Shown here in pieces: positions 1-59,149 of a DNA stretch of 59,149 nt. Positions within the stretch are counted from its first letter, which is position 1, and each line of letters begins with the position of its first letter. A model generated the notes under the pieces. The model worked only from the letters and a program-made list of their open reading frames with translations. It did not search any database and had not been told where the DNA came from. The translations under genes and the position numbers were made by a program. The DNA is from Iphinoe sp. HA4291-MV1 (GTDB taxonomy: Bacteria; Cyanobacteriota; Cyanobacteriia; Cyanobacteriales; Nostocaceae). Where the stretch lies: contig JAHHHH010000045.1 in the NCBI GenBank assembly GCA_019359415.1, forward strand, positions 1 to 59,149. Reading direction: 5' to 3'.

Positions 1-93
1 AAAACCCGCATCGAAGATTTCATCAACTACTTTAATCGCACTATGGCGAAACCATTTAAGTGGACTTATAAGGGCAAGGTTTTGGCTGCTTAA
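1..93 (+). pseudogene. 3' end of an IS630-family transposase gene, cut by the window edge
   Basis: An open frame enters from the left edge and ends in TAA at 91-93. The last residues include FINYFNRTMAKPFKWTY followed by KGKVLAA, which I recognise as the usual C-terminus of IS630-type DDE transposases in cyanobacteria. Only 30 codons are visible, so I cannot say whether the gene upstream is intact. The insertion sequence end should lie between its stop and the dnaK stop codon at 121, because IS630 elements insert at TA and a CTAG sits at 121-124. Family assignment rests on this short tail alone. Confidence 0.7.
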
Positions 94-120
94 TGGTAAC
101 TCTATTTCCGCCGTGTTGTA

Positions 121-2088
121 CTAGTCTATTGCCTCGTAGCCGACCTGCATCGTACTCTCGTCTTCAAAATCAAAGTCAAATTGTGGTGTTAACGTTCCAT
201 CAGGCGGCGGTACTAGTTCTGTTGGAGTAGAGGTCAAAGGACTATCTGAAGCTTCGGCTATTGTATCAGTTTGGCTATTAACGCGGTTATATACTTGAGA
301 GCCAATGGCAAACAGAGTTTGCTGAAAGTCATCTAGATATTGTTTGAATTCGGCTACGGAGATAGCTTCATCTATCATTGCTGCTCGTAGCTGTGTGCCT
401 TTTTCGTTTGCCAAGGCTTTCATCTGGTTATTGATTATGTTACCATTATTCTCTAAGGTTGATTCGTAGCTGTATAACATGTTATCAGCCTGGTTTTTCA
501 GTTCAACCAGTTGCATACGTCTTTTGTCTTCTTCGGCGAATATTTCGGCTTGTTGGCGCATCCTTTCAACTTCGTTAGCACTCAAGCCACCTGTGTTGCT
601 AATCTGAATACTATGTTCTCGAAGAGTACCTTTGTCTTGTGCCGCAACTTTGAGAATGCCGTTGACATCAATTTCAAAAGAGACTTCAATTTGCGGTATA
701 CCACGTGGAGCGCTCGGAATTCCTGGAAGAAGGAATTTGCCCAAACTCTTGTTATCCCGTGCCATAACCCGTTCACCTTGGAGGACGTGAATTTCCACCG
801 AAGTTTGCCCATCAACTGCTGTGGAAAAGATTTGGGACTTGATGGTTGGAATTGTGGTGTTGCGTTCGATGATTTTGGTGAACACTTCTCCCAATGTTTC
901 AATTCCCAGAGACAAGGGTGTGACATCTAACAAAAGTAAGTTATCAACTTCACCACCCAGCACTCCAGCTTGGATGGCTGCTCCCAGTGCGACTGCTTCA
1001 TCGGCGTTGACAGAGCGATCTGGAGTTTTGCCATTGAAAAATTTGATGATGGCGTTTTGAACAGCAGGAATGCGGGTGGAACCACCCACTAAGATAATCC
1101 GGTCGATATCTTGTGGTTTGAGTTCCGCGTCTTTTAGCACCTGGATCATTGGTTTGATGGTAGCCTTTACCAGATGTGCCGTTAACTCTTCAAATTTGGC
1201 ACGGCTAAGTTCCATCTGCAAATGCTTGGGTCCTTTATCATTAGCAGTGAGAAAAGGCAAGTTAATTGAAGTGCTGATCCTACTGGAAAGTTCAATTTTT
1301 GCCTTTTCTGCTGCTTCCCACAAACGTTGCAAAGCCATTTTGTCCCCAGAAAGGTCAACTTTCTCTTCTTCCTGGAAGCGCGCCATCATCCAAAGCACAA
1401 TACAGTTATCAAAATCGTCCCCACCTAGGTGGTTGTTTCCACAAGTCGCCTTCACTTCAAACACTCCATCCCCAAGTTGTAAGATGGAAACATCGAAAGT
1501 ACCGCCTCCTAAGTCAAATACGAGAATGATCTGCTCTTGGTCTTGCTTGTCCAACCCAAAAGCTAAGGCAGCAGCAGTAGGTTCATTGATAATCCGCAAA
1601 ACTTCTAGTCCGGCAATAATGCCAGCGTCTCTGGTAGCTTGTCTTTGAGCATCTGTAAAATATGCTGGTACTGTGATGACAACCTTAGTAACAGGTTCAC
1701 CTAAAAAGTTTTCCGCATCCTGTTTGAGTTTTTGCAGGATAATAGCGGAGATTTCTTGTGGTGTGTAATGACGTCCGCGAATCTTGACATCAACGGTATC
1801 ATCTCGACCTTTGACACAGGTATAAGGAACGCGATCGCGTTCTGTGATGGTGTCATCCCAACGACGACCAATAAATCGCTTAATACTGATAATTGTGTTT
1901 AAAGCGTTAGTGACAGCTTGGCGCTTAGCCAGTTGACCGACCAAGCGTTCACTGCCCTTACCAAATCCTACAATACTAGGAGTGGTTCTTCCACCTTCTG
2001 AATTAGCAATAACAATCGGTTGACCACCTTCAAGAACCGCGACACAACTGTTGGTCGTGCCTAAGTCGATCCCAATAACTTTTCCCAT
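121..2088 (-). CDS. dnaK: Chaperone protein DnaK (Hsp70)
   Basis: This 655-residue protein is a complete Hsp70 chaperone that uses ATP to cycle on and off unfolded polypeptides in the cytosol. Visible hallmarks are the phosphate-1 motif GIDLGTTNS (6-14), the phosphate-2 motif [10 protein letters not shown] (192-201), the adenosine motif LVGGSTRIP (333-341) and the hydrophobic interdomain linker near 381-390. A substrate-binding domain and helical lid follow, ending in an acidic tail near 640-655. grpE lies 196 bp upstream on the same strand, the usual partner order. No dnaJ follows; an IS630 transposase end abuts the stop codon instead. Cyanobacteria carry several DnaK paralogues and I do not assign a number to this one. 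The sequence R-R-W-D-D-T near 75-80 is unlike the commonest paralogue. Confidence 0.97.
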
Positions 2089-2284
2089 AAATACCAGTAT
2101 TTTTACTGAGTGCTTTTCTCTCGAAGTTTTGACCTACACAAGTCCGGTGTTAGCGAGACACAAACACCGGGTAAAGGCTGCTGAACTTTGAGCGTGATGT
2201 TTTGCGGACTGTCTGTTTTTGTGGTGAAATATGCTCGCCCAAGTTTCCTAGGTACTTTTCATCAGTAAGGCGAGCGACTACAGT

Positions 2285-3043
2285 TTAGCTGTTGGGTGAA
2301 CTCGACTGATTTTCCTCAGAAGAGGGTACATCTTCCTTTGGAGCAGCCACCTTCACCATTGCATGGCGCAGCACGCGATCGCCCAAGTAATATCCGCGTA
2401 CTAACTCTTCTAACACTGTTCCTTCAGGATATTCATCCGTAGGTTCCCGCAATACTGCTTCGTGTAAGTTCGGATCAAATGGTTGACCCTCAGGACGCAT
2501 TGGTGACACACCCAAGCGCTTTAAGGAATCTACTAATTGCTTGTAAACACCTTGGTAACTCTTGTGAATAGTCATCTCCCCATCGTTTTGAGGTTTGATT
2601 TGCGCCCTTGCTCGTTCAAAATTATCAACGACTGGCAATAATTCAGTAATTGTATTCCGCTTTATCTGTTGTTCTGAGTCTTCTTTTTCTTTTTGATTTC
2701 GTTTGCGGTAATTCTCAAAATCAGCCGCAATCCGCATATATTGACTGCCGCGCTCTTCTAGCTGCGCTTTTAGGGACTCAATTTGTTGGTGAAGTGCTGC
2801 TGCTTCTTTGGCTGCAAAGTCAGTACCAGTAGCCTCAACAGTTGTAGCAACGCCATTGTCTTGACTCTGTGTCACTGTATCTTCAGAGACCTTGGTTTGG
2901 CTTACCACTGGCTCAGTCACTTCGCCTGGGGTTGCGTTAGCATTTATTTCGGCTGTAGAGTCGCTCGTCATTGCTTGCTTTTCCTCGGTTTCTTCACCTG
3001 ATTGCTGGTTTGTATTGTTTTGCTGTTTATCTTCGTCTATCAT
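2285..3043 (-). CDS. grpE: Nucleotide exchange factor GrpE
   Basis: GrpE releases ADP from DnaK. The frame is open further upstream, but I place the start at the ATG at 3043, which gives 252 residues beginning [10 protein letters not shown] and has a GGGA-type ribosome site just before it. Residues 1-75 are polar and low in complexity, as in other cyanobacterial GrpE proteins. A long coiled-coil helix runs from about 78 to 125 ([14 protein letters not shown]). The family signature [10 protein letters not shown] lies near 136-145, and the C-terminal beta head ends near 235. It precedes dnaK on the same strand and is probably co-transcribed with it. I saw no CIRCE-type inverted repeat (TTAGCACTC/GAGTGCTAA) in the 370 bp upstream. 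Confidence 0.95.
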
Positions 3044-3416
3044 TTTGCACTTTTCCCAGATGCTGTATTGGATAAATATCCCTATATCTTGCAGCAATTG
3101 AATTCAGCTGCAAAAAGTGGTTACCTTGGTGGCTTCTTGTAGGATTGTATGAAGTATGAAGTGAAGTACATAATATTTCATTCTTCATCCTTTAGCCTTT
3201 ATTTGGTCACCGTCATCTATTTTGACAAATGCTGAGTATGTTGGCGTATACGCTTCTTGGGTGGCTTACCGTAAGTTAAAGAATCTGCAAAGAGCGGAAG
3301 CTTGCTTTTTGTTACAGGTTATTGTTTTTTGCCAGTTCTTTGCTAGATAAAGTTAACCGGAAATTTTTACATCGACTTAAAGGTATTTTGGTATAGAACG
3401 TGTATACTTTTTAAAG
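3044..3416. other. Intergenic region between grpE and the TetR gene
   Basis: No coding region is supported here. It is the probable promoter region of grpE on the minus strand and the 3' flank of the TetR gene. It is AT-rich, with short near-repeats such as GAAGTATGAAGTGAAGTA near 3150. I see no convincing terminator hairpin, tRNA or CIRCE element. Confidence 0.6.
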
Positions 3417-3980
3417 TTATTTGCTTTGCTTTCTCTCAATTTGCAAAAGCTCCTCTGGTAGGCGATCAAGTACACGCTTAAAAGGTGCAGTATTATCTAA
3501 GCTCCGCGCTAGTATAAGAGAACCTTGAATTTTTAAAATAGCATCTTCGGCTCTTTGCTGTGCTTGAGAATGCTCAATTCCCGCTTCAACCAATACCTGC
3601 GCTAAGGTATTAATCCAAAGATTGAGGGCGTTCTGAATTTCGTTGTGAAACAAGTCTTTCGCTTCACTAAGGGCAAGCACTGCTAAAAGACAACTTTGTT
3701 TGCCACTACTATAAAGTTTATCTACATTTGTTGTCATAACACGAATTCGCTCTAGTGGTTCTCCACAACCCCGTAACGATGCAAGAATGCTAGCTTCTAC
3801 ACGATCGCTCATTGACTCAAGCACAGCCTGTGCCATCTCTTCCTTGCCTTTTGGAAAATGGTGATACAGGCTAGCTTTACCTAAACCTGTGGCTTCTGAC
3901 AGTCGTGCTAAAGTTGTGCCTTCATAGCCATATTGCCGAAACATTTTTGTCAGTTGGGCGATGACTTCTTCTCTAGACAT
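3417..3980 (-). CDS. TetR/AcrR-family transcriptional regulator
   Basis: A 187-residue repressor-type protein. I start it at the ATG at 3980 (MSREEVIAQL); the frame stays open 30 codons further, but that segment reads through the operator region. The N-terminal helix-turn-helix is clear: FRQYGYEGTTLARLSEATGL followed by GKASLYHHFPKGKEE, the canonical TetR recognition region. The C-terminal part is the variable ligand-binding and dimerisation domain; its H-bonding pattern suggests the YcdC/AcrR-like group, but the ligand cannot be read from the sequence. The gene is divergent from the glutathione S-transferase at 4085. Two copies of one palindrome lie between them, so autoregulation together with control of the GST/flavoprotein pair is the likely circuit (inference). 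Confidence 0.93.
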   Translation of the reverse strand: MSREEVIAQLTKMFRQYGYEGTTLARLSEATGLGKASLYHHFPKGKEEMAQAVLESMSDRVEASILASLRGCGEPLERIRVMTTNVDKLYSSGKQSCLLAVLALSEAKDLFHNEIQNALNLWINTLAQVLVEAGIEHSQAQQRAEDAILKIQGSLILARSLDNTAPFKRVLDRLPEELLQIERKQSK

Positions 3981-4012
3981 TAAACAAAATCCTCTTAGCT
4001 TCTTGATATTAT

Positions 4013-4026
4013 ACCGAACGTTCAGT
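4013..4026. promoter_or_regulatory. TetR operator, copy 1
   Basis: The sequence ACCGAACGTTCAGT holds the perfect palindrome TGAACGTTCA-like core GAACGTTC with near-symmetric flanks. An identical 14-mer lies 26 bp away. Its position between a TetR gene and its divergent neighbour marks it as the probable binding site; binding itself is inferred. Confidence 0.8.
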
Positions 4027-4038
4027 ACAATATATTTA

Positions 4039-4052
4039 ACCGAACGTTCAGT
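4039..4052. promoter_or_regulatory. TetR operator, copy 2
   Basis: A second exact copy of ACCGAACGTTCAGT, centred 26 bp from the first, which is about two and a half helical turns. It lies 33 bp before the GST start codon and would overlap the divergent promoters, so repressor binding should block transcription in both directions (inference). Confidence 0.8.
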
Positions 4053-4084
4053 TAAATCTTTTAACGTCATACATAGAGAAATTT

Positions 4085-4681
4085 ATGATGAAGCTATACA
4101 ATGCTGAGTTGTCGGGAAATTGCCACAAAGTCCGGTTGATGCTGTCGCTGCTAGGGTTAAAGTATGAGCTTGTACCCGTAGTTTTGAAAGACGGCGAACA
4201 AAAAACTGAAGAATTTCTGAAACTCAACCCACTAGGACAAGTGCCAGTTCTTAGAGATGGCGATGTGGTGATTCGAGATTCCCAAGCAATTTTAGTTTAT
4301 TTGGCACAGCGTTACGGTGGCGAAGACTGGTTGCCCACAGAAGCAGAACCGATGGGTAAAGTGATGCAGTGGTTGTTTACTGCAGCTAACGAAATTCAAC
4401 ATAGTGTTGCCGCAGTCAGATTACATTTCTTATTCAATGCGAAAATAGACGTAGAGGTAGCGCTTCAAAAAGCACATCAGATACTGCAGATTTTGGACAA
4501 ACACTTGAGTGAGCGTTCTTGGTTAGAATGCGAGCGCCCAACTATTGCTGATGTAGCCTGCTTTCCTTACGTGGCATTAGCGTCCGATGGAAAAATTTCT
4601 CTAGAGCCTTATCCCCACGTAGTGAGTTGGATTGAGCGGATTAAGCAATTGCCAGGATACATTGGTATGCCTGGTTTGTAG
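4085..4681 (+). CDS. Glutathione S-transferase family protein
   Basis: A 198-residue two-domain GST. The thioredoxin-fold half (about 1-80) contains SGNCHKVRLMLSLLGL, where the GST active-site residue is expected, the cis-proline turn LGQVPVL, and the glutathione gamma-glutamyl binding stretch RDSQAILVYLA. The all-helical C-terminal half ends near 195 with the ADV-type N-capping box (TIADVACFPY). Members of the family conjugate glutathione to electrophiles or reduce peroxides; the specific substrate is unknown. Two start codons in tandem (4085 and 4088) are equally possible. The next gene, a PNPOx-like flavoprotein, begins 35 bp downstream and is probably in the same operon under the divergent TetR regulator. 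Confidence 0.93.
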   Translation: MMKLYNAELSGNCHKVRLMLSLLGLKYELVPVVLKDGEQKTEEFLKLNPLGQVPVLRDGDVVIRDSQAILVYLAQRYGGEDWLPTEAEPMGKVMQWLFTAANEIQHSVAAVRLHFLFNAKIDVEVALQKAHQILQILDKHLSERSWLECERPTIADVACFPYVALASDGKISLEPYPHVVSWIERIKQLPGYIGMPGL

Positions 4682-4715
4682 ATGTTTTGGCATCCATTGT
4701 CCATGAAAAGAGCAG

Positions 4716-5630
4716 GTGATGACAATGTTATACCATTCAGGAGAGCTTGCGGTACAGGCGCGTGCAGGTGTGCAAGCAGAAGCTGATCGCTTGGGTAAAA
4801 GCATTGGCTCAATTATCAAACCCACTGCACAAGACTTTTTGCGTCATCAAAGATTAGCGATCGCTAGCACGGTCGAGACAAGTGGTAGAGTTTGGGCATC
4901 TTTGTTGACTGGTGAACCTGGATTTGTGCAAGCAGTAGATGAAGAAACAGTGTGGGTAAAAACCACACCAATAAACAACGAACTGCTGAGTAAGAACTTA
5001 CTAGCAACTGATGAAATTGGTCTTTTGGTCATTGATTTGTCAACTCGCAGGCGTTTGCGGGTGAATGGCAAAGCAAAAGTTCAATCTCATGGTATTCATA
5101 TACAGACAAACCAAGTGTATTTCAACTGTCCCAAGTACATCCAAGTGCGTCATTTGGAGACTGAAGTTCCTACGCTACACCAAGCGCATCAAACCCAACG
5201 TACGGAAACTCTTACTAGTGACCAGCAGCATTGGATTATACAAGTTGACACATTTTTCATTGCCAGCTTTCACCCTGAAAGTGGTGCTGATGCATCCCAT
5301 CGAGGTGGAAATCCAGGTTTTGTCAAGGTTTTGAACGCCAGCAAACTGTTGTTTCCTGATTATTCTGGTAACAATATGTTTAACACTTTGGGCAATCTTG
5401 TGATTAACCCAAATGCTGGTTTGCTGTTTATTGATTTTGAGCACGGTAGTACGCTACAGCTAACAGGAAAAGCAACAATTGTTTGGGATGCGGAACGTGC
5501 AGTGGAATTTGCGGGTGCAGAAAGATTAATTGAGTTTCAAATTGAGCAAGTTTTGGAAAAGACTGGTGTCAATTCTCTACGTTGGAGGTTTGGGGAATAT
5601 TCTCCATTTAATCCGGGTAATGGGAGTTAG
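4716..5630 (+). CDS. Pyridoxamine 5'-phosphate oxidase-like FMN-binding protein
   Basis: A 304-residue protein of the pyridoxamine 5'-phosphate oxidase-related superfamily, whose members bind FMN in a split-barrel fold. Two barrel-like halves are visible: residues about 40-130 (RLAIASTVETSGRVWASLLTG, then GLLVIDLSTRRRLRVNGKA) and about 185-290 (FFIASFHPESGADASHRGG, then GLLFIDFEHGSTLQLTGKA). The HPESGADASHRGGNPGF segment is typical of the cyanobacterial/proteobacterial PNPOx-like group found next to GSTs. The true substrate is unknown, and it is not the pdxH biosynthetic enzyme. The reading frame starts 35 bp after the GST gene, so a joint role in handling reactive compounds is likely but inferred. 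The first ATG of two near 4716-4725 was taken. Confidence 0.88.
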   Translation: MMTMLYHSGELAVQARAGVQAEADRLGKSIGSIIKPTAQDFLRHQRLAIASTVETSGRVWASLLTGEPGFVQAVDEETVWVKTTPINNELLSKNLLATDEIGLLVIDLSTRRRLRVNGKAKVQSHGIHIQTNQVYFNCPKYIQVRHLETEVPTLHQAHQTQRTETLTSDQQHWIIQVDTFFIASFHPESGADASHRGGNPGFVKVLNASKLLFPDYSGNNMFNTLGNLVINPNAGLLFIDFEHGSTLQLTGKATIVWDAERAVEFAGAERLIEFQIEQVLEKTGVNSLRWRFGEYSPFNPGNGS

Positions 5631-5678
5631 CTTAGAGATAATAACTTTGATTGATGTACTCAATGAGGTTTTGGCAGC

Positions 5679-5972
5679 ATGAAAACACTCGAAGAAATTC
5701 GGCGATGGTTGATTCAGCACAAACCAGTGTTGCAGGAACGGTATAAAGTTAGCGAATTGGGTATTTTTGGCTCCTATGTAAGAGAGGAACAGACTGAAAC
5801 GAGTGATGTCGATGTGTTGGTAGAGTTCTCTGAAACGCCTAGCTTATTGAAGTTTGTCAATCTAGAAAACTATCTCAGCGACAACCTTGGAGTGAAGGTT
5901 GATCTGGTACATAAAGCGGGACTAAAGCCGCGTATCGGAGAACGGATTTTGACAGAAGTGGTCTATTTATGA
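5679..5972 (+). CDS. mntA: MntA-type nucleotidyltransferase (antitoxin)
   Basis: A 97-residue minimal nucleotidyltransferase. The family motif GSx10DxD is complete: [15 protein letters not shown] near residues 31-45, with a third acidic residue in KVDLV. In characterised MntA/HepT pairs this protein neutralises the HEPN RNase by adding AMP groups to a tyrosine near its active site. The stop codon overlaps the start of the HepT gene (ATGA at 5969-5972), so translation is coupled and a 1:1 supply is assured. A GAGG ribosome site precedes the ATG. Function in this organism is inferred from the pair. Confidence 0.9.
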
Positions 5973-6322
5973 CCAGACGGCAATTGGAGGATTATTTACA
6001 AGACATCTTGGATGCGATCGCCGCTATTGAGCAATTTACATCAAATATTGAGTTTGCAACATTCTCACAAAACTTAGAGAAGATTTTCGCCGTTTCAAGA
6101 GCCATTGAAATTATTGGTGAAGCCGTGAAGCGGATACCTGACTCTGTGAGAAGCAAATATCCTGATATTCCCTGGAGAGATATTACAGGAATGCGGGATA
6201 AGTTAATTCACGATTATTTCAATACAGATGTGGAAATTATTTGGAAAGCGGTTCAGGAAGATGTTCCACTGTTAAAAATGATGACCTCACAAGTTCTAGA
6301 AGATTTGAGAGATCAGTCTTAA
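5969..6322 (+). CDS. hepT: HepT-like HEPN ribonuclease toxin (DUF86)
   Basis: A 117-residue all-helical HEPN protein of the DUF86 group. The catalytic RX4HXY motif is present and intact: R-D-K-L-I-H-D-Y near residues 89-96. Its arginine and histidine form the RNase site in studied HepT toxins, and the tyrosine is the AMPylation target of the partner. Upstream the [11 protein letters not shown] stretch is the usual second conserved block. It overlaps mntA by 4 bp. With all key residues present the toxin looks functional. pilB follows after 95 bp and is unrelated in function as far as can be seen. Confidence 0.9.
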
Positions 6323-6417
6323 ATTGCCTGATTATTCAAGTTTTTAGTGTAAATGTCAATTCCGCCTCACAACTTGGGAATACTCTAATTAGGGTTTCCG
6401 TAACTAATTGTTCAAAT

Positions 6418-8430
6418 ATGGCTCACTCGTTACCACACAGGCGTAGTACTGCTGTTACTGCAAAAACAGAGTTCTCGTTCTTTGGCAACAAGCTTGTGCA
6501 ATCTGGCTTTGTCAATAGCGAACAGATGAGACAAGCACTCATTGAAAGTCGCAAGTCTGGCAGACCTTTGACAGAAGTGCTGGAATCAATTTCAGGACGA
6601 CAAATGTCGCCAGAGTTATATAGGTTACATAAGAAGCAGCAGCTATTTGAACTCAAAATACTATACGGTGTTGAATCCCTTGATCTAGAGGTGAGTCAGA
6701 TTGGCACAACAAGAATGAGTCAACTGATTGATACCCTAATTCCAGTAGATATCTGTCGTCGCCATCACTTGGTACCATTAGCAAAGAATACAGATCAAAA
6801 CCCGCCCTCAGTTTTAGTGGCGATGGTAGATCCTGATAACTTAGAGGCTTGTGATGACTTGAACCGCATCTTGCGTCCCCAAGGATGGACGTTGCAGCGG
6901 ATGGTCATTACTCAGGAAGATTACCAGCAACTTATTAACCAATATTTGGATGAACTGAGTGTTCGGCAAAAGAACTTAGAACACGAAAAGTTTACAGACA
7001 TCAACCAAGATTTAGAAAATATAAATAATCTCAATTTAGATGATGCGCCTGAAGATAAGGATACTGACTTGGGCGCAGCGATGAAGAGTGCTGAGGATGC
7101 CCCGGTCATCAATTTGGTTAACAGAATCCTTGCCAAAGCACTACATGAGGAGGTTTCTGATATTCACGTAGAACCGCAGGAAGAAAACTTACGCATTCGT
7201 TTTCGTAAGGATGGCGTGCTGCGTCAGGCTTTCGACCCTCTGCCCAAAAAAATCATTCCTGCTGTCACAGCTCGTTTCAAGATTATTGCCAACCTAGATA
7301 TTGCTGAACGGCGTCTACCTCAAGATGGACGCGTTAGACGAGTGTTCGAGGGACACAAGGTGGACTTCCGTGTTAGTACCTTGCCCAGTCGCTATGGGGA
7401 AAAGGTCGTACTAAGGATTTTGGATAACTCTACAACCCAACTGGGATTGGATAAGCTCATTACTGACTCAGAAACTTTGCAAATTGTCAAGGAAATGGTC
7501 AATCGTCCCTTTGGTCTAATTCTGGTGACTGGACCCACAGGTTCTGGTAAAACAACAACTTTATACTCGGCACTCTCAGAACGGAACTCTTCAGACATCA
7601 ACATCTGTACGGTGGAGGATCCAATTGAGTACAGCTTACCTGGGATTACTCAAGTGCAGGTGATTCGGGAAAAAGGTTTGGATTTTGCGACAACTTTACG
7701 AGCTTTTTTACGACAAGATCCCGATGTACTTCTCGTCGGTGAGACGCGAGACAAGGAAACGGCAAAAACAGCAATTGAGGCAGCATTGACTGGTCACTTG
7801 GTTTTAACCACTTTACATACTAATGATGCTCCAGGAGCGATCGCCCGTTTGGGAGAAATGGGCATTGAATCTTTTATGGTTTCCGGCTCTCTCATTGGTG
7901 TGTTGGCACAACGCTTAGTACGGCGTGTCTGTCTCAACTGTTGCATTCCCTACACTCCCACCACAGCAGAACTAGCTCGCTACGGTTTATCAGTCAGCCA
8001 AGAAGCAAGTGTTACTTTTTACAAGGCAAATACTCTCACTTCAGAACAAATTCACCAAGCCAAGGCAAACAATCAGCTTTGCCCAGAGTGTCATGGCGTT
8101 GGTTACAAAGGACGTTGTGGTGTTTATGAAGTTATGCGAGTCACTGAACGTCTGCAAGCCTTGATTTCCAAAGATGCATCAACGGAACGCATCAAGGAAG
8201 TGGCGGTGGAAGAAGGGATGAAAACCTTGCTGGCTTACAGCTTGGACTTAGTGCGTCAAGGTTATACCACTTTAGAAGAAGTAGAACGGGTTACGTTCAC
8301 TGATACAGGTTTGGAAGCAGAGTTAAAAGCTAAACGTAAGAGTAGTCTGACTTGTCGGACTTGTCATGCTGGACTACAGCCTGAATGGCTGGATTGTCCA
8401 TATTGTATGACGCCACGGTTTCAAGATTAA
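6418..8430 (+). CDS. pilB: Type IV pilus assembly ATPase PilB
   Basis: The 670-residue extension motor of type IV pili, a cytoplasmic hexameric ATPase that drives pilin assembly. The frame is open upstream into hepT, but the ATG at 6418 (MAHSLPHRRS) gives the right family start. The N-terminal MshEN-type domain spans about 20-180. The secretion ATPase core follows, with Walker A GPTGSGKTTT (372-381), the aspartate box (VEDPIEY, 399-405), Walker B (DVLLVGETRD, 436-445) and the histidine box (TGHLVLTTLHTND). A four-cysteine zinc site lies in the C-terminal lobe (CLNCC and CPECHGVGYKGRC). An additional CxxC pair set (CRTC and CPYC) occupies the last 30 residues. pilT and pilC follow on the same strand. 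Confidence 0.97.
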   Translation: MAHSLPHRRSTAVTAKTEFSFFGNKLVQSGFVNSEQMRQALIESRKSGRPLTEVLESISGRQMSPELYRLHKKQQLFELKILYGVESLDLEVSQIGTTRMSQLIDTLIPVDICRRHHLVPLAKNTDQNPPSVLVAMVDPDNLEACDDLNRILRPQGWTLQRMVITQEDYQQLINQYLDELSVRQKNLEHEKFTDINQDLENINNLNLDDAPEDKDTDLGAAMKSAEDAPVINLVNRILAKALHEEVSDIHVEPQEENLRIRFRKDGVLRQAFDPLPKKIIPAVTARFKIIANLDIAERRLPQDGRVRRVFEGHKVDFRVSTLPSRYGEKVVLRILDNSTTQLGLDKLITDSETLQIVKEMVNRPFGLILVTGPTGSGKTTTLYSALSERNSSDINICTVEDPIEYSLPGITQVQVIREKGLDFATTLRAFLRQDPDVLLVGETRDKETAKTAIEAALTGHLVLTTLHTNDAPGAIARLGEMGIESFMVSGSLIGVLAQRLVRRVCLNCCIPYTPTTAELARYGLSVSQEASVTFYKANTLTSEQIHQAKANNQLCPECHGVGYKGRCGVYEVMRVTERLQALISKDASTERIKEVAVEEGMKTLLAYSLDLVRQGYTTLEEVERVTFTDTGLEAELKAKRKSSLTCRTCHAGLQPEWLDCPYCMTPRFQD

Positions 8431-8478
8431 TTAGTCATTAGTCATTAGTTTGGAATAAATAATCAAACAAGCAGAAAA

Positions 8479-9618
8479 ATGGAAATGATGATTGAAGATT
8501 TGATGGAAAAGTTGATTGAAATGGGTGGATCAGATATGCATTTATCTGTTGGTTTGCCTCCCTACTTCCGCCTCAGTGGCAAACTTACACCTATTGGTGA
8601 CCAACCGTTGTCAGCAGAACAGTGTGAAAGGCTGATTTTCAGCATGCTCAATAATTCTCAGCGTCAAACCTTAGAGCAAAACTGGGAGCTAGATTGTTCT
8701 TATGGTGTTAAAGGATTAGCTCGTTTTCGGGTCAATCTTTATAAAGAACGTGGTGCTTACGCCGCATGTTTGCGGGCGTTAAGTTCTAAAATTCCAAGCT
8801 TTGAAAAGTTAGGTTTGCCAGATGTTGTACGAGAAATGTCAGAAAAACCAAGGGGGTTAATTTTGGTGACAGGTCCCACGGGTTCTGGTAAAACAACTAC
8901 CCTAGCCGCCATGATTGACTTAATTAATCGCACCAGGGCAGAGCATATTTTGACAGTAGAAGACCCAATTGAATTTGTTTACGAACCTATGAAAAGTGTG
9001 ATTCACCAAAGGCAACTTGGTGAGGATACGAAAAGCTTTGCCAATGCCTTAAGAGCAGCGTTGCGGGAAGACCCAGATATCATTTTGGTCGGAGAAATGC
9101 GCGATTTGGAAACAATTTCGTTGGCTATTTCTGCTGCGGAAACAGGACATTTGGTTTTTGGTACTTTGCATACAAGTTCAGCAGCACAAACTATAGACAG
9201 AATCATTGACGTTTTCTCATCAGAAAAACAAACCCAAGTGCGAGTGCAGTTGTCTAACTCACTGGTGGCAGTATTTAGTCAAACTTTGGTTCCTAGAAAA
9301 AATCCTAAACCAGGTGAATTTGGTCGAGTGATGGCTCAAGAAATTATGGTTGTTACTCCTGCTATTTCTAACTTGATTCGTGAAGGAAAAACATCTCAAA
9401 TTTACTCGGCTATCCAGACTGGTGGGAAATTGGGGATGCAAACTTTAGAAAAGGTTTTAGCAGATTTATATAAAGCAGGAGTTATCTCCTTTGAAGCAGC
9501 AATGTCTAAAAGTTCTAAGCCGGATGAGCTTCAGCGTCTTATCGGTGCTGCATCACCAGCAGGAGCAAGACTAGGAGCAGCAGTCACCTCTGGGAGAATT
9601 CAAAATTCAAAATTATAA
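8479..9618 (+). CDS. pilT: Type IV pilus retraction ATPase PilT
   Basis: A 379-residue retraction motor that depolymerises pilin fibres for twitching motility and DNA uptake. It has an N-terminal PAS-like domain (GGSDMHLSVGLPPYFR), Walker A GPTGSGKTTT near 133-142, the aspartate box VEDPIEFVYEP, Walker B DIILVGEMRD and the histidine box HLVFGTLHTSSA. The PilT-specific signature is present as AISNLIREGKTSQIYS, one residue away from the AIRNLIREGK consensus. Three ATGs lie close together at 8479, 8485 and 8488; I used the first. It starts 48 bp after pilB, and that gap contains the low-complexity string TTAGTCATTAGTCATTAG. Confidence 0.97.
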   Translation: MEMMIEDLMEKLIEMGGSDMHLSVGLPPYFRLSGKLTPIGDQPLSAEQCERLIFSMLNNSQRQTLEQNWELDCSYGVKGLARFRVNLYKERGAYAACLRALSSKIPSFEKLGLPDVVREMSEKPRGLILVTGPTGSGKTTTLAAMIDLINRTRAEHILTVEDPIEFVYEPMKSVIHQRQLGEDTKSFANALRAALREDPDIILVGEMRDLETISLAISAAETGHLVFGTLHTSSAAQTIDRIIDVFSSEKQTQVRVQLSNSLVAVFSQTLVPRKNPKPGEFGRVMAQEIMVVTPAISNLIREGKTSQIYSAIQTGGKLGMQTLEKVLADLYKAGVISFEAAMSKSSKPDELQRLIGAASPAGARLGAAVTSGRIQNSKL

Positions 9619-9753
9619 ATTCACGCATTGCAACCGCACCCTCGACGCAGATACATGCAGATGGAACAGAATTCAAACTGTGCAACTCGCACACCCCATC
9701 ACCCCATGCCCTCTTTGGGAAATGCAAAATTTACAATTGAAAATTAGTTTAAT

Positions 9754-10968
9754 ATGCCAACATTCGTTGCTCGTGTTAGAGACTCGCAAGGAAAATCAAA
9801 AATAGAAAAAATTGCGGCTAACTCCTTGGCACAAGCCCGTACTTATCTTAGACAACAGGGTTATGTAGTACAAGACTTGAAAAAACAATCTCAGGGCTTG
9901 GATTTTAAACAACTTCAAATCAAATTTACGAATGTTTCTGTGAAGGATAAAGCTGTATTTTCTCGTCAATTTGCTGCATTAGTTAATGCAGGAGTGACAA
10001 TTGTTAGAAGTTTGAGTGTCTTAGACCAGCAGTGTAACAATCCTAAACTGAAACAAGCTATTTTGGGTATTAGCGCTGATGTTCAAAGTGGTGTTAATCT
10101 TTCTGAGGCAATGCGGAAATATCCTGATTGCTTTGATGGTTTGTATGTCAGTATGGTTGAGGCTGGCGAAGTCGGTGGTGTTTTGGACGAAGTGTTAAAT
10201 CGTTTAGCTAAGTTGTTAGAGGATATTGCTCGATTACAAAACCAAATTAAATCAGCACTGGCTTATCCTGTTGTTGTGGGATTTTTGGCGATCGCCATCT
10301 TTCTCGGTATGACTGTTTTTCTCATCCCAATTTTTGCTAACATTTTTCAAGAATTGGGAACAGAATTGCCTGCTCTGACGCAGTTTATGCTATTGGTCAG
10401 TAAAGTGTTAAGAAGTTGGTGGTTTTTGGTCATTATTAGTATTGTTGTTGCAGCAAGTTTCGTCTATCGACGGTACTACAAAACCCGGACTGGACGTAAA
10501 ACTATAGACCGTTTTTTGCTGAAGATTCCATTACTAGGTAACTTAATCCAAAAATCATCAGTTGCCCGTTTTAGTCGCACTTTTGGTTCTTTAACTCGTT
10601 CAGGCGTACCAATTCTCACTTCCTTAGAAATTGTGCGGGATACATCAGGAAATCAGGTAGTTGCTAACGCAATTGATGCTGCGCGTGTAGAAATTCAACA
10701 AGGAGGTATGATTAGCATTGCCTTACAAAAAGAAAAAGTTTTTCCTCCAATGACAATTCAGATGATTAGTATCGGAGAAGAAACTGGTGAATTAGATACT
10801 ATGTTGATGAAAATTGCTGATTTCTACGAAGATGAAGTCGAACAGACAGTCAAAGCACTAACTAGCGTTTTGGAACCGATTATGATTGTCGTTTTAGGAG
10901 GAATGATTGGTACAATTTTGCTATCAATGTATCTGCCTATGTTTAAGGTGTTCGATAAGCTAGGCTAG
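9754..10968 (+). CDS. pilC: Type IV pilus inner-membrane platform protein PilC
   Basis: A 404-residue member of the GspF/PilC family, the membrane platform on which PilB and PilT act. Two homologous cytoplasmic T2SSF domains are visible, at about 68-190 (VFSRQFAALVNAGV) and about 270-395 (RFSRTFGSLTRSGVPIL). Each is followed by membrane segments: about 170-200 (YPVVVGFLAIAIFLGMTVFL), about 215-235 and about 375-395 (IMIVVLGGMIGTILLSMYLP). It is 135 bp downstream of pilT. The spacer is AT-rich and has no terminator I can see, so read-through from pilBT is likely. No pilus assembly genes (pilM-Q) are in the window. Confidence 0.96.
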   Translation: MPTFVARVRDSQGKSKIEKIAANSLAQARTYLRQQGYVVQDLKKQSQGLDFKQLQIKFTNVSVKDKAVFSRQFAALVNAGVTIVRSLSVLDQQCNNPKLKQAILGISADVQSGVNLSEAMRKYPDCFDGLYVSMVEAGEVGGVLDEVLNRLAKLLEDIARLQNQIKSALAYPVVVGFLAIAIFLGMTVFLIPIFANIFQELGTELPALTQFMLLVSKVLRSWWFLVIISIVVAASFVYRRYYKTRTGRKTIDRFLLKIPLLGNLIQKSSVARFSRTFGSLTRSGVPILTSLEIVRDTSGNQVVANAIDAARVEIQQGGMISIALQKEKVFPPMTIQMISIGEETGELDTMLMKIADFYEDEVEQTVKALTSVLEPIMIVVLGGMIGTILLSMYLPMFKVFDKLG

Positions 10969-11041
10969 ATGATTAAATCAGTTATCAGTCATCAGTTATC
11001 AATGAACAAGCTTAGGGATGAAACTGATAACTGGTAACTGT
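10969..11041. repeat. Low-complexity spacer with inverted repeat between convergent pilC and the VanZ gene
   Basis: The spacer is built from variants of AGTTATCAGTCATC. CAGTTATCA at 10993-11001 pairs with TGATAACTG at 11025-11033. It could end transcription of both convergent genes, but there is no clear T run, so a terminator role is only possible. Confidence 0.5.
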
Positions 11042-12574
11042 TCACTGTTCATTGTTAAAGGCTGTTTTTCTAAGCACCATCGAAGCCCGCCATCTCAATA
11101 TCAACGTCGTCCCAGATGTAAATAATATACCAAGTAACAGGTTTTTCAGGCTGATACTTTTGCCGCTATTACTTACCAAAATACCTTCCAGTATCAGAGA
11201 AGGCAATAATATTCCACTAGGAAGTAATAACCTATTAAAAGTTAACTTTCTTTTAGCTAGAGTAGTCAGGAGCGCTAAGCAAATTCCTAGAGGGATAAAA
11301 GTTAATCCATAGTAAAAGATTTTCTGCTCTTTTGGAAACAATTCTAGTAGATTCAAAGAGTAAGAATTTTGTGATTTATCTACGTAAACTTGGATAGTCG
11401 CCCCAGAATAAGTGATGACTATGTGATGGAGGTTAGTATCTGCAAAAATACCAGGGATAGTTAATTTTGTGTCTGCTCCGTTTGCTCCAGTCATCGGTGT
11501 TCGTAGTCGCAAATCTAGATTGGTTCCCTGTTGTCCGAGCGTAAAATTGCGATGAAGAGAATCACCAGAAAGTGATATTATGCGTGCAGGTCCAGTCTGG
11601 GCTATGTTAGCAGTAGCAACGGTAGTCATTATTGTAAATTGAGAAGTTTCACGTATCCTTTTACTCAAGAAGGTTACAGGCTCTCTTGTTTCTAGCCAAT
11701 GGCTGGAACTCAAAGCAACACCTTTTTCATCTTCAATGTCTGGTGACTTCCCTTGCGATAATAGTTCTGGAAGTTGACCAGTATGATCCCGATAACTTTT
11801 TGTACCAATTAATTGATAGGAAGCTAGCAAAGAATTTTCGATAGTCTCTGAGTAATTTTTGTGATGAAATACTTGTGAAACTTCATTTTTAGAGATTGCT
11901 CTATCAGCAATAAAAACATCTGAAACATATCCCTGCCAAGGTCTATCACCTGTTTGCTCATTGCCTATCAAGAGTGGATAATTCAAAGACCAATTACTTA
12001 GATTAGTTGTATGTTGCCAAGCTATTGAAATTAGAAATGATATGAGTATGTATCCAAGAAAAAATAATGTTAACTTTTTGATCGAGTTGCTGGTTCTACT
12101 ATTTTCTATACGCATTAAGGTATATAGAAAGCTTTGTGAGTTACATAAATAAAAACAAATTAGACCCACCAATCCACCTATGGTATTGTTAAAAATATCG
12201 GTAGGAGTAGGTGCTCTTGAAGGCAGAAATACTTGCAGCACTTCAACTGTTGATGATAAACCTGCACTAACAAGTATCACTATTAGAAATTGGCTTGTCG
12301 CTTTCATCCTTATTCTCTGCAAGAGACTGGCGAAACCGAAACCTAAAGGTGTAAACAGCAAAATATTGTTTACTTGGTCTTTAAAAAAACTGGTGTTATC
12401 AAAACTGTCAACAAGTGCTGGTAGCGATAAACTATCTGGAAAGGAGAAAATAAAGGGATAAAGTGTAGCGAATAGCACTAATAAGATGCTAATAATGACT
12501 AGAATAAAGTCTCCTGGAAATACTGATTTATCTAAGTTAGATATTCGGCTAAAAATTTTGCGTCTATTCATCAT
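11042..12574 (-). CDS. VanZ-family membrane protein fused to a LamG/concanavalin A-like domain
   Basis: A 510-residue membrane protein. The N-terminal third is a VanZ domain: hydrophobic segments at about 22-45, 68-88, 95-115 and 135-155, with the typical VNNILLFTPLGFGFA and APTPTDIFNNTIGGLVG motifs. After a further membrane helix near 170-190 comes a region of about 220 residues (about 195-420) that looks like a LamG-type jelly roll: WQGYVSDVFIADRAISKNEV near 215-234, then FTIMTTVATAN and HHIVITYSGATIQVYVD. Three or more membrane segments close the protein. VanZ proteins are linked to glycopeptide resistance and envelope changes, but most have no known function. The jelly-roll part would face outside and could bind glycans (inference). 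Confidence 0.83.
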   Translation of the reverse strand: MMNRRKIFSRISNLDKSVFPGDFILVIISILLVLFATLYPFIFSFPDSLSLPALVDSFDNTSFFKDQVNNILLFTPLGFGFASLLQRIRMKATSQFLIVILVSAGLSSTVEVLQVFLPSRAPTPTDIFNNTIGGLVGLICFYLCNSQSFLYTLMRIENSRTSNSIKKLTLFFLGYILISFLISIAWQHTTNLSNWSLNYPLLIGNEQTGDRPWQGYVSDVFIADRAISKNEVSQVFHHKNYSETIENSLLASYQLIGTKSYRDHTGQLPELLSQGKSPDIEDEKGVALSSSHWLETREPVTFLSKRIRETSQFTIMTTVATANIAQTGPARIISLSGDSLHRNFTLGQQGTNLDLRLRTPMTGANGADTKLTIPGIFADTNLHHIVITYSGATIQVYVDKSQNSYSLNLLELFPKEQKIFYYGLTFIPLGICLALLTTLAKRKLTFNRLLLPSGILLPSLILEGILVSNSGKSISLKNLLLGILFTSGTTLILRWRASMVLRKTAFNNEQ

Positions 12575-13034
12575 GACCCATGTTCTCTGTCTTTCTAGTA
12601 ATGGATAATTGAACTGCTAATTACTGGTAGACGGTTAAACAAGAGTAATTAACAAAAGTAAAGGAACGCTTTTTTTCATGTTATTTATTCATTACTTAGA
12701 TTGGGGAAATAATTGTAAATTTTTCATAAAGAAGTTGTGAAGATAAGCTCCTCAGAACTGGATTTCATCAATACATTTAATAAATACATTGCGGGATCAG
12801 GTTTTTCCAGATTTCAAAGTACGCCGCATCAACCACCGATGCAGAGCAGTCATTTTACTTGCTTTTCTGCTTTGAAAGTACATTTTCTTCTATGAAGACA
12901 GTAAATCAAACAAAAATCCCTCAGTTTAACCAAGGGATTTGAAGCTTTTCCACGGCGATCGCGACCCTCCGCAACGCACTGATCGGGAATCTCCAAGGGC
13001 GCAGTGGCTCCAAAATTTTTAATCGGGTGTCAAG
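12575..13034. other. Intergenic region, 460 bp, without genes
   Basis: It lies upstream of the VanZ-LamG gene and downstream of the PEP-CTERM gene, both on the minus strand. The only clear structure is a terminator-like hairpin at 12914-12940. No open frame in it resembles a protein that I recognise. Confidence 0.6.
12907..12940 (-). terminator. Probable rho-independent terminator of the PEP-CTERM gene
   Basis: AAATCCCT at 12914-12921 pairs perfectly with AGGGATTT at 12933-12940 across an 11-base loop. Read on the minus strand the stem is followed by TTTTTGTTT. It lies about 95 bp beyond the stop codon of the minus-strand gene at 13035. Confidence 0.65.
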
Positions 13035-13805
13035 TTAAATTCTTTTTTTGCGTAATGTCAGCAACCCAACGACTCCCAATCCAAGTAATAACGATGGTTC
13101 AGGAACAGAGATTTTTTGCGCTGTAAAGCTACTTTCGTAAGAAATTCTCAAATTTCCATCTGACAAAAAGCCGTAGCTAGCTTCAATTTGTTGCAACCCT
13201 CCAATACCAATGGGAACGGAAAAGATGCCGTTGTTATCTTTAGAGACTTCTTGACCCAAGTATTCTACTGTCACATCTGAAAGTGGTTGTCCTTGATAGT
13301 ATACTTGAACTTCCAGGCTGTCTCCTTCCTGAACTGCAAAGGGATTTTCCAAAGGTATAATTTCCAGCGGCTGGTTGAACGGTTGCGCTAGAGTGTCAGA
13401 CCAATCATAAAGAGCTTTGGTATACTTCAGATTATGACTAACATTTTGGTATTGACTAATTTCAGCTTCTGAAATATTGCGAGATTGATTTTCGGATATT
13501 CTGGCATAATAGCCATTATCAAAAAATGCAGTTAAAGCCGCAATGTTGCTGTCAGGAGTCAGAGAAAGTCCATCTTGTTTCTGATTGATAGTAAATGGCA
13601 CTATCTGTCTTGTTGCATCATAAGCTGTGGCTTCCTTAAGTTTTGCAGGAGAATAAGGTTCTGGTCCTTCTTCTGGATGACCATACAATAGATTGTATTC
13701 TCCATTTTGATAGTCAAACCAGACAACGTGTGCTGAAGCCGGTTGCAAAATCAATGGTAGAATTGCCCCCGCCAAGAGCAATTTGAAAAAATTGCGGATG
13801 AGCAT
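13035..13805 (-). CDS. PEP-CTERM sorting domain protein with DUF4198-like region
   Basis: A 256-residue exported protein. I start it at the ATG at 13805 because GAGGAAAA lies just upstream and the N-terminus MLIRNFFKLLLAGAILPLIL is then a good signal peptide, cleaved after PASA. The mature part begins AHVVWFDYQNGEYNLLYGHPEE, which resembles DUF4198 (CbiK-like or nickel-uptake-associated) proteins: an N-terminal histidine, a GHPEE motif and two beta-rich halves. The C-terminus is a textbook PEP-CTERM signal: VPEP, a hydrophobic helix (SLLLGLGVVGLLTL) and a basic tail RKKRI. Such tails direct sorting by an exosortase, which is not in this window. The ligand is unknown; metal binding by the mature N-terminal histidine is possible but unproven. 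Confidence 0.85.
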   Translation of the reverse strand: MLIRNFFKLLLAGAILPLILQPASAHVVWFDYQNGEYNLLYGHPEEGPEPYSPAKLKEATAYDATRQIVPFTINQKQDGLSLTPDSNIAALTAFFDNGYYARISENQSRNISEAEISQYQNVSHNLKYTKALYDWSDTLAQPFNQPLEIIPLENPFAVQEGDSLEVQVYYQGQPLSDVTVEYLGQEVSKDNNGIFSVPIGIGGLQQIEASYGFLSDGNLRISYESSFTAQKISVPEPSLLLGLGVVGLLTLRKKRI

Positions 13806-14037
13806 CTCAATTTTCCTCAATTGAGCGATGACATCATTATTAAACCCAGATTTTTTGATACAGAACAATCCTCCTATAAGGGATATTATTGTTAATAAAG
13901 ATTTCTCTTTTTACCTAATTATTAAAATTTTATTGATTCTCAAAAATAATCAAATAAATATGATATTTTTATTATTTACATTTTAGAAAATACATATGTA
14001 TAGGTTGCACTTATGGCATATGTAAGGCAATAAATAA

Positions 14038-14062
14038 GCTGGGTTGAAAAATGAAACCCAGC
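14038..14062 (-). terminator. Hairpin downstream of the saccharopine-dehydrogenase-like gene
   Basis: GCTGGGTT at 14038-14045 pairs with AACCCAGC at 14055-14062 across a 9-base loop, 45 bp past the stop codon of the minus-strand gene at 14107. The tail on that strand is TTATTTATTGCC, which is only moderately T-rich, so termination is likely but not certain. Confidence 0.5.
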
Positions 14063-14106
14063 CTACAAAATATAAATAATTTAATACTTAAGCTGATAGC
14101 TAATAG

Positions 14107-15129
14107 CTACCTAACAAACTGAGGCATAATTTCAGCAGCGGTGAATAACCCATAAATACCCCGCTGGTACAATCCAATGCCAGCTTTAAGATAGCCAAAT
14201 GCAGGTCCACAGACATTGGCTGCCATGCTGGTTTCATCACCTAATGTGAAGGTATGGGTGGAAATTTTACCTTCAAAGGTGCGACCAGTAATTTTCACAT
14301 TGGTGCTAATGGGCTTTTTAGGATTACGGGTATCAACTATACCACTAACACTCACGCGATCGCGTCCTACAATTCCTGCTATCTCTAGCATCACATCATC
14401 GGCGTGTTCCATGTTCTCTAAAGTCAGCACGCCATTGGTTTTATCTAGGAGTGTTTCTACTTCCTCATCCGTCATTGTCCTGGCAGTTTCCACGCTAAAC
14501 CCTTGCATATGGGCAATATCTTCGCGGATAGTGGCGCGGTAAGCTTCCCAGTTAGCAATTCCTACCCCAAAGGTAATTTTCACTTGATGAATTTCGGCGT
14601 AGCTTTGGGCGGCTATTGCTGCTGCTGCTGTTAACAGTCCTGGTGTTGCCCCACATCCTGTCATGTAGGTAATTCCTGCTGCTTGGAGTTCTTCTTTCAT
14701 CGCCAGCAGTTGTTCTACAGCACTGGTGCGCTTAATCGCATCCACTAGCACTCCGCGCCAACCAGATTTGATAAACTGCCCAGCTACAGAGGGAATGAAA
14801 TCATTGGGTAAGTTGGGTAACGCCAGAAAATACCCATCTACAGGATAAGATTTTTCTATTAAATCCTCAACACTACGATTTGTTAAAGTTCCGAAGGGTT
14901 CTAAATAACCTACCGAACCCTGAGATTGATAAGTTGCAATGCATTTTTGAGCATTTAAACCATCAGCGGCGTAAGCGTAGCCTTGTTTGTCTGCCGCTGC
15001 TACTAAAAGCATTTCACGTTTTGGGGCGAGTACCTTGGCAGCTGCTTGCCCCAGTCCACCAAAGCCCAGTACTCCTACGCGCATTGCTTTGGGAAGATGA
15101 GTAGAACCTGTCACTTGCTCTGCATTCAT
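14107..15129 (-). CDS. Saccharopine dehydrogenase-like oxidoreductase
   Basis: A 340-residue NAD(P)-binding protein. An ATG at 15129 is preferred to the GTG two codons upstream. The Rossmann dinucleotide motif is [10 protein letters not shown] near residues 22-31 ([19 protein letters not shown]). The middle contains the [19 protein letters not shown] stretch, typical of saccharopine-dehydrogenase-like and related carboxylate oxidoreductases. The C-terminal half is an alpha/beta dimerisation domain. Close relatives are widespread in cyanobacteria and are annotated only by this general name; lysine catabolism is not established for them. The gene stands alone. A 17-bp tandem duplication lies just upstream of its start. 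Confidence 0.82.
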
Positions 15130-15135
15130 GGTCAC

Positions 15136-15526
15136 AACTAGTTTGGGCTAATTTTACAATAGCCGAAATTTTACAATAGCTGAAATTTGGTGATAATGAT
15201 AAAATTTTTCAACATTCTCCCGATTTCTATATTTCTTTCTCCTGCTACTGCTCGTTTTTAGGCGTTTTCACGCTGAAATGACAAGTTGAATTTTTAGCTT
15301 GACTAAACTGATAAGGTTAAGAGAAACTTACAAATAACAAAGGTAAGAACTAAAAAGAATAATAACTTTTGTTAATTTTCTGAGATATATATTTTGAGAG
15401 ATGGAACATTAGTTAACAAATGGCAAATTTGTAGCTAAGGAAAAATGCTGTATCAGACAGCTACATTTGTATGTGGCTATTTGCGACGGCAGTACTGTCC
15501 AAGCTTAGTATTTGGTTGGCAAAAGC
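15136..15526. other. Divergent promoter region, 391 bp
   Basis: The region separates the saccharopine-dehydrogenase-like gene (minus) from the DUF2997/Ycf35 operon (plus) and must hold promoters for both. Apart from the tandem repeat at 15151-15184 I see no hairpin, riboswitch-like fold or coding region in it. Confidence 0.55.
15151..15184. repeat. 17-bp tandem duplication
   Basis: ATTTTACAATAGCCGAA is followed directly by ATTTTACAATAGCTGAA, a one-base variant. The pair lies 22 bp upstream of the minus-strand start at 15129. It may contain promoter or operator elements, or be a neutral duplication. Confidence 0.8.
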
Positions 15527-15736
15527 ATGGAGACTTTAGAATTCGTCATTTATTCAGATGGTCGGGTACAAGAAAAAGTTACTGGCATTGTTGGTGCTTC
15601 CTGCGCTGAAGTTACAGCAGCTATAGAGGCACAGCTAGGACAGGTACTTACTTATGAGCCAACCTCAGAATACTTTGCTACCAAAGTGCAGCAATTTAGT
15701 GTGGTGAATACGCAAACCACCTTTAGCGATTGGTAA
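15527..15736 (+). CDS. DUF2997 domain protein
   Basis: A 69-residue protein starting METLEFVIYSDGRVQEKVTGI; the ATG at 15527 is preferred to a TTG five codons upstream. The beta-beta-alpha pattern with a conserved G-R-V-Q-E-x-V-x-G-I-x-G-x-x-C core is that of DUF2997. Proteins of this family lie next to ycf35-type genes in many cyanobacteria and in other bacteria. Function is unknown. It is the first gene of a three-gene set, 48 bp ahead of the Ycf35 gene. Confidence 0.8.
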   Translation: METLEFVIYSDGRVQEKVTGIVGASCAEVTAAIEAQLGQVLTYEPTSEYFATKVQQFSVVNTQTTFSDW

Positions 15737-15784
15737 GTTTTCAAAATAGTTTAGTTTCACTCATTCACACAACAACCAACAACC

Positions 15785-16171
15785 ATGTCACACTTTAGCC
15801 AAATTAAGACCCAAATCCGTAATGTTGATTCCTTGAAAGATGCACTGACAGACTTGGGTGTAGACTGGAAACAAGGTCCACGTGAAGTACGTGGTTATCG
15901 CGGTCAAACCCATAATGCCGAAGTTACTATTGAGCAGGAAAATGGTTACGATGTCGGCTTTAAATGGAATGGTAAAGAATACGAATTGGTTGCTGACTTA
16001 CAATATTGGCAGCAAAACTTATCAGTTGAAGGTTTCTTACGCCAAGTAACACAACGATATGCATATCATACAGTCGTTAAAGAAACTGCTCGTGTTGGAT
16101 TTCAAGTTGCTGAACAACAAAAAAACGAAGATGGTTCCATTCGCCTAGTCGTACAGCGCTGGAGTGCGTAA
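15785..16171 (+). CDS. ycf35: Ycf35-like protein (DUF1257)
   Basis: A 128-residue protein beginning MSHFSQIKTQIRN, the standard start of Ycf35, which is encoded in cyanobacteria and in red-lineage plastids. The conserved DLGVDW, WNGKEYELVADLQYW and FLRQVTQRYAYH blocks are present. No biochemical function is established for the family. Its TAA stop shares its last base with the ATG of the ferredoxin gene (TAATG at 16169-16173), so translation of the two is coupled. Confidence 0.92.
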   Translation: MSHFSQIKTQIRNVDSLKDALTDLGVDWKQGPREVRGYRGQTHNAEVTIEQENGYDVGFKWNGKEYELVADLQYWQQNLSVEGFLRQVTQRYAYHTVVKETARVGFQVAEQQKNEDGSIRLVVQRWSA

Positions 16172-16632
16172 TGTCTGATTTTTTGCCGTCGCCGGAACAA
16201 AGGGAAGATAATCGCTCAGGTTTTGAACCAGAATTGGGCAGTTTTCTACGAGACGCCCCAGAACGCTCTGGTTTTGAGCCAGAATTGGGTGGTAGATTGC
16301 GGCAAAAAGGTGTCTATGTTGACGAGATTACCTGCATTGGCTGCAAACACTGTGCCCATGTTGCCCGTAACACATTTTATATTGAACCAGATTATGGGCG
16401 ATCGCGTGTAGTGCGTCAAGACGGCGATCCAGAGGAGGTTGTTCAAGAGGCAATTGACACTTGTCCCGTTGATTGCATCCACTGGGTTGACTACACGGAA
16501 TTGAAAAAGTTAGAAGAAGAGCGCAAATATCAAGTCATACCCTTGATTGGATATTCAGTGGACGGATCGGCTATGACTGCCGAACGGCGACGCAAAAAGC
16601 AAAAACTCACTCGTAAAAAACCCCGTTATTAA
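16171..16632 (+). CDS. Ferredoxin, [4Fe-4S] type, with N-terminal SGFEPELG repeats
   Basis: A 153-residue electron carrier. The cluster ligands are Cys55, Cys58 and Cys61 (CIGCKHC), with Cys98 in TCPVDC; Cys102 is an extra cysteine nearby. The fold is that of single-cluster ferredoxins, like those fused to or beside Ycf35 genes. Ahead of the cluster domain are two copies of a 10-residue unit, RSGFEPELGS-FLR at 15-27 and RSGFEPELGG-RLR at 32-44. The C-terminus is a lysine/arginine-rich tail (RRRKKQKLTRKKPRY). It ends a coupled operon with the DUF2997 and Ycf35 genes and is followed by a strong terminator. Partner reductase or acceptor is unknown. Confidence 0.9.
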   Translation: MSDFLPSPEQREDNRSGFEPELGSFLRDAPERSGFEPELGGRLRQKGVYVDEITCIGCKHCAHVARNTFYIEPDYGRSRVVRQDGDPEEVVQEAIDTCPVDCIHWVDYTELKKLEEERKYQVIPLIGYSVDGSAMTAERRRKKQKLTRKKPRY

Positions 16633-16658
16633 AATAAATTTTGTTTCACCTGATTTTT

Positions 16659-16691
16659 GGAGGACTGGTTTGATGAGTCCTCCTGTTTTTT
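16659..16691 (+). terminator. Rho-independent terminator of the DUF2997/Ycf35/ferredoxin operon
   Basis: GGAGGACT at 16659-16666 pairs perfectly with AGTCCTCC at 16676-16683 across a 9-base loop, followed by TG and six T residues. It is 26 bp past the ferredoxin stop codon. Confidence 0.88.
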
Positions 16692-16803
16692 GAACAATCA
16701 TCTGCCGCGCATTCTTCGTCTATGCTTTGCATGGACGGAGTTAGCGGTGAGTCCAGCGCGCTACACCGACGTTTCTTCCCTCTCAGTAGCCCAGACGCTA
16801 CGC

Positions 16804-16847
16804 GTTGCCAGTCGCCTCCGCAGGATTTACCGGAGGCGACTGGCAAC
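16804..16847. repeat. Palindromic dispersed repeat
   Basis: GTTGCCAGTCGCCTCCG at 16804-16820 is matched exactly by its reverse complement at 16831-16847, a 17-bp stem with a 10-base loop. It is preceded by GACGCTACGC, a string typical of dispersed repeats in Nostocales. No T run follows, so it is more likely a mobile palindrome than a terminator. Confidence 0.8.
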
Positions 16848-17161
16848 AGAAGCAGCCTCTGTTGGAGGAGACACAAGGGAGGGCAGGCAAGATCTAGGAA
16901 TCTGATGGAGAGTATTGGTTTTGGATGTATTGCTTGAGTATTTCAATCTTGAGCGCCTCCAGCAGAAATAATGCAATATGCCCCAACTAAAGGAGCGTTT
17001 TGGACTTATATTTTTGCGGATTCAACTACGCTTTCTAATGCCGAGCTAGCTTCAAGCCTGAGTTTGTTGACCAATAAATTAGCCCATAACACAACACCTT
17101 GAAAGGGCTAGTTCTATATTCTTTTGCCTTGTTCAGTCAGGGGTGAGTGACAACGAGAAAA

Positions 17162-17758
17162 TCAATTTTTAATTATCTGAGACTGCCCAATCTTCCAGAA
17201 ATAGCTGGAAATCAAATTGGTAAGAATATGAGCAACAATTGGTACCAATAGATTACCACTGAGAAGAGCGCTGTAACCTAGGAATATTCCGACAACACTT
17301 GCCCAAATAACATAAGGCCATTGTTGCGAACCACTAAGATGTAAGATACCAAAGCAGATGCTTGAGATGATGACAGCCACATGGCTAAATCCGAAGGCTG
17401 GTAGCATCACACCCCGAAATAACAATTCTTCACTTAATCCAGGTAGTAACCCTAGCCATATCAAGTCTGGCAAAGCTAAGGGCTTTAGTACCATTTCTAA
17501 GTAATAATTAGCACTTCTACGATAGGGAAGCCATAGGCGATAAGCTAAACCACTTAAGGCAGTGATGCCTAAACCTAGCAATACTCCCCAAAGCAACTCT
17601 CTTTCCTCCCAGCGCCAAGACATTAGAGAAAAGTTACCAAATTGTAGCCACAGCTTGGCGACTATCCATAAAAGAATTGCAGTCACTCCCATCGCCACCA
17701 ACACTTGAGTGCGTGTCAAATATGGGATTTCTGGCTCTTGCTTCTGCTGTTGTGCCAC
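17162..17758 (-). CDS. CPBP-family intramembrane metalloprotease
   Basis: A 198-residue membrane protein of the CAAX protease/bacteriocin-processing (ABI) family. The start appears to be a GTG at 17758 (MAQQQKQEPE). Membrane segments lie near 18-38, 55-75, 95-118, 124-142 and 150-188. The three catalytic motifs are present: EELLFRG (110-116), FGILH (136-140) and the last histidine in VAHILTN (about 176-182). Family members cleave prenylated or membrane substrates; the target here is unknown. The gene is followed by a region of dispersed repeats and is probably monocistronic. Confidence 0.9.
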   Translation of the reverse strand: MAQQQKQEPEIPYLTRTQVLVAMGVTAILLWIVAKLWLQFGNFSLMSWRWEERELLWGVLLGLGITALSGLAYRLWLPYRRSANYYLEMVLKPLALPDLIWLGLLPGLSEELLFRGVMLPAFGFSHVAVIISSICFGILHLSGSQQWPYVIWASVVGIFLGYSALLSGNLLVPIVAHILTNLISSYFWKIGQSQIIKN

Positions 17759-17819
17759 GGTAATCTATGGGGGACAAGGGGACAAAGGGATAAGGGGAGG
17801 ACACTTCCCGAGAGAAGTC

Positions 17820-17960
17820 ACGACTCGGAGGTTTCCTGAGCTTCCTATGTCCTTCTCCTATCGGAGAGGCTACGCCAACGGACACGCACTCGCGTTCGGA
17901 GGAGCTACGCTTGAGCGAACTTTAGAGGGTTCCCCTCGCCCTTGCAAAGTGTCCGTAGAC
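17820..17960. repeat. Dispersed repeat cluster (CTTCTCCTATCGGA family)
   Basis: The stretch contains CCTTCTCCTATCGGA (17851-17865), GGCTACGCCAACGGACACGC and GGAGGAGCTACGC in series. The 15-mer recurs exactly at 23325-23339, again followed by a GCCAACGG string. It is non-coding and typical of short repeats scattered through Nostocales intergenic DNA. Confidence 0.75.
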
Positions 17961-18008
17961 AAGGGGAATGAATAACTTCTTACTCTTAACTCTTAACTAT
18001 TTATTTAC

Positions 18009-19088
18009 TTAACTATTTATCAGAGATTGTAAAGGTGATATATTGTGGCTCAGGGCAGATGGGTTCATGCCTGCTTTGAGAGCGACCAATACACCGATTG
18101 CCTCTAAATAAGTATTTACCTGTATTGATTTTATCCCTAAAGGTTGGGGTCGAACCTGTACCTGAGTCTGATTTTCCTCCACGGTAATAATTTGGCATCG
18201 CTTACTGTGACTTAAACTCAGTAAGGCACTATTGCCACAAGCTGTTGCTGGTACAATTGCCGCATCAACTTGATTTGCCCAAATATCACCAAATTCGGAC
18301 AATTCATATGATGTCCTAGTAATAAACTGAGGTGCGCGACTCAAACCAACAAGCACGCTTGATAAAAAAGTATAACCTAATTCTTCGGCAGCGGAACGGG
18401 GAGATAAATGAAAATCTGGAGGTGGGGGAAAGAAAGCGGGTGAATGGGCACAAGGAACTTGAAAAGTTCGCACAATGAAATGGCTGATCACAGCTTCTGC
18501 ACCAGCAATGGGATCGACTCCTTTACCTTGGCGGTAGTTTTGCTCTGCCTCTTCATCAAATGTATCGGGAAAACGAGCAACAACTGCGATCGCCTCCGCC
18601 CCCGCCCTTTTTATTAAAACTTCCGCCGCTCGTAATAAACTATCTGGGTTGCCTATCGTTCCCCAACTTGTTCCTGATGACGCTTTACGTAATTCTACAT
18701 TTAATGGTGCATCAGTTACGACATAATCTGTTAGGGATAATCCCAAAGTAGCTCTGGCTGCATCCGCTGCTTGTAAGTGTCGTAGCCGTAATTCTGACTC
18801 AATTCCTTGGTCAAGAAGCAAACCTATGCGATTTTGGTGGACTGGGCGTAAACCCCAGTATCCACCAGCAAATTTGTCAAGTCCGTAACCTTCTACGTAG
18901 AAAGTGTTGGGCAGGTTCCAGTACAAACTGGCACCATTGAGGACATTGGGGTGGGTGATCAGGCGATCGCAAACCTGTGCTATAGCTTTTGCCACTGGCA
19001 ATGCATCTCCTGCATAACCTCCTATTGCTGCCCCAATGCCTGTGGGAACAATTAAGATAGCGGTATATTGATGCACGAAGAAAGTCAA
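18009..19088 (-). CDS. DUF3326 domain protein
   Basis: A 359-residue protein. The N-terminal segment YTAILIVPTGIGAAIGGYAGDA begins the DUF3326 family, which is found in cyanobacteria, plants and some bacteria. Further conserved blocks are HPNVLNGASLYWNLPN, the glycine-rich GLDKFAGG, and ADAAIVPATACGNSALLSLSH-like sequence near 275-300. No ATG is available at the 5' end: a TTG at 19088 and a GTG at 19076 are both possible starts. The glycine-rich N-terminus and the late GNSALLSL block suggest nucleotide or cofactor binding, but no function is established. The gene is alone on its strand between repeat-rich spacers. Confidence 0.82.
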   Translation of the reverse strand: MTFFVHQYTAILIVPTGIGAAIGGYAGDALPVAKAIAQVCDRLITHPNVLNGASLYWNLPNTFYVEGYGLDKFAGGYWGLRPVHQNRIGLLLDQGIESELRLRHLQAADAARATLGLSLTDYVVTDAPLNVELRKASSGTSWGTIGNPDSLLRAAEVLIKRAGAEAIAVVARFPDTFDEEAEQNYRQGKGVDPIAGAEAVISHFIVRTFQVPCAHSPAFFPPPPDFHLSPRSAAEELGYTFLSSVLVGLSRAPQFITRTSYELSEFGDIWANQVDAAIVPATACGNSALLSLSHSKRCQIITVEENQTQVQVRPQPLGIKSIQVNTYLEAIGVLVALKAGMNPSALSHNISPLQSLINS

Positions 19089-19201
19089 AAGTTAAAAATC
19101 AAAAGAAATTGCTATTTATTTGTGGTTATTGGTTAGTTGTTAGTTATTTCTAACCACTAACAGTCGCTATTATAGCAATCTTAATTTGAGTTGTGAAATC
19201 A

Positions 19202-19278
19202 GGTGTGATCAAAAGTGGTTGGCTGGCAATGGGCAATGGGCATTGTCTATTCCTTTACCAACAGGTTTTGACCACACC
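19202..19278. repeat. Nested inverted repeat carrying GGGCAAT units
   Basis: GGTGTGATCAAAA at 19202-19214 pairs with TTTTGACCACACC at 19266-19278 with one mismatch. Inside it GTTGG pairs with CCAAC and CAATG pairs with CATTG, so the whole 77 bp folds as one stepped hairpin. The loop side contains two GGGCAAT units, like those in the kinase-gene repeats. Confidence 0.65.
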
Positions 19279-19311
19279 CGTGAAATCAAAGCATTGGATA
19301 AAGGGTATTAT

Positions 19312-19443
19312 GAGGGTGAGGAAGCACCTCTGTTATCTCCATAGCAGATGGTACAACAGAGGAGCCACTGTTGTGGTGGACGGGTTCCACAGGCTACAGC
19401 AAGTGGCGTAGAACCTCCAAAGGCGAACTGCCTCCTCATCCTC
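19312..19443 (+). ncRNA. Candidate structured RNA, multi-stem, family unknown
   Basis: An 11-bp closing stem joins GAGGGTGAGGA (19312-19322) to TCCTCATCCTC (19433-19443), with one G-U pair. Inside, CCTCTGTT (19327-19334) pairs with AACAGAGG (19355-19362), extended by CCAT/ATGG around a 5-base loop. CCAC (19365-19368) pairs with GTGG (19373-19376), and GGTTC-CAC (19383-19390) pairs with GTG-plus-GAACC (19403-19415). This multi-branched fold is far better organised than the flanks. I could not match it to 6S, tmRNA, RNase P, SRP or the common riboswitches. A mobile-element guide RNA (HEARO/omega type) or an intron fragment is possible. Strand is assumed. Confidence 0.4.
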
Positions 19444-19445
19444 TC

Positions 19446-19571
19446 GGGAGCATCCCAAATGTGTAAATTTATTTTATTTTGTAGTGGGGACCGGACTGCC
19501 CGCTTCGATTAGAAAGTAGGGAGCAATCCTCGTCTCCCACTACCGTTTTTTTGCATGCATTGGGATGCTCT
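19446..19571. mobile_element. MITE-like insertion with inverted ends and 10-bp target duplication
   Basis: GAGCATCCCAA (19448-19458) and TTGGGATGCTC (19560-19570) are perfect 11-bp inverted ends, extendable to CATTTG/CATTG. The direct repeat TCATCCTCTC occurs just outside on both sides (19436-19445 and 19572-19581), as expected for a target-site duplication. The 126-bp interior has no coding capacity. It contains GTAGTGGG (19481-19488) paired with CCCACTAC (19536-19543), then CG and seven T residues, so it carries its own terminator-like hairpin. The mobilising transposase is not identified. Confidence 0.7.
19481..19552 (+). terminator. Terminator-like hairpin inside the MITE-like element
   Basis: An 8-bp stem (GTAGTGGG with CCCACTAC) closes a 47-base loop and is followed by a seven-T run at 19546-19552. 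It could end a transcript starting upstream, including one through the candidate RNA at 19312-19443. Confidence 0.5.
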
Positions 19572-19596
19572 TCATCCTCTCCAGGTGAGTGTTCAT

Positions 19597-19710
19597 GAAT
19601 CATTTAGGATAGCTATAGCTATCCGGAATCATTTGTAAGAAAAGACTGAGCTTCACCAAACCCGGTATCTGGGAGATACCAAGTTTCTTTATCTCACGAA
19701 TCATTTAGGA
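19597..19710. repeat. GAATCATTT direct repeats around a perfect palindrome
   Basis: GAATCATTTAGGA occurs at 19597-19609 and 19698-19710, with a shorter copy GAATCATTT at 19626-19634. Between the first two lies the 18-bp perfect palindrome GGATAGCTATAGCTATCC (19607-19624). A further hairpin, GGTATCT-GGG-AGATACC (19664-19680), flanked by AAAC/GTTT, is a worn copy of the AAACCCGG repeat seen again at 33285. Confidence 0.65.
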
Positions 19711-19722
19711 ACGCTTTATCCA

Positions 19723-19899
19723 TTACCTTTGTGTGGTAACAACAGCTTCAACAGTGCATGATTGCTGTTTCACGTCCACAGATGTGATTGCCCAACGCAA
19801 AGGTTCTCCCTGTTTTTTTAACTCTGCTTCAATTACTTTTTGGAGTTCTGTGGGAGTTTCTTGTAAGTCAATTTCTGCAGTAATAAAATGGGTTGTCAT
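19723..19899 (-). CDS. Small conserved protein of unknown function
   Basis: A 58-residue protein beginning MTTHFITAEIDLQETPTELQ. I chose the ATG at 19899 because AAGGAG lies at the right distance upstream; the frame stays open 16 codons further without a better signal. It looks like a compact alpha/beta protein: a strand (HFITAEIDL), a helix (TELQKVIEAELKKQG) and two strands (RWAITSVDV, SCTVEAVVTT). I do not recognise a family. It lies 65 bp downstream of the [2Fe-2S] ferredoxin gene on the same strand and is probably co-transcribed with it. Confidence 0.7.
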   Translation of the reverse strand: MTTHFITAEIDLQETPTELQKVIEAELKKQGEPLRWAITSVDVKQQSCTVEAVVTTQR

Positions 19900-19964
19900 T
19901 GTTTTACTCCTTACTGAATATATACACCAAAGCTGATATACAGACACGCTGAATGAAAGCGTCT

Positions 19965-20279
19965 CTACTTACCAAATTGCAACTGATAAACAATTTCTTC
20001 CTTTTCGGTTTCAATCTTCAAATCAGAACGAGGATGAGCAACGCAAAGCAACACATAACCTTGAGCTTGAAGTTCTGGGCTGACGCCCATGCCTTCACTT
20101 TGATCTACGCTTCCAGAGAGAATTTGGGCAGCACAAGTCGTACAAACACCAGCATGACAGGAACTTGGCAAACCTAATTCAGCTGCATCAGCAACTGATA
20201 GGATGGTTTCATTTTCGTTCACTTGCAAAGTATGAGTTTTGCCTTGGTGGATAATTTCAACGGTGTATGTTTTGGACAT
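19965..20279 (-). CDS. [2Fe-2S] ferredoxin, plant type
   Basis: A 104-residue soluble electron carrier. The four cluster cysteines are Cys41, Cys46 and Cys49 (SSCHAGVCTTC) and Cys79 (VLLCVAHP), the plant-type CX4CX2CX29C spacing. I start at the ATG at 20279 (MSKTYTVEII); another lies two codons upstream. The C-terminal EEIVYQLQFGK differs from the main photosynthetic PetF. It is one of the several minor ferredoxins cyanobacteria carry, and its partner is unknown. The gene is divergent from acnB across about 290 bp. A link to the iron-sulfur enzyme is suggestive only. Confidence 0.92.
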   Translation of the reverse strand: MSKTYTVEIIHQGKTHTLQVNENETILSVADAAELGLPSSCHAGVCTTCAAQILSGSVDQSEGMGVSPELQAQGYVLLCVAHPRSDLKIETEKEEIVYQLQFGK

Positions 20280-20568
20280 ATACAATAACAGTGCTATGCA
20301 ACGGATAAGTCAAATATCTTATCTTAGAAATAGATGGACAACTCAAAAAAGAATCTCAAGCAATAAGCTTAACTGGAAAAAAGCTCAACTCGCTAGGGCG
20401 CGATCCAGTGATAATTATAAGTCCTTGTCAGACGAAAAACTTCATCTAGGGAAATTTCTCGCCCGTTCATCTCGCTTATTATTGACAATCAGGAAAAACG
20501 ACCCATAAAAAATGGGAATCATTGTAAACACTGAATTAAGTTTTGGATCGAATACTTTGGAGAGCAGA

Positions 20569-23274
20569 ATGCTGGAATCATACCGCAGCCACATTGCCGA
20601 AAGAGCCACACTAGGAATTCCTCCCCTACCTTTAGATGCAAATCAAACATCAGAATTGTGTGAATTGCTGAAAAATCCGCCGGCGGGTGAAGAAGCAGAA
20701 AGTTCCAACTCGGAACTTTCCCAGACAGAAATATTACTGCACTTGTTGCGTGATCGCGTTCCTCCTGGAGTCGATCCAGCAGCGTATGTCAAAGCTGGTT
20801 TTCTCACCGCCATTGCCAAAGAGGAAATCACTAGTCCCCTGATTTCACCCATTGAAGCTGTAGAATTGCTGGGGACAATGGTGGGTGGCTACAACGTCCA
20901 ATCCTTAATCGAATTGCTGCAAACTCCTACCGTCTCTGTTTCTGCATCTTCCGAAACTCCTTTGGTGATGGGTGGACAAGGAAAAGAACCCATAGCAGCA
21001 TACGCCGCCACCGCCTTAAGCAAAACTCTACTGGTATATGATGCCTTCCACGATATTTTGGAATTATCCAAAACCAACCCCTACGCCAAGCGAGTGATAG
21101 ACTCTTGGGCAGAAGCTGAGTGGTTTACTGTTCGTCCAATTCTACCAGAATTTATCAACGTCACCGTCTTCAAAGTTCCAGGTGAGACAAACACCGATGA
21201 TTTATCCCCTGCAACCCACGCCACCACACGCCCGGATATTCCTTTACACGCCTTAGCAATGCTGGAAACCAGAATGCCTGGGGCGCTGCAAACCATTGCC
21301 GAGTTGAAGGAAAAAGGTTATCCTGTCGCCTATGTAGGAGATGTGGTGGGTACAGGTTCCTCCCGCAAGTCAGCAATTAACTCTGTACTCTGGCATATTG
21401 GGCATGATATTCCTTTTGTACCCAACAAGCGGACGGAGGGATATATTTTAGGCGGTACAATTGCCCCAATCTTTTTCAACACAGCTGAAGATGCGGGTGC
21501 TTTCCCTATCCAATGTGATGTTACCAAGATGGAAACTGGTATGGTGATGACTATATATCCTTACAAAGGAGAAATCACCAATGAAGCAGGCGAAGTAATT
21601 TCCACCTTCACCCTCAAACCTAACACCATCCTTGATGAAGTCCGTGCTGGCGGACGCATTCCGTTACTTATCGGACGCACCCTTACTGACAAAACAAGAC
21701 TTGCACTAGAACTAGAACCCACCACTGTATTTACCCGTCCCCAGCAACCTACAGATACAGGCAAAGGTTACACACTTGCACAGAAAATGGTGGGTAAAGC
21801 TTGTGGTTTACCTGGTATCCGTCCAGGTACCTACTGTGAACCCATCATGACAACCGTTGGTTCCCAGGATACCACTGGACCCATGACTCGCGATGAGTTG
21901 AAAGAACTCGCTTGTCTGGGTTTCTCTGCTGACTTGGTGATGCAAAGTTTCTGCCACACAGCAGCTTATCCCAAACCAGTTGATATCAAAGTTCACCACG
22001 AACTACCTAACTTCTTCTCCTCTCGTGGCGGTGTTGCATTGCGCCCCGGCGATGGGATTATCCACTCCTGGTTAAACCGGATGCTACTTCCCGACACCGT
22101 AGGAACTGGCGGCGACTCTCACACCCGCTTCCCCTTGGGTATTTCCTTCCCTGCGGGTTCTGGATTAGTGGCGTTTGCTGCGGCTTTGAGTATCATGCCT
22201 TTGGATATGCCAGAATCTGTTTTGGTACGTTTCAAAGGTGAATTGCAACCTGGCGTCACTTTGCGGGATGTTGTGAATGCTATTCCTTACTTAGCAATTC
22301 AAAAAGGTTTACTGACGGTAGAGACGAAGAACAAGAAAAATGTCTTTGCTGGACGGATAATGGAGATAGAAGGCTTGCCAGATTTGAAAGTTGAGCAAGC
22401 TTTTGAACTGACCGACGCGACAGCGGAACGTTCCTGTGCAGGTTGTACTATCAAGCTCAGTGTTGAGACAATTTCTGAATATCTGCGTTCCAACATCACG
22501 CTGTTGAAGAACATGGTAGCGCGGGGCTATCAAGATGCTCGTACTATCCTGCGTCGCGTTGCTAAGATGGAAGAGTGGTTGGCAAACCCAGTGTTATTGG
22601 AAGCTGATGCTGATGCAGAATACACGGAAATTCTGGAAATTGATTTGAACGAAATCAAAGAACCCATTGTTGCTGCTCCCAATGACCCCGATAATGTCAA
22701 ATTATTGTCAGAAGTTGCGAATGACTCAGTACAAGAAGTATTTGTTGGTTCTTGCATGACGAATATCGGTCATTATCGCGCAACTGCTAAGGTGTTGGAA
22801 GGCGCAGGCGCAGTGAAGACTAGGTTATGGATTTGTCCGCCCACTCGCATGGATGAACATCAACTCAAAGAAGAAGGTGTGTATGGCATTTTTGATGCTG
22901 CGGGTGCGCGGACAGAAATGCCAGGTTGCAGTCTATGCATGGGTAATCAGGCGCGTGTTGCTGATGGTGTCACAGTATTTTCTACCTCTACCCGTAACTT
23001 CAACAACCGCATGGGTAAAGATGCGCGAGTTTATCTCGGTTCAGCAGAATTAGCAGCCGTTTGTGCTCTGCTAGGACGCATTCCCACAGTGCAAGAATAT
23101 CGAGACATTGTGACGAACAAGATTCATCCTTTTGCTGATGATTTGTATCGGTATTTGAACTTTGATCAAATTGCTGGTTTTGAGGATGAAGGAAGAGTCA
23201 TTTCGTTAGAAGAAATGCCTAAGATTGAAGATGTTTTGGGTATGACAAAACTTCGCTCAGTTTCTAACCAGTAA
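20569..23274 (+). CDS. acnB: Aconitate hydratase B
   Basis: A 901-residue aconitase of the B type, which interconverts citrate and isocitrate in the incomplete cyanobacterial TCA pathway. I start at the ATG at 20569 ([13 protein letters not shown]) because GGAGAG precedes it; an in-frame ATG 19 codons earlier has no ribosome site. Domain order is the AcnB one: an N-terminal HEAT-like domain (to about 150), the swivelling domain (about 165-380, with [16 protein letters not shown]) and then the catalytic domains. Cluster ligands are the cysteine in [12 protein letters not shown] near 729 and the CSLC pair near 787-790. The length fits the family. A second stand-alone metabolic partner is not nearby. 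Confidence 0.97.
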
Positions 23275-23301
23275 GTGAGTGGAAATAAATAAACTTTATC
23301 C

Positions 23302-23392
23302 TATAGTAATCCTAAATCATAAGCCCTTCTCCTATCGGAACAGGTGAGCCAACGGCACGCTGCGCCAACACAAATCAAATAGGATTACTATA
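23302..23392. mobile_element. MITE-like element with TATAGTAATCCTA ends
   Basis: TATAGTAATCCTA (23302-23314) and TAGGATTACTATA (23380-23392) form perfect 13-bp inverted ends of a 91-bp non-coding element. The outermost TA on each side could be a TA target duplication, as made by IS630/mariner elements. The interior carries the CCTTCTCCTATCGGA repeat also found at 17851. Confidence 0.65.
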
Positions 23393-23420
23393 TTTCTCTG
23401 ATTCAAAGGAGATATTTCAA

Positions 23421-24041
23421 ATGATTGCTCAACCCCAACATCAACTAATAACTCCCCAGGAGTATTTGGAATGGGAGGAACAACAACCCATTAAGTACGA
23501 ATATATTAACGGGGAAGTCTTCGCCATGACAGGGGGAACTATCCCTCACAACGATATTGCCCTAAACCTTGCATCCGCACTTCATACTCACCTACGAGGT
23601 AAGAGATGTAAAGTTCAGATGGCAGATGCCAAAGTGGGAGTTTCACTTCAGGGACCTTTTCACTATCCAGATGTGATGGTTAGTTGCGATCCGCTGGACC
23701 AAAGAGCGCGTAAGGTTATCTATCATCCCTGTTTAATTGTAGAAGTCTTATCTCCAAGTACAGAGGCATTCGATAGGGGAAAGAAATTTAGGCATTACCG
23801 TCGGATTGATACCTTAAAAGAATATGTTCTCATTGAGGCAGATAAAATGAATGTGGAATGCTATCGACTCAATGAGAAAGGAAAATGGGAACTCACTTCT
23901 TATTCACTTGAAGAAACGATAGAAGACGAAACAGAACTAAAGGTGTACTTAACCAGCGTTGATTTCCATTGCCCTATTTCTTTGCTGTATGAAGATGTTG
24001 TTTTTCCTGAAGATAATCCAGAAGAGATTTCTGATGACTAG
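23421..24041 (+). CDS. Uma2-family PD-(D/E)XK endonuclease-like protein
   Basis: A 206-residue protein of the Uma2/DUF820 family, greatly expanded in cyanobacteria and predicted to have a restriction-endonuclease fold. The family blocks are visible: TPQEYLEWEEQQPIKYEYINGEV at the start, then YPDVMVSCDP carrying the catalytic aspartate, and LIVEVLSPSTEAFDRGKKFRHYRR with the E...K elements. AAGGAGAT lies upstream of the ATG. No cellular role is proven for the family. A second, more divergent member lies at 39980. Confidence 0.9.
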   Translation: MIAQPQHQLITPQEYLEWEEQQPIKYEYINGEVFAMTGGTIPHNDIALNLASALHTHLRGKRCKVQMADAKVGVSLQGPFHYPDVMVSCDPLDQRARKVIYHPCLIVEVLSPSTEAFDRGKKFRHYRRIDTLKEYVLIEADKMNVECYRLNEKGKWELTSYSLEETIEDETELKVYLTSVDFHCPISLLYEDVVFPEDNPEEISDD

Positions 24042-24497
24042 ATCATAATAATTCGTGATTTACGATGCACCTGAATCAGGAACTTTGGTTTAACCCGCAT
24101 TTCTCACAAACAGTTGAAAGTTTAAGTTGTAAATATTTTTGTCCGATTACTTATGGGTAATTTACCGGACATCATAATAACCTGTGAACTACCCACCACC
24201 AACCCTGATGGGTAGCGATCTAGAACTTGATAAACAACTATGCCAGAGTTTTGCTGGAGAAAGTCCGCAGTAGTTTATGGTGACACGTACTTTTTCGTCT
24301 CGCTTTGTTTCTATGGCTTTGGGCTTTGCGTCCTCTCTGATAATATTGGGAAGAAATCAGCCTTTAGGAACTACCTCATTTAAGGAATTACATAAAATTT
24401 CAGCGAGCTAGTGTACTGGAAGCCTAAATGATTGACACTTAATACATATACATATCAGTTACTGGCTAAATGCCAGTCAGGTAGAAGGAATCATTGT
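24042..24497. other. Leader/promoter region of the stressosome-like operon, 456 bp
   Basis: No gene is supported here. Short inverted repeats are present, such as CTACCCA (24189-24195) with TGGGTAG (24209-24215), and GTCCG-ATTAC with GTAAT-CGGAC between 24141 and 24170. Neither is followed by a T run. The length leaves room for a regulated promoter and a long 5' leader. Confidence 0.5.
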
Positions 24498-25361
24498 ATG
24501 GGCTTGAGCAATGGAAGTAAAATTCCACAGGTGATAGAAAAATACGAAGCGGAATTGTTGGCTGATTGGATGCAAGTGCTCATGGCTAACAATACCCGCA
24601 AAGGTTTGTTGAAAGAGACGGAACTACAACAGGAGTGTCGGGAATTCCTCAGTTTGTTGAAAAAGGCGGTACAGCACGGTAACTTGACCAACGTGCAATC
24701 CTCCGAATGGCGGGATGTGCGAGAAATGCTAACCAGTATTTCTCGAACTCGCTCGCAAAAAGGCTTTACACCCTCGGAAACGGCTACCTTTATTTTTTCG
24801 TTTAAGCAACCTCTGTTTACTCGTTTGCGTCAGGAACACGCTGGAGACGCAAATGCGCTGGTTGAAGACACTTGGTTTGCTACCACTGTTATAGATCAGC
24901 TGGGACTATTGACCATAGAAGTTTACCAAAAGACGCGTGAAGAAGTCATCATTCGCCAGCAGGAAGAATTGATAGAACTTTCAACACCCGTTGTCAAGCT
25001 CTGGGAAGGAATTTTAGCTCTGCCCGTTATAGGCACTTTAGACAGCAGCCGCACTCAAGTGATGATGGAGTCTTTGTTGCAAAAAATTGTGGAGACGGGT
25101 TCAGAAATTGCCATTATTGATATTACTGGAGTGCCAACAGTAGATACGCTCACAGCTCAGCATTTACTGAAAACGGTTACTGCAGCTCGGTTAATGGGTG
25201 CAGAGTGCCTGATCAGCGGAATTCGCCCCCAGATTGCTCAAACGATTGTTTACCTTGGCGTAGATCTGGCAGACGTAGTGACAAAGGCGAGTTTAGCAGA
25301 CGCTTTCCTGTTGGCTCTAAAACGCCTTGGGCTGACAATCAACCGTCCGCAAGTTCGGTAA
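24498..25361 (+). CDS. rsbR: RsbR-like stressosome protein with C-terminal STAS domain
   Basis: A 287-residue co-antagonist of the RsbR type. The ATG at 24498 has AAGGA upstream and is preferred to an alternative start 22 codons earlier. Residues 1-150 form a helical sensor-like domain (RsbR N-terminal/RsbRD-like). Residues about 165-280 are a STAS domain. Both positions phosphorylated by RsbT in Bacillus RsbRA have a threonine here: Thr217 in VDTLTAQHLL and Thr249 in GIRPQIAQT. In Bacillus, RsbR and RsbS build a large icosahedral particle that holds RsbT until stress. RsbS starts 19 bp after its stop, so the genes are one operon. Confidence 0.92.
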   Translation: MGLSNGSKIPQVIEKYEAELLADWMQVLMANNTRKGLLKETELQQECREFLSLLKKAVQHGNLTNVQSSEWRDVREMLTSISRTRSQKGFTPSETATFIFSFKQPLFTRLRQEHAGDANALVEDTWFATTVIDQLGLLTIEVYQKTREEVIIRQQEELIELSTPVVKLWEGILALPVIGTLDSSRTQVMMESLLQKIVETGSEIAIIDITGVPTVDTLTAQHLLKTVTAARLMGAECLISGIRPQIAQTIVYLGVDLADVVTKASLADAFLLALKRLGLTINRPQVR

Positions 25362-25380
25362 GCAGTCAGGAGGTTTGATT

Positions 25381-25752
25381 ATGGAGCGCATTCCCATACT
25401 CCAGATGGGCGAATTCCTTTTAGTAAGCATTCAAGTTGATATGCACGATCGCCTAGCGATGACTTTGCAAGATGACCTGACAAATCGTATTATCGAGACT
25501 CAGGCTCGTGGGGTACTCATTGATATTTCCTCTTTAGAAATTGTGGATTCCTTTATTGGCAGAATCCTGGGGAACATTGCCAAGATGTCACAGATTCTTG
25601 ATGCTCAGACCGTTGTGGTTGGTATGCAACCTGCAGTTGCCATTACCTTAGTCGAGCTAGGACTTTCCTTAACAGGAATTCGCACCGCGTTAAACGTTGA
25701 AAAGGGCATGGCACTTCTGCGAACATCGCCCTCCGGCGATCGCTGGTGGTAG
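25381..25752 (+). CDS. rsbS: RsbS-like STAS-domain antagonist
   Basis: A 123-residue single STAS domain, the core scaffold protein of stressosomes. The ATG at 25381 follows AGGAGG at a good distance; a TTG two codons upstream is less likely. The phosphoacceptor serine is conserved: Ser57 in SLEIVDSFIGRIL. The VVVGMQPAVAITLVELG block and the LNVEKGMALL end match RsbS. Unphosphorylated RsbS binds RsbT; phosphorylation releases it (known for Bacillus). The stop overlaps the possible GTG start of rsbT, so the two are translationally coupled. Confidence 0.92.
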   Translation: MERIPILQMGEFLLVSIQVDMHDRLAMTLQDDLTNRIIETQARGVLIDISSLEIVDSFIGRILGNIAKMSQILDAQTVVVGMQPAVAITLVELGLSLTGIRTALNVEKGMALLRTSPSGDRWW

Positions 25753-25757
25753 CGCAG

Positions 25758-26162
25758 ATGGATATGCCCGGGAGTGAAACCATGAGTATCCAATCCTCAC
25801 AAGACGTGCTTTTGGTTCGGCAGACAGTGCGTCAGTTTGCCATCAAACTAGGGTTTAGCCTGGTAGATCAGACGAAAATTGTCACAGCAGCTAGTGAGCT
25901 AGCCCGTAATACTCTAGACTATGGAGGCGGTGGCACTGTAAAACTAGAAGCACTTGAGGATGGGAGGCGTCGCGGTTTGCGGCTCGTTTTTGAAGACTCG
26001 GGACCAGGAATACCAGATATCGACTTGGCACTTAAAGATGGTTACACCACAGGAAATGGGTTGGGTATGGGGCTGAGCGGTGCAAAGCGACTGGTGAACG
26101 AATTTGACATTGTCTCCCGTGTCGGTGAGGGTACCTGCGTTACGATGACAAAGTGGAAGTAA
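25758..26162 (+). CDS. rsbT: RsbT-like serine/threonine kinase (anti-sigma-factor-type ATPase)
   Basis: A 134-residue GHKL-type kinase. The N box is EASELARNT-like (AASELARNTLDYG) and the G1 box is EDSGPGIPD, followed by GNGLGMGLSGAKRLVNEFDI. These align closely with Bacillus RsbT, which phosphorylates RsbR and RsbS and then acts on a downstream partner. Start is uncertain: a GTG at 25746, the ATG at 25758, or an ATG at 25782 with GGGAG upstream. Bacillus RsbT activates the RsbU phosphatase. There is no RsbU or sigB-type gene here, so its output must differ; the fused kinases downstream are candidates. Confidence 0.9.
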   Translation: MDMPGSETMSIQSSQDVLLVRQTVRQFAIKLGFSLVDQTKIVTAASELARNTLDYGGGGTVKLEALEDGRRRGLRLVFEDSGPGIPDIDLALKDGYTTGNGLGMGLSGAKRLVNEFDIVSRVGEGTCVTMTKWK

Positions 26163-26169
26163 TAAGTTG

Positions 26170-27183
26170 ATGAAAGAAACCCTCGCCTTACCAATTTTAG
26201 AGCAAAGTCAAGCTAGTGAAGCGCGACGGAGCGCTCTATCTTTAGCAAGTCGTCTCGGTTTTACCGAGACTGAGCGCGGAAAGGTCGGTATTGTTGTGAC
26301 TGAAGTCGCTACTAACTTAGTACGACACGCTCAAGAAGGAGTACTGCTACTACGGGAAATTGAAAAGTATAAAATTGCGGGTCTGGAAGTTCTAGGGTTG
26401 GACAAAGGACCAGGAATGAGCAATATAGACGAGTGTATGCGTGATGGGTTTTCAACAGCGGGAGGTCCGGGAAATGGATTAGGAGCTATTAACCGTCTTT
26501 CACATTCTTTTGATATTCATTCCATCTTGGATGTGGGGACAGCTATCTTCAGCCACTTTTGGGCTAGCCCCTTACCCACAAGTCCACCTCCAGAGAATTT
26601 GGAGTTGGGAGTGGTGTGTCAGCCAAAGCTGGGAGAAGAAGTTTCAGGCGACACGTGGTCATGTGAAATGAGTCAAGAGCGCTGTCTAGTTATGGTTGCT
26701 GATGGGTTAGGTCATGGAGTGCTAGCCGCCCAAGCATCAACAGAAGCTGTGAGAGTTTTTCACGAAAATGTCCACCGCAGTCCTCGTGAAATTATGGAAG
26801 CAGCTCATTTAGCTCTACGAAGTACGCGAGGCGCAGCGCTGGCGATCGCAGAAATCAACTTTGCACATCAGTCTGTTCGCTTTGCTGGAGTGGGCAATAT
26901 TGCTGGCACTATCCTCTGGGATGCAAAACACCAAAACCTGGTTTCCTACAACGGTACGGTCGGACATGAAGTTCGCAAAATTCAAGAGTTTACTTATCAA
27001 TGGTATCCAGGCGCACTCTTGATTATGCATTCTGATGGTTTGGGAACTCAATGGCGATTAGAGCGCTATCCAGGTATCATCCACAAACATCCTAGCTTGA
27101 TTGCTGGCGTTCTCTATCGAGACTTTTACCGAGTTCGCGATGATGTGACTGTGCTGGTCGTTCGCGAGGCTTCCTCAAGATGA
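26170..27183 (+). CDS. RsbT/W-like ATPase domain fused to a SpoIIE/RsbX-type PP2C phosphatase
   Basis: A 337-residue fusion. Residues about 10-130 form a HATPase domain of the anti-sigma type (VVTEVATNLVRHA as N box, LDKGPGMSNIDE as G1 box, GGPGNGLGAINRLS). Residues about 140-335 form a PP2C-like phosphatase domain (GEEVSGDTWS, then VMVADGLGHGVLAA, IMHSDGLG and RDDVTVLVVR), closest to RsbX in layout. RsbX resets the Bacillus stressosome by dephosphorylating RsbR and RsbS, which is the likely role here (inference). It starts 7 bp after rsbT, and its stop overlaps the next start (ATGA at 27180-27183). Confidence 0.9.
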   Translation: MKETLALPILEQSQASEARRSALSLASRLGFTETERGKVGIVVTEVATNLVRHAQEGVLLLREIEKYKIAGLEVLGLDKGPGMSNIDECMRDGFSTAGGPGNGLGAINRLSHSFDIHSILDVGTAIFSHFWASPLPTSPPPENLELGVVCQPKLGEEVSGDTWSCEMSQERCLVMVADGLGHGVLAAQASTEAVRVFHENVHRSPREIMEAAHLALRSTRGAALAIAEINFAHQSVRFAGVGNIAGTILWDAKHQNLVSYNGTVGHEVRKIQEFTYQWYPGALLIMHSDGLGTQWRLERYPGIIHKHPSLIAGVLYRDFYRVRDDVTVLVVREASSR

Positions 27184-29318
27184 GTACTACCATCTTCACC
27201 TTAGAAATTCGCTACGAGCAAGATGTAGTGCAGACCCGTCAACAAGCACGAGCGATCGCCCAAGCTTTGGGATTTGATGCCCAAGACCAAGCACGCCTCG
27301 CCACAGCTGTTTCAGAAATCGCTCGGAATGCCTTTGTGTATGCCAAAGGTGGAACCGTTGAATTTTGGGTAGATGACTCCTCGCCCCAGAACTTTTGGAT
27401 TAGCATTCAGGATAGAGGTCCAGGTATTCCTAACTTACAGGCGATTTTAGATGGGCAATACACATCCAAAACTGGAATGGGATTGGGAATTATCGGCACT
27501 CGACGGCTGATGGATCGCTTTGAGATTTCATCGGTTCCGAACGAGGGAACCACTGTGTTAATGAGGAAGACTCTGCCAAAGCGCACATCTAAACTGACAT
27601 TTCAACGCTTGAAACAGATTCAAGATGAGTTGGCAAATCGAGAGCCACAAAATCCGTTTGAGGAAATTCAGCGACAAAACCAGGAACTGCTCCGCGCAAT
27701 GGAGGAACTACGCAAGCGTGAGGAGCAGTTAACTCAACTCAACCGCGAGCTAGAAGATACCAATCGCGGTGTCGTGGCTCTGTATGCCGAATTAGATGAA
27801 AAAGCTGATTCTCTACAAAAGGCTAATGAACTTAAGACGCGATTCCTCTCGAATATGAGCCATGAGTTTCGCACACCACTGAACTCGGTAGTGTCTCTGT
27901 CGCGGATCTTGTTAGATCGGATGGATGGTCCGTTGACAACAGAGCAGGAAAAGCAAGTTAGGTTCATGCAAAAAGCGGCGGAAGGTCTTTTGGATTTAGT
28001 CAACGACCTCTTAGACATATCAAAGGTAGAAGCCGGAAAAATTGACGTTCATCCTAGTGATTTTAAAGTCAGCGATTTGTTCGCGACTTTGAGAGGAATG
28101 CTGCGTCCCCTGCTTGCTCATAACACCTCGGTGGCGCTGGTCTTTGAAGAACCTGTTGACATTGCGCCCCTCCACACGGATGAAGGTAAAGTTGCCCAAA
28201 TTCTGAGAAACTTCATCTCCAATGGACTGAAATATACCGAACAGGGAGAGGTTCGCTTAGCAGCAGTCATGGCAGGTAACACCGTCACTTTCTCAGTAAC
28301 GGATACAGGTATCGGGATTGCACCGGAGGATCAAAAGCGGATTTTTGATGAATTTATTCAGATAGAATCTAAACTCCAAAAAAAAGTTAAAGGAACAGGT
28401 TTGGGACTACCGCTCTCGCGTAAATTGGCAGAATTGTTAGGAGGAAGCATCTGGGTGACCAGTGAAGTCGGCAAGGGATCTACATTTTTTGCGTCTATTC
28501 CACTAGTTTACTCCGGTGCTGCTGAAGTCTCCTCAACGTTTCAACCTACTTGGCAAATCGACCCAACTCGCCGCCCCCTTTTGGTAGTGGAAGACCATGA
28601 TGAAACTCTTTTTACTTACGAAAAGTATTTTCAGGGTTCGAGTTATCAGATAATTTCGGCACGAACGCTCAACGAGGCAAAGCAAGCGCTAACGGTGTGT
28701 CAGCCAATTGCCATTATCCTGGATATTTTATTAGAAGGAGAAAGCTCTTGGACATTCCTGGTGGAAACCAAAAGGAATGAAGCAACTAGAAGTATACCTA
28801 TTCTTGTTATTACCGTCATTGATAACGAAAAGCAAGTGATGGCTCAAGGAGCCAATGGATTCTTGATTAAACCTGTAGATAGATTCTTCCTGTTGAACAA
28901 ACTCAATACACTGGTCAAACAGGGCAGACAACAAAAGCTCTTACTTATAGATGACGACCAGGCATCCCGATACGTGTTAAAGCAACTTTTAGTCCCAAAT
29001 CCTTTGGAGATTATTGAAGCAGCGGATGGACGTGAAGGGATTCATTTAGCTCAAACCGAAAATCCTTGCTGTATTGTACTTGACCTAACTATGCCCGAAA
29101 TAAGTGGCATGGAAGTTTTAGACCAGCTCAAAAGCAACCCCGCCACTAGTGCGATTCCCGTAATTGTCAATACATCAAAACAGCTCGAATCCCAAGAACA
29201 AAACTTTCTTGCTCAACGCACTGTGGCAATTCTTTATAAAGAAACCCTTTCTCAAGAAGTTGCGATCGCTCAACTATGGGAAGCCCTCACAAAAGCTGGG
29301 TTAGTCTTAAATATCTGA
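27180..29318 (+). CDS. Hybrid histidine kinase with N-terminal RsbT-like ATPase domain
   Basis: A 712-residue multi-domain protein. Residues 1-135 are a second RsbT-like HATPase (AVSEIARNAFVYA, QDRGPGIPN, GMGLGIIGTRRLMDRF). A coiled coil (about 150-220) leads to a HisKA domain with His228 in SHEFRTPLNS, and a catalytic HATPase domain (about 330-440, with GTGLGLPLSRKL). Two receiver domains end the protein, near 462-575 (VVEDHDE, then a possible acceptor in LDILLEG) and 590-705 (LLIDDDQ, LDLTMPEISG). It has no PAS or membrane sensor, so input probably comes through the N-terminal RsbT-like domain binding the RsbR/RsbS particle (inference). Confidence 0.93.
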   Translation: MSTTIFTLEIRYEQDVVQTRQQARAIAQALGFDAQDQARLATAVSEIARNAFVYAKGGTVEFWVDDSSPQNFWISIQDRGPGIPNLQAILDGQYTSKTGMGLGIIGTRRLMDRFEISSVPNEGTTVLMRKTLPKRTSKLTFQRLKQIQDELANREPQNPFEEIQRQNQELLRAMEELRKREEQLTQLNRELEDTNRGVVALYAELDEKADSLQKANELKTRFLSNMSHEFRTPLNSVVSLSRILLDRMDGPLTTEQEKQVRFMQKAAEGLLDLVNDLLDISKVEAGKIDVHPSDFKVSDLFATLRGMLRPLLAHNTSVALVFEEPVDIAPLHTDEGKVAQILRNFISNGLKYTEQGEVRLAAVMAGNTVTFSVTDTGIGIAPEDQKRIFDEFIQIESKLQKKVKGTGLGLPLSRKLAELLGGSIWVTSEVGKGSTFFASIPLVYSGAAEVSSTFQPTWQIDPTRRPLLVVEDHDETLFTYEKYFQGSSYQIISARTLNEAKQALTVCQPIAIILDILLEGESSWTFLVETKRNEATRSIPILVITVIDNEKQVMAQGANGFLIKPVDRFFLLNKLNTLVKQGRQQKLLLIDDDQASRYVLKQLLVPNPLEIIEAADGREGIHLAQTENPCCIVLDLTMPEISGMEVLDQLKSNPATSAIPVIVNTSKQLESQEQNFLAQRTVAILYKETLSQEVAIAQLWEALTKAGLVLNI

Positions 29319-29328
29319 GAGAAAAACT

Positions 29329-31686
29329 ATGTCAAAGCCGGTAGTCACTATCTTGCATATTGACGACAACGAAACAAATCGTTATGTTGTCGCTCGCGTC
29401 TTGCGAAATGCTGGCTTTGCGGTTGTCGAAGCAAGCACAGGTGAGGAGGGGTTGAGCGCGATCGCTCAAACTCAACCCGACTTGGTGATTCTGGATGTCA
29501 AGCTTCCTGATATAAACGGTTTTGAAGTTTGTCATCAAATAAAATCCAACCCAGCGACTGCTCACCTTCCCGTGCTTCATCTGTCTGCCCATTTTATTAA
29601 GAGCCAGGACAAAGCTCAAGGGTTAAATGGCGGTGCAGATGCTTTCCTAGCCCAACCAGTTGAGTCTATTGAGTTAATTGCCACGGTGAATGCGTTACTG
29701 AGGATGCGGCGAGCTGAGGAGTCAGCTTTAGCTCGCTCTCGGGAGTGGCAAACAACTTTCGACTCCATTCGGGATGGGGTTGGGTTACTTGATCGTGAAG
29801 GTAGATTCCTGCGTTGTAACAAAGCCATGACGGAGCTTTTGAGTAAACCGTCTTGCGAAATCATTGGGTGCTTACATCAGGATCTAATGCCTGTATCACT
29901 ATCTAGCTCCAATGTCAACCCCTTTCTTCGTATTCAAGAAACTCGACATCGTGAAAGCTTGGTCATTCACACTGGAGGACGGTGGTTTTCTGTAACAGTA
30001 GATCCTGTGCTAGATGAGTACAAATCGTTTATTGGTGCTGTTTACATCCTCGCTGATATGACGGCTCGCAAGCAGGCAGAAATAGCTTTGCGAGCAAGCG
30101 AAGAGCGGTTCCGCCTGCTGTTGGAAAACGTGAAGGACTATGCCATTTTGTTCTTAGATCAGCAAGGGCGGGTGACTGGTTGGAGCCTGGGAGCCGAGTA
30201 TATGCTGGGCTATCAGGAAGTAGAGATTCTCGGACAGCCTGGCTCCATTATTTTTACACCAGAAGATTTGCAGCAAAGCTCAGACAAGCTAGAACTGAAA
30301 AAAGCGGTGACAGAAGGTCGAGCTGAGAATGAACGCTGGCATAGAAGAAAAGACGGCAGCCGTTTTTGGGGAAGTGGCATCGTCACACCCTTACGAGATG
30401 AAACCGGACAGCTACGAGGCTTCTGTAAAATACTGCGTGATTTTACGGAACGGAAGCGAATTGAAGACGAACGAATTCAACTACTTGAGCGCGAGCAACA
30501 GGCACGAAGTACAGCAGAAGCAGCCAATCGCATGAAGGATGAATTCTTGGCGACTCTTTCGCACGAACTCCGCTCTCCCCTCAATGCCATGCTGGGGTGG
30601 ATTCGCTTACTCAATACTCGCAAGTTTGACGCAGTCACAACCGCACGTGCAATGGAGACGATTGAGCGCAGTGCCAAGTCACAAGCGCAACTGGTAGAAG
30701 ATTTACTTGATGTCTCCCGCATTATTCAGGGTAAACTCCGGTTGAATATTCGTCCCATTGAACTAGTTCCGGTGATTGAAGCAGCACTAGAAACGGTGCG
30801 TCCAGCTGCTAATGCTAAAGAAATTCAACTTCAATGTGTGCTTGATCCAACAGCAGGTTCAGTTGCAGGTGATTCTGATCGTTTGCAGCAAGTTGTCTGG
30901 AACTTATTAACGAATGCAGTCAAGTTCACTCACTCAGGAGGACTGGTTCTAGTCGGGCTAGAACGTGTGAACTCTCATATCGAAATTACAGTGACAGATA
31001 CAGGTAAAGGAATCAGCCCTGAGTTTGTCCCTTATGTGTTCGAGCGCTTTCGACAGGCTGACAGTTCAACGACTCGCACCTACAGTGGATTAGGACTGGG
31101 GTTAGCGATTGTGCGTCATTTGGTAGAGTTGCATGGTGGAACCGTTCATGCACATAGTCAAGGTGAAGGAAAGGGAGCAACCTTTACAGTTCAGTTACCA
31201 CTTGTTAAAGAAAGCAGCAGAGCCGGGGAGTCCAGGAGCAGGAGAGAAAAGAATTCTGCTCCTCCTGTGCTGTATAGCTCTAAACCTTTGCCCATACTTG
31301 ATGAAATGCGAATACTAGTGGTTGACGATGAAGCTGATACGCGTGATTTTCTTGTCGCTGCAATAGAGATGTGTGGGGCGCAAGTGATTGCAGTTTCATC
31401 AGTCATTGAGGCACTTCAAGTCATCTCACAACAGAGATTGGATGCCCTAGTGAGCGACATTAGTATGCCAGGAGAAGACGGCTACAGCTTAATACGTAGG
31501 GTACGGACACTCCCCAAAGAGCAAGGAGGGGATATCCCAGCAGTGGCATTAACAGCTTATGCCAGAGATGAAGACATGATGCGATCGCTCTCCCAAGGGT
31601 TTCAAATGCACTTGTCTAAGCCTGTGGAACCAGATGAATTGGCGAGTGTGGTTGCGAGCTTAGTGAAAAAAACTGGAAAAGGGTAA
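29329..31686 (+). CDS. Hybrid histidine kinase: REC-PAS-PAS-HisKA-HATPase-REC
   Basis: A 785-residue soluble hybrid kinase. It opens with a receiver domain (LHIDDNETNRYVV, acceptor in VILDVKLPDINGF), followed by two PAS domains (about 140-260 and 265-385; DITERK-type ends as DMTARKQAE and DFTERKRIE). The HisKA domain has SHELRSPLNAMLGW near 410, and the HATPase domain has GLGLGLAIVRHLVELHGG. After a charged linker a second receiver starts near 660 (ILVVDDEADTRDF, acceptor in VSDISMPGEDGYS). It begins 10 bp after the previous kinase and closes the stressosome-like operon. It is the likely next relay step. Its kinase core is closely related to the kinase at 37658. Confidence 0.94.
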   Translation: MSKPVVTILHIDDNETNRYVVARVLRNAGFAVVEASTGEEGLSAIAQTQPDLVILDVKLPDINGFEVCHQIKSNPATAHLPVLHLSAHFIKSQDKAQGLNGGADAFLAQPVESIELIATVNALLRMRRAEESALARSREWQTTFDSIRDGVGLLDREGRFLRCNKAMTELLSKPSCEIIGCLHQDLMPVSLSSSNVNPFLRIQETRHRESLVIHTGGRWFSVTVDPVLDEYKSFIGAVYILADMTARKQAEIALRASEERFRLLLENVKDYAILFLDQQGRVTGWSLGAEYMLGYQEVEILGQPGSIIFTPEDLQQSSDKLELKKAVTEGRAENERWHRRKDGSRFWGSGIVTPLRDETGQLRGFCKILRDFTERKRIEDERIQLLEREQQARSTAEAANRMKDEFLATLSHELRSPLNAMLGWIRLLNTRKFDAVTTARAMETIERSAKSQAQLVEDLLDVSRIIQGKLRLNIRPIELVPVIEAALETVRPAANAKEIQLQCVLDPTAGSVAGDSDRLQQVVWNLLTNAVKFTHSGGLVLVGLERVNSHIEITVTDTGKGISPEFVPYVFERFRQADSSTTRTYSGLGLGLAIVRHLVELHGGTVHAHSQGEGKGATFTVQLPLVKESSRAGESRSRREKNSAPPVLYSSKPLPILDEMRILVVDDEADTRDFLVAAIEMCGAQVIAVSSVIEALQVISQQRLDALVSDISMPGEDGYSLIRRVRTLPKEQGGDIPAVALTAYARDEDMMRSLSQGFQMHLSKPVEPDELASVVASLVKKTGKG

Positions 31687-31829
31687 ATACAGCACATTAT
31701 TCGTGTGTGAAGTACAATGCTGAAGTCTAAAAGCCAGACATAAACGACCTTTTTACTTCTCCCAAGGGGAGACGCTACGCGATCTGACTTCTGACTTGGT
31801 GACTCCTGACTCCTGAATTCTGCTGTATT
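31686..31829. repeat. Inverted-repeat-bounded low-complexity element
   Basis: AATACAGCA (31686-31694) and TGCTGTATT (31821-31829) bound about 144 bp that starts at the last base of the kinase stop codon. The interior has GGGGAGACGCTACGCG and repeats of CTGACTTCTGACT/GACTCCTGACTCC. It may act as a terminator region or be a small mobile repeat. Confidence 0.45.
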
Positions 31830-32063
31830 AAGCTAATACGCATTTAACTTGGCCTTTGTTGATTTTGGAGAAAAAGCGCGGAGCCGGAGACGCTCCGCCT
31901 CCGGTCAATCCTTCTCCCCTGCTCCTGGAGCCCCTCTGCCCCCCTGCTGTTAAAGAGTGCAAATTAGGTGTTTAACAGCTTATTTGTGCTTATAGAGAGA
32001 GGAAAAAGTCATTGTACCAAAGCTACAAACAGAATAGAAAGATTTTGGCAATGGTTCTAAAAA
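31830..32063. other. Remaining spacer before the EcsC-like gene
   Basis: Non-coding sequence with a GC-rich block, GCCGGAGACGCTCCGCCTCCGG (two overlapping short palindromes, about 31882-31906), of the dispersed GGAGACGCTxCGC repeat type. I see no promoter motif that I would defend. Confidence 0.5.
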
Positions 32064-33254
32064 ATGAAAGATAAACCCCAACAACCAACAGTGAATTCAC
32101 CTGCATCAGTGTCACAAGTAGCCGATCATAAATTGTCGAATGCTCTGCAAAAAGATAGACAATCTTTCTTAAAATCCTTCTTGCAAATAGGAACAGGTGT
32201 AGCAGAAAAAATCGTTGGGGTAAAAGAAGCAGCGGCAAAACAAACAAATCTGCTGATTGAGCGAGGGACTCAAACAGCAGGAAAAGTCGTTACTCGTTTA
32301 AGTGAAAATTGGCTGATCCGAAAGCTATCTGGATTTTTAAATCTGAATTGGCTTCTTGGTGCTGTTGATAGCGTTAATCTGGACAAGGCAGAAGCAGCAG
32401 TTAAAAAGCTCAAGCAAAAATACCCTAAAGAATCATCTAGCCAAATTGCTCATCGCATTATGGTAGAGAAAGCAACAAAGGCAGGTGGAATTGGATTAGC
32501 AACTAGTGTTTTGCCGGGAGTCGCAGCGGCTTTGTTGGCAATTGATTTGGCAGCTACCACAGAGTTGCAGTCAGAAATGGTCTATCAAATTGCAGCTGTC
32601 TACGGATTGGATTTAAAAGATCCCGCCCGCAAGGGAGAAGTGTTAGCAATTTTTGGTCTGGCGTTGGGTGGTGGTCGTCTTTTGAAAGCAGCAGGTTTAG
32701 GTTTACTCAGAAATATACCTTTTGCTGGTGCAGTGATTGGTGCTAGTTCTAATGCAACGATGATTTATTCATTGGGGTATGCGGCTTGTCGATTTTATGA
32801 AGCGAAGCTAGATGTAGATGCATCGAAGTCGCTCACTTCTGAAGAGACACTGAAAAATTTGAAACAACAAAGCGAAAATTATTTGGAAAAAGCTATAGCT
32901 CAAGAAGCAGTAATGGATCAAATTTTGGTTCATTTTATCCTTGCTAGCTATCCAGAAAAAACATGGGAAGAAATTTTGCCAGAGTTAAAAGCTTTGAATC
33001 TCAGTTCAACTTCCTTGGACGCAATCTCTCAAAATATGAAATCACCTCAACCTTTGGATACACTTCTTAATCAAATTAACCGTGATTTTGCTGTACCGTT
33101 ACTGACTCAGTGTTATAAAATCACCCAAATAAAAGGTGAAACGACTCCAGTTGCAGAAGATATCATTGATACTATTGCCACTAAATTTAACCTTGATCTC
33201 AATTTTGTTCAGTCCACTGTTGATATAGATGGAAACTTTGTCAGTAAAAAATAA
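32064..33254 (+). CDS. EcsC-like conserved protein
   Basis: A 396-residue protein. Residues about 130-260 resemble the EcsC family core: QIAHRIMVEKATKAGGIGLATSVLPGVAAAL, then a helix rich in alanine, leucine and threonine, and a second hydrophobic block RNIPFAGAVIGASSNATMIYSLG. The N-terminal 110 residues are polar and helical, and the C-terminal 130 are helical with charged residues. The hydrophobic stretches suggest membrane association without a signal peptide. The biochemical role of EcsC-like proteins is not known; in Bacillus, ecsC lies beside an ABC transporter, which is not the case here. The gene is alone and is followed by a palindromic repeat that may terminate it. Confidence 0.65.
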   Translation: MKDKPQQPTVNSPASVSQVADHKLSNALQKDRQSFLKSFLQIGTGVAEKIVGVKEAAAKQTNLLIERGTQTAGKVVTRLSENWLIRKLSGFLNLNWLLGAVDSVNLDKAEAAVKKLKQKYPKESSSQIAHRIMVEKATKAGGIGLATSVLPGVAAALLAIDLAATTELQSEMVYQIAAVYGLDLKDPARKGEVLAIFGLALGGGRLLKAAGLGLLRNIPFAGAVIGASSNATMIYSLGYAACRFYEAKLDVDASKSLTSEETLKNLKQQSENYLEKAIAQEAVMDQILVHFILASYPEKTWEEILPELKALNLSSTSLDAISQNMKSPQPLDTLLNQINRDFAVPLLTQCYKITQIKGETTPVAEDIIDTIATKFNLDLNFVQSTVDIDGNFVSKK

Positions 33255-33284
33255 TCGATTTTTTCTCATAGAAGACACTCAATT

Positions 33285-33319
33285 AAGAAACCCGGTTTAT
33301 TAGAAAAACCGGGTTTCTT
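33285..33319. repeat. AAGAAACCCGGTTT palindromic repeat, possible terminator
   Basis: AAGAAACCCGGTTT (33285-33298) is matched perfectly by AAACCGGGTTTCTT (33306-33319) across a 7-base loop. This is one of the commonest dispersed palindromes in Nostocales. Lying 30 bp after the EcsC-like stop codon with a T-rich arm, it may also act as a terminator. Confidence 0.8.
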
Positions 33320-33511
33320 GTTAATATTAGTAGACGATATTAGACAAATCTGTCTCAAGGTTATTCCATAGAGGTTCTTATCAGTCTTAAGGTATATTTT
33401 AGCAATACTCCCAGTATTTTCTATCTGGCAAAACAATATCGGAGATTTAGTTCTGCAATGATTGTATGAGAAGTATTAGAAAACAAAATCTTGAAGTTGG
33501 GGTGAAGGCTT

Positions 33512-36500
33512 ATGCCTAACTTCACTGTTACTAAAAATGTTTCACAAGCTGCAAGTGTCTTTGTTATTTGCCTTGGTTGTATCGTATTGATTGGCTGGAT
33601 ATTTGATATTGCCTTATTTAAGAGTATGCTGCCAGGACTGGTGACAATGAAAGTCAATGCAGCGATCGCTTTTTTATTATCTGGGGTGTCGCTTTGGTTT
33701 TTGTCAAGAAAGCAATGGGCAATGGGCAATGGGCAATGGGCAATGGGCAACGGGCAATGGGCAATGGGCAATGGGCAACGGGCAACGGGCAATGGGCAAT
33801 TCTCAATTCCCAATTACCAATTCCCATCTCCCTCATCTCTCTCATCCCCCTCATCTCCTTCACTCCTTATTGCCCAAGGGTGTGCGATCGCAGTTACCAC
33901 AATTGGACTACTGACATTATGTCAATACCTCTTTGGGTGGGATTTAGGAATTGACGAACTGCTGTTTCGTGACTCACCGCAAGCTGTAGAAACGTCTCAT
34001 CCAGGTCGGATGGGGATAAATTCAGCCGTTAATTTTCTGCTATCGGGTTTGGCGCTGTGGTTGATGGGGCAGAAAACTCACCGCAGTTATTGGTTGGCTC
34101 AGAGTTTGAGCTTGATTGTGGCTTTGATTTCTTTGCAAGCATTTGTTGGCTATGCCTATGGGGTGAAAAATTTTTACAGGTTCGGCGTTTATACTACCTC
34201 AATGGCGTTACATGCAGCACTAGCATTTGGGGTGCTGTGTTTGGGAGTGTTATACACCCATCCTGATCGCGGATTCATGCAAACGATTACTAGTGAACTC
34301 AATGGTGGCGCGATCGCTCGTAGGCTCATACCAAATGTGATCGTGCTCCCCCTCATTTTCGGCTGGTTGATTCTTTTTGGGCAAAGGGCGAAATTATACG
34401 ACTCCGCCTTTAGCATCTCGCTGCTCGTAGTGTCGCTGGATGTCATGTTTTTGATGCTAATTTGGCGTAATGCATGGTTTATTAACCACGTGGATAGCGA
34501 TCGCAAAAAGGTTTTGCAGATGCTAAAGCAGCAAACTGCGACGTTACAAGAGCAAGCCGAACTGTTGGAGTTGACGTATGAGGCAATCTTTGTCCGTGAT
34601 GCCCAAAATGTCATTACCTACTGGAACCGAGGGGCAGAGGAAATGTATGGCTACTCAAAAGTAGAAGCCATAGGACAGGTGAGCCATAGACTTTTACAAA
34701 CCCAATTATCAGAAGGTGTTGAAAACCTCGATACTACGCTGCTGCAAACAGAGTGTTGGCAGGGTGAACTAATTCACACTCGCAAAGACGGGAGGCAAAT
34801 TGTCGTAGAAAGCCGTCAGGTGACAATTCACAACTCGCAGGGTGAACTTACTGGATTTTTGGAAGTCAACCGCGATATCACTAGACGCAAGCAAGTTGAA
34901 GAAGCACGACGTCAAAGTGAAGCACGATTGAGGCTATTTGTCAACTCAGAGATCATTGGCATTGTCATTGGCGATGTGTATGGGGGACTCAGTGAGGTCA
35001 ATGATGCCTACCTCCACATTATTGGTTATACGCGTAAAGATTTCCTACAAGGTCGAGTGCGCTGGACTGATATAACTCCAAGGGAGCATCTACCGTTAGA
35101 TGAAGCAGCGATCGCGCAAGCGAAGGTCAAGGGAGTATGCACTCCTTACGAAAAAGAATATATCCGCAAAAACGGCTCTCGTGTTCCGGTGTTAGTTGGC
35201 TTTGCCCTCATTGGGAAGCAACAGGAAGAAGCGATCGCCTTCATTTTAGATATTAGCGAACGCAAGCGAGCCGAAGCAGAACGCGATCGCTTCTTTACAC
35301 TATCGGTCGATATGCTCTGCATCACCGGATTGGATGGTTACTTCAAGCGTGTCAATCCGGCTTTTGAGAGAATTCTCGGCTACACTCAAGCAGAACTACT
35401 CACCACACCATTTATTGAGTTTGTACATCCAGAAGATCGAGCAAAAACTTTGGCAGAAGTGGAGAAGCTCGCAGCGGGAGCCGTGACACTCAATTTCGAG
35501 AACCGCTACCGCTGCAAAGATGATTCCTACAAATGGCTAGTCTGGAATGCTGCTCCTGATGTTGAGTTGGGGTTGCTGTATGCGGTTGCCCATGATATCA
35601 CTGAGCACAAACAGATAGAGCAGACGCTGCAAGAGGCGGCAGAAGCTTTGCGAATTAGTAGAGAACGTCTGGATTTGGTCATTCAGGAAGTAGAAGTCGG
35701 TTTGTGGTACTGTGACTTACCGCTGGACAAACTCATTTGGAATGACCAGTGCAAAGCGCATTTTGGTCTACCACCCGATGCCGATGTGACTATTGATTTA
35801 TTTTATCAACTCCTACATGATGATGACCGCGAACCCACACGCCAAGCAGTTCAGCACGCTATTGAGCAGGCGATCGGTTATGACGTGGACTACCGCACAG
35901 TTGCCCCAGATGGACACATACGCTGGATTCGGGCAATTGGACGCGCTTTCTGTGATGCGGCTGGCATACCAAAGCGCTTTGACGGCATTACGATCGACAT
36001 TAGCGATCGCAAACGAGCCGAAGCTGTCCTTATTGAAAGCGAGCAACGCTTTCGCTATGTCACTGATACTGCTCCGATGATGGTTTGGATGTCTGGTACA
36101 GATCGGCACTGTACTTACTTTAATAAACCTTGGTTGGATTTTACCGGACGGACGATGGAGCAGGAACTAGGCAATGGTTGGGCAGAAGGTGTGCATCCTA
36201 ATGATTTACCGTGTTGTCTAGAAACTTACATCAATTCTTTTGATACCCGCCAATATTTTCAAATGGAATATCGCCTGCGACAATTTGATGGAGAATATCG
36301 TTGGATTTTAAATATTGGCGTGCCTCGGTTTACTTCAGAAGGAGAATTTCTGGGTTACATCGGCTCTTGTGTAGATATTGAAGACCGCAAGCAAGGCGAA
36401 GCTCAAATTCAACATAGCAACGAAACTTTGGAAGAACGGGTCAAACAGCGCACAGCTCAACTAGAAGCTGCTAACCGAGAGCTAGAATCCTTTTCTTACT

Positions 36501-37168
36501 CTGTCTCTCATGACTTACGGGCACCATTGCGCCACATCACCGGATTCGTTGACCTGCTGCAAAAACGTCTTTTATCAACAGGGTTGGATGACACCAGTAG
36601 ACGATACCTCAACATTATTACCGAAGCGACCAAACAAGCGGGTAAATTAATTGATGATTTGTTAACTTTCTCCCGTGTGGGGCGCTCTGAAATACGCCAT
36701 ACCACCGTTGACATGAATCTATTGGTGCGGGAAGTGCAACGCGATCTCGAACTAGAAACCAAAAATCGTCAGGTTTCTTGGCAAATAGAATCCTTGCTTC
36801 AGATACATGGCGATCCCTCCATGTTGCGGCTAGTTCTGCGCAACCTACTGGAGAATGCCCTCAAATATAGCAAAACTCGTTCCATAACAAAAATTACCGT
36901 AGGCAGTATCAGCAGTGATCAAGAAGTGGTATTCTTCGTGCGAGATAACGGCATTGGTTTTGATATGAAATATGTTGATAAATTATTTGGCGTTTTTCAA
37001 CGACTACATAGCGACCCACAATTTGAAGGCACGGGTGTAGGATTGGCAAATGTCCAACGCATTATTCACCGTCATGGCGGACGCGTTTGGGCAGAAGGTG
37101 AAATAGACAATGGAGCGACTTTTTATTTTTCGCTACCAAGGGGGTCTGGAGTGAAAAGTGGAGAGTAG
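33512..37168 (+). CDS. Membrane-anchored sensor histidine kinase with five PAS domains
   Basis: A 1218-residue sensor. The N-terminal 340 residues hold about seven membrane helices (for example [15 protein letters not shown] and [18 protein letters not shown]), a MASE-like input region. Five PAS domains follow between about 345 and 960, each ending in a DIxxRK-type motif. A phytochrome-class HisKA domain has His near 1000 in [16 protein letters not shown], then a HATPase with DNGIGFD and [18 protein letters not shown]. The signal is unknown. Residues 68-95 are encoded by twelve CAATGGG-type heptamers that fill a loop between membrane helices. An Rcp1-like response regulator starts 10 bp downstream, so the two form a kinase/regulator pair. 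Confidence 0.94.
33713..33796. repeat. Twelve tandem CAATGGG/CAACGGG heptamers inside a kinase gene
   Basis: Twelve 7-bp units run without a break: units 1-5, 7-9 and 12 are CAATGGG, units 6, 10 and 11 are CAACGGG. The 84 bp equal 28 codons, so the frame is kept, and three heptamers encode one QWAMGNG unit (residues 68-95). CAATTCTCAATTCCCAATT and a pyrimidine-rich tract follow to about 33870. Confidence 0.95.
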
Positions 37169-37178
37169 AGAGTATACG

Positions 37179-37655
37179 ATGGAACTAAAGCGCATTCTCC
37201 TAGTTGAAGACAGCATTAACGATGTTGAGTTAATCCTGACTTCACTGGCAGAAAACCATCTGGGCAATGAAGTCGTTGTCGTTCGTGACGGTGAAGAAGC
37301 ATTGGATTACCTCTATCGTCGAGGCATGTATCGTTTGCGCCGTGAGGGTCATCCCGTCGTGGTGCTACTTGATCTGAAGTTACCAAAAGTTGATGGGATA
37401 GAAGTCCTGACGCAACTCAAAGCTAACCCAGAATTGCGAGTGGTGCCAGTTGTGGTGTTGACTTCTTCCCGAGAAGAGCAGGATCTCGCTCGCTGTTACG
37501 AACTTGGTACTAATGCTTATGTGGTCAAGCCAATCGATTTTCTTGAATTTGTTGAAGTTATCAAAGGTTTGGGATTATTTTGGGCAATAATTAATGAACC
37601 CCCTCCCGGTTCCATACCTCCGGCACGCAGTAGTCAAGGAGTCGCAGGAATATAG
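37179..37655 (+). CDS. Rcp1-like single-domain response regulator
   Basis: A 158-residue CheY-like receiver. I start at the ATG at 37179 (MELKRILLVED); an alternative in-frame start at 37158 overlaps the kinase gene. The acidic pocket is VEDSINDVEL, the phosphoacceptor lies in VLLDLKLPKVDGIEVL, and the conserved threonine/lysine pair is TSSREE and VVKPIDF. The insertion around YLYRRGMYRLRREG is characteristic of the Rcp1 group, which pairs with phytochrome-class kinases. It sits between two kinase genes, starting 10 bp after one and ending 2 bp before the other, so it probably takes phosphate from the upstream kinase. Confidence 0.95.
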   Translation: MELKRILLVEDSINDVELILTSLAENHLGNEVVVVRDGEEALDYLYRRGMYRLRREGHPVVVLLDLKLPKVDGIEVLTQLKANPELRVVPVVVLTSSREEQDLARCYELGTNAYVVKPIDFLEFVEVIKGLGLFWAIINEPPPGSIPPARSSQGVAGI

Positions 37656-37657
37656 CC

Positions 37658-39949
37658 ATGTCAGGTCTAAGGTTTCTCTTGCTGGAAGATAATTTGCTGG
37701 ATGCAGAACTCATCCATGCTCTGTTAACTGAAGGTGGTATTGCCTGTGAACAGGTGCAGGTGAAAACGCAAGCGGAATTCCAGACAGCGTTAGAGCAAAA
37801 TTGCTTTGACCTGATTCTTTCAGATTACGCCTTGCCTGAATTTGATGGTATTACGGCTCTAGATATGGCACAGCATCACTGTCCGGATACTCCCTTCATT
37901 TTTGTCACCGCAACAATGGGGGAGGAAGTCGCCATTGAAACCCTCAAAAGTGGTGCCATTGACTATGTGCTGAAGCAAAGATTAGAGCGTTTAGTGCCTT
38001 CGGTACGTCGTGCGCTACGCGAAGCCCGGTATCGACTCGCCTGCAAAATGGCAGAGGTAGAACTGTACCGTCGCGAGCAGGAGTTTAGAGCTTTAGCGGA
38101 AAACTCACCAGACGCGATCGCTCGCATTGATAGAGAACTCCGCTACTGCTACGTAAATCCCGCAACAGAAATAGCAACAGGGATACCATTAGAAAAGTGG
38201 ATTGGCAAAACCATTGCCGAAATGGGGTATCTAGAGGAACTTTCGACAACTTGGCAAGCGAGATTGCGCCAAGTGTTTGCTACAGGAATTGGCTGTTGGA
38301 TAGAGTTCGATGTTCCCTCACATAAGGGACGCATTTACTACCAAGCACGAATCGTGCCAGAATATACTCAAAATGGTTCTGTACAATCATTACTGAGCAT
38401 TGCTCGTGACGTGACGGAGTACAAACTGGCAGAACAAGCATTACAGAAAAGCGAGGCTCAGTTACGGCAACAGAAGGAAGAATTGGAACGGGCAAACCAA
38501 ATTAAGGATGAGTTTTTGGCAGTGCTTTCCCATGAATTGCGATCGCCACTCAATGCCATCCTAGGTTGGTCAAAAATACTACGTACCCGCAAATTGGATA
38601 CAACAACCTTAAGTCGTGCCTTGGAAACAATTGAGCGCAATGCCAAATTACAGACACAACTCATTGAAGATTTACTGGATGTATCGCGCATTATTCGTGG
38701 CAAATTGACTCTGCGCCCCTACCCAACAAATTTGATTCCAGCAATTGAAGCCGCAATAGATACAATGCGTCTAGCAGCTCAAGCCAAATCTATTGATTTG
38801 CAATTCATCATTGTAGACTCTGGATTGGAAACAGAGAACACAATAATAAGCAGACAAGAAGAAACAGGAGCAACACAGGGAGAGAGTGAAAAAGGGATGC
38901 AAACAACTCTTGTTCCCTCGCTCCCTGACTCCCTCACTCTCCCCATTCCCCAACCCCAGTCGCCACCCTCATGGGAAATCCTGAGCCAGCCATCTAAAAT
39001 TCAAGAGCAAAAATTCTACGTTTTAGGCGATCCGAGCCGATTACAGCAAATCGTCTGGAATCTTCTTTCTAACGCTATCAAGTTTACCCCACAGGGAGGA
39101 CGGATAGAAGTGCTGGTTGAAAGAGTTGGGGGAGATGAGGAAGCAGAAGAGGATAAGGGGACATGGGGCAAAGGGCAAGGGGCAAAGGGCAAGGGGCAAT
39201 GCTCGATTCCTAGTTCTCAATGCCCAATGCCCAATGCCCAATTCCCAATTCCCACTTCCCACTCCTCGGAGTCTGTCAAAATTACGGTGAAAGACACAGG
39301 TATCGGTATACAATCAGATTTTATTCCTTACGTATTTGACTCTTTTCGTCAGGCGGATGGTTCTACCACTCGCACACAGGGGGGTTTGGGCTTGGGTTTG
39401 GCAATTGTACGTCACCTAGTAGAACTGCATGGTGGAACTGTCAGCGCAGAAAGTGCCGGAGAAGGAAAAGGCGCGACATTTACAGTACAATTGCCAGTCC
39501 TTGAGAATAGAGATAAGGAAAGAGGGAAAGGAAAAGATAGGAGAAAAAATTCTTCTAACCCATCATCTCCATTAGAAGGAGTGCACATCTTGGTGGTAGA
39601 TGATGATGCTGACTCACGAGATTTTTTGGTATTCGCTTTAGAGGATTTTGGAGCGAATGCCACTGCTGTCACCAGTGCTTCTTCAGCCCTAGAGATTCTG
39701 ATGACATTCAAACCAGATATACTCATCAGTGATATTGGTATGCCTGAGCAAGATGGCTATAGCTTGATTCGCCAGGTGAGAGAATTACCCAGCGAAGAGG
39801 GAGGACAAATTCCGGCGATCGCCCTTACAGCATATGCTGGAGAAAGGGACCGTCAAGAAGCGATCGCAGCTGGTTTTCAAAGACATCTCTCTAAGCCTGT
39901 GACGCCAGAACAACTCGTGAATGTCATTGCGGAACTTGTGCGTGATTGA
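37658..39949 (+). CDS. Hybrid histidine kinase: REC-PAS-HisKA-HATPase-REC, with repeat-derived insertions
   Basis: A 763-residue hybrid kinase. The receiver at 5-120 (LLLEDNLLDAELI, acceptor in LILSDYALPEFDG) is followed by a PAS domain (about 145-260), a HisKA domain with SHELRSPLNAILGW near 290, a HATPase domain (GLGLGLAIVRHLVELHGG) and a C-terminal receiver (LVVDDDADSRDF, acceptor in ISDIGMPEQDGYS). Compared with the kinase at 29329, two extra low-complexity segments break the kinase core: about 60 residues encoded near 38823-39011, and about 45 residues encoded near 39130-39272. The second is built from a GGGCAA/CCCAAT repeat. It starts 2 bp after the response regulator. Confidence 0.93.
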   Translation: MSGLRFLLLEDNLLDAELIHALLTEGGIACEQVQVKTQAEFQTALEQNCFDLILSDYALPEFDGITALDMAQHHCPDTPFIFVTATMGEEVAIETLKSGAIDYVLKQRLERLVPSVRRALREARYRLACKMAEVELYRREQEFRALAENSPDAIARIDRELRYCYVNPATEIATGIPLEKWIGKTIAEMGYLEELSTTWQARLRQVFATGIGCWIEFDVPSHKGRIYYQARIVPEYTQNGSVQSLLSIARDVTEYKLAEQALQKSEAQLRQQKEELERANQIKDEFLAVLSHELRSPLNAILGWSKILRTRKLDTTTLSRALETIERNAKLQTQLIEDLLDVSRIIRGKLTLRPYPTNLIPAIEAAIDTMRLAAQAKSIDLQFIIVDSGLETENTIISRQEETGATQGESEKGMQTTLVPSLPDSLTLPIPQPQSPPSWEILSQPSKIQEQKFYVLGDPSRLQQIVWNLLSNAIKFTPQGGRIEVLVERVGGDEEAEEDKGTWGKGQGAKGKGQCSIPSSQCPMPNAQFPIPTSHSSESVKITVKDTGIGIQSDFIPYVFDSFRQADGSTTRTQGGLGLGLAIVRHLVELHGGTVSAESAGEGKGATFTVQLPVLENRDKERGKGKDRRKNSSNPSSPLEGVHILVVDDDADSRDFLVFALEDFGANATAVTSASSALEILMTFKPDILISDIGMPEQDGYSLIRQVRELPSEEGGQIPAIALTAYAGERDRQEAIAAGFQRHLSKPVTPEQLVNVIAELVRD
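39161..39262. repeat. Composite GGGCAA / ATGCTCGATTCC / CCCAAT repeat inside a kinase gene
   Basis: The plus strand reads a run of GGGCAA-type units (39164-39199), the core ATGCTCGATTCC (39199-39210), then CCCAATG and CCCAATT units to about 39262. The same core between the same kinds of units occurs at 42382-42428. The insertion keeps the reading frame within the HATPase domain. Confidence 0.85.
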
Positions 39950-39979
39950 GCCAGCTATTAAACTTTATGAGGAAAAACA

Positions 39980-40633
39980 ATGGTCAGTAGCCTGAAAGAA
40001 CTGATTGAAGAACCAGGGCTAGCTCGTGCAAACGATCCAGAGGAGAGGTTCATTACCAGTGATATGAGTTGGCAGGACTATGAAGCGCTACTAGTCAGAC
40101 TAGAGGACAACTCTCATTATCGTGTCACTTACTTAGATGGAATATTAGAAATTGTGTCGCCCTCAATCAGGCATGAAAATATAAAAACGAATTTGGGTAT
40201 GCTACTAGAGCGTTTTTTCTATAGCAAACGCATTCGTTTTGTCCCTATGGGAAGCTCTACTTTTAAAAACAGAGCAAGAAAAGCTGGGGCGGAACCAGAT
40301 GAGTGTTACTGCATAGGAGAAGCGAAAAGTGTACCAGACTTAGCCATAGAAGTGATTATTACTAGCGGTAGCATAAGCAAACTGGAGGTTTACCGACGCT
40401 TAGGAGTCAGAGAGGTTTGGTTTTGGGAGAGATATCAATTTAAGCTGTACCACATCCGGGACAATTCCCAAACTGAACAAGCCACTGTTTACCCTGACAC
40501 CTATAGGTACGAACAAATAAAGTCAAGCGAGTTGTTACCACAGTTAGATATATCCCTGCTAGAACAATGCATCTCAATTTCCGACTCCATTCAAGCAGTT
40601 GATGAATTTGAGCAAGGCATCAATAAGGAATGA
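39980..40633 (+). CDS. Uma2-family PD-(D/E)XK endonuclease-like protein
   Basis: A 217-residue protein of the Uma2 family. The family start MSWQDYEALLVRLEDN, the YLDGILEIVSP strand pair, and the catalytic blocks AEPDECYCIGE, PDLAIEVI and KLEVYRRLGVREVWFWE are present. It differs strongly from the other Uma2 protein at 23421. GAGGA lies upstream of its ATG, 30 bp after the hybrid kinase. Co-direction with the kinases looks incidental. Role unknown. Confidence 0.9.
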   Translation: MVSSLKELIEEPGLARANDPEERFITSDMSWQDYEALLVRLEDNSHYRVTYLDGILEIVSPSIRHENIKTNLGMLLERFFYSKRIRFVPMGSSTFKNRARKAGAEPDECYCIGEAKSVPDLAIEVIITSGSISKLEVYRRLGVREVWFWERYQFKLYHIRDNSQTEQATVYPDTYRYEQIKSSELLPQLDISLLEQCISISDSIQAVDEFEQGINKE

Positions 40634-40782
40634 GTGCTACAAGACGCAGCAAAGGCGATCGCCAACGCCAACACCAAAAAACAAGCCAGGACTTACGCCG
40701 AAATAGTTAAACGCTTTCAAAAGCATAAAATGCATATTTTGAGCAATACTGGTACAAGAAGTTTTACACAGAATACAAGAGT

Positions 40783-42270
40783 ATGGAAATTCGTACGAAC
40801 GATACCCCCCTTCTAGAGTGGACGGGGGATGGTTTAGCAATTGGATTATTTGAAGATGCTGTAGAGTTGACTGGCGAGCTGGCAACTTTAGATGAAAAGT
40901 TTGCCGGTAGTATAAAAGAACTGATTGCTGAAGAAGAATTTAAAGGTAAACAAGGCAGCAGTATTGTTACACGAGTAGGTGCACTTAGCCCAGTTCGTAA
41001 AATTATATTAGTAGGTTTAGGGAAACCCGATACTCTAAAACTAGAAACCTTAAGGAGGGCAGCAGCTGTTGTTGCAAGGTCAGCTAAAAAGCAAAAGTGC
41101 AAAACTTTGGGAATCAGCCTGCCCATTTGGAACAACGAGCCAACGCAAACTGCACAAGCACTTGCTGAGGGAGTTCAATTAGCACTATACCAGGATAATC
41201 GCTTTAAATCTGAACCAGAAGATAAAGGACCACAAGTCGAACAAGTCGATTTACTGGGACTGGGTGGACAGGAAACAGCAATTAGCCGCGCTAATCAAAT
41301 TGCTTCTGGTGTATTCTTAGCACGGCAATTGGTCGCAGCTCCTGCGAACTCTGTGACACCAATTACTATGGCAGAAACTGCCGCCACAATTGCCTCCGAA
41401 CACGGTTTGCAAATAGAAATCCTAGAACAGGAAGACTGTGAAAAGTTGGGCATGGGAGCTTTTTTGGGAGTCGCAAAAGCTTCTGACTTGCCACCTAAAT
41501 TTATTCACCTAACTTACAAACCAGAAGGGACACCCAAACGTAAGCTAGCAATTATTGGTAAAGGTTTAACTTTCGACTCTGGTGGACTTAATATTAAAGG
41601 AGCTGGCAGCGGCATTGAAACTATGAAAATTGACATGGGTGGTGCTGCCGCTACTTTAGGTGCAGCGAAAGCTATTGGTCAACTCAAACCAGATGTCGAA
41701 GTTCATTTCATCTCCGCTGTTACTGAGAATATGATCAGCGGTCGTGCCATGCACCCAGGCGACATTCTAACTGCATCTAACGGTAAAACTATTGAAGTGA
41801 ATAATACCGATGCAGAAGGTCGTTTGACCTTGGCAGATGCCTTAGTATTTGCTGAGAAGCTAGGAGTAGATGCAATTGTTGATTTAGCCACCCTCACAGG
41901 TGCTTGTATCATTGCTTTGGGAGATGACATTGCTGGTTTGTTATCTCCCAATGATGCTTTAGCACAGCAGCTAGAGAAAGCTGCTGAAAGCTCAGGGGAA
42001 AAGATTTGGCGACTCCCAATGGAAGAAAAATACTTTGAAGGGCTAAAATCTGGTATCGCGGACATGAAGAATACAGGACCGCGTCCTGGCGGTTCCATCA
42101 CAGCTGCATTATTCCTCAAGCAGTTCGTTAAAGAAACTCCTTGGGCGCACCTAGATGTTGCTGGTCCGGTTTGGAAAGATAAGGAAGATGGTTACAACGG
42201 TTCTGGCGCTACTGGTTTTGGCGTTCGTACTTTGGTGAATTGGGTGCTGGAGTGCGCCCAACTATCATAA
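40783..42270 (+). CDS. pepA: Leucyl aminopeptidase, M17 family
   Basis: A 495-residue cytosolic metallopeptidase that removes N-terminal residues from peptides and works as a hexamer with two metal ions. The N-terminal macro-like domain spans about 1-170. The catalytic domain contains [15 protein letters not shown] with the active lysine, [10 protein letters not shown] with metal-binding aspartates, and the family signature NTDAEGRL near 341-348 with the second metal ligands. PepA proteins can also bind DNA in enterobacteria; this is not established here. The PucC gene follows after 173 bp, separated by a composite repeat. Confidence 0.97.
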
Positions 42271-42381
42271 ACTTTCCCTATTTGGAACAACCATACTGGT
42301 GACTCAAGGGTAAAGAACTGCCCGTTCAGGCGGGGTGAGGTGTAATACCATTTCACGAAAAGCCTGATACAAAGGGGCATA

Positions 42382-42428
42382 GGCAATGGGCAAATGCTCG
42401 ATTCCCAATTCCCAATTCCCAATTCCCA
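42382..42428. repeat. Composite GGGCAA / ATGCTCGATTCC / CCCAATT repeat, intergenic copy
   Basis: GGCAATGGGCAA leads into the core ATGCTCGATTCC (42394-42405), followed by about three CCCAATT units. It lies 16 bp before the start of the PucC gene. The layout matches the copy in the kinase gene at 39161. Confidence 0.85.
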
Positions 42429-42443
42429 GTGAGAAAGTAGCCT

Positions 42444-43865
42444 ATGGCAAGCGGCGATTTATTTGATTCTCAAAAAAATTCTCTGACGACACCAAAGGTC
42501 AATGTGCTGACCATGTTTCGGCTTGGCTTATTTCAGATGGGGCTGAGTATGATGTCTATCCTGACTCTGGCGGTGCTTAACAGAGTCATGATTCAGGAAA
42601 TAGCTATTCCGGCAACATTGGTAGCGGTAGTGCTGGCAATACCGTTATTTGTTGCTCCTTCTCGCGTTTGGTTTGGTCAAATGTCTGACGCCAAGCCAAT
42701 ATGGGGTTATCACCGCACAGCTTATGTCTGGGTGGGAGCAGCGGTATTTGCTGTCGCCTCATTTTTAGCTGTGCAGGTGTTGTGGCAACTGGACATTGTA
42801 GTTAATAATGTTGGTAGCTGGGCATGGACCACCCAAACAATTGGCTGGACTGCACTTCTGAGCTTAGTATTTGCTTTATACGGTCTAGCAATTTCTGCGA
42901 GTGGTACTGCCTTTGGCGCTTTATTGGTTGATGTTTCTGAAGAAAATAACCGTTCCAAAGTTGTCGGTGTTGTTTGGTCGATGCTGATGGTGGGGATTAT
43001 TGTTGGAGCAATTATCAGTGCCAGCTTGCTCAAGCAATCAACTCCCAATACATTACAAGCATCAGTTAACAGATTGTTTATTGTCGTTCCGGCAATTGTC
43101 TTTGGGTTGGCGATAGTGGGAACCTTTGGTGTGGAGAAAAAGTATTCTCAGTACTCCACCCGTTCCACACTCGTCAATCGGGAAGATAGTATTACCCTTA
43201 ACAAGGCTTGGCAAATATTAACAGCTAGTCCCCAAACAGGTGTATTTTTCACCTTTTTAGTGGTGATGACATTGGGCTTGTTTATGCAAGATCCAATTTT
43301 AGAACCGTATGCGGGTCAGGTATTTCGGATGCCTTTGGCTGAAAGCACTAAACTGAATATTTTTTACGGTATAGGTATACTGATTGCCTACGGTGTAGCG
43401 GGCTTTTTGATTGTACCGCGTTTGGGTAAGCGCAAAACAGCACGCCTTGGGTGTATATTAGTGGCATTGTGTGCGGTATTACTTGGGATATCAGGATTTT
43501 CCGCTAATCCAGCGTTGCTCAAGCTAGCTTTGCTGTTGTTCGGTTTAGCAACTGGTGTCCTAACGACTGCTGCAGTTACTTTAATGCTAGATCTTACAGC
43601 GGCTGAAACCGCAGGCACGTTTATTGGTGCTTGGGGATTAGCACAAGCGATATCGAGAGGACTAGCTGTGGTTGCAGGTGGTGCTGTTTTAGATGTCAGT
43701 CGCAAGCTGCTACCCAACCTGGTGCTAGCCTATGGACTGGTGTTTGCCCTAGAAGCAGCACTCCTGCTGCTGGCAATTTGGTTTCTAAATCGGGTAAATG
43801 TGAGAGAATTTCAGACAAATGCCAAGTACGCGATCGCATCTATTTTGGAGAGCGATTTAGATTAG
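42444..43865 (+). CDS. PucC/BCD-family MFS transporter
   Basis: A 473-residue integral membrane protein with about twelve helices. The start MASGDLFDSQKNSLTTPKVNVLTMFRLGLFQMGLSMM and the VAPSRVWFGQMSDAKPIWGYHRTAYVWVGA block are diagnostic for the PucC/bch2 group. In purple bacteria PucC is needed for light-harvesting complex assembly. In cyanobacteria the family is linked to chlorophyll or pigment-protein handling, without a proven transport substrate. Several paralogues are usual, and I cannot tell which this is. A low-complexity CTTTGCGCCTTTGCGTCTTTGCGC string separates it from the next gene. Confidence 0.92.
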   Translation: MASGDLFDSQKNSLTTPKVNVLTMFRLGLFQMGLSMMSILTLAVLNRVMIQEIAIPATLVAVVLAIPLFVAPSRVWFGQMSDAKPIWGYHRTAYVWVGAAVFAVASFLAVQVLWQLDIVVNNVGSWAWTTQTIGWTALLSLVFALYGLAISASGTAFGALLVDVSEENNRSKVVGVVWSMLMVGIIVGAIISASLLKQSTPNTLQASVNRLFIVVPAIVFGLAIVGTFGVEKKYSQYSTRSTLVNREDSITLNKAWQILTASPQTGVFFTFLVVMTLGLFMQDPILEPYAGQVFRMPLAESTKLNIFYGIGILIAYGVAGFLIVPRLGKRKTARLGCILVALCAVLLGISGFSANPALLKLALLLFGLATGVLTTAAVTLMLDLTAAETAGTFIGAWGLAQAISRGLAVVAGGAVLDVSRKLLPNLVLAYGLVFALEAALLLLAIWFLNRVNVREFQTNAKYAIASILESDLD

Positions 43866-43930
43866 CATTGTTTCTCGCAAAGACACCAAAAACTCTTTGC
43901 GCCTTTGCGTCTTTGCGCAAAAATAAAACT

Positions 43931-44743
43931 ATGACTGAATTTTGGACAACAATTCTTGATTTTGCCCAAACCACTACTACTAGAGTGGGAAATCAGTTAA
44001 TGCAAGATTTTGGGCAGGTGCAGGCTTTGCAAAAAGCTGATGGCAGTTTGGTCACGCAAGCAGATAAATGGGCGGATCGGGAAATACGAGACGCCATAGC
44101 ATCTAATTTTGCTGGTTACGGTATCTTGAGCGAAGAGGGCAACAAGGTTTTCGCTGGTACTGAATGGTGCTGGGTTATTGACCCCTTGGACGGTACGACT
44201 AACTTTACTCGTGGGATTCCTATTTGGTCGATTTCTTTAGGTTTGCTGTATCAAGGCACACCTGTTTTTGGTTATGTTTCTGTACCGCCATTGGGTGAAA
44301 CTTTTCACGGCTACTGGGGAAGTATACCTGATGGGGAATTACCTACTGGAGCTTTTCGCAATCACCATCCTATCCATACCAGTCATGATGCTCCCAGTGG
44401 AAATCACTTTTTCAACGTCTGTTCACGCAGCACCTCAGTCATACAGAAAGACTTTCCTTGCAAAATTCGGATGTTGGGAGTTGCTAGCTATAACTTCTTG
44501 ACGGTTGCTGCTGGCGCGACACTGGGTGGTGTTGAAGCGACACCAAAAGTTTGGGACATAGCGGCTGCTTGGGTGATTGTCCAAGCTGCTGGGGGAAGCT
44601 GGCTCCCGCTAAATTCAGAGCCGTTTCCTTTAATATCAGGAGAAGATTATACGACTCGTTCTTTCCCTACCTTAGTTGTCAGTCGAAAAGAATTAATTCC
44701 CGTTTTTGCTCCCTTTGTAGACCATTTAACAAGTAAAAAGTAA
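43931..44743 (+). CDS. Inositol monophosphatase family protein
   Basis: A 270-residue metal-dependent phosphatase. The open frame runs upstream through the end of the PucC gene, but the ATG at 43931 (MTEFWTTILDFAQTT) gives a complete family protein. The first metal motif is ILSEEGN near 61-67, the second is WVIDPLDGTTNF (about 80-91), and the third is WDIAAAWVIVQAAGG. Cyanobacterial members act on inositol phosphate, histidinol phosphate or fructose-1,6-bisphosphate-like substrates, and I cannot choose between them. It lies 65 bp after the transporter gene on the same strand. Confidence 0.9.
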   Translation: MTEFWTTILDFAQTTTTRVGNQLMQDFGQVQALQKADGSLVTQADKWADREIRDAIASNFAGYGILSEEGNKVFAGTEWCWVIDPLDGTTNFTRGIPIWSISLGLLYQGTPVFGYVSVPPLGETFHGYWGSIPDGELPTGAFRNHHPIHTSHDAPSGNHFFNVCSRSTSVIQKDFPCKIRMLGVASYNFLTVAAGATLGGVEATPKVWDIAAAWVIVQAAGGSWLPLNSEPFPLISGEDYTTRSFPTLVVSRKELIPVFAPFVDHLTSKK

Positions 44744-44791
44744 AAGGTTGAAACATAATCCCTCAATTTTCGTCTACAGACTTTTTTGTGA

Positions 44792-45826
44792 ATGAGGGTT
44801 AGTATTTTGCTAAACATCAATGATATTCGCCACCGTTTTAATAATTTTAAAAACAAAAGAGTTGCGCCGCAAAAAATAGAGGAAATACGAAGCGGACTCT
44901 TAGAAGAATCAACTATAGATATAAATTATCTCGTGTTGATTTTAGGCTCCTGTGTCATTGCCACCTTAGGATTACTTTCTAATAGTGCCGCTGTCATTAT
45001 CGGTGCTATGATAATTGCTCCTTTGATGTTACCAATTCGAGGGTTAGCATTCGGAGCTTTAGAAGGCGATGTTGTCCTTTTTCGTAAAGCTTTCACTGCA
45101 ATTGTAGTAGGAACAGCCTTGGCAACGACTTTAGCTTTGTTGGTTGGTTATTTTGTAGGGCTTCCAGAATTTGGCAGCGAAATTATTAGCCGTTCTAAAC
45201 CTAATTTACTTGACTTAGGAATTGCAGTGGCAGCTGGAGGAATTAGTGGTTTTGCTAAAGTTCAGCCTAAAATTTCTGCTTCTCTGGCTGGTACTGCTAT
45301 TGCTGTTGCTCTTATGCCACCGATATGTGTCGTAGGCTTAGGTTTATCACAAGGAAGTTTAGCACTCAGTATTGGTGCAACTCTACTTTATCTGACAAAC
45401 TTGCTGGGAATTACCCTTTCTTGTATGCTGACTTTTTTGCTCACTGGTTACACTCCATTGAAGCGTGCGCGTAAAGTCCTTGGGTGGACACTAGCTTTTA
45501 CAGCAATACTCGTCATTCCTTTAAGTGTGAGCTTTTTTCAGTTGATTAGGCAAGCCCGGCTTGAAGCTAGTCTGAGACGAGCACTACTGAACCGAACTAT
45601 TACCTTTCAACGAGTGATATTACTAGATAGTGATGTAAATTGGCTAGCAAATCCGCCGGAAGTCCGTTTGAGTGTTCGCACTAGAGAACCTGTCACACCA
45701 AGACAAGTGATGCTTTTAGAAGAGTTTTTAGAAAAAGAAATAGGTCAGCCATTCACTTTGATTTTTGAAGTTGGTCAAATTGAGGAAGTTAAGCGCAACA
45801 ACCCGGATGATTCCAAATTGAAATAG
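44792..45826 (+). CDS. DUF389 family membrane protein
   Basis: A 344-residue protein. The DUF389 core is clear: YLVLILGSCVIATLGLLSNSAAVIIGAMIIAPLM at about 46-80, GGISGFAKVQPKISASLAGTAIAVALMPPICVVG near 150-185, and further helices to about 250, six or so in all. The C-terminal 90 residues are soluble and alpha/beta. The gene follows the phosphatase by 48 bp on the plus strand and is convergent with recN, only 3 bp apart. The function of DUF389 proteins is unknown; a transport role is a guess from topology. Confidence 0.88.
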   Translation: MRVSILLNINDIRHRFNNFKNKRVAPQKIEEIRSGLLEESTIDINYLVLILGSCVIATLGLLSNSAAVIIGAMIIAPLMLPIRGLAFGALEGDVVLFRKAFTAIVVGTALATTLALLVGYFVGLPEFGSEIISRSKPNLLDLGIAVAAGGISGFAKVQPKISASLAGTAIAVALMPPICVVGLGLSQGSLALSIGATLLYLTNLLGITLSCMLTFLLTGYTPLKRARKVLGWTLAFTAILVIPLSVSFFQLIRQARLEASLRRALLNRTITFQRVILLDSDVNWLANPPEVRLSVRTREPVTPRQVMLLEEFLEKEIGQPFTLIFEVGQIEEVKRNNPDDSKLK

Positions 45827-45829
45827 ATG

Positions 45830-47578
45830 TCACTTCTGCTCCCCGCGACGATGATTTGCAGCTTGTGTCAACAAAGATTCAGCAAAAGCTATTGCTTCCT
45901 GCGCCGACTTTCCACCAGCTAACTGTGCCAATTCTTCTCGACGCTTATTTAAATTATCCAAGGTTGTGACTCGCACAACGGTACGCTGCTCAGGATGTCC
46001 GTTGTTTTCTTTGTTGCTTTTAGCTTGGGTAATAACTTGCTTATCAACTCGGAAATGTCGGTCTGCCATTGCTGCTACTAAGGGCTGGTGTGTGACACAT
46101 AATACTTGACTACTTTGACCCAACTGATGCAATTTTTCCGCAATTGCTTGTGCTACGCGTCCGGAAACCCCAACGTCAATTTCATCAAATACCAGTGTCG
46201 CATTATCATCAGCTTGGGAAAAACAAGCTTTGAGCGCCAATAAAAAACGGCTCATTTCACCGCCGGAAGCAATTTCTGTCAGAGGCTGTAGCAGTTCTCC
46301 TGGGTTAGGACTAAACAAAAAGGTAATCTTATCTGCTCCCGCTGCGGTTGGAGAAGTTGGTACAATCTCAACTTGAAACTGTACCTTTTCCATTGCCAAA
46401 GGTTTCAGTTCCTTGATGAGTTCTGCTTCTAAAGTAGCAGCGGTGGTACGCCGCAAGTAAGTTAACTTCTGACAAGTTTGAGTCAGCTTCTCCAAACAAA
46501 CATTTTCTTGTTGTTCTAGACTTTCAATTGATTGGTCACTATCATTAAGTTCAGCCAATTCTTCTTGAATGCGTTGGTAGTAAGCGATCGCCTCAGTAAG
46601 AGTCGGACCGTATTTGCGACAAATTTGCTTTAATTCCTGTATACGTTCTTCCACTTCTTCCAAACGCTGTGGATCGGCTTCTAAACTTTCCCCGTAGGTA
46701 TTAATTTGTCGTGCTACTTCTGTCAAAGTTGCTTGAGCATCTCTGACCATATCCAACAGCGGTTGCAGTTGAGTATCGTATTCTACCATGTCACTCAATG
46801 TCACCTCACTGTTTCCCAGTAAGTCTGCTGCTGCAGGAGTTTCACCATCATTTTGGTACAAAGCTTGGTAAACTTTATAACTCATCTGTTGCAACTCGAC
46901 GACGTGATTGAGGCGTTCCCGTTCTTGCAAAAGCTTTTCTAATTCATCAGGTTCGCTGAGGTTTGCTGCTTTGAGTTCCTGGACTTGATATGTCAACAAG
47001 TCGAGTTGTTGCAGGCGATCGCGTTCTGATGTCCGGCGTTTCTCTAGTAATATATGTGCTTTTTGATATTCTGTAAAATCCGAGGCGACAAGCTGTCGTT
47101 GCTGCATCAGGGAGTCACCACCATACATATCTAACCAGTCGCGGACTTGAGCAGACTGTCCCACTTGTACAGTTTGCCCTTGGGCGGTGATTTCTACTAG
47201 GCGTTCCCTTAGTCCTGACATCACTTGTCGATTGACTAACACTCCATTAACGCGCGATCGACTGCGAATGTTACTTGTGGTAACTGCAATTTCTCGGCTA
47301 ATGATTATAGAGTTATCTTCTATTAAATCTATTTCTTGTTCGCTCAAAGTCGCGGCTAATGCTGAGTTAGAGCTAAACGTCGCTTCTACCATTGCCCGAT
47401 TTGTACCAGTGCGAATGACGCGACTGGAGACTTTTCCACCCAATACAGCATCAATCGCATCTAAGATAATCGACTTTCCCGCGCCGGTTTCCCCTGTCAA
47501 AACATTGAGTCCAGCGCCAAATTCCAGTTCTAATTGGTCAATCAGGGCAAAGTTTTCTATTCGCAAGATAGACAACAT
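45830..47578 (-). CDS. recN: DNA repair protein RecN
   Basis: A 582-residue SMC-like ATPase used in double-strand break repair. I start at the ATG at 47578 (MLSILRIENFALIDQLE), which has GGAGAA about ten bases upstream; the frame is open 18 codons further. Walker A is GETGAGKS at 29-36. Two coiled-coil arms fill about 150-380. The ABC signature is ASGGEMSRF, and Walker B is TLVFDEIDVGVSG, followed by the CVTHQPLVAA switch region. The length is slightly above that of E. coli RecN. It converges on the DUF389 gene with almost no spacer. No LexA-type site was identified upstream. Confidence 0.96.
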   Translation of the reverse strand: MLSILRIENFALIDQLELEFGAGLNVLTGETGAGKSIILDAIDAVLGGKVSSRVIRTGTNRAMVEATFSSNSALAATLSEQEIDLIEDNSIIISREIAVTTSNIRSRSRVNGVLVNRQVMSGLRERLVEITAQGQTVQVGQSAQVRDWLDMYGGDSLMQQRQLVASDFTEYQKAHILLEKRRTSERDRLQQLDLLTYQVQELKAANLSEPDELEKLLQERERLNHVVELQQMSYKVYQALYQNDGETPAAADLLGNSEVTLSDMVEYDTQLQPLLDMVRDAQATLTEVARQINTYGESLEADPQRLEEVEERIQELKQICRKYGPTLTEAIAYYQRIQEELAELNDSDQSIESLEQQENVCLEKLTQTCQKLTYLRRTTAATLEAELIKELKPLAMEKVQFQVEIVPTSPTAAGADKITFLFSPNPGELLQPLTEIASGGEMSRFLLALKACFSQADDNATLVFDEIDVGVSGRVAQAIAEKLHQLGQSSQVLCVTHQPLVAAMADRHFRVDKQVITQAKSNKENNGHPEQRTVVRVTTLDNLNKRREELAQLAGGKSAQEAIAFAESLLTQAANHRRGEQK

Positions 47579-48113
47579 TAAGTCAAATTCTCCGTGAGGA
47601 CAGACGCCGGATTCTTTCCATTTGTGAAACACTAAGAATAAACCTAAGCAGTTAGTAATACCTCATACCATTGAACTAGTACGCCCCCTTGAGTGTACCA
47701 AATTTAGTTTAGTTCGACTTGAGTGTAAATTGTGCTGACGATAGAGTCTCTAAATTGGGAAATTGATAATAAGTAATAGGTTACAGTTCATGAAGTTTTC
47801 ACTATTTCTCGTCTCGTAATCATAGACATCTTTGAAAACTAATCTCAAACCCTTACGCTGTCTGAGCTAATATTTAATTTCTGGAGATGTCTAATGGTTT
47901 CCAACCCTTGGCTTATAGCAAAAGTCCTCAGGTGAGGACTAAATTCTTTCCATACTTGGTTTTCAGTCTACTTGAGTAGACTTAAGCTATAAGAGCGGAA
48001 CTTTAGTTCTGGGTGGGCGAGGTTTAATTAGAGAATGCTGCAAGATCTCAGCCTATACATAACAAAATGTTACAATACTTAATATAACAACTCTGATGCT
48101 GTGGTAATGCTAC
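47579..48113. other. Divergent promoter region between recN and the UbiB-like kinase, 535 bp
   Basis: No coding region is supported. It must carry promoters for both genes. The only marked structure is the cruciform repeat at 47912-47993. The rest is AT-rich and unremarkable. Confidence 0.55.
47912..47993. repeat. Two-hairpin cruciform repeat
   Basis: CTTATAGC (47912-47919) pairs with GCTATAAG (47986-47993). Within this frame are two hairpins: AGTCCTCA-GG-TGAGGACT (47923-47940) and AGTCTACT-TG-AGTAGACT (47965-47982). The architecture, closing stem plus two tight palindromes, is that of a dispersed mobile palindrome or a small three-way RNA. It is 120 bp before the kinase start. Confidence 0.8.
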
Positions 48114-50276
48114 ATGAATGCTAAGACGGTTCCCCCGACTTCCCAACAAATAAAGCAAGACAGTCATGTGAGTGAGTTTCCCAATTCACGCGAACTGTCC
48201 AATACTGAACTAGTACCTGAGAATGGTGCGCTCGTCCAAGTTATTAGCTTACCAGCTTCAGAGGAAACCCATAAACAAAAAGTGCTAGTTGTTACAAAAT
48301 CTGTGCCCGAAGTAATACGTTACAATCCCCAGGAAATTGAAGCGCATTACCGAAAAAGACCCTTGCAAGTTTTGCAGCGCATTGTCACAGTGTTGACATC
48401 AACTGTGACCTTTGCAACAGGGTTGTGGTGGGATAGCAAACGGGGAGTTGTCGTCAAAAATGACCAAAGGCGAGCAGTTCAGCTACGAGAACTACTGACC
48501 AGACTGGGACCAGCATACATCAAAATTGGACAAGCTTTGTCCACTCGACCGGATTTAGTCCCTCCTGTCTACCTGGAGGAACTCACCCAATTGCAAGACA
48601 AGTTACCACCTTTTCCTAACGAAATTGCTTATCGGTTTATTGAGGAAGAGTTAGGGTTACCTCCTAAAGAAATTTACGTTGAATTCTCTGCTGAACCAAT
48701 TGCTGCTGCTTCCTTGGGTCAAGTTTATAAAGGTAAGCTGCAATCTGGTGAAGAAGTTGCTGTCAAAGTCCAACGTCCAGACTTAAGAGAGCGCATTACT
48801 ATTGATTTATATATCCTACGCCGATTAGCTGCATGGGCGAAGAAAAAAATAAAACGGGTGCGGAGTGACCTTGTTGGTATTCTTGATGAATTAGGCGATC
48901 GCATCTTTGAAGAGATGGACTATATTCATGAGGGAGAAAATGCTGAGCGATTCTATCAGCTTTATGGTCATCTTAAAGATGTTTATGTGCCAAAAATCTA
49001 CTGGGAATATACCAATCGTCGTGTTTTGACGATGGAGTGGATTGATGGCTTTAAATTAACCCAGACAGAAGAACTTCGCGAATTAGGTATAAATGCTCGT
49101 TATTTAATTGAAGTTGGCGTACAATGTTCGCTACGCCAGTTACTGGAACATGGATTTTTCCACGCTGATCCTCATCCAGGCAATTTATTAGCTACACTAG
49201 ATGGTCAACTGGCTTATCTCGACTTTGGGATGATGAGCGAGATTCAGCCGCCACAGCGCTACGGTTTGCTCGAAGCGATCGTCCATGTTGTCAACCGTGA
49301 CTTTGAAGGCTTGGCAAAAGACTACGTCAAGTTAGATTTCTTATCTCCAGAGACAGATTTAACACCAATTATTCCGGCTTTTGCCAACGTGTTTGCTGAA
49401 GCTCAAGGAGCCAGTGTTGCTGATTTGAACATCAAGAGCATCACTGATGATCTCTCGGCTTTGATGTATGAATATCCTTTCCGCGTACCACCCTACTACG
49501 CTCTGATTATTCGTTCTTTAGTTACTTTAGAAGGAATTGCCATCTATATTGATCCTAACTTCAAAGTCCTCAGTGAAGCTTATCCTTATGTTGCTAAACG
49601 CTTATTAACTGATCCAGCGCCGGAATTAAGAGCATCCTTGCAGGATTTACTCTTTAAAGAAGGTAGATTTCGTTGGAATCGTTTAGAAAATTTGTTACGT
49701 AATGCTCGTAATAGTCAGGACTATGATTTTAGCTTAGTCATGAATCAGGCGGTAGACTTTCTGTCTTCTGAACGTGGTGCTTTTATTCGTGAAAAACTGG
49801 TAGATGAAATTGTCAAAGGACTTGATGCTTTAGGTAGAAATATTTTGCATAACTTTACCTACCTGCTGCGGGAAAGAGTTGGGATAACAGCAGTCAATGA
49901 AACTCCTGCTGCTACTATCGAACAACAACAAACCTTAGATCATATCAAACGTATTTTAAATATTCTCCAAGAAACTCGTGGTTTTGACCCAGCACAACTC
50001 GCACCTCAAATTGCTCAGTTGTTTTTCAATCCAGGAGTACAGCGTTTAGGTCAACAAGTCGCTAACCAGTTAGTGCAAAAAGCTGTAGCAAGGTTAATTC
50101 GGCAACTATTATTAGCATCACAAGAAGTTGATAGCAGTGAAGATAGCAATTTAGACCAGCCTACAAGGTTATCTTTACCTTCTGCAAGAGGTGCTGAGGT
50201 TATATTCCAAAATCTAAGAGCCAGTTCTCTCTTCTTTGTGAACGCCGTTTTTCTCTTGTTTCAGACTTTCTTCTAG
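48114..50276 (+). CDS. UbiB/ABC1/AarF-family atypical protein kinase-like protein
   Basis: A 720-residue member of the UbiB family, associated with prenylquinone metabolism and lipid handling. Family motifs are all present: the KxGQ motif (IKIGQALSTRPDLVP near 137-151), the A-rich loop (AAASLGQVYKG), the lysine in EVAVKVQRP, the HADPHPGN catalytic loop near 350 and DFG-like YLDFGMM. The last 20 residues (ASSLFFVNAVFLLFQTFF) are hydrophobic and are encoded in DNA that also encodes the end of the convergent gene at 50214. That tail is odd for the family, and earlier termination in relatives is likely. Which of the several cyanobacterial paralogues this is cannot be told. Confidence 0.93.
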   Translation: MNAKTVPPTSQQIKQDSHVSEFPNSRELSNTELVPENGALVQVISLPASEETHKQKVLVVTKSVPEVIRYNPQEIEAHYRKRPLQVLQRIVTVLTSTVTFATGLWWDSKRGVVVKNDQRRAVQLRELLTRLGPAYIKIGQALSTRPDLVPPVYLEELTQLQDKLPPFPNEIAYRFIEEELGLPPKEIYVEFSAEPIAAASLGQVYKGKLQSGEEVAVKVQRPDLRERITIDLYILRRLAAWAKKKIKRVRSDLVGILDELGDRIFEEMDYIHEGENAERFYQLYGHLKDVYVPKIYWEYTNRRVLTMEWIDGFKLTQTEELRELGINARYLIEVGVQCSLRQLLEHGFFHADPHPGNLLATLDGQLAYLDFGMMSEIQPPQRYGLLEAIVHVVNRDFEGLAKDYVKLDFLSPETDLTPIIPAFANVFAEAQGASVADLNIKSITDDLSALMYEYPFRVPPYYALIIRSLVTLEGIAIYIDPNFKVLSEAYPYVAKRLLTDPAPELRASLQDLLFKEGRFRWNRLENLLRNARNSQDYDFSLVMNQAVDFLSSERGAFIREKLVDEIVKGLDALGRNILHNFTYLLRERVGITAVNETPAATIEQQQTLDHIKRILNILQETRGFDPAQLAPQIAQLFFNPGVQRLGQQVANQLVQKAVARLIRQLLLASQEVDSSEDSNLDQPTRLSLPSARGAEVIFQNLRASSLFFVNAVFLLFQTFF

Positions 50277-50657
50277 GGCTTGAATTTGTTCTCTACGTGC
50301 TTCCAATTCTAATGAACGACGTGCTAAGTCCTGATTTTGCAATGTTAGGTTCTGTCGCCACTGTTCTGCTCGCTCAGCTTCTTGTCGTAAGAATTCTGGA
50401 GTAATACCAGTGGTAAGGTAAGCTTTCACCAAATTTAACACCCAGTGAGTGGCATCTTCCAGTCTTTCTATATCTCCTGTAGGCGAAAGCTCCACTAAAA
50501 CGAGCAAGTTCTCAGTTAAAATATTGCCTTTTCCTAAAAGAATAAAAGCTTCTTCTGGAATTATCGTCCACATATTTTCAGCTTCTTCACGTGCTAACAG
50601 TCGCAATTGGAACTGATGTAAAAATTCATTTTTATGTACTTGAGCCAGATATAGCAT
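50214..50657 (-). CDS. Conserved coiled-coil protein of unknown function
   Basis: A 147-residue protein. Residues 1-95 look like a compact alpha/beta domain (FQLRLLAREEAENMW, then LVLVELSPTGDIERLEDATHWVLNLVKAYL). Residues about 100-140 form a strongly charged coiled coil (QEAERAEQWRQNLTLQNQDLARR). I do not recognise a named family, though its residue use looks genuine. Its last 63 bp overlap, on the opposite strand, the 3' end of the UbiB-like kinase gene. It may share a transcript with valS, which lies upstream on the same strand after 133 bp of low-complexity spacer. Confidence 0.75.
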   Translation of the reverse strand: MLYLAQVHKNEFLHQFQLRLLAREEAENMWTIIPEEAFILLGKGNILTENLLVLVELSPTGDIERLEDATHWVLNLVKAYLTTGITPEFLRQEAERAEQWRQNLTLQNQDLARRSLELEARREQIQALEESLKQEKNGVHKEERTGS

Positions 50658-50790
50658 AAAAATTTTAATGTATGCTTATATATATTTAATGATAAAGATA
50701 GTGTGAATTATTTAATAGCTAGTAGTTAGTAGTTAATAGTACTTTTACACAACTAACTACTAACAACCAACAACTCGTAACCTCTCAAAG

Positions 50791-53514
50791 CTATGCTAAC
50801 CTAAGTAGGCGATCGCGCAAAATTTCTGCTTGTTTTTCAGCCTCCGCTAAAGCATTCTTTGCTCCCTCTACCACCTCTGGTGGTGCTTGTTCCACAAAAT
50901 TAGGATTACTTAACCTAGTAGTTAGAGCTTTCATTTCCCCTTCTACCTTGCTCAAGCGTTTTTGGAGTTTGGCAATTAATACTGCAATATCCACCACCCC
51001 AGTCAAAGGAAGTAGCACTTGCACAGTACCAACAACATCAGCGATCGTTTCTTTCTTTTGCTCACCAGCAAAGACTAAATTCTCAACCTTTGCCAAATCT
51101 TTAATATAAGACTGTCCAGCAGTGAAAATTTGCCGCTCGTTCTCGCTTTCAGTTTGCAAATTCACCGTCACTTTTACCGCCGGTTTAACATCTGCTTCCG
51201 CTCGCAAATTGCGAATTGTGCGAATTATACCAATGAGCAGTTCAAACTGTTCTTCCAAAGTGGGGTCAATTAAGTTTGTCTCAGCCTCAGGGTAAAATTG
51301 TAAAGATAAACTTTGCTTGGAATCCTCCCCTTGTTGAGTGAGAGTTTGCCAAATCTCCTCAGTGATATGAGGCATGAAAGGATGAAGTAATTTCAAAATC
51401 CCTTCCAGCACATATGCAAGGGTTTGTTGTGCAGTGCGGCGAGACGCGGGGTTAGAATCTTTCTGCAGACGGGATTTAACCAGTTCAATATACCAATCGC
51501 AGAAGTCACCCCAGATAAAATCGTAAAGTCTTTTCGCTGCTTCCCCCAATCCATAACTGTCGAAGTCATGATTGATTTGTTTAACAACTTGGTGGTAACG
51601 AGAGAGAATCCAGTGATCGCTTAACTCAATCGCGATCGGTTTATCCAACTGTTGCGGCGTTTGACCATCCAGATTCATCATCACAAAACGTGCCGCATTC
51701 CACAACTTATTGGCAAAATTGCGAGACGCCTCCACCGATGATGACTCGTCCTTTTTGCGATCGTACTCCAAACGGATATCTTGACCTGCTCCTGCGACTT
51801 CCTTAATGAGGGTATAGCGCAGCGCATCAGTACCGTACTTGTTGATGAGCAACAGCGGATCAATACCATTACCCGCTGTTTTCGACATCTTTTTATTATT
51901 CTCATCCCGCACCAAACCGTGGATGTAAACCGTTTCAAACGGCATTTCTCCTGTAAAATGACCAGCCATCATCGTCATTCTGGCGACCCAGAAAAAGATA
52001 ATATCAAAACCAGTCACCAAAGTGGTGGTAGGGTAATAAGTTTTTAAATCCTGAGTTTGTTCGGGCCATCCTAAAGTTGAAAAGGGCCAGAGTCCAGAAG
52101 AAAACCAAGTATCCAACACATCTGGGTCTTGTTCTATCTTGACATTTTCTCCAAATTTTGGTAAAAATTTTTCCCGTGCTTCTGCTTCATTGGGTGCTAC
52201 TACAAACGGCGTGTTATCAGTAATCTCGCCACCCGTTTCACTTACAGCATACCAAGCTGGTATTTGGTGTCCCCACCACAATTGACGAGAGATACACCAA
52301 TCTCTGAGATTCACCAACCAATCGCGATACACCTTCGTCCAGCGTTGGGGGACAAATCCTGGGGAGTTTTTCTGGTCGAGAAACTCTAGCGCCCGTTCTG
52401 CTAGTGGGCGAATTTGGACAAACCACTGAGTCGAGAGGAGAGGTTCAACGGGGACTTTACCGCGATCGCTATAAGGAACGGTATGCTTATAATCCTCTAC
52501 CTTCACCAAAAACCCGTCAGTTTCTAGACGAGCAACCACATTCTTTCTAGCGTAAAAACGGTCTTGTCCTTGAAATGGACCAGCATTTTCATTAAGAGTG
52601 CCGTCCTTATTCATAATATTAATCAACGGCAGATTGTGACGCTTGCCCATTTCAAAGTCATTAGGATCATGTGCTGGAGTCACCTTCACACAACCCGTGC
52701 CAAAAGTGGGGTCAACAAACTCATCAGCAATAATTGGAATCTCCCGATTCATAATTGGTAGAGTCAACATCTTACCAATCAGGTGCTGATAGCGCTCATC
52801 ATCAGGATTCACCGCCACCCCAGTATCACCCAGCATTGTTTCTGGTCGGGTTGTCGCCACCTCCACATAACCGGACCCATCCGTGAGAGGATAGCGAAAA
52901 TGCCAGAGATGACCATCCACCTCTTTCGCTTCCACCTCCAAATCAGAAACCGCTGATTGTGACTCTGGACACCAATTCACCAGATACTTACCGCGATAAA
53001 TTAACCCTTCAGTGTAAAGTCGGTTAAAAGCTTCCAGAACAGCTTTCGATAAACCTTCATCAAGAGTAAACCGTTCCCGCGACCAGTCAGCAGAGACACC
53101 CAAGCGTCGCAACTGATTCACAATAGTACCTTCAGAATCAGCTTTCCATTGCCATGCGCGTTCTAGAAACTTCTCGCGTCCCAATTCATCGCGAGTTGTC
53201 CCTTCTTTTTTGAGTTGTTTTTCCAGCATCGTATGCACAGCGATACTGGCGTGATCAGTTCCGGGAAGCCAAAGAGTATTGCGTCCCTTCATGCGATGAT
53301 AGCGGACAAGGGTGTCAATCAGCGACATCTCAAAGGCGTGTCCCATGTGCAAGCTACCGGTAACGTTGGGCGGCGGGATAACGATGCAGTAAGATTCGCC
53401 ACCTTTGTTGGGATCAGCTTTGTAGAGTTGGTTTTCTTCCCAAAATTTTTGCCATTTGGCTTCAGTGGAGAAGGGTTCGTAAAGACTGGGGAGGTTGATG
53501 ATTTCTGCTGTCAT
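50791..53514 (-). CDS. valS: Valyl-tRNA synthetase
   Basis: A 907-residue class I synthetase that charges tRNA-Val. The HIGH motif is HMGH at 56-59 in [14 protein letters not shown]. The CP1 editing domain covers about 150-380 ([30 protein letters not shown]). The KMSKS motif appears as KKMSKT near 541, followed by the anticodon-binding helical domain. The C-terminal coiled coil ([18 protein letters not shown], then [17 protein letters not shown]) is the ValRS arm. All expected parts are present and the length is normal. The gene is transcribed alone or with the coiled-coil gene downstream at 50214. Confidence 0.98.
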
Positions 53515-53861
53515 GCTGGGAAAACTCAGTGTGGAAGGACTTTAATAAATTTTGCCACAGGGTTAAGGAGTGTTTTATGGAAACGAACCGCCTTCGCGAA
53601 GGCGGTTCGTTATAAGTCAATGAAAAATCAAACAATGTCCCGTTCCCCTTGGACTTTCATCCCTACCTTATACTTTGTCTCTGGCGTACCTTACCTCATC
53701 ATCAACACAACACCAAGTTTATGTTTGTGTCTTTGCGTCTTTGCGCGAAATTATCCGAAATTGAATTCAGCGAACTGTAGTTAGTACTAACGAGATTGCG
53801 CTATCATCTCTATATACTACAAGAGTAGTATATAAACATCACAAAAAAAGAGAGGCAAAAA
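53515..53861. other. Intergenic region, 347 bp, with palindrome and low-complexity DNA
   Basis: It lies upstream of valS (minus) and of the PheS-like remnant (plus). Contents are the 28-bp palindrome at 53583-53610 and a TTTGTGTCTTTGCGTCTTTGCGC string near 53722, like the one at 43896. No gene is seen in it. Confidence 0.6.
53583..53610. repeat. 28-bp perfect palindrome
   Basis: ACGAACCGCCTTCG (53583-53596) is followed at once by its exact reverse complement (53597-53610), with no loop. It is a GC-rich dispersed palindrome containing the TTCGCGAA core. Function unknown. Confidence 0.9.
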
Positions 53862-54636
53862 ATGAACCATCGGGACTTCTAAAACCGGACTTGACGAACC
53901 CAGCTAATGGCATCCATGCTATAAATCTTATTGTCTACAAAATAGCCGAGGCTCTCCAAGCTTCCGGATATCCAAAACCAACAATTTGGCGTTCTTCCCC
54001 TATCACCACAGTTGCTAACAACTTCGACAAACTTTATTTCCCTTCAGACAGTTTGTCGCGATCGCCAAAATACACCCGCTACCTCAGCGACGGTAAACTA
54101 CTCAGAACTCACACCACAGCAATCATGCCAGATTTGCTCTCTAAGTTGCAGGGAGAACAACTCATTGTCCACCCTGGTATCTGCTATCGCCGGGACGTTG
54201 TAGATAAACGTCATGTCGGTGAACCCCACCAAATGGACATGTGGTTGATTAGTGAACGTCAGCATCTGAGTAGAGAAGCTTTGGTTAAATTCATCAAAAC
54301 CATCATTCATGCAATTCTTCCTGGTGTATCCTACCGCCTGAATGAAACCTCACACCCCTATACCTGCAACGGTTTAGAAATTGAGGTATTAGTTGATGGC
54401 AAATGGGTTGAAGTGGGAGAATGTGGTGAAACTCATCCTGGGTTACTGCAAGTCGGTTATACAGGCTTAGCATCTGGTTGGGGATTAGACCGTTTGGTAA
54501 TGCTAATTAAGGGAATTGATGATATTCGCTTGCTGCGAAGTACTAATCCCAAAATTGCGGCGCAAATGACTAACCTCGAACCCTATCACCCAGTCTCAAA
54601 CCAACCCAGTATTCGCCGGGATATGTCTATTGTCAA
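53862..54636 (+). pseudogene. PheS-like (class II tRNA synthetase core) gene, frameshifted and truncated
   Basis: From 53891 a frame encodes DLTNPANGIHAINLIVYKIAE, then a class II synthetase core like that of PheRS alpha: GKLLRTHTTAIMPDLL (motif 2 region), ICYRRDVVDKRHVGEPHQMDMW and GWGLDRLVMLIKGIDDIRLL (motif 3). An FDX-ACB domain begins with SIRRDMSIV. Two defects are visible. The only well-placed ATG (53862, with AGAGAGG upstream) is out of frame after a few codons, so a frameshift lies near 53877-53882. Near 54637 the FDX-ACB domain is cut off and the frame runs on into an inverted TnpB fragment. This is a paralogue, not the housekeeping pheS, which is not in the window. Confidence 0.78.
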
Positions 54637-54714
54637 ACCAAAAGACTTGGCTAAAGATATTTCTTGTTCGGTTGTCGGGTATAGTCTGACCTTAACTGCT
54701 TTCAACACTTTCAT
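54637..54714 (-). pseudogene. tnpB: 5' fragment of an IS605-type tnpB gene
   Basis: On the minus strand an ATG at 54714 with AGAGGTG upstream opens MKVLKAVKVRLYPTTEQEIS then LAKSFG, the standard N-terminus of IS200/IS605 TnpB proteins. Homology stops after 26 codons at the junction with the PheS-like gene. The rest of tnpB is missing, so this is a deletion remnant. Confidence 0.8.
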
Positions 54715-54860
54715 CACCTCTGACGCATTATCACCAAATTGCCCCCTAAAAAATGTAGCGGTACGCCTCGTTTCTGTCCGGCTATTCATCCCGACACCAA
54801 GCTTTCAGCTATGGTGCGGGGCTTCTAGCCGTTTCAGCTAAAAAAGACGTACTAGATGCC
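54715..54860 (-). mobile_element. Non-coding end of the IS605-type remnant with subterminal hairpin
   Basis: Upstream of the tnpB fragment, CCCGACACCA (54790-54799) pairs with TGGTGCGGG (54812-54820), and GGCTA/TAGCC arms lie outside them. On the minus strand this reads GAAGCCCCGCACC, loop, GGTGTCGGGATGAATAG, resembling the end hairpins of IS605 elements. The exact element boundary is uncertain. Confidence 0.55.
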
Positions 54861-54908
54861 AAAAGTGGGGGGATGCGGAGAATTTTTAAAAACTTTTCCC
54901 GTGTCTTC

Positions 54909-56195
54909 CTATCCTACATTCACCCCTCTCATCGCTAACAGCGCCGTTCCATAAGCTGCTTCCGTATTCATAGAACTCACCACAGGAACCTGCAAAAGAC
55001 GCTCTCTAATCGCCGTCCAAGTAGGATTCGCCGCACCACCACCAGCAGTATAAACTCTGCTCAATCGGTCAGTTCCCAATTCTTGTAATAATTCATATCC
55101 CCTTGCTTCTATCCGAGCAATGCTTTCCAACAACCCATGTAAAAATTCCACGTCACTAGCTGGACGTGGTTCCACTCTCGGCGGTAGATTTGAGTCATTT
55201 ATCGGAAAGCGTTCTCCAGGTTTCAACAACGGATAATAATCCAACTCGCTGACTTTTGACTCATTAATCTCACGACTCAAGCTTTCTAATTCAGCTTTGG
55301 TAAAAAATTGCTGTAGCACTGCACCTCCAGTATTAGAAGCACCCCCAGTCAGCCACAACTCCTCCTTTGTCCCTTTCTTGTCAAGAGGGGGAAGGCGATG
55401 GCTATAAATCCCGTACCTTGCATCTTCCACTCGGGTACGACTCAACAGCTTCAGCACCAGTGTTGAACCAAGCGAAGTCACTGCTTCACCGCTTAATTTG
55501 GCACCACTGGCAAGAAAAGCTGCAATACTGTCAGTTGTTCCAGCACATACCATGCAATCTCGACGAAACCCAAGCTGCTCCGCAATCTCAGCGCGTAATT
55601 CAGCGATGGGAGTTCCAGGAGTTACGACTTTAGGTAGATGAATTTTTATTTTTAAGTTTTCTATCCATTCTGGGTATTTCAACTCTTCTACGTCATAACC
55701 CAGCTTTAAAACATTGTGGTAGTCAGTAACACCCAACTGTCCATGCAGGAGAAATGCTAGCCAATCTGCTTGGTGCAAGAAATATCTGGCTTTGGCAAAA
55801 GAGGGAAATTGTGACATCCACAGAAGTTTTGTGAGGCTAGAAGTAGCACTTAATACTGTATGATTTGCAGGTGCTATGCTTCTTAACTCCTCTATCATCA
55901 CTGCTCCCCGTGCGTCGTTGTACAACAGTGGCGCATCTACAGCTTCTCCCGCAGCATCGCACAGTAGGACAGTGGAAGAAGTACCGTTGATAGAGATTGC
56001 TCTAATTTCTTGCCGCAATTCTTTAGTTATTTGCTCAAGCAAGGTAAACAAAGCTCTCTGCCAATAACTTGTCAAGTCAGAAATATCTGAACTCTCAAAC
56101 GGAAACCGCGCCTCTGCTTGAATACAAGCTTCCTTGTCAATCACAACTGTTCTTGCGCCCGACGTGCCAAAGTCAATTCCCAAATAAAAGTCCAT
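54909..56195 (-). CDS. FGGY-family carbohydrate kinase, D-ribulose kinase-like
   Basis: A 428-residue sugar kinase. The phosphate-1 loop is GIDFGTSGARTVVID (6-20). The substrate and metal residues include the aspartate in CAGTTDSIAAFLASG, and the adenosine loop is TAGGGAANPTWTAIRERL. The length and the absence of the long FGGY inserts match the cyanobacterial/plant group (SePSK and AtXK-1 type), whose members phosphorylate D-ribulose. That would return free ribulose to ribulose 5-phosphate for the Calvin cycle. The substrate is inferred from the group. The gene is divergent from psaM, with 139 bp between them. Confidence 0.9.
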   Translation of the reverse strand: MDFYLGIDFGTSGARTVVIDKEACIQAEARFPFESSDISDLTSYWQRALFTLLEQITKELRQEIRAISINGTSSTVLLCDAAGEAVDAPLLYNDARGAVMIEELRSIAPANHTVLSATSSLTKLLWMSQFPSFAKARYFLHQADWLAFLLHGQLGVTDYHNVLKLGYDVEELKYPEWIENLKIKIHLPKVVTPGTPIAELRAEIAEQLGFRRDCMVCAGTTDSIAAFLASGAKLSGEAVTSLGSTLVLKLLSRTRVEDARYGIYSHRLPPLDKKGTKEELWLTGGASNTGGAVLQQFFTKAELESLSREINESKVSELDYYPLLKPGERFPINDSNLPPRVEPRPASDVEFLHGLLESIARIEARGYELLQELGTDRLSRVYTAGGGAANPTWTAIRERLLQVPVVSSMNTEAAYGTALLAMRGVNVG

Positions 56196-56334
56196 ATCTT
56201 AATAACTAATGGCTAGAGACTCATGACTAGCAATTGTTGCATCTTGTAACAACCTATTCCCCAATCTTGTCAAAACAGGGAAAAGTAGTAAACGAAGTAT
56301 TCAAAATCTGTTGATATTTGGGAGGTTTCAAATC

Positions 56335-56472
56335 ATGTCTATCCTGAATACTCTGTACCTTGCTCAGGTGGGAACTTCTATCTCAGATACTCAAGTGTAC
56401 ATTGCTCTTGTTGTGGCGCTGATTCCAGGCATTCTGGCTTGGCGATTGTGTACAACACTTTACAATTCGTAA
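56335..56472 (+). CDS. psaM: Photosystem I reaction centre subunit XII (PsaM), N-terminally extended
   Basis: A 45-codon gene too short for usual gene calling. The sequence from residue 16, ISDTQVYIALVVALIPGILA, followed by WRLCTTLY, is PsaM, a single-helix subunit at the photosystem I monomer interface. The usual protein is about 30-31 residues and starts at M-x-x-S-D-T-Q. Here 14 extra residues (MSILNTLYLAQVGT) precede that point. No internal ATG exists, and GGGAGG lies 9 bp before the ATG at 56335, so the extension should be translated. A hairpin-rich region follows, which may terminate the transcript. Confidence 0.93.
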   Translation: MSILNTLYLAQVGTSISDTQVYIALVVALIPGILAWRLCTTLYNS

Positions 56473-56488
56473 TACCCTAAAGAGCTAG

Positions 56489-56580
56489 TAAACCTGGCAG
56501 TATGGGGTACAGTTCTCGGACATTTGCGGCTTTGTATCGTAAATTTGTTCGAGACTGTACACGTATAGATGCCAGGTTTA
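56489..56580. repeat. Long stepped hairpin downstream of psaM
   Basis: TAAACCTGGCA (56489-56499) pairs perfectly with TGCCAGGTTTA (56570-56580). Inside, GTACAGTTCTCG (56507-56518) pairs with CGAGACTGTAC (56550-56560) with one bulged base. The 92-bp structure starts 16 bp after the psaM stop codon. It may stabilise or end the psaM mRNA, or be a small MITE with TA ends. Confidence 0.75.
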
Positions 56581-56709
56581 TTATTTGACAAAGAATTAGT
56601 GTACCAATTGCGAAAAAATGAAGTAATATGGCAGCTAAACAAAACAGCAAAGAGCGCAAATGTACTTTTGCAATGCGTCTACTTATTTAGCGAGGTTCCT
56701 CTTATCACC

Positions 56710-57114
56710 ATGAACGCATTTCAACCCTCTATACCCCCGCTACAACCAATAGAACAGCGTCGAATTACCCCGCGCCCGAAGCGGCGTCTTCGCCAACGCT
56801 CATATCAAGTAATGGCACTGGAAACTACGGCAAAGATAGCTGTTAACCTTGTCATTTCAACAGCAGCAGTCTCTGCTTTAACACAGCTTTTGCCTTATCA
56901 TTGGTCGCAGCAAGACAAGTTACGAGCTCTCGGCACTGATGTGAAGCTGATGGAAGGACGTGTATATGAGTTACAGGGGGAATTTAGCCGTAACTTCGAC
57001 CCGCGCCAAGCTAAAATGCTTATGCAAGAACAAGGCTATCGATTTGACCCTAATCAACGTCAAGTCGTATTCCCAAAAGATACGACAGAAGTTGAACAAC
57101 TAGAATCAAACTAA
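56710..57114 (+). CDS. Small single-pass membrane protein, cyanobacterial, unknown function
   Basis: A 134-residue protein. I start at the ATG at 56710 (MNAFQPSIPPLQPIEQ) because upstream codons lie in the psaM hairpin. It has a proline- and arginine-rich cytoplasmic N-terminus (TPRPKRRLRQRSYQ), one hydrophobic helix at about 40-62 (AKIAVNLVISTAAVSALTQLL), then a helical segment (QQDKLRALGTDVKLMEGRVYELQGEF). It ends in QEQGYRFDPNQRQVVFP. The layout, short basic N-terminus, one helix and a coiled-coil-like outer part, recalls FtsL/DivIC-type septum proteins, but I see no sequence proof of that. Confidence 0.75.
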   Translation: MNAFQPSIPPLQPIEQRRITPRPKRRLRQRSYQVMALETTAKIAVNLVISTAAVSALTQLLPYHWSQQDKLRALGTDVKLMEGRVYELQGEFSRNFDPRQAKMLMQEQGYRFDPNQRQVVFPKDTTEVEQLESN

Positions 57115-57311
57115 TTCCTAATTCTAATTATCACTCCATAAATAAATTTGGGATTTGGTAGTACGGCTAAACGCTGATATTCCATAGCTACTAGTAGCTC
57201 ACTTTCAGTGGAGCTACATAGTTATCACCTATTAGCCATTGGCGGTTATCAAGAAGTTTCTGACTCTGCTTTTCATCAATATGGCCATCTCAGCGACGAT
57301 GAGTGCGAAAT

Positions 57312-58037
57312 CTACCAAGCAAAATGTTGTGGACTCAGCAGTTCGTGTAACCAATTCTCAACTTGTAAACGCAAGCGCGAGCTTGGCTCTTCCGTTGTGA
57401 AGCCAACAGAAGGTAGTCGAGTCAAAGCGCGACGATAATCGGCGATCGCGCAATTCCAGTCGCCCCAAAGATGATAGGTTCTACCTCGTTCTGCTAAAAT
57501 ATTCACTTCTAATTGACCAAACAGCAGAGCAACCTCAAAATTCTCAATTGCCTCCTCGTATTGTCCCAAGTCACGTAAGGTTATGCCTCGGTTAATCCAC
57601 GCTCTGACGTGGCTTGGGTTCAAATCTAGCGCTCGATCATAATCAGCAATTGCTGCTACCAACTCCCCACAAGCTGCATAGTAATTTGCTCGATTGTTAT
57701 AAGCGCTGGCTAATTTAGGATTAAGTTGCAACGCTGTGTTATAGTCACAAAACGCTTTTTGCGTTTCACCACTTTGAAAATAAATTAGCCCTCGGTTGTT
57801 GTAATCTATAGCATTGTGGGGATGACGATGAATCAATTGATTCAATAGAGCGATCGCCTCAGTGTAATTGCCTTGTCGAGCTTTTGTTAGAGCATAGGAG
57901 CGCAAGTAGCTGTCTTGAAAAGCAGATTTACTGCTACCGTTAGCCCCTTGCTGTTGTAGTACACTTGTATTGTTTAAGGCAAATGGGTTGCGGTGATTTT
58001 GTTCGTCACCAAATGAGAGGGATGAGTGACTGTTCAT
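57312..58037 (-). CDS. Tetratricopeptide repeat (TPR) protein
   Basis: A 241-residue protein made largely of TPR units between about 48 and 215. Typical units are YALTKARQGNYTEAIALLNQ, AIDYNNRGLIYFQSGETQKA, ASAYNNRANYYAACGELVAA and RAWINRGITLRDLGQYEEA, the last followed by a unit ending DWNCAIADYRRAL. The first 45 residues are polar and probably disordered. There is no signal peptide. TPR arrays bind other proteins; the partner is unknown. The gene is convergent with the small membrane protein gene and is followed by 197 bp without features. Confidence 0.9.
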   Translation of the reverse strand: MNSHSSLSFGDEQNHRNPFALNNTSVLQQQGANGSSKSAFQDSYLRSYALTKARQGNYTEAIALLNQLIHRHPHNAIDYNNRGLIYFQSGETQKAFCDYNTALQLNPKLASAYNNRANYYAACGELVAAIADYDRALDLNPSHVRAWINRGITLRDLGQYEEAIENFEVALLFGQLEVNILAERGRTYHLWGDWNCAIADYRRALTRLPSVGFTTEEPSSRLRLQVENWLHELLSPQHFAW

Positions 58038-58490
58038 ATATTCCTACCTGAGCTGCTTGCTCTGTGAGATTAACTTATAAGGTTCCCCGTTATTGTGGTT
58101 TTCTAGCTGTGTCACTTGTTAAGGTGTCTATGAGTCATTGGGCATAAGTATCGAAACAAATTGCAACCAAGCCTTATCAGTGAGAGTTTATAGCTACAAG
58201 AGCCATAAGTTGCTTTTGGCTCTTCCACTAGATGAAAGCACACCATACTCAATTGATGCTTTAATCTAATAATTGATACGTCTTCCTCAGGTCGAATTCC
58301 AGACGCTGCAAATATCAATCTAGTAGAGTATTCAAGTAGTGTGAGCGACAACCTGGTAAAATGCCAAAGAACCCTTAGAAGAAAAGAACTCAGCAACTCC
58401 TGTGTCAGAACACAGAAGAACAAAGACGTTCCGAATACTAAGTTATGAATTCTAAATTCTATTTTTTTGAAGTTTTGATAAATTTTTCTT
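58038..58490. other. Divergent intergenic region, 453 bp
   Basis: The region lies between the TPR gene (minus) and the gene at 58491 (plus). A 103-codon open frame on the minus strand (58112-58423) shows no protein-like pattern and I do not accept it. No hairpin with a T run or tRNA is visible. Confidence 0.55.
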
Positions 58491-58955
58491 ATGGCAACTG
58501 TTACTTCCTATTCCAATGCTCCTGATTTAGCAGCCGACGATTACATTGTTATCGGATTGGCGACTTGCTTTGTCAAAGAAGACGGAGAAGTTCATCAAGT
58601 CGAAGTTATAGAACCTATTCCCTCTGCGTCATTGGAAACGCTCGTTAAAGGTATTCCTACCTCCTTTAAGCTTGCTTGCGCCACAACTTTGGGATCTGTG
58701 CTGGACGAAGAGAAATCTCAAATTCCGGCTGGGTTTCCCCAGACAGCTCAGTTTGGTGATGATTTTGTGGAACGGGCGATCGCTGCTGCTCGCACCTACA
58801 AACGTCGTGAAGCTGCGAAATCTCTGATTCCTCTGGGTACAACTTATACTGAGTTTAAGTATTCTACTGAACGCAAGCGGGTGCTAAATGCCTCGCGAGT
58901 TGTCACAAAGGAAGACAATGTTAAACAGCACCCCAATACTCACAAAGTTCTTTAA
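58491..58955 (+). CDS. Conserved hypothetical protein
   Basis: A 154-residue soluble protein. It begins MATVTSYSNAPDLAADDYIV, continues with VIGLATCFVKEDGEVHQVEVIEPIPSASLETLVKGIPTSFK, and ends with a basic, polar tail (NVKQHPNTHKVL). The regular alternation of hydrophobic and polar residues and the absence of low complexity indicate a real gene. I do not recognise a named domain. It is preceded by an AT-rich leader with no strong ribosome site. The next sequence is a glutathione S-transferase fragment 12 bp downstream. Confidence 0.72.
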   Translation: MATVTSYSNAPDLAADDYIVIGLATCFVKEDGEVHQVEVIEPIPSASLETLVKGIPTSFKLACATTLGSVLDEEKSQIPAGFPQTAQFGDDFVERAIAAARTYKRREAAKSLIPLGTTYTEFKYSTERKRVLNASRVVTKEDNVKQHPNTHKVL

Positions 58956-58967
58956 TTTCTAATCATT

Positions 58968-59036
58968 ATGTTGAAACTTTACGGCGGCGCACGTAGTCGT
59001 GCATCAATTGTTCAGTGGTATTTAGAGCTTGACTAA
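58968..59036 (+). pseudogene. N-terminal fragment of a glutathione S-transferase gene
   Basis: The short frame encodes MLKLYGGARSRASIVQWYLE and then LD before a TAA. The first twenty residues are the start of a common cyanobacterial GST, whose next residues normally continue the thioredoxin fold. Here homology ends at once, so only the 5' end survives. It lies 12 bp after the gene at 58491. No rest of the GST is visible up to 59149. Confidence 0.65.
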
Positions 59037-59149
59037 ATAGCCAAATACTTTACTAAACTTTTTCATAATTAGTCAGAAAGAGAAGTTTGACACAGTTGTA
59101 GTTTTCTGATACTTTAGTTTAGTGGCTGAAAACCAAAGCCCAAAATCAT

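Follow-up and report, generated by a model that had tools for sequence, protein, structure and literature searches.

The window, by which we mean the whole stretch of 59,149 nucleotides of Iphinoe sp. HA4291-MV1 DNA that was analysed, carries six open reading frames on the + strand at 24498–31686, and an ORF check found them where the first-pass annotation had put them. That annotation had described tightly packed genes, with gaps of 19 bp or less and two overlaps, for RsbR, RsbS, RsbT, an ATPase–phosphatase fusion, an RsbT-like–kinase fusion and a REC-PAS-PAS kinase. The packing was borne out, with intergenic distances of 13, −7, 4, −4 and 10 bp from the checked starts, and the gene contents were matched by Pfam. 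The operon is flanked by a Uma2 gene upstream and an EcsC-type gene downstream. Its features are listed below, the fourth and fifth genes being referred to as TX and TH.

24498..25361, + strand: RsbR-type co-antagonist, RsbRD_N sensor plus STAS (Pfam), its phosphosite positions occupied by Thr217 and Thr249
25375..25752, + strand: RsbS-type single STAS protein (Pfam, alignment), with Ser59 (Ser57 if the start is 25381)
25746..26162, + strand: stand-alone RsbT-type GHKL serine/threonine kinase (Pfam HATPase_c/HATPase_c_2, tree, residue check)
26167..27183, + strand: TX, an RsbT/RsbW-type ATPase N-terminal to an RsbX-like PP2C phosphatase (Pfam HATPase_c_2 and SpoIIE)
27180..29318, + strand: TH, RsbT-like ATPase (about amino acids 1–135)-HisKA-HATPase-REC-REC (Pfam HATPase_c_2, HisKA, HATPase_c and two REC)
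27180..27734, + strand: putative TH input module, the RsbT-like domain plus the first part of the linker (about amino acids 1–185; GGDEF-fusion comparison)
29329..31686, + strand: sixth gene, REC-PAS-PAS-HisKA-HATPase-REC hybrid kinase (Pfam REC, two PAS, HisKA, HATPase_c and REC)

Judged from its genes, the operon fits the stressosome set RsbR-RsbS-RsbT. For RsbR, which has an alternative upstream TTG start at 24432, Thr217 and Thr249 are exactly the residues that had been claimed as kept, and we take them to be the counterparts of B. subtilis T171 and T205. The RsbS serine that had been given as Ser57 is likewise present; counted from the TTG at 25375 it is Ser59, and the ATG at 25381 makes the same residue Ser57. 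It sits in a VDS motif and is invariant across 21 aligned RsbS proteins, the window RsbS being 70–87% identical to its 20 aligned relatives. RsbT adjoins rsbS, and six checked ATP-site residues were intact in all 102 RsbT proteins of the loci listed. The PP2C Asp motifs are retained in TX.

No RsbU_N domain was detected by Pfam in the six operon proteins, and neither RsbV, RsbW nor sigma-B was found among the operon genes by ORFs and Pfam, in agreement with the earlier statement that RsbU, RsbV, RsbW and a sigma factor are absent at the operon. Nor does the operon encode a DNA-binding regulator. An RsbU elsewhere in the genome, which the first-pass annotation had named as evidence against its reading, was not found in the draft assembly (95% complete): the sole RsbU_N match above the Pfam cut-off (G000:C121) is KaiA by Pfam, and its gene is followed by genes read as KaiB- and KaiC-like. 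Outside the operon the genome also has six SpoIIE-family, three above-cut-off HATPase_c_2 and seven STAS matches. The six other phosphatases comprise SpoIIE with a sub-cut-off GAF, a bare SpoIIE, two REC-SpoIIE proteins, a REC-GAF-SpoIIE protein and an ordinary PP2C; RsbU_N is absent from all six SpoIIE-family/PP2C proteins.

TH is a hybrid histidine kinase, with a HisKA domain bearing its His (SHEFRTP at amino acids 227–233), an HATPase domain and REC carrying the Asp. In an AlphaFold2 (AF2) model of the full-length protein, a helix at 141–153 is followed by an 87-residue helix (159–245) that continues into HisKA; this model is a monomer with a pTM of 0.40 and is thus uninformative on dimer state or docking. 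Foldseek matches listed for the full-length protein were kinase structures, with nothing on the N-terminus, the best being ShkA (6qrj; 501 alignment columns, 24% identity), a hybrid kinase for which we know of no RsbT-like domain or link to a stressosome. Amino acids 1–147 modelled separately (pLDDT 92) gave SpoIIAB at Foldseek ranks 1–6 and RsbW at ranks 7–12, with the first kinase domain next. A tree was built from 25 TH, 25 RsbT and 25 TX domains and the genome's three RsbW-like proteins (138 columns), with B. subtilis RsbT left out. The TH domains formed a single clade (100/100) inside or beside RsbT, and a 100/100 branch split RsbT and TH from the TX ATPases and the RsbW-like proteins, in a tree whose bootstrap had not settled and whose outgroup branches are long. 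By its sequence, the N-terminal domain of TH either descends from RsbT or is its sister.

The five-gene order R-S-T-TX-TH recurs beyond chance. Among the loci listed it was found in 98 of 110, and among distinct complete operons besides the window in 86 of 87, the definition of a complete operon requiring RsbT. A GTDB-wide scan, from which the best 80 of at least 498 confirmed loci were kept, contributed to a spread of about ten phyla among the loci listed, as judged from record titles; many of the non-cyanobacterial records are MAGs. Deinococcus radiodurans R1 has the same operon, on megaplasmid pMP1 in the region E5Q09_RS15105–RS15130. One locus titled Nitrosospira (L172) groups very near a Nitrospira locus (L158) in the tree, so its title is doubtful. 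When nine TH loci without the neighbouring genes were checked, L149, L176 and L147 had no RsbS in the assembly and L166 had a fragment only, which tells against the docking reading given below. Since loci gathered with TH as bait contain TH by construction, the association was tested by, and rests on, RsbS-first searches.

Type I and type II RsbS were separated by score. Within the host's class, 31 of 291 genomes have RsbS and 30 of these 31 have TH; the remaining genome (G256, 76% complete) gave partial TH matches only. For Methylomirabilota and Acidobacteriota, TH was scored as present when the RsbT-like module was strongly matched; on this measure it occurred in 11/11 type-I and 0/20 type-II-only genomes and in 12/13 type-I and 0/17 type-II-only genomes, respectively; at most nine candidates were scored per Acidobacteriota genome, so a miss is possible. 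The protein behind the module was annotated or profiled in G296 and G340 of the 11 Methylomirabilota, and in G394, G527, G599, G628, G638, G678 and G736 of 13 Acidobacteriota. G628, whose RsbS lies in two pieces on opposite strands, has the module and stands outside the 13 type-I genomes. By manual check, the acidobacterial genome G522 has R-S-T-TX followed by a kinase at the TH position without the RsbT-like domain, showing that the operon can be maintained in the domain's absence. The RsbT-like domain and linker are fused instead to GGDEF in G638 and G678, behind R-S-T-TX, and the module border near amino acid 185 is our reading of these fusion sequences. Extra conservation of type-I RsbS was considered and rejected: mean identity in Methylomirabilota was 0.83 for 11 type-I proteins versus 0.93 for 9 of 21 type-II proteins, and conservation therefore lends no support to extra partners.

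Alignment positions were equated with B. subtilis RsbT residues, and the equivalences are presumptive. B. subtilis RsbT has R19 and R23 at its RsbU interface, and its D92 contacts the RsbU linker (PMC12143880). Arg20 and Arg24 of TH align with this helix-1 arginine pair, and Arg was found there in 88/88 and 86/88 distinct operons among the loci listed, the corresponding values for R19 and R23 in RsbT being 87/88 each. The D92 equivalent, in contrast, was kept in 86/88 RsbT proteins and in 2/88 TH domains, a pattern that would suit an RsbT which works in trans on a linker of some kind. Released RsbT might accordingly be imagined to bind TH's RsbT-like domain, as a dimerising receptor replacing RsbU_N, together with the linker, and so activate the kinase. 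That RsbT is in every complete operon (by definition) agrees with such a scheme, as does the finding that three annotated type-II kinases of Methylomirabilota carry RsbU_N, the known RsbT receptor, where TH carries the RsbT-like domain. We regard it as rather unlikely, because the TH domain is kin to RsbT, the ligand, and not to RsbU_N, the receptor, and RsbT is not known to bind any other domain of its own type.

The ATP site of the TH domain (Glu46, Asn50, Asp78, Gly80, Gly101 and Gly103) was intact in 103/109 domains of the loci listed, same-genome copies included. This would suit a second Ser/Thr kinase for RsbS/RsbR that tunes the stressosome, making TH an enzyme of dual specificity, with the histidine kinase part governed otherwise. 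Such a role seems improbable, given that the six domains with altered ATP-site residues (L088 being the most altered) nevertheless keep both helix-1 arginines, which suggests that kinase activity of the domain may not always be needed, and that TH has no further sensor domain by Pfam.

A REC-first gene lies directly after TH in 71/87 other distinct operons among the loci listed, with contig ends scored as misses, and the sixth-gene kinase is likely a phospho-partner of TH. Ten downstream proteins from non-cyanobacterial loci comprised seven REC-first multidomain proteins, one lone REC, one transglutaminase-like protein and one with no match, the REC-first status of L144 and L158 being taken from a separate operon-wide count. 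At L083, TH has no REC and the following gene is MBOAT. The window's kinases at 33512–39949 did not travel with the operon in its six closest relatives, within 14.5 kb; the relatives' matches to them land on the operon's own sixth gene.

Compared with rsbRSTUVW-sigB-rsbX of Bacillus subtilis, the window operon shares RsbR, RsbS and RsbT, the phosphosite residues, the R-S-T order and an RsbX-like phosphatase, but has no RsbU_N, RsbV, RsbW or sigma-B, carries an extra ATPase domain in TX and has as its output a histidine kinase that begins with an RsbT-like domain. In B. subtilis, free RsbT acts on RsbU via the RsbU_N domain and a linker. Stressosomes coupled to kinases without sigma-B have already been published (Heinz 2022, PMC9237108; Baral 2025, PMC12143880), and RSTX modules are known in Cyanobacteria, Bacteroidetes, Proteobacteria and others (PMC9237108). 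The VvD1/VvD2 RSTX of Vibrio vulnificus is likewise sigma-B-free, with kinase/receiver genes immediately downstream (Heinz 2022, PMC9237108). Vibrio-type RsbX is a single PP2C domain, whereas in the window an ATPase domain precedes the PP2C within one protein; the surveyed Vibrio-type RsbR is globin-coupled (PMC9237108), whereas the window RsbR has RsbRD_N and STAS only by Pfam; and the Vibrio-type downstream protein either carries RsbU_N or lacks any recognised means of contacting RsbT, TH having the RsbT-like domain. Heinz 2022 detected no RsbU_N in most of the downstream proteins considered, was unable to demonstrate a V. vulnificus RsbT–kinase contact, and suggested that RsbT may phosphorylate the kinase (PMC9237108). 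Closest in design, with a small N-terminal module, a coiled-coil linker and exchangeable dimeric outputs, are the RsbU_N-histidine kinases of Proteobacteria and the RsbU_N-GAF-GGDEF protein of Moorella (MtG; PMC12143880); histidine kinase and GGDEF versions exist for both modules, the window-type module differing in being an RsbT-like ATPase. An RsbT-like domain as the N-terminus of a histidine kinase was not found in published literature. A stressosome wired to kinases without RsbU/sigma-B is therefore not new as a kind; the fused RsbT-like N-terminus is the apparently new part. The earlier proposal that the stressosome controls a phosphorelay through this domain thus loses its novelty as a type of system and gains comparative support from the RsbT ancestry, the SpoIIAB/RsbW-like model, the arginine pair, the RsbS-type association and the GGDEF fusion.

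The sign of control could in principle be opposite to that in Bacillus, with the stressosome clustering TH so that the kinase is on in unstressed cells and is turned off by stress. The domain layout is equally compatible with this, and deletion of RSTX or of the downstream kinase in V. vulnificus gave similar phenotypes (PMC10014275), which is what a stressosome that promotes the kinase should produce. We nonetheless hold it to be very improbable, as the core in Bacillus and Listeria retains RsbT until stress frees it (PMC12143880 and PMC12154155).

The best reading of the RsbT-like domain is as a stressosome-docking input module in place of RsbU_N. We put it at slightly better than even that the operon is a sigma-B-free stressosome in which this domain docks on the STAS core and its release on phosphorylation fires the kinase. 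In the scheme that we infer, RsbR and RsbS would build the core, RsbT would phosphorylate it upon stress, and TX, recruited by its own ATPase domain, would reset it by dephosphorylation. The RsbT-like domain of TH would share its STAS docking partners with RsbT. An unphosphorylated core would hold this domain, with the long coiled coil to HisKA in an inactive register; phosphorylation of RsbS/RsbR by RsbT would then release the docked RsbT-type domains, allowing the TH linker to settle and the kinase to switch on. Phosphate would probably pass to the REC domains of TH and the next gene product and on to a regulator encoded outside the operon. The B. subtilis step in which RsbT finds RsbU would thereby be collapsed into one chain. 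A 2025 meeting report (PMC13037399) describes B. subtilis RsbT as able to drive a response without RsbR paralogs and RsbS, which weakens release-only models and raises the possibility that the RsbT-like domain itself senses stress.

It is conceivable, at somewhat under even odds, that the RsbT-like domain and linker form a general, as yet unnamed output adaptor, a covalent RsbT–effector fusion that replaces the RsbT–RsbU_N handshake, serving histidine kinases in several phyla and a diguanylate cyclase at least once, and placing the effector on the stressosome surface in competition with RsbT and TX. D. radiodurans R1 is a laboratory strain that is harmless and genetically tractable, and its operon makes the idea testable outside a draft cyanobacterium. 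For the question of how sigma-B-free stressosomes relay their signal, the fused domain offers a direct physical link. If this is true, RsbT would serve not just as a released messenger but as an input domain that can be plugged into effectors, giving an alternative to RsbU_N.

The window, contig C59 of a 7.36-Mb draft genome that is cyanobacterial judging by its nearest relatives and its kaiA, holds a six-gene signalling operon, whose tight packing with two overlaps and whose domain make-up, both claimed in the first-pass annotation, were matched by the gene coordinates and by Pfam, respectively.

Signalling operon of the window, with Pfam domains
24498–31686, + strand: six-gene signalling operon; gaps of 13, −7, 4, −4 and 10 bp
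First gene: RsbR, RsbRD_N + STAS
Second gene: RsbS, STAS
Third gene: RsbT, HATPase_c_2
Fourth gene: TX (ATPase fused to RsbX-like PP2C), HATPase_c_2 + SpoIIE
Fifth gene: TH (RsbT-like ATPase fused to a kinase), HATPase_c_2 + HisKA + HATPase_c + REC + REC
Sixth gene: REC-PAS-PAS-HisKA-HATPase-REC kinase

The phosphosite motifs hold RsbR Thr217 and Thr249 and RsbS Ser59, bearing out the claim that the phosphoacceptors are kept (Ser59 is the Ser57 of that annotation, counted from its own start). Two Uma2-family genes flank the signalling region, one per side (23421–24041 and 39980–40633 of the window), and a PAS-rich kinase gene (33512–37168) contains an in-frame 7-bp tandem repeat, GCAATGG (33712–33800, 12.7 copies), that gives its N-terminal part an AMGNGQW-type peptide repeat. 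On contig C121 of the same genome, a match over the Pfam cut-off (L180:1234–1764) to RsbU_N, the RsbU domain that receives RsbT, was KaiA, a false lead for RsbU in cyanobacteria.

Comparative sequence analysis indicates that the six-gene operon is a unit. With TH as bait, 110 loci were compared, of which 30 came from 29 genomes in the class of the window and 80 were named loci from GTDB (the best 80 of at least 498). The order RsbR-RsbS-RsbT-TX-TH was kept in 98 of the 110, the sole exception in order being L165, with TH placed in front. At least one gene was absent from 11 loci, of which six lie at contig ends or on short contigs and two (L088 and L089) are halves of one genome's split operon; L149, L166 and L176 are TX-TH pieces with no RsbR-RsbS-RsbT in the flank. 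Once duplicates, recognised by identity over parts of RsbT and TX, were taken out, the five genes stood in order in 86 of 87 distinct complete operons besides the window, and a REC-first gene came next after TH in 71. Nearest named records, among the matches listed, were Scytonema, Tolypothrix and two Brasilonema (80–82% identity over TH 1–185). The six closest relatives (L100–L105) matched RsbR at 85–91% and the sixth gene at 72–81%; the window's AcnB, Uma2 and EcsC-type genes had no match in these 14.5-kb loci, of which at most about 4 kb precedes rsbR.

Twenty distinct operons, many from MAGs, are non-cyanobacterial by record title (Rokubacteria, Capsulimonas, Deltaproteobacteria, Chloroflexi, Binatia, Acidobacteria, Spirochaetes, Gammaproteobacteria, Nitrospira, Planctomycetota, Alphaproteobacteria and Nitrosospira). 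The RsbT-like part of TH also matched 21 plasmid records, 17 of them Deinococcus, and STAS-STAS-ATPase-phosphatase-TH surrounded the match in all three inspected. Megaplasmid pMP1 of D. radiodurans R1 carries a six-gene module (L330:6076–11881; NZ_CP038993.1 25219–31024), its TH having one REC and its genes annotated merely as STAS, anti-sigma regulatory factor and ATP-binding proteins; published titles and abstract starts, among the matches listed, described no D. radiodurans stressosome.

In RsbS-first searches (profile A2, E ≤ 1e-20), 31 of the 291 genomes of the window's class had RsbS, and 30 of these were exactly the genomes with TH (45–70% identity besides the window; split matches of 62/47% in G034 and 55/41% in G118). 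The thirty-first, G256, is 76% complete and gave partial matches only. Profile scores split RsbS into two types in two further phyla, where we searched for the module, i.e. the RsbT-like domain of TH plus the start of its linker (TH 1–185). Among 95 Methylomirabilota genomes (RsbS E ≤ 1e-15; type I better than 1e-68, type II about 1e-30 to 1e-35; module E ≤ 1e-75), RsbS was found in 31; the 11 with type I were the 11 with a module match, and type II alone went with RsbT and with no module match at that threshold (0/20). G340 carries both types on separate contigs. Among 347 Acidobacteriota genomes (RsbS E ≤ 1e-20; type I about 1e-64 or better; module E ≤ 1e-40), 31 had RsbS, and the module was present in 12 of 13 with type I and in 0/17 with the second type alone; in G628 the RsbS match came in two pieces and the module was present.

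Eight of nine Methylomirabilota type-II loci read RsbR-RsbS-RsbT-PP2C, the PP2C being without an ATPase domain, and have a receiver gene beyond; L267, the ninth, stops at a contig end. Both annotated type-II receivers have LuxR-type DNA-binding domains, and the arrangement resembles one described in passages of Heinz 2022 (PMC9237108) and Baral 2025 (PMC12143880). Because the three annotated type-II kinases (L263, L265 and L266) are RsbU_N-PAS-HisKA_3-HATPase, the kinase front within this single phylum is either RsbU_N, the known RsbT receptor, or an RsbT-like domain. Methylomirabilota with the second RsbS type also encode further proteins (226–445 aa) with an RsbT-like domain, which in the three examined (listed below) is C-terminal and preceded by a stretch with no Pfam match; similar frames occur in L270, L272, L273 and L275.

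Further proteins bearing an RsbT-like domain
L269:4630–5967, − strand
L271:4641–5543, − strand
L274:3553–4350, − strand

Phylogeny and structure prediction indicate that the fused domain of TH is RsbT-like. In an ATPase-domain tree (25 TH, 25 RsbT, 25 TX and three RsbW-like proteins of the window's genome; 138 columns; bootstrap not settled), TH formed one clade (100/100), and a 100/100 branch split TH and RsbT from TX and the outgroup; RsbT was a single group in 79% of bootstrap trees and TX in none. The AF2 model of TH 1–147 (pLDDT 92) matched SpoIIAB, then RsbW, ahead of any kinase domain, and that of full TH (mean pLDDT 84.5, pTM 0.40) placed a helix at 141–153 and one helix, 159–245, entering HisKA.

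This module appears, from sequence, to move between outputs. Two Acidobacteriota carry a GGDEF fusion in the place of TH, behind RsbR-RsbS-RsbT-TX.

RsbT-like domain + linker + GGDEF fusions
L324:8366–9496 (G638), − strand: 376 aa
L325:6907–8037 (G678), + strand: 376 aa

Both have a GGEEF motif and the helix-1 arginine pair; their linker start (DPFQELERQNQELLRAL) is TH-like, and they lack the DTNRGVVALYAELDE stretch found in the kinases. The two proteins are very similar and probably represent one event. In G736, also Acidobacteriota, the kinase core behind the module bears only a distant likeness to that of TH, and in G522 (L323:9403–10350, + strand; Acidobacteriota) the kinase occupying the TH position lacks an RsbT-like domain, keeps the DTNRGVVALYAELDE stretch and starts shortly before the conserved pre-HisKA helix, in an operon otherwise as elsewhere. 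Because of these cases, the module border is placed near residue 185 of TH. Among the matches listed, no published title or abstract start described a histidine kinase or GGDEF protein with a fused RsbT-like domain; the Pane-Farre surveys (2005, 2017) could mention one, and the Figure 3 legend of Heinz 2022 (PMC9237108) names HATPase_c among domains of surveyed clusters.

Six ATP-site residues, tested over all loci with copies included, were intact in 102/102 RsbT and 103/109 TH. The six altered TH (L080, L088:3456–5450 on the − strand, L091:9608–11719 on the + strand, L122, L169 and L174) all retain the two helix-1 arginines; in TX the first is kept in 104/105, the second position being L, V, M, I or A in at least 99/105. 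At the positions which we take to be equivalent to R19 and R23 of B. subtilis RsbT, Arg was found in 88/88 and 86/88 TH and in 87/88 and 87/88 RsbT of distinct operons, respectively; the presumed N24 position was mostly Gln or Glu. The D92 equivalent was Asp in 86/88 RsbT, 2/88 TH and 8/9 type-II RsbT. As the arginine pair is kept and the D92 equivalent nearly always lost, TH appears to retain the helix-1 face of RsbT and not its linker-contact residue. This distribution of D92 speaks for a competing trans model, in which RsbT would act on TH, a reading that we consider less likely than docking. In the interface described in a passage of Baral 2025 (PMC12143880), R19, R23 and N24 of RsbT lie against RsbU, and R91 of the RsbU linker, a flexible segment that becomes ordered by RsbT, is marked together with D92.

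There is also room for sensing by the RsbT-like domain itself, in line with a passage of a meeting report (PMC13037399) in which the RsbT of B. subtilis responds when RsbR paralogs and RsbS are missing. By analogy with the ordering of the RsbU linker by RsbT, we favour docking and release: the RsbT-like domain of TH would dock on RsbS/RsbR and be released on phosphorylation, and this release would free the linker and activate the kinase.
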